From a virus: 37,731 bases of DNA. Each line of letters starts with the position of its first letter. Position 1 is the first letter of the stretch. This document shows, in pieces, positions 1 through 37,731 of the stretch. The notes beneath the pieces were generated by a model. It was not told the origin of the DNA. It made no database searches and saw nothing but the letters and a program-made list of their open reading frames with translations. Both the position numbers and the translations under genes were made by a program. Location of the stretch: positions 1-37,731 of the IMG/VR virus record IMGVR_UViG_3300046660_000803; one strand, given 5' to 3'.

Positions 1-174
1 TCACCCTTTCTCCCACCACTTCCCACGCCCCCTCCCCTTGCGCCTTGCCGACTCCTTCAGCGACGCGGCGCGCTGCTCCTCCGGCGTGCGGGTGTCGGGC
101 AGCAGCAGGTGGCTGTGGTCCGGCTCCAGCTTCGTGGGGTCCGGGCGGTCGGCGGGCTTGTCGGGGGTGTCCAT
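1..174 (-). CDS. Small basic hypothetical protein, 57 aa
   Basis: This ORF of 57 codons plus stop begins at ATG 174 and ends at the first base of the window. The N-terminal half is rich in Pro and Asp, and the C-terminal third is strongly basic (RRKGRGRGKWWEKG). It is the last visible gene of the minus-strand late block, 25 bases after the SGNH hydrolase. I do not recognise a family. Composition and codon use match its neighbours. It could be a late-operon end gene; no function can be assigned. Confidence 0.55.
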   Translation of the reverse strand: MDTPDKPADRPDPTKLEPDHSHLLLPDTRTPEEQRAASLKESARRKGRGRGKWWEKG

Positions 175-199
175 ACGCCCACCATACGCCCGGGCCGGC

Positions 200-901
200 T
201 CAGGGCGTGAGATCGAACAACGGCAGGAGCTGCCGGACCACCAGCGCGTGGCCGGCGCGGTTCGGGTGGTTGGACTGGGCCATGAGCGTCTTCCTGTCGC
301 CCTTGAACGAGATGAAGGCCTGAAGGCTGTCGGCGACCGGCACGCGCTCGGCCGCGCCGAGGGCGCGAATCATCGCCGCCTGCGCGCCGAGCTTGTCACC
401 CGGCGAGGTCGGTGAGGCGTCGGTGTCCCAGGTGGGCGTCAGCAGCACCGGGCAGGCGCCAGCGGCGCGGGCGGCACGGATGATGGTCGTGAGGTTCTGC
501 CGGGACTGGGCCAGCGGCAGGCCGCGATCGTTGAGGGCATAGTCGATCAGCACCACCCGGGGGTGGTGGTCCATGACATCGCGCTGCACCCGGGCCAGGC
601 CCTTGGCCGAGCTCTCCCCACCGACGCCGGCCGTGATGACGTTGAGCACGGCGTACGGGAACCGGTCGGCCAGTGCATCCTCCAGCTGCCGGGGGTAGGC
701 GTCGCGCTTCTGGACCTTGGGCGTCACGCCAAAGCCCGCCGGGACACTGTGGCCGAAGGCGACGATGTTCACGTTCGAGTTCTTGGGCCACTGCACCTGC
801 AGGTCGGCAACGACCCGGGCCAGGCATGCATCGGCTGCGAACGCGGAGACGGGGAGGAGTGCGGAGAGGCCGAGGGCGGCAGCGGCAAGGATACGGTTCA
901 T
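200..901 (-). CDS. Secreted SGNH/GDSL-type hydrolase
   Basis: The protein has 233 aa. An N-terminal signal peptide ends near residue 22 (hydrophobic core, then SAFAADA). The SGNH blocks are visible: GHS with Ser52, AGVGGESS with Gly94-95, YALND with Asn124 and SNHPN with His212. This is the family of lysophospholipase/thioesterase I and many acetyl-esterases, so an ester- or acetyl-removing enzyme acting in the periplasm or outside the cell is likely. Two residues are unusual: the GDS aspartate is His51, and the Asp normally three residues before the catalytic His is Gln209. It follows the tail-fibre genes and an alpha/beta hydrolase, suggesting a role at the cell surface (O-antigen or capsule modification), which is inference. 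Confidence 0.85.
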   Translation of the reverse strand: MNRILAAAALGLSALLPVSAFAADACLARVVADLQVQWPKNSNVNIVAFGHSVPAGFGVTPKVQKRDAYPRQLEDALADRFPYAVLNVITAGVGGESSAKGLARVQRDVMDHHPRVVLIDYALNDRGLPLAQSRQNLTTIIRAARAAGACPVLLTPTWDTDASPTSPGDKLGAQAAMIRALGAAERVPVADSLQAFISFKGDRKTLMAQSNHPNRAGHALVVRQLLPLFDLTP

Positions 902-925
902 CCGGCGCAGGATAGCGCAACCGGA

Positions 926-1651
926 TCAGGTCGAGTTCGCGCGGACGAACGCCGCCATCACGTCCAGATCGATTCCCGAAAGCGTCGTCTCGGCATGGGC
1001 GCCCGGGATGGTGATCATCTGTATGGTGCCTGCCGCGGTGGCCACGGCGCCGGCATCCGTCGTGTTCGCGATGACATCGGTGGCCCCCACCCACAGCTGC
1101 CCCGGGACGCCGGCCAGCGTTGCCGCGTACACGCGCGGGTTGTACTGGGCGCCATACGCTGCGTCGGTGTACGACCCGCCGTAGGCAGCAGCGATCTGCG
1201 TGGAGAACCCATTTGCGATCGCGGAGTTCATGTTGGTCACCGGGATGACGCCCACCACCGCGGCCACCTTGGCCTTGTTCGCCCTGGCCCAGTTGAGCAT
1301 CGCAAGGCCGCCCATCGACTGGCCCGCCAGGATGACCTTGCCCTTCTTGACCTGCGGCAACGTCTGGGTAAACGCATACGCCTCGTCCAGACGGGACAGG
1401 AGCGTGGAGTTGCCCCACGTTGCGCTACCGCCCAGATCCGCGCTGATCGTGCAGAGGTTGCAGGTATCGACCAGCGTCCTGACGATCGGCCACCGCTGGG
1501 GGCTGGCGGTCATCCAGTCCCAGGCGCCGCCGGAGGCTTCCACGCCGTGCACCAGGATGCAGGCATAGTTGCCGCCCGAATACTCCGCCGGGTCCATAAC
1601 CATGTCGCGCTCGGCCGCATGGATCCGCCCAAGACCGGTAGTGATTTTCAT
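926..1651 (-). CDS. Alpha/beta-hydrolase-fold protein of the tail-fibre block
   Basis: The protein has 241 aa with start ATG 1651, which overlaps the stop of the fibre gene in an ATGA junction; this fixes the start. Features of the fold: an oxyanion-type HG at 35-36, the nucleophile elbow GQSMGG with Ser112, candidate acids Asp192 or Asp199, and GAH with His219. No signal peptide is seen. Translational coupling to the tail-fibre gene suggests it is a virion-associated or co-produced surface esterase or lipase-like enzyme. The substrate cannot be told from sequence. Confidence 0.8.
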   Translation of the reverse strand: MKITTGLGRIHAAERDMVMDPAEYSGGNYACILVHGVEASGGAWDWMTASPQRWPIVRTLVDTCNLCTISADLGGSATWGNSTLLSRLDEAYAFTQTLPQVKKGKVILAGQSMGGLAMLNWARANKAKVAAVVGVIPVTNMNSAIANGFSTQIAAAYGGSYTDAAYGAQYNPRVYAATLAGVPGQLWVGATDVIANTTDAGAVATAAGTIQMITIPGAHAETTLSGIDLDVMAAFVRANST

Positions 1652-2838
1652 GCGGTCACCACGTAGATGTAAGGCTTGTCGGCCGCTGCCGCGAAGACGG
1701 TGAAGGTGTCCGGGCCACGGTTCAAATACCACGCTAGGTTCACGGTGGTGCCGGGAGCCACGCCCGACAGCAGGAACTGCTTGCCCTGCGACCAGTAGTT
1801 CGTGATCGCCGCCGAGAAGAACAGCTGCGCGGAATCGACCCCGTTCACCCGCAGGATGATCGCGGCCAGGTTGCTGGCGGTGGGCGAGTTGTAGAACGCC
1901 GTGGACCCGAACGAGATCATGACCGGTCGGTCAGGCATCACGAACGAGAAGGTCATTCCGGGGATCGCCACAATGGCCGAGCCGGCGCTGGACGACACGA
2001 AGGGGGAAGTCAGCTCTACCCCGCCGATGAAGGTCCCCGACTTGGCGCTGATGATGGGGTTGCGGGGGTTCGTGTTGTTGACCGTGATCCCGGGCCCGGC
2101 AGTCACCGACTGCACGGACGCATTGACCTCCGCGACCTGCGCCAGCGTCAGGTGGTATCGCTCGCCAGACGTGCCGCCCTGCAGCCCAGACAGGCTCGTG
2201 TTATGGGCAGCTCCGGGCTGGAGCGCGCTGTCGGCCTTGTCCAGCGAGGCGAGGACCGGCGCGGCCAGGGTCAGCGTCGGGAGGCCAGCAGCAGCATCCC
2301 CGTTCACCACGTTGATCTGGTTCGTGGTTCCGGTGATCGTGGCCGCCCTGCTGCCGGTCCTGCGGCCCTTCGCGTCGAAGGTGGTCGCCAGGAGGGTGCC
2401 TGCGCCGGTGTCGGTCACGTTGGCCAGGCCAAGATCGGTGACCCCATCCCCGCCCACTGTCTTCGTGAGCTGGCCGCTGGTCGCCGTGATGGCGCCGGCA
2501 ACGGGGAACCACCCCTTGATGCCGCCCGGCCCGCTGCCGTAGAACTGGGTGTTGCCGGGCGCGGTTGTGTCGTTCTGCAGGGTGATGATGACCGCGCCGT
2601 TCGGCTGCGGCACGCCGTTGACCGCGATCGACTCCTGCCCGAGGATCTTGAACGACAGGCCCTGCCCGTCCTCCAGTTCGGCGACGCGCTGCGCCAGCGC
2701 TGCGTAGAGGGCGGCCAGGTCCTGGCTGGATTGGACCGATGCAAGCTTCAGGAAGAAGTCGACCCACGCTTTCGTGACGAAGCCGCCGGAGCCAGCAATC
2801 GGCTCCGATACTCGCGGGACATCAGCAGGCGATGCCAT
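1648..2838 (-). CDS. Tail-fibre-like structural protein
   Basis: The protein has 396 aa. The N-terminal ~60 residues (Pro-rich start, FVTKAWVDFFLKL helix, then a coiled stretch AALYAALAQRVAELEDG) resemble virion-attachment segments of podovirus fibres. The middle consists of repetitive Gly/Thr/Asn-rich stretches typical of beta-structured fibres, and the last ~130 residues look like a globular beta domain. The start overlaps the stop of the preceding gene in a TGATG junction. It lies between another fibre-like protein and two hydrolases, so it is probably a receptor-binding or hydrolase-carrying fibre. No enzymatic motif is seen. Confidence 0.7.
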   Translation of the reverse strand: MASPADVPRVSEPIAGSGGFVTKAWVDFFLKLASVQSSQDLAALYAALAQRVAELEDGQGLSFKILGQESIAVNGVPQPNGAVIITLQNDTTAPGNTQFYGSGPGGIKGWFPVAGAITATSGQLTKTVGGDGVTDLGLANVTDTGAGTLLATTFDAKGRRTGSRAATITGTTNQINVVNGDAAAGLPTLTLAAPVLASLDKADSALQPGAAHNTSLSGLQGGTSGERYHLTLAQVAEVNASVQSVTAGPGITVNNTNPRNPIISAKSGTFIGGVELTSPFVSSSAGSAIVAIPGMTFSFVMPDRPVMISFGSTAFYNSPTASNLAAIILRVNGVDSAQLFFSAAITNYWSQGKQFLLSGVAPGTTVNLAWYLNRGPDTFTVFAAAADKPYIYVVTA

Positions 2839-3617
2839 CAGGCGGCCTTCTTCCCGAAGGCGATCCAGCTGAACTGGAACGGCGTGGACAGGTTGTACTG
2901 GCTGCCCACCTGCGTGATGTTCAGGTCCCAGGCGATCGTGGCACCGGTGGTGCTGGGAATGGCGCCCAGCGTGCCGATGAAGCCAGCGGTCACCACGCCC
3001 GAGCCCTTCGCGATCGTGGCGATCACCACCGGCACTTCGTCATAGGCGATCGGGAACACAATTGCGGTGTTGGCGATCTGCGCCCCGCTGGCCGGCATGG
3101 TGCCCACGCCGCGCTGGATCAGCTGGTCGTTGATCTTCATGGAGGTGGCGGTGCTGCTGGCCGGCTGGTCAACCACGGCCGGCGCGGTCAGGGTGTAGCC
3201 GCCGGCGCTGGCCGTGACGATCTTCCCGTCCGAGCCGGTCGGGTCCGGCAGTCGGAAGAAGTCGCCCCACAGCAGGTTCGAACCGTCGTTGGTCAGGAAT
3301 AGCCCGGACTGCAGCCCCGGAATGGCCAGCGAATCGGCCGCGCCGTTGTCGATGTCCCGGGTGAAGATCGTCACCCCGGCCGAGTCCTTCAGCACGACCG
3401 AATAGGCGCCGTCGAGCCAGATGTTCGTGTTCGAGCGGCCGGCGCTGTCCAGCGGCACCGGGTTGGAGTTCGGAATGGTCAGCTCCTGGTCGCTCCAGGT
3501 CAGCTTCGGCGTGGTCGTGCCCTTCAGGTAGAACGTCAGGGATCCGCCCGCGCACGGCTGCAGCCCGAGCAGGTTCATGAAAACGGGCGCCGGGTTGAAG
3601 AAGCGGTAGGCGGTCAT
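2838..3617 (-). CDS. Tail-fibre/tail-spike-like structural protein
   Basis: The protein has 259 aa. ATG 3617 is chosen because GGAG lies five bases upstream on the minus strand; an upstream in-frame TTG at 3632 has no such site. The N-terminus (FFNPAPVFMNLLGLQPCAGG, then LTFYLKGTTTPKLTW) is of the kind found in podovirus tail-fibre or spike proteins that begin with a small beta domain. The C-terminal ~110 residues look like a second beta domain. The gene starts just below a terminator hairpin and is coupled to the following fibre gene. Confidence 0.7.
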   Translation of the reverse strand: MTAYRFFNPAPVFMNLLGLQPCAGGSLTFYLKGTTTPKLTWSDQELTIPNSNPVPLDSAGRSNTNIWLDGAYSVVLKDSAGVTIFTRDIDNGAADSLAIPGLQSGLFLTNDGSNLLWGDFFRLPDPTGSDGKIVTASAGGYTLTAPAVVDQPASSTATSMKINDQLIQRGVGTMPASGAQIANTAIVFPIAYDEVPVVIATIAKGSGVVTAGFIGTLGAIPSTTGATIAWDLNITQVGSQYNLSTPFQFSWIAFGKKAA

Positions 3618-3630
3618 GGGATCTCCGGGC

Positions 3631-3657
3631 AAAAAGAAAGCCCGCGCGAGGCGGGCT
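3631..3657 (-). terminator. Intrinsic terminator directly before the tail-fibre block
   Basis: On the minus strand a perfect 7-bp stem (AGCCCGC/GCGGGCT, 5-base loop, 3639-3657) is followed by TTTCTTTTT. It lies 14 bases upstream of the fibre start codon, with the ribosome-binding site in between. It should end transcripts coming from the ejection-protein genes unless they are antiterminated. Confidence 0.75.
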
Positions 3658-3706
3658 GGGTTCGGTGGTAGGATTCGAAAATCCTGAGCTGCAAGAAGCT
3701 GAAGCC

Positions 3707-3955
3707 GTGAACAGCACGCTGATCGCCGCCATCCTCACGCCGATTCTTGGACCGCTCGTCTGGTGGGCCTTGAACCTGCCGGGCAAGCTGGCATCACGGC
3801 TGATCTGGAAGTACATGCCCTATGGGCGATTGCGGACGCTGCTGCTGCGCAATGGCGACCCGTTCAAGGCCGTCGAGACGCCCCACGACCCTTCGCTGCC
3901 GGGATATCAGAAGGCGCGCCGCCCGCAGCAGCCGCTGGGAAAGCCAAGGCGTTGA
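3707..3955 (+). CDS. Small membrane protein, antisense in the late block (possible moron)
   Basis: This plus-strand ORF begins at GTG 3707 (82 aa; an upstream GTG at 3665 is possible) after AAGAAG/GAAG purine stretches. Residues ~3-22 form one hydrophobic segment ending in LVWWAL, followed by a basic amphipathic region (GKLASRLIWKYMPYGRLRTLLLR) and a basic Pro-rich tail. This looks like real protein rather than an antisense shadow, and most of it lies in a stretch without a minus-strand gene. Its last ~92 bases overlap the 3' end of the gp16-like gene tail to tail. It may be expressed independently of the late operon; a membrane role such as superinfection exclusion is only a guess. Confidence 0.55.
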   Translation: MNSTLIAAILTPILGPLVWWALNLPGKLASRLIWKYMPYGRLRTLLLRNGDPFKAVETPHDPSLPGYQKARRPQQPLGKPRR

Positions 3956-5591
3956 CCCCTGCCGGCAGCGCATAGGGCGCGGCCTGAGCGAGCCTGGACA
4001 GGCCATTGATGCCGCCCGCAGTGACGGGCCGCGACAGCAAAAGCGCGTTCGCCGCGGTCGGACTGTTTGCAACCCGTCCTGCCAGCAGCCCGGCGCCGGC
4101 CAAGCGAGCCCACACCGGGAGCTGGTCATTGCTCGCCAGGTACGCGCCGCCGCCCAGGCCCAACAGGTTGTTGATGACCGTCCGCTCAGCAGTCCCCGAG
4201 TTCGGGATCGGGTCCTTCAGCACGGTCTGGCCGATGCGAGCGAGATCGCGCATCTCCTGGGTGGACCCGTTGCGAACCATCGGCCACAGCGCAGCCGGGC
4301 GAATGTCACCGGATGCGCCGGAAACCTGCTTGAGCGCATCCTGTGCCGTCCGCAGGTTAGCCCACTGGGAGTTGGCCTGCTTCAGTAGCGCTGCGTCAGC
4401 ACCGCCCACGCTCCGGAATGCAGCATCGTCAACCACGCGCCGCATCGCCTTGACGGCTGCTTCGATAGCGCCGTCACCCGTGACGCCGGCCAGCTCGCCT
4501 CGCAGAGACTGGTACTTTGGCCCGGTCACAGCCCCGTTGGCGAAGTTCTCCACGATGCTGTCGAGCTGGTTCCGTACGACCTGCGCCTTATCGGCCGTCA
4601 TGTTCCTCATCGCGCTACTTTCGATGGCTGCCAGGCGGCCGAGATCGGCTCCGTTCAGCGCGACGCTGTTGCGGCTGAAAACGTTGTCGTAGACGTTGCC
4701 GATCCCCTGCCTTGCAGCGAGCATCACGTCATCGGTCAGCACGGGCGCATCGGCGCCAAAGGTGTTGGACACCGCGCGATTGAATGCCTGCTGCTGGTTC
4801 CTGCCAGCCCCAGCGGCGCCACTGAACGGCAGCGTGTTGAGGACGGACGACAGGCCCTTGAGGAACCTGGAATCGCTGATCTGCGCGAGGTGCAGCGGAA
4901 TGCCGGCCTGCTTGGCCTTCGAAATCGCTCCGGCAATGGCCGGCTGCGCCGCCTGCTTCGCTCGCTGAGCGAGAGCACCGGCACCTGCAGCCACGGCCTG
5001 CCCGGCGGCGCCAGACCCGGCGCCGACAGCGGTGTTCAGCGCTCGGCTTTCTTCCCCGATCACCGGCTGCGCACCGGCCAGCGCGCCGCCGCGCACGGCA
5101 GCTTCGACATACGGAGCTGCGCGCCCAAGGCGGTTGGCCACGGCGACACCCCGGCCTGCGGGAATCGCCGCCTGGGCGATCTGCCCGGTGATGTTGCCGG
5201 CTAGGCCCGCGCCGGTTTCCATCAGGGGTTTGTCACGAACGCTGGCCTCTTCCGCCATCTGGGTTGCGCGGTCGCCAATGTTGTACCTGCGATCCAGCTC
5301 GCGCGTTACCAGCCCGGGAATCGCGAAAGCCAGCGGCGCCGCTTTCGAGGACAGGAACTGCCCGGCGCCGATGGCGGAGTCCATGACGGACTTGCCAGCG
5401 CCTGCCATGAAGCGCTCGTAGCCGCTCATACCATCGGTAGGCGACGGGATCTCGGCCTGAACCGCCGGGAGGTCGGTGATCCGCTGCTCCGGAGCGGCCT
5501 GCTCAGCCTGGCCCGAATACCTGCTCCACGGTCCGGCAGCCGCCGGTTGTTCCTGCGGGGCGCCCTGGTACTTTTCCCACGGGCCAGCCAT
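3864..5591 (-). CDS. Ejection/internal virion protein (P22 gp16 position)
   Basis: The protein has 575 aa. It starts with repeated GPWEKYQG/GPWSRYSG-type motifs, as in many podovirus DNA-ejection proteins, and continues with long Ala/Gly-rich helical segments. It is the third of three consecutive genes occupying the places of P22 gp7, gp20 and gp16, proteins that are carried in the capsid and leave with the DNA to form a conduit across the envelope. The start overlaps the stop of the preceding gene. No catalytic motif is seen. Assignment rests on position, length and composition. Confidence 0.7.
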   Translation of the reverse strand: MAGPWEKYQGAPQEQPAAAGPWSRYSGQAEQAAPEQRITDLPAVQAEIPSPTDGMSGYERFMAGAGKSVMDSAIGAGQFLSSKAAPLAFAIPGLVTRELDRRYNIGDRATQMAEEASVRDKPLMETGAGLAGNITGQIAQAAIPAGRGVAVANRLGRAAPYVEAAVRGGALAGAQPVIGEESRALNTAVGAGSGAAGQAVAAGAGALAQRAKQAAQPAIAGAISKAKQAGIPLHLAQISDSRFLKGLSSVLNTLPFSGAAGAGRNQQQAFNRAVSNTFGADAPVLTDDVMLAARQGIGNVYDNVFSRNSVALNGADLGRLAAIESSAMRNMTADKAQVVRNQLDSIVENFANGAVTGPKYQSLRGELAGVTGDGAIEAAVKAMRRVVDDAAFRSVGGADAALLKQANSQWANLRTAQDALKQVSGASGDIRPAALWPMVRNGSTQEMRDLARIGQTVLKDPIPNSGTAERTVINNLLGLGGGAYLASNDQLPVWARLAGAGLLAGRVANSPTAANALLLSRPVTAGGINGLSRLAQAAPYALPAGVNALAFPAAAAGGAPSDIPAAKGRGASRRP

Positions 5592-7168
5592 CAGATGCGC
5601 TCCCAGCTGCTGGGATCGGACGGGTTGCCGCCGCGGAACCGATAGCCGTCCTCGACAGCGCCTGGCTGCGGACCGGCGGCGGCACTGGCCGGCTGCACTG
5701 GCGCGCCTTCAATCTGTCGGCGCAGGTCGCCCATGAACTGCTTGAGCTGCTGCACATTCCTCGCGTTGACCTCCGGAGCGTTGTAGATCGACGGGTACTT
5801 CAGGTTCGCGATCTTCTGCTCCAGGTCCGACTGGGAGCCGACACCAGGAACGCGCGTCAGGGCGAGCATGTCGTTCTGGATCGCGCCGACGGCGGCCTCC
5901 AGCTCCTGGCCCTGGGGCGTGGACACGATCAACCGACCATCGATCGGACCGGTGTCAACGAATCGGCCCTGCAGCCCCTTCATGGCGGCATCGATGCGGC
6001 TCAGACCACGATCCACGTTGTTGAGCTGGGCGCTCTTGGCGCGCGCACCCGAGGCCCGCTCCACATTCGCCTTGTTCTGTTCGATACCCGCCGACTGCGC
6101 GATTGCGGCATTCGTCCTCGCCTCCAGCTCCTGCGGCAGGAACGCCTGCTGGGTGTTGAGCTTTGCGGCCTCCACGGCTGCGGCCTCGTCCTCGGGCCGG
6201 CGCCCGGCGAACATGTTGGCACCGCCGCCACCACCGCCGCGCGGCAACTGCAGGTGGATGTGGTCGCCCTCGTCGATGGCGTGGTAGCCGAGCTGCCGGG
6301 CGCGCGAGATGAAGGCCGGCTTCTGGTTGGCCGGCACCGCGTAGTCAGCAGCGGTGCCGTTGAGGTGCTGGCTGTTCGGCTGGCCGCCCACCTGCGCGTT
6401 CCGCTCAGCAGATCGCGCGCCGCTGGTCATGGTCACTGCCGGGAATTCCGTCGCCAGCTGGCTGAAGGCGGCGAAGTGGCCGGCGCCTTGCGGAGCCGAC
6501 TGCTGGGGCGCTTCCGAGAACGAGCCGTAGCCGATTCCATCGCCAACCACCTGGGCGCCGATCTGGCGCGGATCCACCGCCACCAAACGCTCGATCCCGT
6601 CCGGACCGCGCACCTTCTGGTAGCTGATGGCTGCGGAGGACTGGCGCGGGTCTAGGCCAAGGCTGACCCTGCGCGCGCGCTCCACGTCGGCGGGGTCCAG
6701 GCCCTGCGTCATCATCTGGAAAGATCGCACGTCCGTCGGCGCCTGCCCTGCGGCTCCGCCATACGCCTGCACGATCGACTGCGCGGCCTGGTCGATGATG
6801 GGCGCCGTCTGCGCGTTGTACTCCTGCGGCAGCTCCGACAAGCCCATTCCGGAAAGGGTCGGCACCATGCGCTGGTAGAGACCGGCGCGGGCCTGCTCGG
6901 GCGCGCTGGTGAGCAGCTTGGCCATGTTGACCATGGTCATGTTGCGGCGCTCGTCGGTGTTGGCGAACGCCTGCTCCTGCTGCTGCGCGGCGCGCGCGTC
7001 TACGCCGGCCATCTGGCCCAGCAAGCCGTCGCGCTGCTCAGGCGGCGCGCTGTACGCCTGCGAGGCGAGCTGGTTGAGCCGGTTGCGGTCCTGCACGCCG
7101 CGCAGCTGCTGGCCGAGTTGCAACCCGCCCTGCAGCGATGCCAGGAAGTTCTGCTGATAGTTTTCCAT
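5591..7168 (-). CDS. Ejection/internal virion protein with M15-type peptidase domain (P22 gp20 position)
   Basis: The protein has 525 aa. The N-terminal ~220 residues are Gln/Ala-rich helices. Residues ~235-310 match the zinc D-Ala-D-Ala carboxypeptidase (M15) pattern: SGARS, SQHLNGTAAD with His268 and Asp275, then DHIHLQL with His303 and His305. A Gly-rich linker and a helical C-terminus follow. M15 domains cut peptidoglycan cross-bridges, so this virion protein probably opens the cell wall locally during DNA entry. P22 gp20 itself lacks such a domain. The gene is coupled to the gp16-like gene by overlap. Confidence 0.82.
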   Translation of the reverse strand: MENYQQNFLASLQGGLQLGQQLRGVQDRNRLNQLASQAYSAPPEQRDGLLGQMAGVDARAAQQQEQAFANTDERRNMTMVNMAKLLTSAPEQARAGLYQRMVPTLSGMGLSELPQEYNAQTAPIIDQAAQSIVQAYGGAAGQAPTDVRSFQMMTQGLDPADVERARRVSLGLDPRQSSAAISYQKVRGPDGIERLVAVDPRQIGAQVVGDGIGYGSFSEAPQQSAPQGAGHFAAFSQLATEFPAVTMTSGARSAERNAQVGGQPNSQHLNGTAADYAVPANQKPAFISRARQLGYHAIDEGDHIHLQLPRGGGGGGANMFAGRRPEDEAAAVEAAKLNTQQAFLPQELEARTNAAIAQSAGIEQNKANVERASGARAKSAQLNNVDRGLSRIDAAMKGLQGRFVDTGPIDGRLIVSTPQGQELEAAVGAIQNDMLALTRVPGVGSQSDLEQKIANLKYPSIYNAPEVNARNVQQLKQFMGDLRRQIEGAPVQPASAAAGPQPGAVEDGYRFRGGNPSDPSSWERI

Positions 7169-7171
7169 GCC

Positions 7172-7933
7172 TTAGCCTCCCCAGCTCGACGTACGGCCGT
7201 TGCCGGCGGCCAGGAAATTGTTCATGTTGTTGCCGAAGCCCTGATAGCTGCCCATGACCGAGCCCTGCGTCTGCGCGCCGCTGCCGCCGCCCAGGCCGCT
7301 GAGCATGCTGGACCACCCACCACCTCCACCGCCGCCGGCAGCGCCCGCGTAGGTGCTCGCGGCAGATGCCAGCGCGTTGCCGTAGCCCGCCTGCGTCATC
7401 GGGCCGGCGGAAGCGATCTGCGCGTTGGCCTGGCCCTTCTGGCCCATGGCATTCGCGAACTGGTTGCCGTAGTTCTGCCCGAGCTGGCCCAGATACTGCG
7501 ACTGGTTCTGGCCCATCTGCGCCAGGCCGGTCAGCCGGTTGGTGTAGTTGCCCAGGTTCTGGCTGGCGATGCCGTTGAGGGCGTTGGCGAGGTCAACGTT
7601 GGTGCCGCCGGAGTACAGGCCACCCCGTGCCGCCGCGCCGCGCTCGACCCCCTGCTGGGTCTGGTCGCGCGCGTAGACGTAGTCCGGGCTGTTCTCGAAG
7701 CCGGAGTAGTCGCCGCGGTTGACGGCCTCCAGCTGGCTCAGGGCGTTGGTGCCGGCGTTGTAGAACGGCATCGCCTGGTCAACGGAATTGCCGTAAAGCG
7801 CCTGCTGCTCGTCCAGCGTCTGCTGGGCCGCGCTCGCCTGCGCACGCCCGGCCTTCTTCTGGGCCGCGCCCTGCCGGTTGGCCGAGTAGACCATGCCGGC
7901 GCCCACAACTACTGCAGCGGTGATCGCGGCCAT
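7172..7933 (-). CDS. Ejection/internal virion protein (P22 gp7 position)
   Basis: The protein has 253 aa. It begins with a hydrophobic segment (MAAITAAVVVGAGMVYSA), then a Gln/Ala-rich helix (KKAGRAQASAAQQTLDEQQ), a PFYNAGTNALSQLE motif typical of phage DNA-transfer proteins, and a very Gly/Ser/Asn/Gln-rich C-terminal half. It is the first gene of the three-gene ejection module, ending three bases before the next start codon. The family is recognised in podoviruses as a DNA-injection or internal virion protein. Confidence 0.75.
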   Translation of the reverse strand: MAAITAAVVVGAGMVYSANRQGAAQKKAGRAQASAAQQTLDEQQALYGNSVDQAMPFYNAGTNALSQLEAVNRGDYSGFENSPDYVYARDQTQQGVERGAAARGGLYSGGTNVDLANALNGIASQNLGNYTNRLTGLAQMGQNQSQYLGQLGQNYGNQFANAMGQKGQANAQIASAGPMTQAGYGNALASAASTYAGAAGGGGGGGWSSMLSGLGGGSGAQTQGSVMGSYQGFGNNMNNFLAAGNGRTSSWGG

Positions 7934-7935
7934 TG

Positions 7936-8385
7936 TCAGAGTTCCTTGGTGTAGGAGATTTCGGAACGCGCATAGCCGCAGCGCTCGTACAGAGCGGCGG
8001 CCTGCGGCGGGCTGTTAGGCATGTGCACCATCTGGATGCGGGCCGCGCCGCGCTCGCGGCAGGGCTCCTCAATCACGGCCAGCAGACGGCTGGCCACCGA
8101 GGAGCCGCGCGCCTCCGGCGCCACCCACCACACGATCTCGGTGGCGAACACGTGGTCCCGGTTGAACAGGAACGGCACCAGCATCACGCCGACCATGCCG
8201 AGCAGCTCGCCCTCGGCCTCGGCCACGTAGAACACGTCGTTCTCGATCAGGCCGGCGGCCAGGCCGGCGACGCTGTCCTCGTCCATGTCGCACCACTGCG
8301 CGTAATGGGTGGTCGGGTAGAAGAGATCGGACATGCGGACGATCTCCGGCACGTCGGCCAGAGTTGCTTTGCGGATGGTGGTCAT
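7936..8385 (-). CDS. GNAT-family N-acetyltransferase in the virion operon
   Basis: The protein has 149 aa with start ATG 8385 overlapping the preceding stop (TGATG). GNAT features: an N-terminal TIRKATLADVPEIVRM strand-helix, central LLGMVGVMLVPF strands, an acetyl-CoA-binding segment EARGSSVASRLL (degenerate R/Q-x-x-G-x-A) and a C-terminal AALYERCGYARSEISYTK. The target is unknown; phage GNATs may modify a host protein or a virion protein. With the 2OG-oxygenase-like gene it sits exactly where P22 encodes gp26 and gp14, so the pair travels with the head-tail genes rather than with accessory genes. Confidence 0.85.
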   Translation of the reverse strand: MTTIRKATLADVPEIVRMSDLFYPTTHYAQWCDMDEDSVAGLAAGLIENDVFYVAEAEGELLGMVGVMLVPFLFNRDHVFATEIVWWVAPEARGSSVASRLLAVIEEPCRERGAARIQMVHMPNSPPQAAALYERCGYARSEISYTKEL

Positions 8386-8936
8386 CAGCCCCTCGGGGTA
8401 AAGAATGCGACCGCAACGAGGCGGCCTGAGTCGTAATCCGTGCCGAAGGCCGCGAAGGGCCACCGGCTGTGGAACAGCGCCGATTCGTAGATCAGCAGGC
8501 GGCCGAGCTTCATCTCGGCCAGGGCGATCTGCTCCCACTTGCCGGCGTCGTCCCAGTCGTCCTTGATCTGCTCGAACAGCTCCATGTCGCCAGGGTCGAT
8601 CCGGTGCGCGCCGGTGGCCAAGTGCTTCCAGAAGGCCGTGCCGCCCTCGCCTTCGCTCAGGTACAGCACCGCGGCATGCGTGCCCCAGCCCATGTCCGAG
8701 TGGATGGCCGCATTGGGCATCTCGCCGTTGAAGTTCAGCCGGTAGCCCATGCCCAGCATCTCGACCGGGCCCAGCTTGGCCTCGATGGCCTCCTGCAACC
8801 CCGGCACGTGCACCAGGCTCACGCGCTTGTAGACCTCGCCGTCATGCGCCGGCCAATCCACATACGGGGCGCTCAGCCCCGCCTCCCGAACTGCCTGCGC
8901 GTTCGGGATTGCGTCATCAACAATGATCGGAGACAT
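8385..8936 (-). CDS. 2-oxoglutarate/Fe(II) oxygenase-like protein (DUF6445-type)
   Basis: The protein has 183 aa. It shows the facial-triad pattern of Fe(II)/2OG dioxygenases: HSD (His79, Asp81) followed by a beta strand THAAVLYLS, then a distal SALFHSRWP (His156) and GRLVAVAFF with Arg172 in the 2OG-binding place. Phage proteins of this kind are known near structural genes, but their substrates are not. The gene overlaps both neighbours by single bases, so it is co-translated with the GNAT gene and the small tail protein. Hydroxylation of a virion or host protein is a hypothesis. Confidence 0.72.
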   Translation of the reverse strand: MSPIIVDDAIPNAQAVREAGLSAPYVDWPAHDGEVYKRVSLVHVPGLQEAIEAKLGPVEMLGMGYRLNFNGEMPNAAIHSDMGWGTHAAVLYLSEGEGGTAFWKHLATGAHRIDPGDMELFEQIKDDWDDAGKWEQIALAEMKLGRLLIYESALFHSRWPFAAFGTDYDSGRLVAVAFFTPRG

Positions 8937-9163
8937 CAGCCCTCCGTGGGCTCAATCGATACGACGGCGCCGAGCAGGTCGCTCTTGCGCGGGGAGGAAA
9001 CCTCGATTTCGAACACCCACTGACGGGCGCGGCCCAGGCGCAGCAGCTTCACGCGCTGCTCGTACTGGCCGACCTGCCCGAGCGAGCGCTCGCGCCAGTT
9101 GCTCCAGTTGCGGCCGCCGTCCTTGCTGTAGCGGACGCGGCAGAAGTGGTCGGTATCGGCCAT
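8936..9163 (-). CDS. Stand-alone C-terminal domain of gp10-like tail hub protein
   Basis: The protein has 75 aa with start ATG 9163, overlapping the stop of the 815-aa gene in an ATG/TAG-type junction. The sequence (VRYSKDGGRNWSNW, then SLGQVGQYEQRVKLLRLGRARQWVF) is what normally forms the C-terminal end of P22 gp10-like packaged-DNA stabilisation proteins, where the chain finishes with a beta-rich 'SxDGGxxWSN' module. Here that module is a separate small gene right after a long hub protein with an added propeller. It probably binds the same tail machine. Confidence 0.7.
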   Translation of the reverse strand: MADTDHFCRVRYSKDGGRNWSNWRERSLGQVGQYEQRVKLLRLGRARQWVFEIEVSSPRKSDLLGAVVSIEPTEG

Positions 9164-11610
9164 TAGATGGTCCACCTGATTGCGGGCACCAACTGCGTTG
9201 GATGCATGCCAGTTGGCTGACTTGCAGTCGGAACAACTGATGTTCCATTGCACTTGTAAACCACGATCTGCGGAATCCCCCCGGTGTTGCTGTTCTTTCC
9301 TACTGCCAGATAGCCAGCCGAAAAAGCGGAGTCAGATACGTTATCCGGCGGTTGTGAGGCCGGAATAGTCTGTGCCCCAAGTACGCCAGCGTTCACAGGG
9401 AATACCGCCATCCTGGGCGCCAGGCCGCCATCCAGTACGTAAATGAAATTCCCGTCATCACTGAAATGCGCGCCGCGCCCCGATGCGACAGATCCAGGGG
9501 CTGCGCCACTTCGGAAGATCACTGACGATGGGGTCACCTCCCACACGTTCAGCTTGTTATTGCTCCATTCGGCGAGGTACTTCCCGTCCCTGGACCAGCT
9601 AAATCCTTCCGGGGCCTGAACATTCTGTCCCGACGCAGGAGAAAAGCTGCTCACGAGAGTGCTGGTGCCCGCATCGAACCTGATTACCTTGAATCCAAAA
9701 TCAGGAGATCCCGTAGCTACCGAGCATGTCAGGAATTCACCAGTAGGGCTCCAGCCAATGCGCAGGCCGCCCGCGGCGATGACGAAGAATGATTTGAACT
9801 TGTACTGCCCGGATTCAAACTTGTACATATTGATCCGGATGACACTGCTAACCGTGTAGCAGATTGCGAGGTGCACGCCATCGGGGTGGAACGCGATGCT
9901 TCTCACTGACGTCGTGGGAACCACATCGATATCGGTAGATACGGCGTACGTGCTGACACTCGGATTCAGCTTATAGAGCTGCAAGAACGGAGAGTTCAGC
10001 GCTCCTACTGCGGCATAGACCGTGCTTGGACTAATACCAAAAGCGCCATCCCCATTGGGCGTGAGGGACGAAAGTGCGGCATACGCCGAAAGGTTCTCGT
10101 AACCACCAGTAAATAGTGTCTGTGGAATCGCCAGGCCCAGTAGCTGCGCCTCGGAGTTGATGGAGTACTCGCGCTCGGTCCAGGCCAGCTTGCTGTCGAA
10201 CACGCGCACGGTGAAGCGGTACAGGCCGCCGGCAGTGGAGCTGCCCGAGATCGCGCCGGCCGAGTTCATCGACAGGCCCGGCGGGAGGCCGCCGTTGGTG
10301 AGGAAGAAGTTGTAGGGCCCGGTCCCACCGATGACGCCGAAGCTGAAGGCCGGATAGGTCAGGCCCACCAGCGTGCTCGGCGGCAGGCCGGTCAGCTCCA
10401 GCTCGGTCGGGAAGTCCACCGGCACCGTCTCCGGGCCCTCGCCGGTGCCGAACACCAGCTCAGCGGAGGGGATGACCACCATGCTCTGGTTGTCGGCCAG
10501 CACCGGCGAAACCCGGCGGCGCACCAGCGGGTCGCGGCCTTCGAGGTAATAGCCCCACGCGATCTCCCAGAGCCGGCCCTCGCGGAAGTCGCCGCCGTAC
10601 CACGTGCCGCCCCACTTGATGGCGTGCGACAGGCGCCAGCGATCCATGCCGTAGGAACCGCGACGGGTCCACAGGCCGGACACCACGTCGTAGCAGAAGG
10701 TCAGCCCGTTGGGGAAGGTCAGGCAGTAGACCTTGAACCCGCGATCCTCCCAGGTGAAGGCGAACGCCTCCGCCCAGTTGAACCCGGCAATGGCGCGGTC
10801 CATGACTCGCGTCGAGAGCGGAACAGCGGAATACCCGTTCAGCCGGTACACCACGCCATCGTCGGCCAGCCACATCAGCGTGTTGTCGAGCTTGGCGATC
10901 GTGTGCCGCGACGCGCAGCCGCGGGCGATCGGCTGGCGCCGGTTCTGGAACGTGCCGGTGGCCGCGCCCGCGTTGTAGAAGAACTCGATCGTGCGCTGGT
11001 TGAACACCACCACTTCCGAGCCGCTGACGGCCAGGCCCACGATGCGGTCGGGCGATGCTTCGGATTCGTACCGGTCCAGGCTGTTGTAGTCGGTCGCGTC
11101 AGCCAGGTTCGAGTGGAACCAGAACCGGCCCAGCGGCTCGACGCCCAGCATGTACGAATCGAGGTAGTCCGACGAGATCGAGCCCGGATAGGCCGGGTCG
11201 GTGATCTTGGCGAACACGCCGGTCGAGGTCGTATAGGCGTACCCGCCGCCGCCCTCCCCGTTCTCCACCAGCAGCTGATAGCCGGTGCTGAACTGGTTGT
11301 GGCTCATCGACACCCGGCCGACGCCCGGGATCGTGCCCAGCGGCACCACGGTGCCGTTCGGGTTGATGCGGCACAGCGTCTGGCCGGAGACGACGTAGCG
11401 GCCACCCTCCAGGTCGTGCATGCCGCGGATGGGCCCCTGCCCGACCTGCAGGTACGGCTTCAACCCAGGTGCAGTGGCCAGCTTCCACGCAGTGCGCGTG
11501 CCGGCCACCTCAGCGCGGAACGGCAACCAGTTCAGGGTGTCCTGGCACGCCCACGGCAGCGTGTCGTCGGTGTAGAAGCCTCCGATCAGGTCAACGGGTT
11601 GGGCACGCAT
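9163..11610 (-). CDS. gp10-like tail hub / DNA-stabilisation protein with Ig and beta-propeller extension
   Basis: The protein has 815 aa; P22 gp10 is about 470. Residues ~1-390 match the gp10-type hub (QPVDLIGGFY start, GIRGMHDL-like and SDGVVYRLNG-type repeats, FAFTWEDRGFKVYCLTFP). Residues ~400-473 form a putative Ig domain (GGTGPYNF, LPPGLSMNSAGAISGSS). Residues ~490-815 show WD40/beta-propeller-like repeats (VRSIAFHPDGVHLAICY, GLRIGWSPTGEFLTC, GFSWSRDGKYLAEW, GRGAHFSDDGNFIYVLDG). The DNA for this last part is much poorer in GC than the rest, pointing to a horizontally acquired insert. gp10 closes the head-tail channel; the propeller could contact the fibre or the receptor. Confidence 0.82.
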   Translation of the reverse strand: MRAQPVDLIGGFYTDDTLPWACQDTLNWLPFRAEVAGTRTAWKLATAPGLKPYLQVGQGPIRGMHDLEGGRYVVSGQTLCRINPNGTVVPLGTIPGVGRVSMSHNQFSTGYQLLVENGEGGGGYAYTTSTGVFAKITDPAYPGSISSDYLDSYMLGVEPLGRFWFHSNLADATDYNSLDRYESEASPDRIVGLAVSGSEVVVFNQRTIEFFYNAGAATGTFQNRRQPIARGCASRHTIAKLDNTLMWLADDGVVYRLNGYSAVPLSTRVMDRAIAGFNWAEAFAFTWEDRGFKVYCLTFPNGLTFCYDVVSGLWTRRGSYGMDRWRLSHAIKWGGTWYGGDFREGRLWEIAWGYYLEGRDPLVRRRVSPVLADNQSMVVIPSAELVFGTGEGPETVPVDFPTELELTGLPPSTLVGLTYPAFSFGVIGGTGPYNFFLTNGGLPPGLSMNSAGAISGSSTAGGLYRFTVRVFDSKLAWTEREYSINSEAQLLGLAIPQTLFTGGYENLSAYAALSSLTPNGDGAFGISPSTVYAAVGALNSPFLQLYKLNPSVSTYAVSTDIDVVPTTSVRSIAFHPDGVHLAICYTVSSVIRINMYKFESGQYKFKSFFVIAAGGLRIGWSPTGEFLTCSVATGSPDFGFKVIRFDAGTSTLVSSFSPASGQNVQAPEGFSWSRDGKYLAEWSNNKLNVWEVTPSSVIFRSGAAPGSVASGRGAHFSDDGNFIYVLDGGLAPRMAVFPVNAGVLGAQTIPASQPPDNVSDSAFSAGYLAVGKNSNTGGIPQIVVYKCNGTSVVPTASQPTGMHPTQLVPAIRWTI

Positions 11611-12023
11611 CAGTTCGAGAATCCGTCGCGCCAGCTGCCAACACGCTGCCCCTGGCCAGCGGGCAGGTCCGGATACCGGATCTGCATGTAATCGGCACTG
11701 GTCGCCTGAGCGCTGATGGAGGCCATGCCCTGTTCCGCGATTCTCAGCGAATCCTCATCCATGGCAGCGCCGTACTTCCCGCGCAGCCGCTTGGCCAGGT
11801 TGTAGATCACGGCCTCTTCGTTCTCCGGCGGCACCGGAAGCTCGTCAGCGCCAGTCGCAACATCCGACCAGCCGAGGTTGTACCCGTCCACCTCCCAGGC
11901 GCGCATCATCAGGTTGAGCGAGCGGATAGCATCCTGCTCGTCTTCAGCCTCTGGTGCCTCGGTTGCATCGACAACGCGCAGCACCAACAGCGCATCACGG
12001 ACGACCTGGGAGACGGCGGTCAT
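11610..12023 (-). CDS. gp4-like head-to-tail adaptor
   Basis: The protein has 137 aa with start ATG 12023, one base after the preceding stop. The helical N-terminus (VVRDALLVLRVVDATEAP, DEQDAIRSLNLMMRAWEVDG) and ENEEAVIYNLAKRLRGKYG are characteristic of the P22 gp4-like family of packaged-DNA stabilisation proteins. Twelve copies in P22 bind beneath the portal and join it to the tail hub. P22 gp4 also has muramidase activity; I see no clear catalytic pattern here. Its location directly before the gp10-like gene fits. Confidence 0.82.
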   Translation of the reverse strand: MTAVSQVVRDALLVLRVVDATEAPEAEDEQDAIRSLNLMMRAWEVDGYNLGWSDVATGADELPVPPENEEAVIYNLAKRLRGKYGAAMDEDSLRIAEQGMASISAQATSADYMQIRYPDLPAGQGQRVGSWRDGFSN

Positions 12024-12024
12024 G

Positions 12025-12282
12025 TCAGCCGCCCTTCTTCGGGCGGCCGCCCTTGTTCTTCTGTGCAGCCGGGGCGTCCGACACCGGCGCGGCGGCGGCC
12101 AGCTCTGCCGGGTTCGGCGTCGGATCGGCCGGAGGCGCCAGGTCCTTGTGCGCAGCCTTGGCCTTGTGGTCGTGCGGAACGAAGCCATCCTTCGCCGCAG
12201 CGGCCAGTTCGTGCTCGTCATCGACGATGCGGTACTCGGCCGACACGTCGCCGCCGAGGTAGATCATCTTCGGGTAATCCAT
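12025..12282 (-). CDS. Small head-region protein with AT-hook-like tail, 85 aa
   Basis: Start ATG 12282 is preferred because GGAG lies six bases upstream; an in-frame GTG at 12294 lies before that site. The N-terminal half (YPKMIYLGGDVSAEYRIVDDEHELAA) is of a type found between coat and adaptor genes in several podoviruses. The C-terminus is Pro/Ala-rich and ends in KNKGGRPKKGG, resembling an AT-hook. A minor head or DNA-contacting role is possible. The function is not known to me. Confidence 0.6.
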   Translation of the reverse strand: MDYPKMIYLGGDVSAEYRIVDDEHELAAAAKDGFVPHDHKAKAAHKDLAPPADPTPNPAELAAAAPVSDAPAAQKNKGGRPKKGG

Positions 12283-12293
12283 GGGTTTCTCCA

Positions 12294-12325
12294 CGAAAAG
12301 AGGGGCCGACCAGACGGCCGGCCCC
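12294..12325 (-). terminator. Terminator-like hairpin after the coat gene
   Basis: On the minus strand GGGGCCG (12325-12319) can pair perfectly with CGGCCCC (12308-12302) across a 10-base loop, followed by TCTTTTC. The ribosome-binding site GGAG and the ATG of the next gene follow at once. It probably reduces downstream expression after the abundant coat message. Confidence 0.6.
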
Positions 12326-12333
12326 GATGGGCG

Positions 12334-13542
12334 TTACTCGGTGACGCGCACCGAATGGTCGGGACGCACGGCGACTTCGCCGTACAGCACGTCGATTCGG
12401 GTGTTCTCGCGGTCGTTGTAGCCGTCGCCGAAGGACATCACGCGCACGCTGACCTTGCCGATGGTGGCCGTGTAGCCCTCGCACGAAGCGAGCACCGGCA
12501 GCGGAGCGAAGGCGGCAGCGAATGCGTCCTTGTGGAACGCGATGCCCTGGCGCTTGGCCTGGCTGGCCGTGCCGAACACGGTAATGGCGGCGGACGCGGC
12601 CGGCGAAGCGGTCACGGTGCCGATCAAGGTGGCGGAGGTCGGCAGGATCGCCGGGAAGATGCTCACGTTGCCCGCGCCGCCGGCGTAATCAGCCGTCACC
12701 ACGAACTGGCGCAGCACGCCCTGGTCCGCACCGGTGATCGGGTGCGTCGCATTGACGCCTGCAATGGTGAACACCGTGCCGCGGGTCAGTGCACCCGTGC
12801 CGGTGGTGACCGCCAGGGTAGAACCGGTCTGGCCGGCGCCATTGACCACGTAGCCGGTGCCCGCACCATTGGCCTGCACCGACAGGCCCTGCTGCTCGTA
12901 GAACTCCAGGCCTGCGAACATGCCCACGGCGTTCTTGCTGAACTCCGCGCGCAGCTCTTCCGAGGTGTGGAACAGGGCCGCATTGGCTTCGGCCAACGCG
13001 GTGTTTGCGTCGGACGAGAAGTGGATGCTGCGGTCTTCCGCCGGAGCCAGGAAGCGGTTCAGCGTCGAAGCCGCCTGACGGTACGGGGTACGGGTTGCCG
13101 GGATGGTGCCCCAGGTGCCCACGACGTTCGCGGTCTGGTAGCGCATGCGGTTCAGCAGGTCCGCATTGACGTTGGCGCTGAGGGCGTTCATCGCCGGCCG
13201 CAGGAAACGCTTCTTGAAGTCGGTCAGCTCGAGCTTCTTCTCCTTCGCGCCGAAGGTCAGGCCGACGTGCTTCTGGGTATCCAGGGTCAGGTCGACCGAG
13301 GATTCCTTGACCGGCGGAGCCGTCAGGCTGCCGCCGGCGAACACGGCGCCGTTGTAGACGACCGGGGTGGGCGGGATCATGACGCGGACGGTGTCGCCCT
13401 TGCCATAACCCACGACTTCTTCGCCGAACTCCACCGATCGATTGGTGTTGATGTTGGCGACGACGGGGTTTTCCTCGACCAGCATCTTGGCCGCCTCGCG
13501 GGCGATCATCTGGTGGGTGAGTGCCTGGCCTACGTTTGCCAT
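12334..13542 (-). CDS. Major capsid (coat) protein, P22 gp5-like
   Basis: The protein has 402 aa. The N-terminal region (LTHQMIAREAAKMLVEENPVV, then VEFGEEVVGYGKGDTVRVMIPP) and the FHTSEELRAEFSKNAVGMFAGLEFYEQQGL segment fit the P22 coat-protein family, with an HK97 fold and an inserted beta domain near residues 225-300 (TGYVVNGAGQTGSTLAV onward). It follows the scaffold gene, as in P22, and forms the procapsid shell around the scaffold. A terminator hairpin follows the gene. Confidence 0.85.
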   Translation of the reverse strand: MANVGQALTHQMIAREAAKMLVEENPVVANINTNRSVEFGEEVVGYGKGDTVRVMIPPTPVVYNGAVFAGGSLTAPPVKESSVDLTLDTQKHVGLTFGAKEKKLELTDFKKRFLRPAMNALSANVNADLLNRMRYQTANVVGTWGTIPATRTPYRQAASTLNRFLAPAEDRSIHFSSDANTALAEANAALFHTSEELRAEFSKNAVGMFAGLEFYEQQGLSVQANGAGTGYVVNGAGQTGSTLAVTTGTGALTRGTVFTIAGVNATHPITGADQGVLRQFVVTADYAGGAGNVSIFPAILPTSATLIGTVTASPAASAAITVFGTASQAKRQGIAFHKDAFAAAFAPLPVLASCEGYTATIGKVSVRVMSFGDGYNDRENTRIDVLYGEVAVRPDHSVRVTE

Positions 13543-13560
13543 GTGAGTAACTCCTGGAAT

Positions 13561-14433
13561 TTATCGCTTGCGGCGCTGCTCACGGTCCCTCGAGTACCAC
13601 TCGTCATCGGTCAGCTTCTCCAGTGGAACTTCCACGGGAGAGCGACCGCCGACACGCGGCGCGGGGGCGGGAGCCTGCGAGATGGGTTTCTGCGGGGTGG
13701 TCGGAGCAATGACCTGGGCCGGCGCGATGGCGGGCTCATTGGTCACGGGCGCTGCTTCCAGGCGCGATGCGTAGCGGGTCAGTGCCAGCTCGATCAGGTC
13801 CGGCCGCGTTGAGGCCAGTTGGAATAGCTCGTCCTCGTTGTGGGCGAGTTTGTAGGCGATTTCCGGCCCCTTTTCGTGGGCCATGATTGCCTTCTGCAGC
13901 TCTTCGGGCAGGAGCTGTGCGGGCATCGAGCCGACGACCTCCTCGAAGTCGGGGTTCGACGCGGCGAACTGCATGGCGCGGCCCTGGTAGGCCTGCACCC
14001 TCTCCTGTTCCGAGCGGGCTGCAGTCTCGGATTTCTGCTGCTCTTCCCGCTTCTGCAGGGCTTGTTCGAGCTCGTAGCGGGCCGTTTGGCGGGCCAGCTC
14101 TTCGGGGTCGAAGTTTGCGCCTTCGAAGGTGGGAGGCTTGGCTTCCTGTTTCGGGAAGCGGGTTTCGATCGCGTCGAGACGCTTGCGCAGCTCGGCGTTC
14201 TCGCGGCGCGCCGTGTCGGCGTCACCCTTCAGCCGGTCGATGTACTGGCTGGTGCGGTTCTTGCGCTTTGCTGCCTCCTCCTCCGCCTTCTTTGCCTCGG
14301 CCTCCTTGGCCTTGTCGGCTTCCTGGGTGGCAGCCTGGTCAAGCGTGGCGGCCTCGGCATCGTTGCGGGGAGCAGTTACTGCAGGCAGCGCTTCGCCGCC
14401 ACCCTGATTCAGGGTGTTTTCTTCGGTGCTCAT
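13561..14433 (-). CDS. Scaffolding protein
   Basis: The protein has 290 aa and is highly charged, with long helices: EADKAKEAEAKKAEEEAAKRK and YELEQALQKREEQQKSETAARSEQE. A Pro/Ala-rich linker leads to a basic C-terminus (YSRDREQRRKR) of the type with which P22-like scaffold contacts the coat protein. Position between portal and coat fits P22 gp8. Scaffold directs procapsid assembly and leaves before packaging. Confidence 0.82.
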   Translation of the reverse strand: MSTEENTLNQGGGEALPAVTAPRNDAEAATLDQAATQEADKAKEAEAKKAEEEAAKRKNRTSQYIDRLKGDADTARRENAELRKRLDAIETRFPKQEAKPPTFEGANFDPEELARQTARYELEQALQKREEQQKSETAARSEQERVQAYQGRAMQFAASNPDFEEVVGSMPAQLLPEELQKAIMAHEKGPEIAYKLAHNEDELFQLASTRPDLIELALTRYASRLEAAPVTNEPAIAPAQVIAPTTPQKPISQAPAPAPRVGGRSPVEVPLEKLTDDEWYSRDREQRRKR

Positions 14434-14472
14434 AACGTCCTCTCGGGTTTCGGCCAGTCCGGGCCGATGCGG

Positions 14473-16491
14473 TCAGGTCGGGAAGCCGCCTGCGTCTTCG
14501 GGTACAAAAAAGCCGCCCTGCGGCGGCTGATCGACCGGCATTGCCGGGAATTGGGGTGGCGCTGCACTCGCGCTCAGTAGCGCCATACCGGCCGCGTTTT
14601 CGAGGTTCTGCCCGACGGCCTGCGCCTGGTAGAGCTCGGACTGCGCGACCGACTTGCGGGCGTCTGCCTCGGCCTTCTGCGCGTCGGCGATGGCCTTCGG
14701 GTCAGGCTGCTGAGGCTTCGGGGCCTCCTCGCCCTCCTTCGGCGGAAGCGCGCCCTGCGCCACCAGCAGCTTGCGGAACGCGGCGTCCACTTCCTCCGAG
14801 CCGGGCAGATCCATGTTCTTGATCGCGCTGTAGGACATGAGCGCGGCAATCGGAGGCGGAAGCCCCGGCCCCATCTGGCCCAGCATGTTGGTAAAGGCGT
14901 CCACCGCCTCCATGCGCTGCGTGGCGAAGCTCGGGCCCACCGTGACGGTGTAGTCGTACTTGCCCTTGCTGATGTCGTTCAGCACGACCTTCTGGCCGGT
15001 CTGCGGGTCTTCGACCTCCTGGTACAGCTTCTTCCACTTCTCGCCGCCATCCGGGCCGAGCACGCGCACCGCGCGCGGCGTGTCGTACACGCGCGGGATC
15101 ATGTCGCCCAGGATCCGGTAGGTGTGGCGGATCGCGTAGCCCAGGTTGTCGATGTAGTTGAAGGTCGCCGTGGCGCCCTGCTGGCTTCTGGCCAAGATCG
15201 CCCGGCCGCTCGTCTCGTTCGACTGCGCGCCCAGGCTGGGGTTGTACATGCCGGTGCCGGCCTTGATGTCCTCGTTGTCGAGAGCACCGAGCTGCAGCAG
15301 CGCGGCGGGAACCTCTGCCTGCTGGGACCGCTTCGGCATGTCCTCCGCGTCATCGTTGACCGGCAGGTAGGGGTAGTCCTCGGCGTTGGCGTTCTTCCAG
15401 AACCGCTCAAGCCCCTTGATCCAGCGCATCTTGACGATGAACGGGGCCTTCGGGGCCTTGGCCACGGCCTCAATCGCCGCCGTGCGGTGCACGTTGTGCA
15501 GGCGCTGCTGGTCTTTGCTCTGGCGGACCATGCCGAACCAGTAGTCCTGACCGTCGATCGTGGTGATGTTGCCGTAGACAGGCACCACCGGGATGAACTT
15601 GGACGGGAACTCGTGGGCCGGCTCCAGCCACTCGTGGCCGTTGGTCAGGCGCGACATGACGACGTGCGACTGCACCTCGCGGCGCTTTTCCACCGTCACG
15701 CCCTGCTGCGCCAGCGCGTCCTCCAGCCCAATCTCTCCGATGTCGACGCCCGTCTGCTTGAACCGCCCTTCCAGCTCCTCAACCGACACCACCTCACCGG
15801 TCGAGAGCGCCCAGATTTCAACCTTCTTGGGCTCCTTGTAGAAGTACTCGGCAATGCGGACCTGGCCCTTTTCGCGCCAGTCCGTACAGCTGCTGTCGTC
15901 CTCCCAGTCGCTGACGCTCGCATCCGGCCACCGGCGTTCGAACTCCGCCTTGGAAACCAGCTCCTCAACGAAGCAGAACTCCATGTCCGAGCGGTCGATC
16001 TCGATCGACGCCGGATCCGGCTTCACCGAGAACGGGTTCCGAATCGGCTTGATGAAGATGTCCTGCTCGAAATCGTCCTGGTTGGCGTAGTCGGTGCAGA
16101 TGCGCCAGTAGCCCACGCCTCCCTTGACCGCGAAGTCGTAGGCGATGTCATAGGCCTGGTCGGCATTACTCACCGACTCGATGTTGCGGCACATGCCCTG
16201 CATGATCTCGGCCAGGCCCTTGTCACCCTCTTCCGTGCCGCGCACCTTGCCCTGCGGCCGGCCCTGGCGCATCTCGTTCACCACCTGACGGCAGTGCGGA
16301 GCCAGCTTCGGGAACTCGTAGGTCGGACGGTCGCCGCGGCGGGCCTTCAGCTTCTGGTCCCACTGGGCGCCGGGCACGGTCACGAACTTCACGTCGTCAC
16401 TGGCCTGGTCGTACAGGTCCCGGCAACCGTCGGACGCAAGATTCCTGCGCTGCAGCATCAGCTCCAGCCCATCTCGCTTCTTATCGGTCAT
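14473..16491 (-). CDS. Portal protein, P22-like
   Basis: The protein has 672 aa, close to the 725 of P22 gp1. Family traits: an N-terminal DLYDQASDDVKFVTVPGAQWD, PTYEFPKLAPHCRQVVNEMRQGRP, IRNPFSVKPDPAS, a central HNVHRTAAIEAVAKAPKAPF, and a long C-terminal helical region rich in Gln, Ala and Lys that resembles the barrel. Twelve copies make the channel for DNA at one capsid vertex and dock the terminase and the gp4-like adaptor. The start overlaps the terminase stop. Confidence 0.88.
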   Translation of the reverse strand: MTDKKRDGLELMLQRRNLASDGCRDLYDQASDDVKFVTVPGAQWDQKLKARRGDRPTYEFPKLAPHCRQVVNEMRQGRPQGKVRGTEEGDKGLAEIMQGMCRNIESVSNADQAYDIAYDFAVKGGVGYWRICTDYANQDDFEQDIFIKPIRNPFSVKPDPASIEIDRSDMEFCFVEELVSKAEFERRWPDASVSDWEDDSSCTDWREKGQVRIAEYFYKEPKKVEIWALSTGEVVSVEELEGRFKQTGVDIGEIGLEDALAQQGVTVEKRREVQSHVVMSRLTNGHEWLEPAHEFPSKFIPVVPVYGNITTIDGQDYWFGMVRQSKDQQRLHNVHRTAAIEAVAKAPKAPFIVKMRWIKGLERFWKNANAEDYPYLPVNDDAEDMPKRSQQAEVPAALLQLGALDNEDIKAGTGMYNPSLGAQSNETSGRAILARSQQGATATFNYIDNLGYAIRHTYRILGDMIPRVYDTPRAVRVLGPDGGEKWKKLYQEVEDPQTGQKVVLNDISKGKYDYTVTVGPSFATQRMEAVDAFTNMLGQMGPGLPPPIAALMSYSAIKNMDLPGSEEVDAAFRKLLVAQGALPPKEGEEAPKPQQPDPKAIADAQKAEADARKSVAQSELYQAQAVGQNLENAAGMALLSASAAPPQFPAMPVDQPPQGGFFVPEDAGGFPT

Positions 16492-17843
16492 CAGTAGTCC
16501 GTCGTGTAGTCGTCGAGGGCGGAGTGGTCCGCCACGTCGTGGTTGGTGCTCAGGTAGTCCACGGCCAGCATCCCGAACGAGTCAGCGCCATGGCTGGCCC
16601 AGTCGTGATTGGGGCCGAAGCCAATGTTTCGCTTCTCGTCGCGCTTTTCGTGATACCAGCCCAGCGCATCGCGCCCTGCCTCGGTCGCGTCCAAGGCCTC
16701 AGCGTCATCACCCTTGCGAGCATCCTTCACCGGCGTGTCGTTGAACCAGACGCTGGGGAACAGCCGGCGCGCAGCCTCAACACGGGTCATCGCCGCGCCC
16801 TGCCCCATGTTCGGGATCACCCTCACTTCAAACCCAGCCTTGCGCAGCTCGCTCTCGTAGCTGACCGCGAACACCTTGTCATGGGCCGCGCCGTCGTGGG
16901 GCAGCACGCACATGGCGCTGCTGAAGCCGTTCCGTCGCAGGAAGTCCACGTGGGTAGCCAGCGGCTGGCCGATCGCCTCGTAGTACCGCAGCACCCGCAC
17001 CTCCCGCCCGATGAACTGGACGATCCAGATGGCGCATGCATCGGCCTTGGCGCCGGTGCCGCCGATGTCCCAATACGCCCGCAGGGTCATCAGCGGGTCG
17101 ACCGCGACCCGGCTGATCCGCCCTTGTTCCTTCGCCGCAGCCAGGTCTTTCGCGAAGTACGCGCCGGCCACCGCGATCAGGTAGGCGCCGTCCCAGATGT
17201 GGGCGTACTGGTCGGGCTTTTCTTCGAAGTCCCGCAGGCGCTTACGCTTAAGCACCTCAGGGAATTTCAGGTTGTCGTGCCAGTTGATCTCGACGACCTT
17301 CACCAGCGGGTCGGTCGAGCGCCGGAACCTCTCAACCGCCGCCGACTTGCGCGCCGGGTTCCAGGTGATCCAGAGCTCAGCGTTCCATTCGTCGCCTTCC
17401 TCGCGAAGGGTCGGGCCCAGCGTGTCGAATGCCGTGTCCGTGACCGGCTCGGCCTCATCGACCCAGCACAACAGGATGCGGCCCTTCGACTTCACCGACC
17501 CGATGTTGCGATCCAGGCCAGCGAAGGAGAACCACACCCGACCATCGCGGCTCTTGATGAACTTCTCGCCGACGTTCCAGTACCGCGACAGCAGCGGATC
17601 GCCCTCGATCCCCCGCTTGACCTCCTCCAGCGAGGAGTCGTCCAGCGAATTCATGAACTGGCGCGCGCAGAGGATCTGCCCTCGAATGCCCGCCTGGCCG
17701 AACCGCATGCCCCACACTGCCGCCATGGTGGCGAACGACCTGGTCTTGCCCGAGCCTCGGCCGCCATATGCGCCGCGCACGTCCGCACGCCCCTGAAACA
17801 CCGGAATGAGCTTCGGGGGAAGCTCGATCCGCATCTCGGTCAT
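16491..17843 (-). CDS. Terminase large subunit (ATPase and nuclease)
   Basis: The protein has 450 aa, of the PBSX/Terminase_3 type. Walker A GGRGSGKT is at residues 27-34 and Walker B ILLCWVDE ends at Asp129-Glu130. A C-terminal RNase-H-like nuclease begins with AYWDIGG (Asp259) and KADACA (Asp268), with PHDGAAHDK (Asp317) and a final SHGADSFGM acidic site. It cuts concatemers and drives DNA into the procapsid. The start ATGA-overlaps the small subunit. Confidence 0.92.
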   Translation of the reverse strand: MTEMRIELPPKLIPVFQGRADVRGAYGGRGSGKTRSFATMAAVWGMRFGQAGIRGQILCARQFMNSLDDSSLEEVKRGIEGDPLLSRYWNVGEKFIKSRDGRVWFSFAGLDRNIGSVKSKGRILLCWVDEAEPVTDTAFDTLGPTLREEGDEWNAELWITWNPARKSAAVERFRRSTDPLVKVVEINWHDNLKFPEVLKRKRLRDFEEKPDQYAHIWDGAYLIAVAGAYFAKDLAAAKEQGRISRVAVDPLMTLRAYWDIGGTGAKADACAIWIVQFIGREVRVLRYYEAIGQPLATHVDFLRRNGFSSAMCVLPHDGAAHDKVFAVSYESELRKAGFEVRVIPNMGQGAAMTRVEAARRLFPSVWFNDTPVKDARKGDDAEALDATEAGRDALGWYHEKRDEKRNIGFGPNHDWASHGADSFGMLAVDYLSTNHDVADHSALDDYTTDY

Positions 17844-18094
17844 TTCATCGGCACAAGCTTGAACGAGGTCACCGTCTCCAGCGGACCGCCACCCTCACCT
17901 GTCACCTGCATGGGCAGCACACGGCCCAGCAGGCTCAGGAATGCTTTCGGTTCCTTCACCGCCTGGGCGGCCAGGTAGTCCACGCCGCCGTTGCGCTCCA
18001 GCGCCTCCAGGATCATCTCCCGGAGCTGCTTGTTGTTCTTGTCCAGCGAGCCCTTCGGACGGCCCGCGCCGGCACGCTTGCCTCCGGCTGCCAT
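17840..18094 (-). CDS. Terminase small subunit-like protein
   Basis: The protein has 84 aa. The basic N-terminus (GKRAGAGRPKGSLDKNN) followed by a short helical domain (QLREMILEALERNGGVDYLAAQAV) and KEPKAFLSLLGRVLPMQ matches small phage proteins that precede the large terminase and are annotated as small terminase or DUF5681-like. It would recognise the packaging site. GAGG lies eight bases before the ATG. Shorter than classical P22 gp3 (162 aa), so the call depends on context. Confidence 0.65.
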   Translation of the reverse strand: MAAGGKRAGAGRPKGSLDKNNKQLREMILEALERNGGVDYLAAQAVKEPKAFLSLLGRVLPMQVTGEGGGPLETVTSFKLVPMK

Positions 18095-18116
18095 AGCTGA
18101 TTCCTCTGATTCTTAT

Positions 18117-18509
18117 TCAGGGAGCCGGTACAGCAACCAGCTGCTCCGGCCCGTTCTGGTAGATGTCGCCGCTCATGACCCGAGCTGGCTGAATACGGAT
18201 GACGTGCCACACGCAGTAGCGCTCGCCATTGCTCAGCTCAGCGTCGAGCCGAATGCAGCAGTAGCCTTCGTACTGGGCGGCCAGCATGATCCACGCCTTG
18301 CGCCCCTGAACCACCGGAGCGGACATGGTGGCGTTGTAGCCGTCCTGCGTGTTCCAGGTGGCCTTGCTGATCGTCACGCCGGCCGGCAGCGCGCCGTTGA
18401 AGTCCGTCAGGAGCTGGCGCTTCTCCGGCGCGTAGATGCTGCCGTAGTGCACGCGATCCCGGTTGAACGCCGAGACGATGCACTTGGTGACGCGCCCCAT
18501 GTCACTCAC
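18117..18509 (-). CDS. Phage protein with single beta domain (fibre-tail-adaptor-like?)
   Basis: The protein has 130 aa. GTG 18509 is chosen because GAGG lies seven bases upstream; ATG 18500 is an alternative. Most of the chain reads as an Ig-like beta sandwich (LPAGVTISKATWNTQDG, APVVQGRKAWIMLAAQYEGYC, RLDAELSNGERYCVWHVIRI). Comparable beta domains are found in phage fibre-tail adaptor proteins, but I am not sure of the family. It lies between the spanins and the terminase, slightly overlapping Rz. Confidence 0.5.
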   Translation of the reverse strand: MSDMGRVTKCIVSAFNRDRVHYGSIYAPEKRQLLTDFNGALPAGVTISKATWNTQDGYNATMSAPVVQGRKAWIMLAAQYEGYCCIRLDAELSNGERYCVWHVIRIQPARVMSGDIYQNGPEQLVAVPAP

Positions 18510-18969
18510 GGTCTGCCCTCACCTGGGCTTGGAGCCCACGGACTTGGGCGTCGCACTCGGCTGCGGCTCCAACAATTCGGCCCGCACTTTGGCTTCGGTC
18601 GTCGGCTCCCGCATCAGAGATGGCGATACCGGCGCCAAGATCGGACACTCGGGCGGCCTCACAGCCCTGCCAGCGCTGCTGCAGCCGGGCAGACCCAGCA
18701 CGCAAGCCAGCAGCAACACCATCGCCGCTCCGCTTCGCATCTTCCTTCTCCTGCTCGTATTGGGTGGCCACCTGCTCGGCGCGCTTCACGCGCTTGCGCT
18801 CGACGTCGATGATTCCCCGGGCGTTATCGCGCTGGGCGACCGCCACGTCCCGGTCAGTTTCGGCCGAAAGCTGGGCCCGCTCCGCCTGGGCGACAGTGCC
18901 GCGCTGCCAGATGGCGAGCAGCAGCAAGCCGGCGATGACCGCAAGCAGGATGCGGATGATGACGGTCAT
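18502..18969 (-). CDS. Rz: Inner-membrane spanin Rz
   Basis: The protein has 155 aa. An N-terminal transmembrane helix (residues ~4-21, ILLAVIAGLLLLAIW) is followed by a long charged coiled coil (AQAERAQLSAETDRDVAVAQ onward) and a low-complexity C-terminus. With the embedded Rz1 it forms the spanin complex that fuses inner and outer membranes at the end of lysis. It overlaps the holin-like gene by one base at its start. The arrangement, with a lipoprotein ORF in another frame inside it, is diagnostic. Confidence 0.85.
   Translation of the reverse strand: MTVIIRILLAVIAGLLLLAIWQRGTVAQAERAQLSAETDRDVAVAQRDNARGIIDVERKRVKRAEQVATQYEQEKEDAKRSGDGVAAGLRAGSARLQQRWQGCEAARVSDLGAGIAISDAGADDRSQSAGRIVGAAAECDAQVRGLQAQVRADRE
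18519..18740 (-). CDS. Rz1: Outer-membrane spanin lipoprotein Rz1, embedded in Rz
   Basis: The protein has 73 aa, in a different reading frame, wholly inside Rz. The signal peptide ends in a lipobox LPGC (Cys20), and the mature part is Pro-rich (RPPECPILAPVSPSL, LEPQPSATPK), as in known Rz1 proteins. It would be anchored in the outer membrane and join Rz in the periplasm. Confidence 0.85.
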   Translation of the reverse strand: MRSGAAMVLLLACVLGLPGCSSAGRAVRPPECPILAPVSPSLMREPTTEAKVRAELLEPQPSATPKSVGSKPR

Positions 18970-19292
18970 CAGGTGGGCTCCGGCGGGATGACGGCGCCAA
19001 CCTGGCGCATGGCCGACTCCAACGTCATGACGCGCAGGCGAAGCTTGTGGGCCTCCTCCTGTGCTGCCATACGCAGGCTGATCTCCTGGGTGAGCTGGGC
19101 AGTGGTTGCGGCCTGCGATTCCTCTAGAGACTTGACCCGCGACACCAACCCATTCAGCAGGTCGACGTTCGCGTCGGTTTCAGTGCGGTCCTTCCGGCGC
19201 GTGGCCAGGACACCCCAGATTTCACGGGTCGCCCAAAGCGAGAACGCGCCGCCGGCCACCCACCAGGGCGCTGTCGTCGGGTCGCCGTCCAT
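18969..19292 (-). CDS. Holin-like membrane protein with coiled coil
   Basis: The protein has 107 aa; ATG 19292 overlaps the lysozyme stop in TGATG, while an in-frame TTG one codon earlier is unlikely. One hydrophobic segment (PWWVAGGAFSLWATREIWGVL, ~9-29) is followed by a ~65-residue charged coiled coil and a Pro-rich end. Position between lysozyme and spanins suggests a holin, but with a single membrane span; a membrane anchor protein is the alternative. No other holin candidate is present in this cassette. Confidence 0.55.
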   Translation of the reverse strand: MDGDPTTAPWWVAGGAFSLWATREIWGVLATRRKDRTETDANVDLLNGLVSRVKSLEESQAATTAQLTQEISLRMAAQEEAHKLRLRVMTLESAMRQVGAVIPPEPT

Positions 19293-19738
19293 CAAGCAGC
19301 CTCACCACGGAACACGCGCTGCTCATCGTCGCGCCGATTGACCAGGCCCTGCATCACCTTGCCGCTTGCGCGCTTCCACTTCGGGAACTCGGCAGCAGCG
19401 CCGGCGATGTCGCCAGCGTTGAACTTGCGCAGCAGGGTCGAATCCTTGAAGGCGCCGACGCCGATGTTGTAGGCCAAGCTGGTCATGGCGCCGAGCTGGG
19501 CGTCGGTGGCCGGCTTGCGCAGCACGGACCGGACGCCCTTCAGGAACCGGTCGGCGTCGATCGCCAATCGGTCATCGGCCTGGCGCTGGCTCCAGCGGAC
19601 ACCCTTCTGGATACCGGGGCCGGTCGCGCCGTAGCCGATGGTCCAAGGGTCACCGCCAGACGCGGGATCCGGGTACGCCTCCAGACGGCACCCCTCCCAC
19701 CGCTTTATCAGTGAGACGGCATGCGCGAGGGCGGACAT
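19292..19738 (-). CDS. Endolysin, phage lysozyme (GH24, T4-type)
   Basis: The protein has 148 aa. ATG 19738 is chosen for GGAG six bases upstream. The T4-lysozyme catalytic pattern is present: WEG with Glu15, AYPDP with Asp24 and WTIGYG with Thr33; SLAYNIGVGAF and LVNRRDDEQRVF are typical later motifs. It cleaves the glycan chain of peptidoglycan. No signal or signal-anchor-release segment is seen, so it needs the holin to reach the periplasm. First gene of the late operon after a terminator. Confidence 0.92.
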   Translation of the reverse strand: MSALAHAVSLIKRWEGCRLEAYPDPASGGDPWTIGYGATGPGIQKGVRWSQRQADDRLAIDADRFLKGVRSVLRKPATDAQLGAMTSLAYNIGVGAFKDSTLLRKFNAGDIAGAAAEFPKWKRASGKVMQGLVNRRDDEQRVFRGEAA

Positions 19739-19749
19739 TCGGACTCCGG

Positions 19750-19780
19750 AAAAAGAAAAAGCCCCCGGAGGTCCGGAGGC
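19750..19780 (-). terminator. Intrinsic terminator before the late operon
   Basis: On the minus strand the stem GCCTCCGGA/TCCGGGGGC (9 bp including one T-G pair, 2-base loop, 19780-19761) is followed by TTTTTCTTTTT (19760-19750). It lies between the Q-like gene and the lysozyme, in the place of the lambda tR' terminator. The lysozyme SD follows within two bases. Confidence 0.8.
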
Positions 19781-19802
19781 TTCTATGTCACAGTGCCTGA
19801 AA

Positions 19803-19831
19803 ATGTAAGTTATAGGTGCGCACCTCGTCAA
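19803..19831 (-). promoter_or_regulatory. Candidate late promoter with 12-bp palindrome in the spacer
   Basis: Reading the minus strand: TTGACG (19831-19826), 17 bases, TTACAT (19808-19803); an alternative -10 TATAAC sits at 19814-19809. Directly next to the -35 lies a perfect palindrome AGGTGCGCACCT (19825-19814). It is placed as lambda pR', between a Q-like gene and the terminator ahead of the lysis genes. Hexamer matches are moderate, so the call is tentative. Confidence 0.45.
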
Positions 19832-19857
19832 CGAAGGCGCATGGAATTCGAATCAAA

Positions 19858-20292
19858 TCAGGCGGCGATCGCCATCGATATACCGCGCAGCGCGCCCTTC
19901 ACTTCGGAGAACGCGATTTCGTGCAGCGTGAGGTAGTGCCGCTGGCTCACCGGCTTCTGCCCGACGTAAGCCAGTAGCAGGTTCGCCGTCTCCCAGCGCT
20001 CGACCTTCCGCCTGCCCATGCCACAGTAGTAGGCGCGCAGCACGCACGTCAGGCCCACCTGGTCGCGGGCGATGCTGGCCACGATGTCTTCAATCCGCTG
20101 TGCCCGAATGTCCGTCTCCAGTGGCTTGAACCCCTGCACGCGCCCGGGCATCTCGCCCTGGTGCTCGATCAGGACCGCAAGCAGGTTCTTCGACTGGTGC
20201 CCCAGGTACTCGCAGTCGCGGTGAAGGGCGAATTCCCTGCCCCAGTGCTCCAGCTCCGCTCGCGCATAGGCGCCAAAGGTGTCAACTTGCAT
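19858..20292 (-). CDS. Putative late-gene antiterminator (Q-like)
   Basis: The protein has 144 aa. ATG 20292 has a strong GGGGGAG site four bases upstream. The chain is mostly helical with a conserved-looking core LTCVLRAYYCGMGRRKVERWETANLLL, which resembles the DYYVFG-type helix-turn-helix of phage antitermination Q proteins. It is the last gene of the early-right operon, followed by a promoter candidate and a terminator, exactly the Q position in lambda. Identity is inferred mainly from place. Confidence 0.45.
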   Translation of the reverse strand: MQVDTFGAYARAELEHWGREFALHRDCEYLGHQSKNLLAVLIEHQGEMPGRVQGFKPLETDIRAQRIEDIVASIARDQVGLTCVLRAYYCGMGRRKVERWETANLLLAYVGQKPVSQRHYLTLHEIAFSEVKGALRGISMAIAA

Positions 20293-20527
20293 GGGGCTCC
20301 CCCTGTTTCTGTGTCGTGTACTTCCGGGCCGCTCGCCCGAAGGCGTACCGCTTACTGCCGTGCCTACCTACCATCTGGATTAGCCCGCGGCGCGCCATCT
20401 GGCCCACGTCAGCGGATACCAGCAACCGTGCAGCGCCGCTGGCGCCCATCCCTTCGCAGATGTCGCCCATGAAGTGCCAGCCGCGGTGCTCGGCCAGCCA
20501 CTGTCGTATCTGTGCCGCGCGGGTCAT
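20282..20527 (-). CDS. Small winged-helix-like DNA-binding protein
   Basis: The protein has 81 aa with start ATG 20527 overlapping the rusA-like stop (ATGA). The sequence ([57 protein letters not shown]) reads as a winged-helix domain: two helices, a recognition-like helix, then a beta wing. Such small proteins occur among nin-region genes and may regulate transcription. The exact role is unknown. Confidence 0.6.
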
Positions 20528-20907
20528 CCCTCGGGCCCTCCGCTCAGGCGCACGACCACCTGGCCGCCCTTGCGCACCTCGGTGCTGACCAGCGGATGGC
20601 TCACGAAGCGCTTGTCGTCGATGCCCAGGGCGTCGGCGATGCCGTCCCGGTAGGGCTTGAACCGGGCGAGCATGTTGTCGTCGTCGGGCAGGCGCTTGGT
20701 GGGCGGGTGGAAGGTGACCCACAGATGGATGCGGCCCTCGGGCAGTTCGAAACCCGGCCAGCCGCCGTGGCCGTACGAGTTCCGATATCGGGCCATCGTC
20801 GCGGCCAGGCTCCGAGCTGCCGCAGCTGCCCGCGCCTTGACGCTCCAGTGCACCCGGCCATTGGGCGACAGCTCTTTGCTGGGCCAGGGCAGGATCAGCT
20901 CGCTCAT
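20524..20907 (-). CDS. rusA: RusA-family Holliday-junction resolvase
   Basis: The protein has 127 aa; start ATG 20907 overlaps the upstream stop. RusA signature: LSPNGRVHW near the N-terminus, RLPDDDN (Asp75-77), Lys84 in FKPYRDGI, and ALGIDDKRF (Asp97-98). RusA is a dimeric endonuclease that resolves Holliday junctions, here probably for phage recombination and removal of branched DNA before packaging. It lies in the nin-like cluster with NinB and a YbcO-like nuclease. Confidence 0.9.
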
Positions 20908-21212
20908 GCCGCCACCCTGATCAGGCCCTGCTGCCACAGCTGCAGCATCGTGCGGTCGTGGGCGCGCTGCCAGATCTCCGCCTTCTCCTCGCGGGTGAAG
21001 CGCCGGCCCTGGTCGAGCTCGCGGTGGCATGCCCGGCAGCCGCTGGCGAAGAAGCAGTCGTGCGCCTTGAGCGCCCCGCCCTTCCCGTGCCGGCTCTGGT
21101 TGCTGTGGCAGGGTTCGCCCGGGCCGCCCTGGCAGGTGCCCTCAATCTGAAGCGTGCAGTCGAGCTCGTAGGCCATATCGAGCAGGTCGCGGTTTCGGTA
21201 GTTGCTGTGCAT
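20904..21212 (-). CDS. YbcO/DUF1364-like putative nuclease
   Basis: The protein has 102 aa with start ATG 21212 in a TGATG overlap. It begins [19 protein letters not shown] and carries a Cys/His set ([37 protein letters not shown]) followed by [11 protein letters not shown]. This is the DUF1364 family, whose member YbcO has an HNH-like fold with bound metal. It is common in lambdoid nin regions; a DNase function is likely but untested. Confidence 0.85.
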
Positions 21213-21418
21213 CAGCACCCCTCCCGCTTGATCACGTGACCGCACCGAGTGCACACGTCGCAGATGTACGTCTCTATCCGGTAGGCCTCGATTACCCTCG
21301 CCAGCGCTTGCGCGGTGGTATTGCCCTCGATGTTGATCCTGCCTATGCCGGGGCGGGTATCCCATCGAGCGCGGTAACGGTGGCCTAGCCAGCTCCGGCA
21401 CTTTTGCATGGTGTCCAT
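21212..21418 (-). CDS. Small zinc-ribbon-like hypothetical protein, 68 aa
   Basis: Start ATG 21418 overlaps the NinB stop (TGATG), and the stop overlaps the next start in the same way, so translation is coupled. The N-terminal half (CRSWLGHRYRARWD) is basic. The C-terminus carries CDVCTRCGHVIKREGC, four cysteines that could bind a zinc ion. I do not recognise a named family. A DNA- or RNA-binding role is possible given the nin context. Confidence 0.7.
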   Translation of the reverse strand: MDTMQKCRSWLGHRYRARWDTRPGIGRINIEGNTTAQALARVIEAYRIETYICDVCTRCGHVIKREGC

Positions 21419-21897
21419 CACGCAGCCCTCCGCACCGGCCCGAAGTCGGCCATCTCGTCCTGCGCGCGGGCGGACCACTTCACGCCGCGCTCGGCGCCGA
21501 AGGCGTGCACGAACTCCAGCAGGTCGCCCATCTTCCTGCGGCTGTACTGGCTGGTCCGGGCACCGAGCATCACCGTGCCACCGCCGATACCCTGGGCCAT
21601 CTTCGTTTCGCCCTCGAACGCCGCGGTCAGCACCGCCTTCCAGGAATCGGAGGACATCAGGCTGATCGTCCAGTTGCCGGCGGCGTCGGTGTGCGGCCAC
21701 TCGACCTGGCGCGCGATGTCGGCCAGCGTCGCCCACATCGCCGAGTTCGCGTCCAGCGTGCGCTTCGGCTCGCGAACCTCGATGTCGAACTGCTCGCCGG
21801 CGGCGGCCCGATGCCGGATTTCCGATATCGCCCCGTCGATCACCAGCGGCAGGCGGGGGTTGTCGCGGCGCACCGCGAATAGGCGCTTGTCGGTCAC
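21418..21897 (-). CDS. ninB: NinB recombination protein
   Basis: The protein has 159 aa. NinB features: LDANSAMWATLADIARQVEWP in the middle and GARTSQYSRRKMGDLLEFVHAFGAERGV near the end, almost the family's usual wording. NinB (Orf) of lambda replaces the host RecFOR mediators and helps load recombinase on SSB-coated DNA. It works here with RecT and YqaJ from the other early operon. The start ATGA-overlaps the preceding gene. Confidence 0.92.
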   Translation of the reverse strand: MTDKRLFAVRRDNPRLPLVIDGAISEIRHRAAAGEQFDIEVREPKRTLDANSAMWATLADIARQVEWPHTDAAGNWTISLMSSDSWKAVLTAAFEGETKMAQGIGGGTVMLGARTSQYSRRKMGDLLEFVHAFGAERGVKWSARAQDEMADFGPVRRAA

Positions 21898-22229
21898 GGC
21901 GACACCTCCGGGCGACCGGCGAGCGCAGCCGCAATCCGGCTTAGCGAAAGCTCATATCCGCCAATGCTTGGATTTCCCTTCACCACTCGTCGTGCATCAA
22001 GCACGCGAATCAGCACATAGCCCTCGGGCGGCGTGAGGGCGGCGCTCGCGTGCTCTTGCGGGGTATCGAAACCCCAGCGAAGAAGCTGAGCTATCGCCTG
22101 CAACTCGCCTTCGTAACTCTCCAGGTCTTCCCCTCCGCGTACGTTCTCGGCTTCGCAATGGAAGCCCCGCTCGCCAAGCGTCATCGCCAGCAGCTCCCGC
22201 GCCCTCTTCTCGATGTCGTTCATGCGCAT
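21894..22229 (-). CDS. Hypothetical early protein, 111 aa
   Basis: ATG 22229 is preferred over 22223 because GAGG stands five bases upstream of it. The first 35 residues (NDIEKRARELLAMTLGERGF) form an amphipathic helix. The middle segment (TPPEGYVLIRVLDARRV) is a motif seen in many modular phage early proteins. The gene follows a HTH gene in a cassette that is repeated in inverse orientation near 32.6-32.8 kb. Function unknown. Confidence 0.65.
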   Translation of the reverse strand: MRMNDIEKRARELLAMTLGERGFHCEAENVRGGEDLESYEGELQAIAQLLRWGFDTPQEHASAALTPPEGYVLIRVLDARRVVKGNPSIGGYELSLSRIAAALAGRPEVSP

Positions 22230-22456
22230 TTCGTCCTCGGGTGCAACTTGGTGGGCTGGTAGTCGCGCACCTTGCGGGTGTAGACGACGCGGCGCTCAAG
22301 GCCGAGCTTCTCCAGCACTTCGTGGCTCGGGTTGGTCTTGCTGCCATCTGCCAGGCGCGACAGGTAGGCAACGTCGATGCCGAAGTTCTTGGCCGCCTGT
22401 CGCAGCGAGCCGGACAGCTCTACCTCGAAGTCGATTACCTGCTTCAGGGTCACTTC
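22218..22456 (-). repeat. Inverted-repeat copy 1 (HTH cassette)
   Basis: These 239 bases are an imperfect inverted copy of 32582-32820. They cover the HTH coding region and the start of the following gene. At protein level 61 of 80 residues agree over the HTH region; near the 3' end DNA identity runs reach more than 20 bases. Confidence 0.85.
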
Positions 22457-22462
22457 GTTCAT
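22220..22462 (-). CDS. HTH (YdaS/Cro-like) regulator, 80 aa; paralogue of the C-terminus of the 32156-32818 product
   Basis: The protein begins at ATG 22462. An HTH reads from TLKQVIDFEVELSGSLRQAA to VAYLSRLADGSKTNPS, with a turn typical of Cro/YdaS-type domains. The basic tail ends in YTRKVRDYQPTKLHPRTKCA. The same domain forms the last 80 residues of the plus-strand gene at 32156-32818. It may compete for the same DNA sites as its paralogue; this is inference. Confidence 0.8.
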   Translation of the reverse strand: MNEVTLKQVIDFEVELSGSLRQAAKNFGIDVAYLSRLADGSKTNPSHEVLEKLGLERRVVYTRKVRDYQPTKLHPRTKCA

Positions 22463-22638
22463 GCCGCCCTCCTCTTGATCTCGCCGTCTCGCTCGTCCCA
22501 GCCGGCCTGCCATGCCTTGCGCAGCTCGTGACCGTCTGGACCCATTTCGAACATCGGGACCGACGCGCGGTCCTTGTGCCCTTCCCGCATGTTTCGGCCG
22601 GCTTGGTGGGCGCGGCGCAGTTCCTGTGACGTCACCAT
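22459..22638 (-). CDS. Small RMF/CrpP-like protein, 59 aa
   Basis: Start ATG 22638 lies seven bases inside the helicase 3' end, and the stop overlaps the start of the HTH gene in ATGA. The pattern A-H-Q-A-G-x-x-x-x-x-G, a short central stretch with Pro, and LRKAWQAGWDE is that of ribosome-modulation-factor-like and CrpP-like small proteins common in phages. RMF itself dimerises ribosomes; the phage versions are largely uncharacterised. The call rests on this short pattern alone. Confidence 0.65.
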   Translation of the reverse strand: MVTSQELRRAHQAGRNMREGHKDRASVPMFEMGPDGHELRKAWQAGWDERDGEIKRRAA

Positions 22639-23906
22639 TTGTCACCGCCGACGTCACAGAAGCGCATCGTTTCGTCGATGAAGCGCACCTTCTTGAACCC
22701 GGTCGGCCCGTGCCGGTTCTTCTCGATCAGCACCTCGGCCATGCCACGGTCCGGCGACTCGCGGTTGTAGACCTCATCGCGGTAGAGCATCAGGATCTGG
22801 TCGGCCTCGCGGGTGAGCTCGTCGCTGTTGGCGAGGTCGCCGGCGTTCGGCCGCTTGTCGCCGGTACGCTGGTCGACGGTCTTCACCACCTGCGCCAGGG
22901 CGATCACCGGAATCTGCAGGTCGCGGGCCAGGTTCTTCATGCCGCGAGCGACCTGCGACACCTCTGTGATGCGGTCGGCGCGCGGCACGCTGATGCGCTG
23001 CGCGTAGTCGATGAACAAGATTCCGATGTCGTGGGTGTGCTTCCACTTCCGGGCGATGCCGACCAGCTCGTCCAGCGTCACTGCCGACCGGTCGTATATC
23101 CACATGTCGCGGGCGACGGCGCTCGCCATGCCCGACTGCAGGCGGGACCAGTCCTCGTCCTCCAGCTGTCCGTTGCGCAGCCGCGAGGCGGCAACGGACG
23201 ACACCAGGGAGAGGCGGCGCAGTGCCAGCTGCACTGCGGGCTGCTCGGCGCTGATGACGCCCGGGCGCTTGCCGGCATCGGCAGCGGCTTCGATCAAGCC
23301 GCCGAGGAACGCGGTTTTGCCCATGGCCGGGCGACCACCGATGATCGTCAGGTCGCTGTCGTGCCAGCCGCCCAGGATCTCGTCCAGCGCGGTAAGCCCA
23401 GTCGGGATGCCTGGCAGTCGCCCGCCGTTGGCGAAATTACGGTCCACCTCGCGCCAGGCCTGTTGCAGCGCCTGCTTGCCGGTGTACTCGCAGGCGGTGA
23501 CCGTGGCGTTCAGCGCCAGCAGCCGGCCGGCGGCAACGTCCACCGCGTCGGTTTCGCCAGCACGGGCAGCCGACACCAGCTCCAGGCCAACCTGCACGGC
23601 CTCGCGGCGGCGCCAGTTCTCGCGGACGATCTCGGCATAGGCCACGACTGCCGAGGAGCCCGGCACGTTGCTGGCCAGGTGCACGGCGAAGTCGAAGTCC
23701 TCCGGCGATGCCTCGCCGATGGTCACCGAGTCGGCCGGCTCGCCAGCCAGCACGCGGTCGCGGATCAGGCCGAACACCCGGGCGCGCTGCGGGCTGGTGA
23801 AGTGGTCGACGCTCACCAGCGGGGCGACGTCGTGGAACCGCATGTTGTCCAGCAGCAGGCCGCCAATCACGGCCTCTTCGGCGAAGGCAGGGGTCACGTT
23901 GCTCAC
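22632..23906 (-). CDS. dnaB-like: Replicative DNA helicase, DnaB-like
   Basis: The protein has 424 aa. The N-terminal domain (FAEEAVIGGLLLDNMRFHDVAPLV) and the RecA-like motor follow DnaB. Walker A GGRPAMGKT is at 190-198 after PTGLTALDEILGGW; GILFIDYAQ near residue 300 is Walker B; a DnaB-type ALAQ motif and EADQILMLYRDEVYN follow. It unwinds DNA at the fork and makes the phage independent of the host helicase. The start overlaps the stop of the initiator gene. Confidence 0.92.
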   Translation of the reverse strand: MSNVTPAFAEEAVIGGLLLDNMRFHDVAPLVSVDHFTSPQRARVFGLIRDRVLAGEPADSVTIGEASPEDFDFAVHLASNVPGSSAVVAYAEIVRENWRRREAVQVGLELVSAARAGETDAVDVAAGRLLALNATVTACEYTGKQALQQAWREVDRNFANGGRLPGIPTGLTALDEILGGWHDSDLTIIGGRPAMGKTAFLGGLIEAAADAGKRPGVISAEQPAVQLALRRLSLVSSVAASRLRNGQLEDEDWSRLQSGMASAVARDMWIYDRSAVTLDELVGIARKWKHTHDIGILFIDYAQRISVPRADRITEVSQVARGMKNLARDLQIPVIALAQVVKTVDQRTGDKRPNAGDLANSDELTREADQILMLYRDEVYNRESPDRGMAEVLIEKNRHGPTGFKKVRFIDETMRFCDVGGDKW

Positions 23907-24625
23907 AGCGCCTTCCTCCCGCCGCCAGCTGCCTGCGGCACATGCGCGCCGGGCTGCTGGAACCGCTCAGCCGTGCGCCGCGCCCAGTTGCGCCAGGTCG
24001 CCGGCCAGTCGGTTTTGCGGCCATCCTTGCCGGGCTTGGCCAGCCAGTAGTCGCGGAACTTCTCGACCTCGACGGCGATGTTCAGCCCCGGGCAGTTCTG
24101 CACGGTCCATGCGCGCTGCACGTCGTCGAGCTGCCAATCGGGCGTCAGGCGGGAGCCGTTCGGCGACCGCGATGCCGCCGGAGCTGCGGAAGCGGGATTC
24201 CCCGTTTCCGGTTCCGGAGCAGGTGCACCCCGCTCTTCTCTCTTCTGTTCTGTATCTGTTCTGTTCTGTTCTAGGGCGTCACCATGTGACGGTTGTGACG
24301 TCACAACCTTGTCGCGCTTCCTGTCACGGTAGGCGCGAGTCCTTGCGGCACTAGTGTCCGAGGCGAACTGGCGCTTCTCCCAGTTGACGATCTGCCAGGC
24401 CGAATCGATGAACCCCTTGCGGATGAAGAGCGCCTTCGTCTCGGCCAACTCTTCGCCGCTGATGCGCATCTGAAACGCGATCTCATCGTCACTCAACGTC
24501 ACTGTGACGTCACTGCAACGCATGCAGAACAGCATCACCAGACGGCGCTGCATGGCCTCGCTCAGCATCTGGACCTTGGGGTCCGATGCGAACTCGGCGT
24601 ACATGCGGAACCATTGATTGGCCAT
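23903..24625 (-). CDS. Replication initiation protein (O-like)
   Basis: The protein has 240 aa; start ATG 24625, one base from the previous stop. The N-terminal winged helix (NQWFRMYAEFASDPKVQMLSE, LVMLFCMRCSD, TLSDDEIAFQMRI) matches phage replication initiators of the O/DnaT-like kind. A Pro/Glu/Ser-rich linker leads to a C-terminal domain with VEKFRDYWLAKPG and DWPATWRNWARR, a helicase-loading motif as in DnaT. It probably binds the origin and loads the downstream DnaB. A phage origin, if placed as in lambda, would be inside this gene; I see no clear iteron set. Confidence 0.8.
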   Translation of the reverse strand: MANQWFRMYAEFASDPKVQMLSEAMQRRLVMLFCMRCSDVTVTLSDDEIAFQMRISGEELAETKALFIRKGFIDSAWQIVNWEKRQFASDTSAARTRAYRDRKRDKVVTSQPSHGDALEQNRTDTEQKREERGAPAPEPETGNPASAAPAASRSPNGSRLTPDWQLDDVQRAWTVQNCPGLNIAVEVEKFRDYWLAKPGKDGRKTDWPATWRNWARRTAERFQQPGAHVPQAAGGGRKAL

Positions 24626-24626
24626 G

Positions 24627-24803
24627 TCAGGCAACCTCTCTCAGATCAAGCTGCGGCGAGGTATGGCGCCGGGCTTCCGCCCTGGCCTGCTCGCGCGCGC
24701 ATCGGGAGAGATGCTCGGCCCGCTCCGACTCGCTGAGCGGCGGGGACTGCTCGGCCACCTGCACGCACTGCTGCAGCCGCTGGATTGTCTCGGTGCGATT
24801 CAT
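24627..24803 (-). CDS. Small hypothetical protein, 58 aa
   Basis: Start ATG 24803; the frame runs to a stop one base before the initiator start. The sequence (RTETIQRLQQCVQVAEQSPP, SERAEHLSRCAREQARAEARR) is helical and charged and looks more like coding sequence than the C-terminus of the overlapping CII-like frame. It fits the tight spacing of the operon. Function unknown. Confidence 0.6.
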   Translation of the reverse strand: MNRTETIQRLQQCVQVAEQSPPLSESERAEHLSRCAREQARAEARRHTSPQLDLREVA

Positions 24804-25149
24804 GCTGCCTCATCAGGTCAGCCAGGCGGTCGATCTCGCACGCGCCTTCCAGGGCGGTTTGCAAGGCGATGAACTGGCGCAGGAGGTTGGAGCCGGTCGC
24901 CGCGCAGAGCGGCCCGATCAGCTTCTCAGGGATGGGTCGGACGCCGTTCTGCATCCGGGAGACGTAGGACTTCGACTTGCCAATGCAGGCAGCCACGTAT
25001 TCGAGCTTGTGGTGGCCAGCGCGGATCGAGACGGCCAAGGCCTGGGCCTCGCTCTCGATCTGCCGCACGACCTGTGCAGGGGCGTCCTTGGGAGCGTTGT
25101 GCACGCCCCATGCCAGCTTCAATTCCGTTTGGTTTCCAGTGGTTGCCAT
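24646..25149 (-). CDS. CII-like transcriptional regulator
   Basis: The protein is up to 167 aa. After an unstructured start, residues ~30-95 form an HTH domain (VVRQIESEAQALAVSIR, KLEYVAACIGKSKSYVSRMQNG, PEKLIGPLCAATGSNLLRQFI). It stands where lambda has cII: second gene of the early-right operon, after a terminator. A triple TTGC-N6 array overlaps its start codon. The last ~50 residues (RAGGRAVPAAQRVGAGRASLP) look like the off-frame product of the overlapping 58-aa gene, so the functional protein may effectively end near residue 115. It is longer than lambda CII (97 aa) and not clearly homologous by eye. Confidence 0.6.
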   Translation of the reverse strand: MATTGNQTELKLAWGVHNAPKDAPAQVVRQIESEAQALAVSIRAGHHKLEYVAACIGKSKSYVSRMQNGVRPIPEKLIGPLCAATGSNLLRQFIALQTALEGACEIDRLADLMRQHESHRDNPAAAAVRAGGRAVPAAQRVGAGRASLPMRARAGQGGSPAPYLAAA

Positions 25150-25166
25150 GGGTTGCCTATCGTTGC
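25143..25166 (+). promoter_or_regulatory. CII-type binding array TTGC-N6-TTGC-N6-TTGC (pRE-like)
   Basis: TTGC occurs at 25143, 25153 and 25163, exactly 10 bases apart, giving two overlapping copies of the lambda CII recognition pattern TTGC-N6-TTGC. It reads toward the repressor on the plus strand, antisense to cro, and overlaps the start codon of the CII-like gene, as pRE does in lambda. A possible -10 (AATAAA) begins 17 bases after the last TTGC. Confidence 0.6.
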
Positions 25167-25182
25167 CAAACCCTTTCGGGCG

Positions 25183-25213
25183 GAATAAAGGCCCAACCCC
25201 GAAGGATTGAGCC
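25183..25213 (-). terminator. tR1-like terminator between cro and the CII-like gene
   Basis: On the minus strand GGCTCAATCC pairs with GGGTTGGGCC (10 bp with two T-G pairs) around a TTCG tetraloop, followed by TTTATT. It lies in the 101-base gap between cro and the CII-like gene, the place of lambda tR1, so full early-right expression would need antitermination or readthrough. Confidence 0.65.
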
Positions 25214-25250
25214 GATGGAAGAAATTCAGATCAGGGATGAGCTGGTCATG

Positions 25251-25454
25251 TCACGCAGCCTTCTTGCGCCGGGCGGCCTTGCGCGCCTCGGAAGCGGCCA
25301 GGTCCACCAACGCCTTGCCAACCTCGTAGGTCGGCTGCATCAGGTCCCGGCGAATACGGTTGATGGTCGGCTGGGTCACACCGACGGCAGACCCAATGGC
25401 CTGCTCAGTCATTCCAGCCTTGCGGAGGGTCTCGATGGCGGTTGATGGGTTCAT
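25251..25454 (-). CDS. Cro-like repressor
   Basis: The protein has 67 aa. ATG 25454 faces away from the repressor gene. An HTH (AIETLRKAGMTEQAIGSAVGVTQPTINRIRR) is followed by a short helix and a basic tail (ASEARKAARRKKAA). It is the first gene of the early-right operon and diverges from the CI-like gene across an operator region of less than 90 bases. It should shut off the repressor gene and trim early transcription. Confidence 0.85.
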   Translation of the reverse strand: MNPSTAIETLRKAGMTEQAIGSAVGVTQPTINRIRRDLMQPTYEVGKALVDLAASEARKAARRKKAA

Positions 25455-25464
25455 GACCGCAGAG

Positions 25465-25492
25465 ATTATTCCGTTCCGAATTGGAATGGAAT
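25465..25492 (-). promoter_or_regulatory. Early-right promoter pR with 25-bp imperfect palindromic operator
   Basis: A -10 AATAAT (25470-25465, minus strand) lies 10 bases upstream of the cro ATG, with only a weak -35. A 25-base inverted repeat (25468-25492, 10 of 12 pairs matching) covers the promoter. Its left 15 bases match a site inside the opposite early promoter except for two central bases, so it is a strong operator candidate for CI or Cro. Confidence 0.55.
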
Positions 25493-25509
25493 GCCTTTCC
25501 GAATTTTGT
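25481..25509 (+). promoter_or_regulatory. Candidate repressor-maintenance promoter (pRM)
   Basis: TTGGAA (25481-25486), 17 bases, TTTTGT (25504-25509), reading toward the repressor. The hexamers are weak, as expected for an activated promoter. A transcript would start only a few bases before ATG 25522, so the repressor mRNA might be nearly leaderless, as in lambda. A CCGAATT half-site lies at 25499-25505. Confidence 0.35.
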
Positions 25510-25521
25510 CCGACGAACGGT

Positions 25522-25541
25522 ATGCCGGATCATTCCGGTAT
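25522..25541. promoter_or_regulatory. 20-bp inverted repeat, possible further operator
   Basis: ATGCCGGA and TCCGGTAT face each other across TCAT (7 of 8 pairs match). A direct repeat GGTATGC also flanks it (25519 and 25537). It lies at the start of the repressor gene, upstream of or within its first codons depending on the true start. Confidence 0.4.
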
Positions 25542-26001
25542 GCATGACGCCGATCTGATCCGAAGCAACATCCGGCACCTTCTCAACGCCTCGGGCCTCA
25601 CGGAGACCGAGGTGGCAGACCGCGCCGGCATCAATCAGCCCTGGCTCAACCGATTCCTACGCAAGGACATCAAGAAGCCGAACCAGGAGAAACTAGGCCT
25701 GCTGGCCAAGGCGTTCGGCGTCACTGCCAGCGATCTGGCCTTCAAGGACATGGCCGGCACCCTCCCTGCCCCTGCGTCTCAGCCTGTGGGATCGGAACGC
25801 GAGATAGTCGCAGCCGCAGTGAAGCTGGTCAGCGAAATGGAGGCGATGTCCCCCGAGCCGCTGCCCCAGGAGACCTACGCCGAGCGCCTCTACGTCGCCA
25901 TGAAGGTGGTGCAGGAGGAAGGCGCCAGCGGGGTCCTGGACGATAGCAACGTAATCGTTGCCCTACGTCGCTTTGCCGCAGAGCTTCGTAAAACTGGGTG
26001 A
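25540..26001 (+). CDS. CI-like phage repressor without protease domain
   Basis: The protein has 153 aa from ATG 25540; ATG 25522 (159 aa) is possible, and neither has a good SD. The N-terminal HTH is clear (LIRSNIRHLLNASGLTETEVADRAGINQ, PWLNRFLRKD, LGLLAKAFGVTASDLAF). The remaining ~85 residues are helical (EREIVAAAVKLVSEMEAM, VIVALRRFAAELRK). No S24/LexA-type Ser-Lys dyad or cleavage Ala-Gly region is visible, so RecA-stimulated self-cleavage looks unlikely. It diverges from cro and heads a three-gene plus-strand operon. Confidence 0.8.
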   Translation: MHDADLIRSNIRHLLNASGLTETEVADRAGINQPWLNRFLRKDIKKPNQEKLGLLAKAFGVTASDLAFKDMAGTLPAPASQPVGSEREIVAAAVKLVSEMEAMSPEPLPQETYAERLYVAMKVVQEEGASGVLDDSNVIVALRRFAAELRKTG

Positions 26002-26011
26002 GGAGAGCGGG

Positions 26012-26374
26012 ATGACGATCAGCGACGAGCGACTGAAGGAACTGGCGACCGAGATGGCGCAGGCAATGGGCATGAAGCCGAAGGCGCCGACAGGCCCTAC
26101 CCTCGTGCGCGGCGGCCAGGTGATCGCCTTCCAGCGCTCCGGCATGGACGGGGCCACCCGGGACATCATCTATGCCCGCATCCGCGATCTGGCCCGAATG
26201 TACTGGCTGGCGTGGCTGATCCGCCAAGAGACCGCCCATGTCCGGGGCGTAATCGAGTGCCTGACCGACGAGGCGCTGCTGGAGCTGAAGGACAAGATGG
26301 AACGTGCCCGGGAGTGCCGGGTGGAAGGTATCGGCTTCGACGAAGCTGGCCTAGTCAGGGAGCAGATGCTATGA
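26012..26374 (+). CDS. Hypothetical protein of the repressor operon, 120 aa
   Basis: ATG 26012 follows a good GAGGAGAG site. The chain (TISDERLKELATEMAQAMG, RDIIYARIRDLARMYWLAWLIRQE, DEALLELKDKMERARECR) is mainly amphipathic helix with no signal peptide. It sits between the repressor and a lipoprotein gene and overlaps the latter in ATGA, so it should be made in the lysogen. I do not recognise a family. Confidence 0.75.
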   Translation: MTISDERLKELATEMAQAMGMKPKAPTGPTLVRGGQVIAFQRSGMDGATRDIIYARIRDLARMYWLAWLIRQETAHVRGVIECLTDEALLELKDKMERARECRVEGIGFDEAGLVREQML

Positions 26375-26934
26375 GTTGGACAAAATTGGTTGGGGTAGTC
26401 CTCCTGCCCGCGGCGCTATCGTCCTGCGCGCAACAAGGCCCAAGTGCGGCGGAGGCGAATGCAAAGGTTGCCGCACTGAACACCGCACTAGCCGAGGCGG
26501 AAACCCGCATCAATGCGCTGGAGGGTGCCAACAGGATCAGGGCGATCACTGAGAACAGTGAGGGAAAGGCATACCTCGATCCTACATCTGACGGGTACAG
26601 CCTTGCGAAAACAGACGTTGGAGCTCTGCTCGTCTCGTTTCAATCCAGCGCACCAAAGGCTGATGGGACGGAGGTTACGTTCCGCGTAGGAAACCCCACC
26701 GCCGCCTCGTTGGTTGGGGTCAAATTCCATGTGGAGTACAACGTCCGCCAAGGCGACGACCCGAACTGGGCTGATTCGATCAAGTCCACGGACTACACGG
26801 CAGTAGAGCCCCTTTACTCTGGCTCCTGGTCCCTTGTGCGAGTCCCACTTCCTGCGATCAAGCCCGATCAGCTTGGATTTTTGGCCGTAACACTGAAGAC
26901 GAACGAGATCCGTCTCAACCAGCCGTACCGCTGA
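26371..26934 (+). CDS. DUF3251-like lipoprotein (lysogenic-conversion candidate)
   Basis: The protein has 187 aa. A lipoprotein signal peptide ends in LSSC (Cys19), followed by a short coiled coil (ANAKVAALNTALAEAETRINALE) and a beta domain with YLDPTSDGYSLAKTDVGALLVSF and VTFRVGNPTAASLVGVKFHVEY. This wording is like the DUF3251/YajI family of lipoproteins. The gene is coupled to the repressor operon and is clearly lower in GC than its neighbours (32 of 60 bases at 26581-26640), a sign of transfer. Expression in the lysogen would place it on the envelope, where phage lipoproteins often block superinfection; that role is inference. Confidence 0.8.
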   Translation: MSWTKLVGVVLLPAALSSCAQQGPSAAEANAKVAALNTALAEAETRINALEGANRIRAITENSEGKAYLDPTSDGYSLAKTDVGALLVSFQSSAPKADGTEVTFRVGNPTAASLVGVKFHVEYNVRQGDDPNWADSIKSTDYTAVEPLYSGSWSLVRVPLPAIKPDQLGFLAVTLKTNEIRLNQPYR

Positions 26935-26942
26935 CCAGGCGA

Positions 26943-26965
26943 GGTAGGTAGACCATCTACCTACC
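26943..26965. other. Perfect 23-bp hairpin after the lipoprotein gene
   Basis: GGTAGGTAGA and TCTACCTACC pair perfectly around CCA. It starts nine bases after the lipoprotein stop. There is no T-run after it on either strand, so it could be a factor-dependent terminator, an mRNA end-protecting hairpin, or an operator of the adjacent early-left promoter. Confidence 0.5.
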
Positions 26966-26979
26966 GTTCGTCGGCCAAT

Positions 26980-26995
26980 CCGAATAATTATTCGG
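26980..26995. promoter_or_regulatory. Perfect 16-bp palindrome, early-left operator candidate
   Basis: CCGAATAATTATTCGG is self-complementary over its full length and lies eight bases upstream of the -35 of the early-left promoter. Its half-site CCGAAT also occurs in the repressor/cro control region, suggesting a shared DNA-binding protein. Confidence 0.6.
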
Positions 26996-27002
26996 TTCTG
27001 TA

Positions 27003-27031
27003 TTGACTGAGAATTCGGTTCGGAATATTGT
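27003..27031 (+). promoter_or_regulatory. Early-left promoter (pL-like) with internal operator
   Basis: TTGACT (27003-27008), 17 bases, TATTGT (27026-27031): the best sigma70 match I noticed in the window. The spacer and -10 contain AATTCGGTTCGGAAT (27012-27026), which equals the inverse of the pR operator half at 25468-25482 except for the two central bases. It would drive the long plus-strand early operon from 27083 on and be shut by the repressor. Confidence 0.75.
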
Positions 27032-27082
27032 CTCCCCATCGCACCACGACACCCTCAACCGAGGCCAGGGGCAGGAGACGAG

Positions 27083-27445
27083 ATGGCGACCGACCGCATC
27101 CCCAGCCGTAACGACGACGAAGCCGACCGGGCCGACACCGCCCGTGCGGAGTGGATCGAGGAGCGCGCCGCCGCGCTGGAGCTGCAGTTCGGCAGCGACG
27201 CGAAGAAGGTCGGCGAGGCCGTGGCCGACTTCTTCCTGGCCGACGACGAGACGCTGGTCCCGAACCTGACGGCCTTCTGCCTGCTGTATGGCGCATCTCC
27301 GAACGGCTCGGCGTACATCCTGCATGAGCAGCTGCGCGCCAGCATCGCGCCGATCCTCAAGGAGTACGCCGAGGACGCAGCGGCCGCCGAGTGGGACCAG
27401 ATGGAAACCGCCGCCAGCGCGGAAGCCGAGAGGGCTGCGGCATGA
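27083..27445 (+). CDS. Hypothetical first gene of the early-left operon, 120 aa
   Basis: ATG 27083 follows CAGGAGACGAG. The protein is strongly acidic and Ala-rich (DDEADRADTARAEWIEERAAALELQF, AEDAAAAEWDQMETAASAEAERA). The middle (VGEAVADFFLADDETLVPNLTAF) looks globular. The position is that of lambda N, but the acidic composition does not fit an Arg-rich RNA-binding antiterminator. No family is recognised. Confidence 0.75.
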   Translation: MATDRIPSRNDDEADRADTARAEWIEERAAALELQFGSDAKKVGEAVADFFLADDETLVPNLTAFCLLYGASPNGSAYILHEQLRASIAPILKEYAEDAAAAEWDQMETAASAEAERAAA

Positions 27446-27783
27446 GCCTTTACAACGACCGCGAGGCTGATCGGCGCTCATTCGGGGCCATCAACGAAAC
27501 CTGCCCCACCCTCGATTCGCTCCGTGACGCCGCGGTAGAGGAGCTGCAGGACCTGGTTGAAAGCAGGATTTCCACTCTCATCGATGCCGCGAAGGAAAAA
27601 GCGACCATCCCGCTCCGCGAAGCACTCACCGCAGCCCACCTGCAGGTTGTCGAAGCCGGCGACCGCATTGAGGAGCTGGAGCGTGATATCGCGGTTAAAG
27701 AAAGCTGGATTGCTGACCTGGAGGGCTCTCTGGCCCGAGCAGAAGCGCGCATTGCGATTCTCGAATCCGAGGTGACCGCATGA
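27442..27783 (+). CDS. Coiled-coil hypothetical protein, 113 aa
   Basis: ATG 27442 overlaps the preceding stop in ATGA. After ~30 residues with FGAINETCPTLDSLRDAAVEE the chain becomes a continuous coiled coil (LQVVEAGDRIEELERDIAV, ADLEGSLARAEARIAILESEV). Proteins of this shape are common in phage early operons; function is unknown. Confidence 0.75.
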   Translation: MSLYNDREADRRSFGAINETCPTLDSLRDAAVEELQDLVESRISTLIDAAKEKATIPLREALTAAHLQVVEAGDRIEELERDIAVKESWIADLEGSLARAEARIAILESEVTA

Positions 27784-27968
27784 AGATCATCGAGAAGACC
27801 TTCGACCACAACGGCCTGACCGTCGAATTCGTGGAGTTCGAGCCGGTCAACCGCGAGCAGGTGTCCGTCGTGGATCGCGACATCAAGCGGCACCTCGCCG
27901 CCATCAACGCACGGGAAGCAACCCCGCCCGCCAAGGCCGCAGCCGCCTACAAGGAGAACGCAGCATGA
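27780..27968 (+). CDS. Hypothetical protein, 62 aa
   Basis: ATG 27780 is in an ATGA overlap with the preceding gene, and its own stop overlaps the next start in the same way. The first half (IIEKTFDHNGLTVEFVEFEP) reads as a beta hairpin, the second is helical and Ala/Lys-rich. No family recognised. Confidence 0.65.
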   Translation: MKIIEKTFDHNGLTVEFVEFEPVNREQVSVVDRDIKRHLAAINAREATPPAKAAAAYKENAA

Positions 27969-28156
27969 CCCGTTTCCAGCTCCTGCGCTTCCAGCGCCTT
28001 GTCGAGCAGCGCGCCGAACAGCTCGGCTACTGCCGCCTGACCCAGTTGCAGCTTGCCCGTGGAGCGCACCCGTGTGGCCCCGGCTCGCTGCGCGCTCAGG
28101 CGCATCAGGTCGTCCCCTACCCCTACCAGTCGGCCACTGCGCCAGGTGCGGCATGA
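27965..28156 (+). CDS. Hypothetical protein, 63 aa
   Basis: Coupled by ATGA overlaps on both sides. The start (TRFQLLRFQRLVEQRAEQLGYC) is an amphipathic basic helix; the rest is Pro/Ala-rich. Its reality rests on the regular ATGA chain rather than on a known family. Confidence 0.55.
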   Translation: MTRFQLLRFQRLVEQRAEQLGYCRLTQLQLARGAHPCGPGSLRAQAHQVVPYPYQSATAPGAA

Positions 28157-28392
28157 GCGCGTCAATTGATGCACTGGCGATTGATGTGGCGATTAAGGCC
28201 GCACACGATCCGATCATTGTTCGAAACTCGCTGACGCGCCCGGTTGGCTACTCGCCCTACTGCATGCGCTGCAATGGAATGCACAGGATGGAACAGGTTG
28301 GAGAGCTTCATTGGCGCCATCACTGCGGCGCTGAACATGATGAGGCAGAGGCTCGCGCCGCTCTCAACTGGGCAAAAGGCGGTGCCGCATGA
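28153..28392 (+). CDS. Small protein with Cys/His zinc-binding pattern, 79 aa
   Basis: ATG 28153 overlaps the preceding stop. The centre contains YCMRCNGMHRM and, 16 residues later, HWRHHCG, a CxxC...HxxxC arrangement that could bind zinc. The C-terminus (AEHDEAEARAALNWAKGG) is helical. Function unknown. Confidence 0.65.
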   Translation: MSASIDALAIDVAIKAAHDPIIVRNSLTRPVGYSPYCMRCNGMHRMEQVGELHWRHHCGAEHDEAEARAALNWAKGGAA

Positions 28393-28508
28393 CCGTCAAC
28401 CCCTACCGCGAGGCGCTGGTCGATACCGCGCTGCTGACCGCTGGTGCGCTGCTGTGCATGGCCTTCGGCGCGGTCGTCTCCCTGCTGATTCAAGGAGCCG
28501 TCGCATGA
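28389..28508 (+). CDS. Very small membrane protein, 39 aa
   Basis: An ORF of 40 codons with ATGA overlaps at both ends. Residues ~11-34 (ALVDTALLTAGALLCMAFG, VVSLLI) form a single transmembrane helix. It directly precedes another small membrane protein, with which it may pair. Its identity is unknown, but the translational coupling supports that it is expressed. Confidence 0.6.
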   Translation: MTVNPYREALVDTALLTAGALLCMAFGAVVSLLIQGAVA

Positions 28509-28714
28509 ACACCACGCGGCGCCTGGTTTGGCTTGCATATCTGACCGTGACCATCCTTTTCAACTACTTCGTAACGCTCCCGGTAGCGGCGCATGTGATG
28601 CCCGACCCGAGCATCGCGGGGGTACTTCTTGGCTGTGCGTGGTCGCTTATCGCGGCATGGTTTTTCAGCGAAATCGCGGACGAGGTGATCGACCATCTGG
28701 AGCGCGAGAAATGA
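28505..28714 (+). CDS. Small two-helix membrane protein, 69 aa
   Basis: ATG 28505 overlaps the preceding stop. Two hydrophobic segments (LVWLAYLTVTILFNYFVTL and IAGVLLGCAWSLIAAWFF) are joined by AAHVMPDPS; the C-terminus is charged (DEVIDHLEREK). GC is lower than in the flanks. An inner-membrane protein of the early operon; effects on host envelope or superinfection are possible but unsupported. Confidence 0.65.
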   Translation: MNTTRRLVWLAYLTVTILFNYFVTLPVAAHVMPDPSIAGVLLGCAWSLIAAWFFSEIADEVIDHLEREK

Positions 28715-28932
28715 CCCCGTACACAGAACTCGACCGCCTCTTCGCCCAGGAGCTGCGCGCTATCCCGAAGCCGGCCCCACTTGGCACGGTTGAATTTGAC
28801 CGCGAGTGGAACGAGCAGAAGAACAAAGCACTCAGCGCTCGCGTAATGGCGCTGGCACCCATCGACCCGGTAGACGCCGACGAGGCAGTGCACGGCGTCT
28901 GCGCACAAGGAGATTGCAGCGATGACCAGTAA
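28711..28932 (+). CDS. Hypothetical protein, 73 aa
   Basis: ATG 28711 is four-base coupled to the preceding stop. The sequence (YTELDRLFAQELRAIP, FDREWNEQKNKALSARVMALAP) is helical and soluble. It ends in an acidic tail with CAQGDCSDD. No family recognised. Confidence 0.6.
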   Translation: MTPYTELDRLFAQELRAIPKPAPLGTVEFDREWNEQKNKALSARVMALAPIDPVDADEAVHGVCAQGDCSDDQ

Positions 28933-29242
28933 GCAGAAATGGCTCTCCGACGAGCAGGTGCTGACGCTTAACGAACGCCATGGATGGTTCAGAGACGGCG
29001 ACGCGCAGAGCGGCGTGAGCCGAGCGTTCGCCAATGATGCGGTGGCCGCGCACGAGCAAGTGCGGGCCGCAGCGCCTGAACTCCTGGCTGTAGCACTTGC
29101 GGTGGTTGAAGCCTGGAACACCTACGAACGGTTCGGCCCTGAGTCGACGCTCGAGTGCAGCCCACTGATCCACGCCACCGTGCTGGAAGAGCTGTTCGAG
29201 AAGGCTGCGCCAGCCATTGCCAAAGCCACGGGAGAAGCCTGA
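28922..29242 (+). CDS. Hypothetical protein, 106 aa
   Basis: ATG 28922 lies 11 bases inside the preceding gene, after AAGGAG. The chain has SDEQVLTLNERHGWFRDG, then a long helix (AAPELLAVALAVVEAWNTYE) and a helical C-terminus. The APELLAVALAV stretch is common in modular phage early proteins. Function unknown. Confidence 0.65.
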   Translation: MTSKQKWLSDEQVLTLNERHGWFRDGDAQSGVSRAFANDAVAAHEQVRAAAPELLAVALAVVEAWNTYERFGPESTLECSPLIHATVLEELFEKAAPAIAKATGEA

Positions 29243-29499
29243 TGCGCCACCTGATCGCCCCGTTCTTCTGCGCGCTGGCTGTCGGCCTGTTCGTGGCCCT
29301 GCTGATGCGCGCGCTCCGCACCGACGCCGCCAGCTTCGTGCTGATCGCCATGGCCGGCATCGCCTTCTTCGCCTACCGCGCCGTGGTCGAAACCCGCCGC
29401 GCGTGGCCCTCCTTCACCCGCCACCTAGCACGACGCCGCGAGATGCGCCTGTCGCCGCCGGTGATCCGGATCAACCTCCACAAGGACGATGTGCAATGA
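29242..29499 (+). CDS. Small two-helix membrane protein, 85 aa
   Basis: ATG 29242 overlaps the previous stop (TGATG). Two transmembrane helices (LIAPFFCALAVGLFVALLM and SFVLIAMAGIAFFAYRAVV) are followed by a very basic cytoplasmic tail (TRRAWPSFTRHLARRREMR). The stop overlaps the recT start. Role unknown. Confidence 0.65.
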   Translation: MRHLIAPFFCALAVGLFVALLMRALRTDAASFVLIAMAGIAFFAYRAVVETRRAWPSFTRHLARRREMRLSPPVIRINLHKDDVQ

Positions 29500-30407
29500 A
29501 CGGCCAGCTGGTGACCATCGAAGACTCGGTTTACGGAACGAAGGACGTGTTCGCGTCGGTGTTGACCGACCGCTCCATCAACTTCGACCGCGAGTGCGAG
29601 TTCGCCCTGCAGGCGCTCTACAACAACGATTTCGCGATGAAGATCGCGAGCCAGAACCGCGCCTCGCTCATTGCCGCTGTCGTGAACATCGCGGCCATCG
29701 GGATCAGCCTGAACCCGGCAAAGAAGCAGGCCTACCTGGTGCCGCGCGACGGCAAGATCTGCCTCGACATCAGCTACATGGGCCTGATGGACCTCGCCAT
29801 CGACTCAGGGTCGATCCGCTGGGGGCAGGCCGAGCTGGTCTACGAGGCGGACACCTTTGGCCTCAATGGCGTGGACAGGGAGCCTACCCACCTGCGGAAC
29901 CCGTTCAGCAAGGATCGCGGCGCGGTAATCGGCGCCTACGTGGTGGTCAAGACGCCGGAAGGCGACTACCTGACCGAGTGCATGAGCCGCGAGGAAATCG
30001 ACGGCATCATGGCCCGCTCGCAGTCAGTGAAGTCCGGCAAGTCGTCGCCGTGGAAGACCGATTGGGGCGAGATGGCGAAGAAGACCGTCGTCAAGCGCGG
30101 ATACAAGTACTGGCCGAAAACCGACCGTCTGGACCAGGCGATCCACCATCTCAACACGGATTCCGGAGAAGGGCTCGCGGTGCTGGTGGGCCAGCCGGTC
30201 CAGCGCGGGGCGCTGCCGCCGCCGGCCGACAGCCCTGAGCGTGACGCGCTGTATCTGCGGCTCCAGGACATTGCCACGGGCGGCATGGAGGCCTACGAGG
30301 CTGCTTGGAAGGCGCTGTCGGCTGCCGAGCGTAAGTTGATCGGCCAAGCCGCCCACGAAGTCCTCAAGACTGCAGCCGAGAAGGCTGGCGCAGAGGAGGT
30401 CGCCTGA
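29496..30407 (+). CDS. recT: RecT-family single-strand annealing protein
   Basis: The protein has 303 aa with ATG 29496 overlapping the preceding stop. RecT motifs: FDRECEFALQALYNNDF, LNPAKKQAYLVPRDGKICLDISYMG, the YVVVKTPEGDYLTE core and WGEMAKKTVVKRGYKYWP near residue 200. RecT binds and anneals complementary ssDNA for recombination. It is directly coupled to a YqaJ-type exonuclease gene that makes the single strands, the usual two-component system. Confidence 0.93.
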   Translation: MNGQLVTIEDSVYGTKDVFASVLTDRSINFDRECEFALQALYNNDFAMKIASQNRASLIAAVVNIAAIGISLNPAKKQAYLVPRDGKICLDISYMGLMDLAIDSGSIRWGQAELVYEADTFGLNGVDREPTHLRNPFSKDRGAVIGAYVVVKTPEGDYLTECMSREEIDGIMARSQSVKSGKSSPWKTDWGEMAKKTVVKRGYKYWPKTDRLDQAIHHLNTDSGEGLAVLVGQPVQRGALPPPADSPERDALYLRLQDIATGGMEAYEAAWKALSAAERKLIGQAAHEVLKTAAEKAGAEEVA

Positions 30408-31177
30408 TGCGAGTCGTCACCTGCGAGCAGGGCAGCGAGGATTGGCTAAACGCCCGAGCAGGCGTGATTACCGCCAGCATGTTCGGCATCGCCCGGAAGC
30501 GCGTCGGCGAGTTGGACGAGCGTCAGCGAGCCTATGTGGACGCGGTGCTGTCCGGCAACACGCCGAAGGTAGCGGCAGAACACGCTGGCTACAAGGTGCA
30601 GCCGAAGTCCGCGATCATCGAGAAGGCCCTGCGAGGCGAGCCGGTCGGCGACTACAGCGAGGAGGCCAAGAACTACGCCTTCCGCCTGGCCGTAGAGCGG
30701 ATCAACTGCGAGCCGCTGGACGAGGGCTTCCAGACCTACGCCATGAAGCGTGGCCACGACCTGGAGCCGATGGCGCGGGCCGAGCATGAGGTGCAGTCGG
30801 GCCTGATCGTGAAGCGTGCCGGTTTCGTGCTGAGCGATGACGGCGTGTTCGGGGCATCGGCTGACGGCCTGATCGGCGACGACAGCGGCTCCGAGTACAA
30901 GTGCTTCATCGATCCGGCCCTGCTGCGCTCCTTCCACATCGACAACGACGCCAGCGCGATCTTCGAGCAGGTGCAGGGCTGCATGTGGATCACCGGCCGG
31001 AAAGAGTGGCACGTCGGCCTGTACTGCCCCGCCCTGGTCAACTGCGACCGGCACCTGTGGTGGCGCGTGTTCCAGCGCGATGACGCGTTCATTGCCGCCA
31101 TGGAGCAAGACCTGCGCGCCTTCGCCGAGCTTGTCGACACCTTCCACCACCAGCTGCAGCAGCCGCTCGCAGCCTGA
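30407..31177 (+). CDS. YqaJ-family exonuclease (lambda-Exo/RecE role)
   Basis: The protein has 256 aa with a start overlapping the recT stop. YqaJ nuclease pattern: QGSEDWLNARAGVITASMF, MKRGHDLEPMARAEHE, GASADGLIG and SEYKCF (acid and E-x-K catalytic elements), then QVQGCMWITGRKEWHVGLY. It should resect dsDNA 5' to 3', feeding RecT. An extra ~55-residue segment (AEHAGYKVQPKSAIIEKALRG) in the N-terminal half is longer than in many members. Confidence 0.92.
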   Translation: MRVVTCEQGSEDWLNARAGVITASMFGIARKRVGELDERQRAYVDAVLSGNTPKVAAEHAGYKVQPKSAIIEKALRGEPVGDYSEEAKNYAFRLAVERINCEPLDEGFQTYAMKRGHDLEPMARAEHEVQSGLIVKRAGFVLSDDGVFGASADGLIGDDSGSEYKCFIDPALLRSFHIDNDASAIFEQVQGCMWITGRKEWHVGLYCPALVNCDRHLWWRVFQRDDAFIAAMEQDLRAFAELVDTFHHQLQQPLAA

Positions 31178-31202
31178 TTCGCAACCACCACAGGAGTTTC
31201 AG

Positions 31203-31580
31203 ATGAACGACCAGACCATCGAACAGCAGATTCAGGCCAAGGGCCTTACCGCACCGCGAGTGACGCCTGCCGACATTGAGGCGGAGATCGCTGCCGAGTA
31301 CAGCTTCACGGCGCACGAGGCGCTCAGCCAGTGCCCGCTGCACGAATCCTTGAAGCTGCTCACCTTCTGCGTGCTGGTGCTGGGCAACGGCTTCACCGTC
31401 ACCGGTGAGTCGGCCTGCGCGAGCCCGGAGAACTTCGACGCCGAGATCGGCCGCAAGATCGCCCGGCAGAACGCCGTGGCGAAGATCTGGCCGCTGCTGG
31501 GCTTCCGCCTGCGTGACCAGCTCCACGAGCAGGATGTCCGCGACTTCAACGAAGACCACCCGCCGGAAAGCGAAGCCTGA
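31203..31580 (+). CDS. Gp49-like phage protein
   Basis: The protein has 125 aa; ATG 31203 follows AGGAG. The segments GLTAPRVTPADIEAEIAAEYSF, LLTFCVLVLGNGFTVTGESACASPENFD and RKIARQNAVAKIWPLLGFRLR fit the Phage_gp49_66 family closely. Members occur near recombination genes in many phages, and their function is not established. Confidence 0.85.
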   Translation: MNDQTIEQQIQAKGLTAPRVTPADIEAEIAAEYSFTAHEALSQCPLHESLKLLTFCVLVLGNGFTVTGESACASPENFDAEIGRKIARQNAVAKIWPLLGFRLRDQLHEQDVRDFNEDHPPESEA

Positions 31581-31663
31581 TCCCCAGCTGCCCGCTCCCC
31601 ACGGGCAGTGCCACCCGCGCCGGCCGGGTTCCCAAGCCGGCAACCTCATCCACGGAGTCCAGC
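31581..31663. other. 83-base gap with two hairpins
   Basis: The only real gap in the second half of the early-left operon. CTGCCCG/CGGGCAG (31588-31608, 7 bp) and GCCGG/CCGGC (31619-31641, 5 bp) can fold. No T-run follows. The SD CGGAG of the next gene lies at its end. It may be a processing or attenuation site. Confidence 0.5.
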
Positions 31664-31849
31664 ATGCAAAACCAGCTCGACATCTTCGACCGCGACCCGG
31701 CAGTACTGGCAGCCAAGCACCGCGAGGCCGCGCAGTTTGCGCTCACGTCAGGCGATCAGGGCTACTTCACCGCCCAGGAGCGCTACGACTACCTCAACGC
31801 CGAGGCCGAGCGCCTGGAGCGGCTGGCGGCTATGCAGGTGGCGGCATGA
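31664..31849 (+). CDS. Hypothetical protein, 61 aa
   Basis: ATG 31664 with CGGAG upstream. The sequence (QNQLDIFDRDPAVLAAKHREAAQFAL, GYFTAQERYDYLNAEAERLERL) is acidic and helical; the MQNQLDIFD start is common in small phage proteins. Function unknown. The stop overlaps the next start. Confidence 0.7.
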   Translation: MQNQLDIFDRDPAVLAAKHREAAQFALTSGDQGYFTAQERYDYLNAEAERLERLAAMQVAA

Positions 31850-32166
31850 AGGCTTTCGCAGGGAAGTCCAGCCTGCGCCGCGCAGCACCCGCGCACATCA
31901 CCGCGCGGGACACCCTGCGCCGGCACCTGCACGAGGCCCGGCACGACCTGAAGTGGCTGGCCGGCGTGTGGGGCTGCCAGGCCTTCAGCGTCTGGCGGAC
32001 CTTCCAACGCACCGACCGCCCCCTGCAACCCCACCACGTCGATCTCGCCATCACCGCGCTGGAGCTGGACGAGTTCGACGCCAACGAAATCCGCCTGATC
32101 GCCGCCCGCGAGGCTGGCTGGCAGATCGACACGAACTACTTGCTGGGAGAGGGAAATGGGCGATAA
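31846..32166 (+). CDS. Hypothetical protein with HTH-like region, 106 aa
   Basis: ATG 31846 overlaps the previous stop. After a basic N-terminus, residues ~22-75 (ARDTLRRHLHEARHDLKWLAGVWGCQAFSVWRTFQRTDRPL) read like a degenerate helix-turn-helix, followed by an acidic helix. It may be a DNA-binding protein; no family is recognised. Confidence 0.6.
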   Translation: MKAFAGKSSLRRAAPAHITARDTLRRHLHEARHDLKWLAGVWGCQAFSVWRTFQRTDRPLQPHHVDLAITALELDEFDANEIRLIAAREAGWQIDTNYLLGEGNGR

Positions 32167-32818
32167 CAAGATCAGTGAGGCGGTCCGCCAATTGGCGTAC
32201 GAAACGGGCATGTGGTACTCGCAGAACGAGAAGTGCCAGCCCGGCGTTCCGTTCTACGCCTTCACGCAGGGTGAGCTGGATCGTTTCGTGGAAAAGCTGT
32301 CCCACCTCCAGGGCGAGGCGGTGCCGGTGGAATCTGATTTGACCGACAGCGAAGTGCTGGAATGGTTCACCCGTAACAGCGCGGGAAACCCCGTCAACGA
32401 GCGGGTCGCAAAAGCCTTCAACCGTCAGCTCAATGTTCCGAGTCACTTCTCTTTCATTGCCGAAAAAGATCGCGCTCCGTACCGGCAGGATACGCGCGAC
32501 AGTGGCGCAGTCGGATATCGCCACCCCAAGCCCGCAGAGCTGAGCGAGGTGTCCGGGGGTTCCGGAGAGTTGCCGCCGGAAGAGGTGACGCTTAAACAAG
32601 TGATCGACGGCTACGTAGCGACTTACGGATCGCTCCGTCAGGCGGCCGAACTACTTTGCATCGATCCCGCCTACCTGTCGCGCTTGGCAGGTTGCAGGAA
32701 GACCAACCCGAGCGACGAAGTGCTGGGGAAGCTGGGCCTTGAACGCCGCGTCGTCTACACCCGCAAGGTTCACGATTACCAGCCCACCAAGCTTCATCAG
32801 AGGACGAAATGCGCATGA
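32156..32818 (+). CDS. Early protein with C-terminal YdaS/Cro-like HTH, paralogue of the 22220-22462 product
   Basis: The protein has 220 aa. Residues 1-140 include ISEAVRQLAYETGMWYSQNE and LTDSEVLEWFTRNSAGNPVNERV, not recognised. The last 80 residues (VTLKQVIDGYVATYGSLRQA, LCIDPAYLSRLAGCRKTNPS, VYTRKVHDYQPTKLHQRTKCA) share 61 of 80 positions with the small HTH protein on the opposite strand. It looks like a fusion of an early-protein module to a copied regulator domain and could act on the same sites. Confidence 0.75.
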   Translation: MGDNKISEAVRQLAYETGMWYSQNEKCQPGVPFYAFTQGELDRFVEKLSHLQGEAVPVESDLTDSEVLEWFTRNSAGNPVNERVAKAFNRQLNVPSHFSFIAEKDRAPYRQDTRDSGAVGYRHPKPAELSEVSGGSGELPPEEVTLKQVIDGYVATYGSLRQAAELLCIDPAYLSRLAGCRKTNPSDEVLGKLGLERRVVYTRKVHDYQPTKLHQRTKCA

Positions 32819-32820
32819 AC
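32582..32820 (+). repeat. Inverted-repeat copy 2 (HTH cassette)
   Basis: Imperfect inverted copy of 22218-22456, including the boundary to the next gene, whose product starts MRMN in both places. The two copies face each other across ~10 kb containing cro, the repressor and the early promoters. Confidence 0.85.
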
Positions 32821-33501
32821 ACCAATCTTGCTCAGGAGTTGCTGGAGCGGCACACGGTCGCCATCAACGTCGCAGTTGAGGATGGATCATGCTTCATGGT
32901 TAGCGAGCAGGACGCGCTCGATGCCATCCGTGCCGCGCTTTCTCACGCCACGTCGATTGATGTGCAAGTAGGACTGCCACCACTCCCGCCAGTGGATGGA
33001 TACGACAAGCGAATTCAGGGCCATTACTCCGCTCAGCAGATGCAGGACTACGCACGTGCCGCCCTCGCCGCAACTGGCAAGCAGCAGGCTGGGGAGGTGG
33101 TCTTGTACCAAATCCGACAGGAAATCGTAGGCGAAGATAGTTGGGGTAGCAGCAATGGGCGGGTGAAAGAGAGGCTCAATGCGTGGCGCGATATATCCAA
33201 GAGCCATTACGACGCCTATCTGTCAGTGATGGGCGGTTGCGGCCCGGCTGGCGTTTTGGGCCACCCTGACGGACCGGTGGAACTTGAACTTAATCAATAC
33301 GCTTCGACGACAGAGATTCGTGCGCTCTACGCCGCCCCGCCCTCCCAGGGCATCGACCTCGGGGAGAAAGATCGCACCATGTTGCTGCGGTGCCTCCGCT
33401 ACTGCAAAGGCGACGCCGTAGACGATGGCAGTGGCGATGAAATCGACCGGCTGATTTCGCTGATCGACGGGCGCGATGCAGGGCGCGGGGTGGGATCGTG
33501 A
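32809..33501 (+). CDS. Modular early protein (Ead/Ea22-like)
   Basis: The protein has 230 aa; ATG 32809 has GAGG five bases upstream. The N-terminal part (MVSEQDALDAIRAALSH), the middle HYSAQQMQDYARAALAAT, the VVLYQIRQEI segment and the STTEIRALYAAPPSQ motif are modules seen, shuffled, in Ead/Ea22-type early proteins of temperate phages. The composition is lower in GC than the structural genes. Such genes recombine often; their function is not known. Confidence 0.7.
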   Translation: MRMNTNLAQELLERHTVAINVAVEDGSCFMVSEQDALDAIRAALSHATSIDVQVGLPPLPPVDGYDKRIQGHYSAQQMQDYARAALAATGKQQAGEVVLYQIRQEIVGEDSWGSSNGRVKERLNAWRDISKSHYDAYLSVMGGCGPAGVLGHPDGPVELELNQYASTTEIRALYAAPPSQGIDLGEKDRTMLLRCLRYCKGDAVDDGSGDEIDRLISLIDGRDAGRGVGS

Positions 33502-33725
33502 GCCGCGCCCTGCTGGTCTGCTCAATGCTGGAGCGCCTACAAAGTCCTTTTGTAGAGGTGTCGCCCACCGTTGATGCGGACCAGGTGTGGGTGCCGACAA
33601 CCGCGACGTTCCCAATCATCTCCATCGACCCGGGTCCGTTCGAGCTGACGATAGCTAATACCAACCACGAGAAGCCCTACGGCAAGAACGCGCGGCGACG
33701 CGCACGAGGTGGGCACCATGACTGA
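33498..33725 (+). CDS. Hypothetical protein, 75 aa
   Basis: GTG or ATGA-type coupling to the preceding stop (start at 33498). The sequence (LVCSMLERLQSPFVEVSP, VWVPTTATFPIISI) is beta-rich with a basic end (KNARRRARGGHHD). No family is recognised. Confidence 0.5.
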   Translation: MSRALLVCSMLERLQSPFVEVSPTVDADQVWVPTTATFPIISIDPGPFELTIANTNHEKPYGKNARRRARGGHHD

Positions 33726-34266
33726 CATCGAACAGGCCCGCGAGTTGCTGGCCATGCATATGCGCGCCGTGGCCAAAAAGCACAATGCCGATGGCCTGCG
33801 GCGCGATGCCGAGGTGGTTGAATCCGGCAAAGAGTGGGATTTCTGGATGGAGGCCGCACACGCGGCAGTCGTCGCCGCCCTGCGCGTCGCGCCGGAGGGG
33901 GTTGATCCCTTCGCGCCGAAATGGCCGACCGGCCTGCAGCAGGACCATGTGTATCAACTTCCGTGCGATGACAAGGGTCGCAGCAACGCCAACTGGCTGC
34001 AGGTCTACGTAGCCCAGGACAGCGACGTGCACGTGATGATGCAGGACTGGGAAGACATCCTGGAAAAAGGCAGTTCGCCCAATCCTCTCCCGACACTCAG
34101 GGTTCGCACCTACTTCGGCGGCGGCCGCAACCATCGTACCCATCAGGCACTGCTTTGGCTGGCCCAGGCCATCCGCCTGGATATGGAGGAAAAGGCGGCT
34201 ACCCCTGAGCTCGCCACGGTAGCGCCCCCGCGCAACCCGCAAACGAAGCTGGGCGACGTTGCATGA
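33718..34266 (+). CDS. Hypothetical early protein, 182 aa
   Basis: ATG 33718 has GAGGTG upstream and lies inside the end of the preceding ORF. The N-terminus (TDIEQARELLAMHMRAVAKKH, WMEAAHAAVVAALRVAP) resembles modular early proteins. The centre (HVYQLPCDDKGRSNANWLQVYVAQDSDVHVMMQDWED) reads as a beta domain. C-terminal residues are Pro-rich. Not recognised. Confidence 0.65.
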   Translation: MTDIEQARELLAMHMRAVAKKHNADGLRRDAEVVESGKEWDFWMEAAHAAVVAALRVAPEGVDPFAPKWPTGLQQDHVYQLPCDDKGRSNANWLQVYVAQDSDVHVMMQDWEDILEKGSSPNPLPTLRVRTYFGGGRNHRTHQALLWLAQAIRLDMEEKAATPELATVAPPRNPQTKLGDVA

Positions 34267-34457
34267 GTCAGCCCACCCACCACGAAATCGGGATGGACCT
34301 GGCCCGCTTGTCGGGCCGGGATCCGGCGAAGCTCGGCAAGACCGCAGCCAGGAAGTGGGCGGCGCGCGGTCTGGCGCTGCAGGCGCTGGCCCGGGGCGAC
34401 ATGGCCGAGGCCGAAAAGATCATGGCCCACGCTGGTGGGCGAAAGGAGGACGCATGA
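34263..34457 (+). CDS. Hypothetical protein, 64 aa
   Basis: ATG 34263 is in an ATGA overlap. The chain (MDLARLSGRDPAKLGKTAARKWAARGLALQALARGDMAEAEKIM) is basic and helical. Possibly nucleic-acid-binding. No family recognised. Confidence 0.6.
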   Translation: MSQPTHHEIGMDLARLSGRDPAKLGKTAARKWAARGLALQALARGDMAEAEKIMAHAGGRKEDA

Positions 34458-35032
34458 GCGACATTGCTGTCGGGCGCTGGATCACCCAAACCAAATTCTA
34501 CGACCCAAGCCAGCCACAGAATGTCTGTACCGGGAACTGCACCGAGGCAGCACTGGCATCCCTGTTTGGCATCAAGCTGGACGAAGTTCCGAGCATGCAG
34601 GGGCTGGCCGATAGCGATTACTGGGACGCGCTCGACGCATTCGTGGCGTCGCGCGGCTACGACCTGTCCATGCAGCCGCCCAGCTACCGCCCGGCAGGCC
34701 TCTACCTTGCCGACGGCCCCTCGGCGCGCGGTTGCGGGCATTTCGTGGTGATGCGGGACGGTGATGTAGTCCATGACCCCCACCCATCTCGCGCCGGCCT
34801 GCTGCGCGTGGAAAACGTATGGGTTTTGATGCCACTCGACCCGGCCACCATATCGCCGCCGGGAGGCTACGTGCTGGCCCCGTTGGAACCGACCAGGGAT
34901 ATGCTCCGCGCGGGAGCGTTCGTTGAGCCGCCTGACGCACACTGCCAGGAATACATCGAAATGGAGGGGGCCGAGCAGTGCTGGAGGCTGATGCTCGCTG
35001 CTCGCCCAAAGGTGACCTATGTCGGCCGCTGA
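34454..35032 (+). CDS. C39-like cysteine-peptidase-fold protein candidate
   Basis: The protein has 192 aa; ATG 34454 overlaps the preceding stop. The first ~110 residues fit a papain-like C39 layout: VCTGNCTEAALASLFGI with Cys29 ahead of a helix, a middle helix WDALDAFVASRGY, then CGHFVVMRDGDVVHDPHP with His96 and Asp108. The last ~80 residues contain a Pro-rich segment and SPPGGYVLAPLEPTRDML, a module typical of early phage proteins. A peptidase or amidohydrolase acting in the host cytoplasm is plausible; there is no signal peptide. I do not know a characterised homologue. Confidence 0.6.
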   Translation: MSDIAVGRWITQTKFYDPSQPQNVCTGNCTEAALASLFGIKLDEVPSMQGLADSDYWDALDAFVASRGYDLSMQPPSYRPAGLYLADGPSARGCGHFVVMRDGDVVHDPHPSRAGLLRVENVWVLMPLDPATISPPGGYVLAPLEPTRDMLRAGAFVEPPDAHCQEYIEMEGAEQCWRLMLAARPKVTYVGR

Positions 35033-35378
35033 AAAACTGATGACCCTGGCGCAGGCGGCCGACCGCTGCGAGTGCTCCACGAAGACCCTGCGCCGCGCTA
35101 TCGATGCCGGCGAGCTGGCCGCCTGCCGGCTCGGTCAGGGTCCAAAATCCGACAGAATTCACCCCGCCGACCTGAATGCCTGGTGGGCAAAATGCAAGGT
35201 AAGGACATGCCCGTCACCAAGCGTCCCAATGGACACTACCAAGTTACCGTCAGCGTCGGCGGACGAACAACTCGCAAATCTTCTCGGCATTGGTCCTTCC
35301 AGGACGCCAAGGCATACGAGCGCAAAATGCTCGCCTCGGTCCGGGACATTGCGGCTGGTCGCCAGCCGGAAAGACTGA
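35019..35378 (+). CDS. Excisionase-like HTH protein (Xis)
   Basis: The protein is 119 aa from ATG 35019, which lies 14 bases inside the preceding gene. Residues ~7-60 are a winged HTH of the MerR/HTH_17 kind (LMTLAQAADRCECSTKTLRRAIDAGELAAC, DRIHPADLNAWWA). The rest is Ser/Thr/Pro-rich and lies in the integrase overlap (172 bases). Position before the integrase marks it as Xis, which bends att DNA and favours excision. Confidence 0.75.
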   Translation: MSAAEKLMTLAQAADRCECSTKTLRRAIDAGELAACRLGQGPKSDRIHPADLNAWWAKCKVRTCPSPSVPMDTTKLPSASADEQLANLLGIGPSRTPRHTSAKCSPRSGTLRLVASRKD

Positions 35379-36136
35379 TCGCCGATGCGGTGAAGAAGTG
35401 GATGGTGGACCACGTGCCGCGGCTGCGATCGGCGGTGAAGACCGCTGCGCACGTCCGGGCGCTGTTCCCGTACATCGCCGGGCGGAAGCTGTCGGAGGTG
35501 TCTCAGGTCTGGGCCGAGATCAAGGCGGCGGAGATCGGCAAGGCGCCGGCCACGGTCAACCACAAGGGCCGCATCCTGCGCCAGGTGACGCGGATGGCGT
35601 GGCGGGAATGGGGGTGGCTGGAGCGGCCGGCGGTGATTGCCCTGCTGCCCGAGAAGCCGCGCGAGACGTTCCTGACGACCGAGCAGGTCGAGGCACTGGC
35701 GCGGGCCTGCCCGAACCCGGCAGCGGGCGACTACGTGCGGCTGGCGGCGTACACCGGCATCCGGCGCGGCCACCTGCTGCGGCTGACCGCCCACGAGGTG
35801 CGCGGCGGGTTCCTCCACCTAGACCGGACCAGCAAGACGAAGACGCTGCAGCTGGTGCCGCTACACCCCCGGGTGCTGGGCATCGCCGCGCGGTTGCCGC
35901 TGGGCGTTTCCGACGACCAGGTGCGCGATTCGTGGGCCAAGGCGCGCGAGGCGTGCGGGCTGCAGCACGTGCGCTGGCACGACCTCCGGCACACCTGCGC
36001 GTCGTGGCTGGTTCAGGCAGGCGTGTCGCTGCACACGGTGTCGGAGGTGCTGGGCCACAGCTCCATGGCGATGACGCGGCGGTACGCGCATCTGGCGCCG
36101 GATCACCTCGCCGAGGCCATCAAAAAGCTGGCGTAA
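35207..36136 (+). CDS. int: Tyrosine integrase
   Basis: The protein has 309 aa from ATG 35207, which has AAGGTAAGG upstream; ATG 35192 is an alternative. The N-terminus (PVTKRPNGHYQVTVSVGGRTTRKS) is an arm-binding-type domain. Catalytic residues are Arg186 in TGIRRGHL, His258 and Arg261 in HDLRHTCAS, His284 in LGHSS and Tyr293 in RRYAHL. It directs integration into the 3' end of the tRNA-Leu gene lying ~100 bases downstream. It is the last gene of the early-left operon. Confidence 0.95.
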   Translation: MPVTKRPNGHYQVTVSVGGRTTRKSSRHWSFQDAKAYERKMLASVRDIAAGRQPERLIADAVKKWMVDHVPRLRSAVKTAAHVRALFPYIAGRKLSEVSQVWAEIKAAEIGKAPATVNHKGRILRQVTRMAWREWGWLERPAVIALLPEKPRETFLTTEQVEALARACPNPAAGDYVRLAAYTGIRRGHLLRLTAHEVRGGFLHLDRTSKTKTLQLVPLHPRVLGIAARLPLGVSDDQVRDSWAKAREACGLQHVRWHDLRHTCASWLVQAGVSLHTVSEVLGHSSMAMTRRYAHLAPDHLAEAIKKLA

Positions 36137-36232
36137 ATCGGTGCAGCTTTTGTGCAGTCGATGCGTCAGAAGTGTGCATTTCAGTCCTGCACAGGCCCTA
36201 TAGAATCAGTCACTTGCGCATATGCAGGTGAC
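36137..36232. other. Integrase-to-att segment with repeated GTGCA motifs
   Basis: GTGCAG occurs at 36141 and 36152, GTGCAT at 36174, and its inverse CTGCAC at 36187, then ATGCAG near 36223. The spacing and place next to the crossover site suggest integrase or Xis arm-binding sites. No ORF is present. Confidence 0.45.
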
Positions 36233-36286
36233 TTAAAATCCGCCGGGGGCAACCCCATGCCGGTTCGATTCCGGCTCCGGGCACCA
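36233..36286 (+). other. attR: 3' half of a tRNA-Leu(TAA) gene
   Basis: The segment starts in the anticodon loop (TTAAAATCC) and contains the long variable arm GGGGGCAACCCC, the T arm GCCGG-TTCGATT-CCGGC, the 3' acceptor strand TCCGGGC, discriminator A and CCA. The 5' half is absent; phage DNA replaces it. The intact gene should be at the other prophage end. It is therefore the crossover region of integration and not a functional tRNA here. Confidence 0.88.
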
Positions 36287-36288
36287 CA

Positions 36289-37698
36289 TCAGATCGCCCG
36301 CGAATAGCGCACCGGCTGTTCGGGCTTGGCCAGGTAACGATCGAAGCACATCGCCAACAGGCGCAGCAGCGGACGCCCACGCGCGGTGGCACGCACGACG
36401 CCGTCGCGGTACCCGGCCAGGCCATCGGCCTCCAGCGCCGTCAACGCGGTGAGCGCATCGGCGAAGTACTGGTCGAAATCGACACCGTGGCGTGCGGCCA
36501 GCGCGCGACCATCCACTTCGCCCTGGCACATCAGCTGGTTGATCAGCGCGGCGCGCAGCGTATCGTCCGCATCCAGGGTGAGCCCCCGCCACACCGGCAG
36601 GCGCCCGGCATCCACCGCCGTTTCCCAGCCCGGCAGCTCGCGCGGGTTCTGGCTGTAGCTGTTGCCGATCCTGCTGATCGCGCTGGCGCCCAGCCCGACC
36701 AGGTCGGTCTGCGCGTGGGTGGTGTAGCCCATGAAGTTGCGGTGCAGCTGGCCGGCGCGCTGGGCGCGGGAGAGGTTTTCATCCGGCAGCGCGAAGTGGT
36801 CCATGCCGATGTACTGGTATCCGGCCAGCGACAACCGACGCACCGCCAGGCCCAGCAGGGCCAGCTTCTGTTCCGGGCTGGGCAGCGCGGCATCGGGGAT
36901 CTGCCGCTGCGCCTTGAACAGGTTCGGCAGGTGCGCATAGCCATAGATCGCCAACCGGTCGGGGCGTTCGCGCAGCACCGTTTCCAGGGTGCGCGCAAAG
37001 CCTTCCAGGGTCTGGTGCGGCAGGCCGTAGATCAGGTCCACGTTGACCGAGCGCAGGCCATGCTCGCGGCAGGCACGCAGTACCTCCAGCGTGGCCTCCA
37101 CGCCCTGCTCGCGGTTGATCGCACGCTGCACCACCGGGTCGAAATCCTGGATGCCCAGGCTTGCCCGGTTGAAGCCCAGCGCGCCCAGCACGGCGATGTC
37201 GTCGCGGGTGACGAAGCGCGGATCCAGCTCGATCGAGAAATCGCGGCTGGCCGAGGTGCTGAACGAAAAGCGCTGGCGCAGGCCGTCGATCAGCTCGCGC
37301 ATCTGGGCGGCGGCCAGGAAGTTCGGGGTGCCACCGCCAAGATGCAGCTGCACCACCTCGCGCGCGGCATCGAACAACGGCGCGATCAGGTCGGCTTCGC
37401 TGAGCACGCGCGCGACATACGCCACGCCCTTGCCATGGTCGCGGGTGATCACCCGGTTGCAGCCGCAGTAGAAGCACGGGCTGCTGCAGTACGGCACATG
37501 CACGTACAACGACAGCGGCAGCGCTTGCACGTTGCTGGCCGCGATCGCGGCGCGCAGCCCGTGTTCGCCGAAGCCGTCGTGGAAATGCGGCGCGGTGGGA
37601 TAGGAGGTATAGCGCGGGCCGGGCCGGTCGTGGCGGCGCAGCAGGTCCGGATCGAAGTGCCAGGCAAGCCCGGCGGCGGCAGGCGAAAGAGTATCCAT
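36289..37698 (-). CDS. hemN: Oxygen-independent coproporphyrinogen III dehydrogenase HemN (host)
   Basis: The protein has 469 aa, usual length. A radical-SAM cluster motif CSSPCFYCGC gives Cys71, Cys75, Cys78 and Cys80, as in E. coli HemN. LHLGGGTPNFL is the SAM-binding GGGTP element; VNVDLIYGLPHQT and the HAQTDLVGLGASAIS segment are typical. It decarboxylates two propionates of coproporphyrinogen III to vinyl groups to give protoporphyrinogen IX without oxygen. Its stop begins two bases after the tRNA-Leu CCA, so the two are convergent, and integration leaves it intact. Confidence 0.95.
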   Translation of the reverse strand: MDTLSPAAAGLAWHFDPDLLRRHDRPGPRYTSYPTAPHFHDGFGEHGLRAAIAASNVQALPLSLYVHVPYCSSPCFYCGCNRVITRDHGKGVAYVARVLSEADLIAPLFDAAREVVQLHLGGGTPNFLAAAQMRELIDGLRQRFSFSTSASRDFSIELDPRFVTRDDIAVLGALGFNRASLGIQDFDPVVQRAINREQGVEATLEVLRACREHGLRSVNVDLIYGLPHQTLEGFARTLETVLRERPDRLAIYGYAHLPNLFKAQRQIPDAALPSPEQKLALLGLAVRRLSLAGYQYIGMDHFALPDENLSRAQRAGQLHRNFMGYTTHAQTDLVGLGASAISRIGNSYSQNPRELPGWETAVDAGRLPVWRGLTLDADDTLRAALINQLMCQGEVDGRALAARHGVDFDQYFADALTALTALEADGLAGYRDGVVRATARGRPLLRLLAMCFDRYLAKPEQPVRYSRAI

Positions 37699-37731
37699 GG
37701 CGCCAGCGTGCGCGCCGGCGGGCGGCCCTGC

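Follow-up and report, generated by a model that had tools for sequence, protein, structure and literature searches.

In a Stenotrophomonas prophage of podovirus type, the repressor operon ends in an exchangeable slot, bordered by a constant 120-aa gene and a conserved hairpin, and in this prophage and all other loci of its close clade the slot holds a gene for a protein with the features of an envelope protein. The present occupant is a DUF3251 lipoprotein of the SadB/YajI family, and in the lysogen it probably helps to keep out other phages. We favour superinfection exclusion at the envelope as the way in which it would do so, a reading to which we give an even chance. It is favoured by a placement suited to expression in the lysogen, by products that are all predicted to go to the envelope, by exchange that is faster than that of the neighbouring genes, and by the precedents of Ltp, the mEpimmI lipoproteins, SieA and bstA. 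An earlier note on this DNA had proposed that a lipoprotein made in the lysogen blocks superinfection; sequence comparison partly supports this proposal, which is strengthened by the envelope-filled slot, by a similar order of repressor and lipoprotein genes in an Achromobacter phage, and by the presence of the closest DUF3251 relatives in prophages.

The prophage and its repressor operon

The window, by which we mean the whole stretch of 37,731 bases in the IMG/VR record, carries late genes of the P22-like podovirus type, including those for portal, scaffolding, major head and head closure proteins, a head-tail adaptor, DNA ejection proteins and a spanin. The integrase gene (35072–36136) adjoins a host hemN-like gene (36289–37698) at the right end of the record; since the latter shares 94% DNA identity with a Stenotrophomonas-genus genome, the record represents an integrated prophage with its chromosomal flank, and the phage is a podovirus-type Stenotrophomonas prophage.

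Three plus-strand genes form one tightly packed operon. The first (25540–26001) encodes a 153-aa repressor with a Cro/CI-type HTH (Pfam HTH_3, 3.7e-8; PHROG transcriptional repressors), the second (26012–26374) a 120-aa protein, P0002, of phrog_27415 (function unknown), and the third (26371–26934) the 187-aa DUF3251 lipoprotein (Pfam PF11622). The chaining of these genes described in the earlier note is borne out, in that the 120-aa gene starts 10 nt past the repressor stop with a GAGGAG Shine-Dalgarno sequence ahead of it, and its own stop overlaps the start of the lipoprotein gene as ATGA. Homologues confirm that both downstream genes are real. A terminator scan found no terminator-like site between the operon genes, although it lists a single weak one within the coding sequence of the lipoprotein; no sigma70-like site was found before 26371, and simple promoter scoring gave no promoter-like site within the lipoprotein gene region. 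From this arrangement we infer that the lipoprotein gene is expressed in the lysogen, where the repressor promoter would also transcribe the slot.

Upstream of the repressor are two operator-like repeats of ATTCCGTTCCGAATT, 23 nt apart (25464–25505), and a divergent Cro-like HTH gene on the minus strand (25251–25454; Pfam HTH_3, 5.4e-5; phrog_6831, 7e-10). A second pair of operator-like repeats, ATTCGGTTCNGNAT, likewise 23 nt apart, lies at 26980–27031 on the plus strand, together with a promoter-like site from which the early operon that comes next could be transcribed. In several relatives this early operon begins with genes for strongly repetitive proteins (L010 6010–7107, L017 6209–7288, L009 6021–6728 and L011 6321–7100), with repeats such as GAASSTGNYG, YGSSTVTA and WDAARDAA.

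An exchangeable slot filled with predicted envelope proteins

Comparison of the window with its closest phage, L004, by blastn shows 96% DNA identity through the repressor and the 120-aa gene up to position 26349, and then nothing until 26943. The intervening segment (26350–26942) is swapped as a unit, and L004 carries in it an unrelated protein with two transmembrane (TM) segments in place of the lipoprotein. As judged from the alignments, the borders of the slot are fixed, with the end of the 120-aa gene on the 5' side and a conserved hairpin on the 3' side. The hairpin (26943–26975, plus strand) is a perfect 10-bp inverted repeat, GGTAGGTAGA-NNN-TCTACCTACC, followed by the conserved CGTTCGTCGGC; it has a fold z of -4.76, has no T run, and is kept across eight aligned phages with different cargo. 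It is probably shared by the whole operon, and may be a terminator, an RNA element or a recombination border.

To what extent the slot favours envelope proteins is seen in the close clade, an unselected set of 20 loci made up of the window and L032–L050. An N-terminal signal peptide or TM segment is present in the slot protein of all 20, and these proteins fall into 10 unrelated families. Applied to the background genes of these loci, the same hydrophobicity heuristic picks out 17 of 169 (∼10%, an approximate figure as these genes were called with a simple ORF rule), and the bias is significant with each family counted once (Fisher p 1.2e-9). The families include the DUF3251 lipoprotein (in the window and L005/L033), the two-TM protein, an Adhesin_E-like protein, a secreted 'GDWSV' family, a phrog_890 lipoprotein and a SHOCT lipoprotein, among others. 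With the addition of 10 loci that were picked for having a slot gene, 30 of 30 are of envelope type and the families number 14; this extended set is selected, and was left out of the Fisher test.

Such variety, together with the finding that the slot is empty in several chromosomal prophages, would agree with a heterogeneous moron slot in which each gene does something of its own for the lysogen, exclusion in some cases and fitness in others, and the occupants have no function in common; the bias to the envelope would then reflect what can benefit the host without toxicity. However, a bias that is total among the unselected loci of the close clade exceeds the expectation for a mixed bag, and we regard this explanation as rather unlikely. 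The same diversity of envelope-predicted products in the close clade could also arise if the slot encoded immunity proteins, which are often periplasmic or lipoproteins, against the antibacterial toxins of rivals, either T6SS effectors or Xanthomonadales T4SS effectors; Xanthomonadales kill by contact, with effectors that act in the periplasm. Against this, none of the slot proteins matches an immunity family in Pfam, PHROG or PADLOC and the slots that were inspected have no recognisable effector gene next to them, such that toxin immunity seems decidedly improbable. What counts against exclusion itself is that no slot protein has a confident match to a known exclusion or defence family, with none of 10 slot proteins recognised with confidence by PADLOC and PHROG categories of 'other' or unknown. 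Exclusion at the envelope is the reading that we carry forward, and we propose that competing phages would impose diversifying selection on the slot, because of which it would change faster than its neighbours.

Variable accessory genes adjoining repressors are known in principle. We found no description in the literature of a slot that has such borders in this lineage and takes up envelope proteins alone, nor of DUF3251 serving a phage in lysogeny, although subscription papers are thinly covered and this absence is weak evidence. A mention of DUF3251 in phage EP335 (PMC8217332) concerns the N-terminus of a tail fibre and is not a role in lysogeny.

The type of slot gene could not be shown to be associated with the type of tail or ejection protein in a comparison of three late proteins and the head protein over 19 records, many of which are fragments, with widely varying ejection proteins. 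The window and L005 both have DUF3251, and one of their ejection-region proteins is 54% identical over 379 aa; the other has no match in L005. The window and L004 have a common head protein (96%) and differ in both the slot and the ejection-region proteins.

The lipoprotein is a member of the SadB/YajI family

The assignment to DUF3251 given in the earlier note stands, with a match to PF11622 of 33.1 bits over residues 19–173 (curated cut-off 23; E 6.5e-8); the match to PRK11530, the narrower YajI equivalog, scores under its cut-off of 158. A sequence search against the PDB recovered YajI (2jwy) with an E value of 1.5e-5 and SadB weakly (0.095). The sequence pattern of a type II signal peptide (26371–26427, plus strand) includes the lipobox LSSC, with Cys19 the residue predicted to be lipidated. 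The +2 residue is Ala, both here and in L005, and sorting to the outer membrane is predicted from it.

An AlphaFold model built from five window or locus sequences has a pLDDT of ∼90 over most of the C domain, and is poor in the signal peptide and linker. Its closest structural matches are SadB (Z 13.9; 2.9 Å over 121 residues) and YajI (Z 13.7), well ahead of the match ranked next, at 6.6; MATH/TRAF domains are among the lower-Z matches, as in the SadB paper (PMC3953254), and viral structures gave marginal matches only. Both its sequence and its predicted fold place the lipoprotein in the SadB/YajI family (PF11622; PDB 4c47, 2jwy), whose lipoprotein signal, N-terminal coiled coil and MATH-like C domain it is predicted to share. 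The latter is predicted as a beta-sandwich at residues 62–182 (26554–26916, plus strand). The coiled-coil helix is predicted at residues 26–52 (26446–26526, plus strand) and contains RINALE, which fits the pattern R-h-x-x-h-E that we take to be a trimer motif. This is a heptad helix. The pattern is matched in four Stenotrophomonas relatives, with a chance of ∼7% in a shuffled window segment, and has no match in the Achromobacter DUF3251 relatives.

The lipoprotein gene is poor in GC, as the earlier note had it, with 58.0% compared to 65.6% for the window, and a GC3 of 0.65 compared to ∼0.87 for most genes. Stretches of 564 nt that are this GC-poor make up 2.4% of the window and lie in three clusters, the lipoprotein gene being in one of them. 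With its odd base composition and its replacement in L004, the gene resembles a phage moron in these two respects. Another GC-poor stretch (9501–10000; 54.6%) lies inside the C-terminal half of an 815-aa head-closure/virion gene, past the part that is best matched by PHROG.

Among DUF3251 proteins with any studied role, SadB helps to export a trimeric autotransporter, raising the surface display of SadA, and YajI is uncharacterised (PMC3953254), which weighs against exclusion. A SadB-like protein could serve lysogenic conversion for host fitness, helping a trimeric autotransporter or other envelope protein of the host and so altering adhesion or biofilm. The position of SadB as the closest solved relative by fold agrees with this, as do the trimer motif and the presence of an Adhesin_E family among the slot occupants. 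In contrast to the arrangement here, however, SadB is encoded in an operon with SadA and is held at the inner membrane by a +2 Asp (PMC3953254); the lipoprotein has a +2 Ala, and no autotransporter gene is found around its operon, the neighbours being the repressor and P0002 and then the phage early operon. A single chaperone role also fails to explain replacement by unrelated secreted and TM proteins, and we consider a host-fitness role unlikely.

Distribution of DUF3251

SadB and YajI are enterobacterial chromosomal genes, whereas the gene described here sits in a prophage repressor operon. The earlier note had named broad presence outside prophages, together with a lack of effect on infection, as counting against a role in superinfection; such presence is seen at the Pfam level with these enterobacterial genes, and is not seen for the close relatives. 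DUF3251 is present in two of 91 Stenotrophomonas species genomes, both times in prophage-like surroundings, and in four of 395 Lysobacteraceae genomes. The two Stenotrophomonas copies (L080 and L083) are 41–44% identical and have a common neighbour gene with a weak terminase-family match; they adjoin other prophage genes, outside any recognised repressor operon, and the surroundings of L083 include an integrase gene and lytic tail genes. By their gene neighbourhoods, the closest DUF3251 relatives are prophage-borne. Three more distant Lysobacteraceae copies (32–37% identity) have apparently non-phage neighbours, so that the family is not purely phage-borne. These sporadic chromosomal genes (L120 6958–7587, L121 6041–6610 and L119 at about 373–849) have small membrane proteins as neighbours and a lower GC3, and are possibly within genomic islands.

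A second association with a lysogeny-type operon is seen in the unrelated Achromobacter phage CF418P1, in which a repressor-like gene, with a weak match to PHROG repressors (E 0.004), is followed first by a different lipoprotein gene and then by the DUF3251 gene; all three are conserved in two related isolate prophages. Taken with the Stenotrophomonas slot, this gene order suggests that DUF3251 appears to have been joined to a lysogeny-type operon at least twice independently, with the CF418P1 repressor match being weak. The small unrelated lipoprotein gene ahead of DUF3251 is found in three Achromobacter-type phages (L002 5318–5740, L030 3532–3954 and L031 3318–3740), which suggests a two-lipoprotein unit in these phages.

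A broader form of our proposal is that the slot is a lineage-wide cassette port for envelope shields, in which the occupants, from at least 10 unrelated families of secreted proteins, lipoproteins or membrane proteins that mostly have no described function, would all be exclusion proteins, and SadB/YajI-fold trimeric lipoproteins would be one family recruited independently by unrelated Stenotrophomonas and Achromobacter phages. We hold this only tentatively, as somewhat short of an even prospect.

A possible mechanism and its precedents

If exclusion is exerted at the envelope, the SadB/YajI-fold lipoprotein, lipidated and facing the periplasm at its predicted outer membrane location, would trimerise through its coiled coil and present the MATH-like domain. 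This domain could then interfere with the entry of a superinfecting phage, either at the level of receptor assembly or at the conduit through which DNA is ejected across the periplasm.

The nearest parallel is Ltp of the Streptococcus thermophilus phage TP-J34, a lipoprotein of the lysogeny module that blocks DNA injection (PMC3952083). The gene order of TP-J34 resembles that described here, with a repressor (crh, 121 aa), a 122-aa gene (orf3) and the lipoprotein (ltp), transcribed as a prophage in TP-J34 (PMC3952083). Ltp, however, is found at the surface of a Gram-positive cell and belongs to an unrelated lipoprotein family, and exclusion is proven for Ltp and proposed by us for the Stenotrophomonas protein; moreover the TP-J34 122-aa gene has a metalloproteinase motif, whereas P0002 has no HExxH motif. 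In the mEpimmI coliphages there are several distinct types of Lpp lipoprotein, and the two tested types exclude phages (PMC11893012), although their genes are in the structural cluster and not in the repressor operon, and they are not DUF3251 proteins. P22 SieA is an envelope exclusion protein that acts on ejection proteins (PMC10883804); like the lipoprotein it belongs to a podovirus prophage, and the window phage also encodes ejection proteins, but SieA, an inner-membrane protein with three TM segments, comes from a different family and a different locus. A parallel in position is bstA of Salmonella prophage BTP1, an accessory gene downstream of cI that is transcribed from the cI promoter (PMC7067206). 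Unlike the slot gene here, bstA is not a lipoprotein gene. The BstA protein is cytoplasmic in its action, which is one of abortive infection.

Should the exclusion reading be correct, position after the repressor and P0002 and before the hairpin would by itself allow exclusion proteins overlooked by homology tools to be gathered without reference to their sequence, and DUF3251 proteins would gain a phage role. The window and L004 would form a natural pair with common repressor and head and a different slot gene. There would also be a bearing on the choice of phages against Stenotrophomonas, as lysogens may resist them by means of such genes.

The constant 120-aa gene

Relatives of the 120-aa gene were gathered from viral contigs and from phage records, which gave Stenotrophomonas phage S1; among 91 genomes of Stenotrophomonas species, the family is present in 26. 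A profile scan of genome contigs with the P0002 alignment gave no confirmed relative, although the family matched these 26 genomes, and a scan of viral contigs with P0001 alone gave no match. The AlphaFold model of the protein is mostly helical (pLDDT 83.5), with no significant match in the PDB by Foldseek. The label of partner gene in the earlier note is misleading, as the gene follows the repressor in relatives regardless of the gene that comes next. A dedicated partnership with the lipoprotein is ruled out by its persistence where the lipoprotein is replaced; from these comparisons the 120-aa gene belongs to the regulatory module as a constant member. In the S1-like clade (L051–L078) a convergent gene for a secreted DUF4124-type protein (FKCKG...ETVYSQ...C) lies directly after the P0002 homologue, in the place that the co-directional slot gene has in the close clade.
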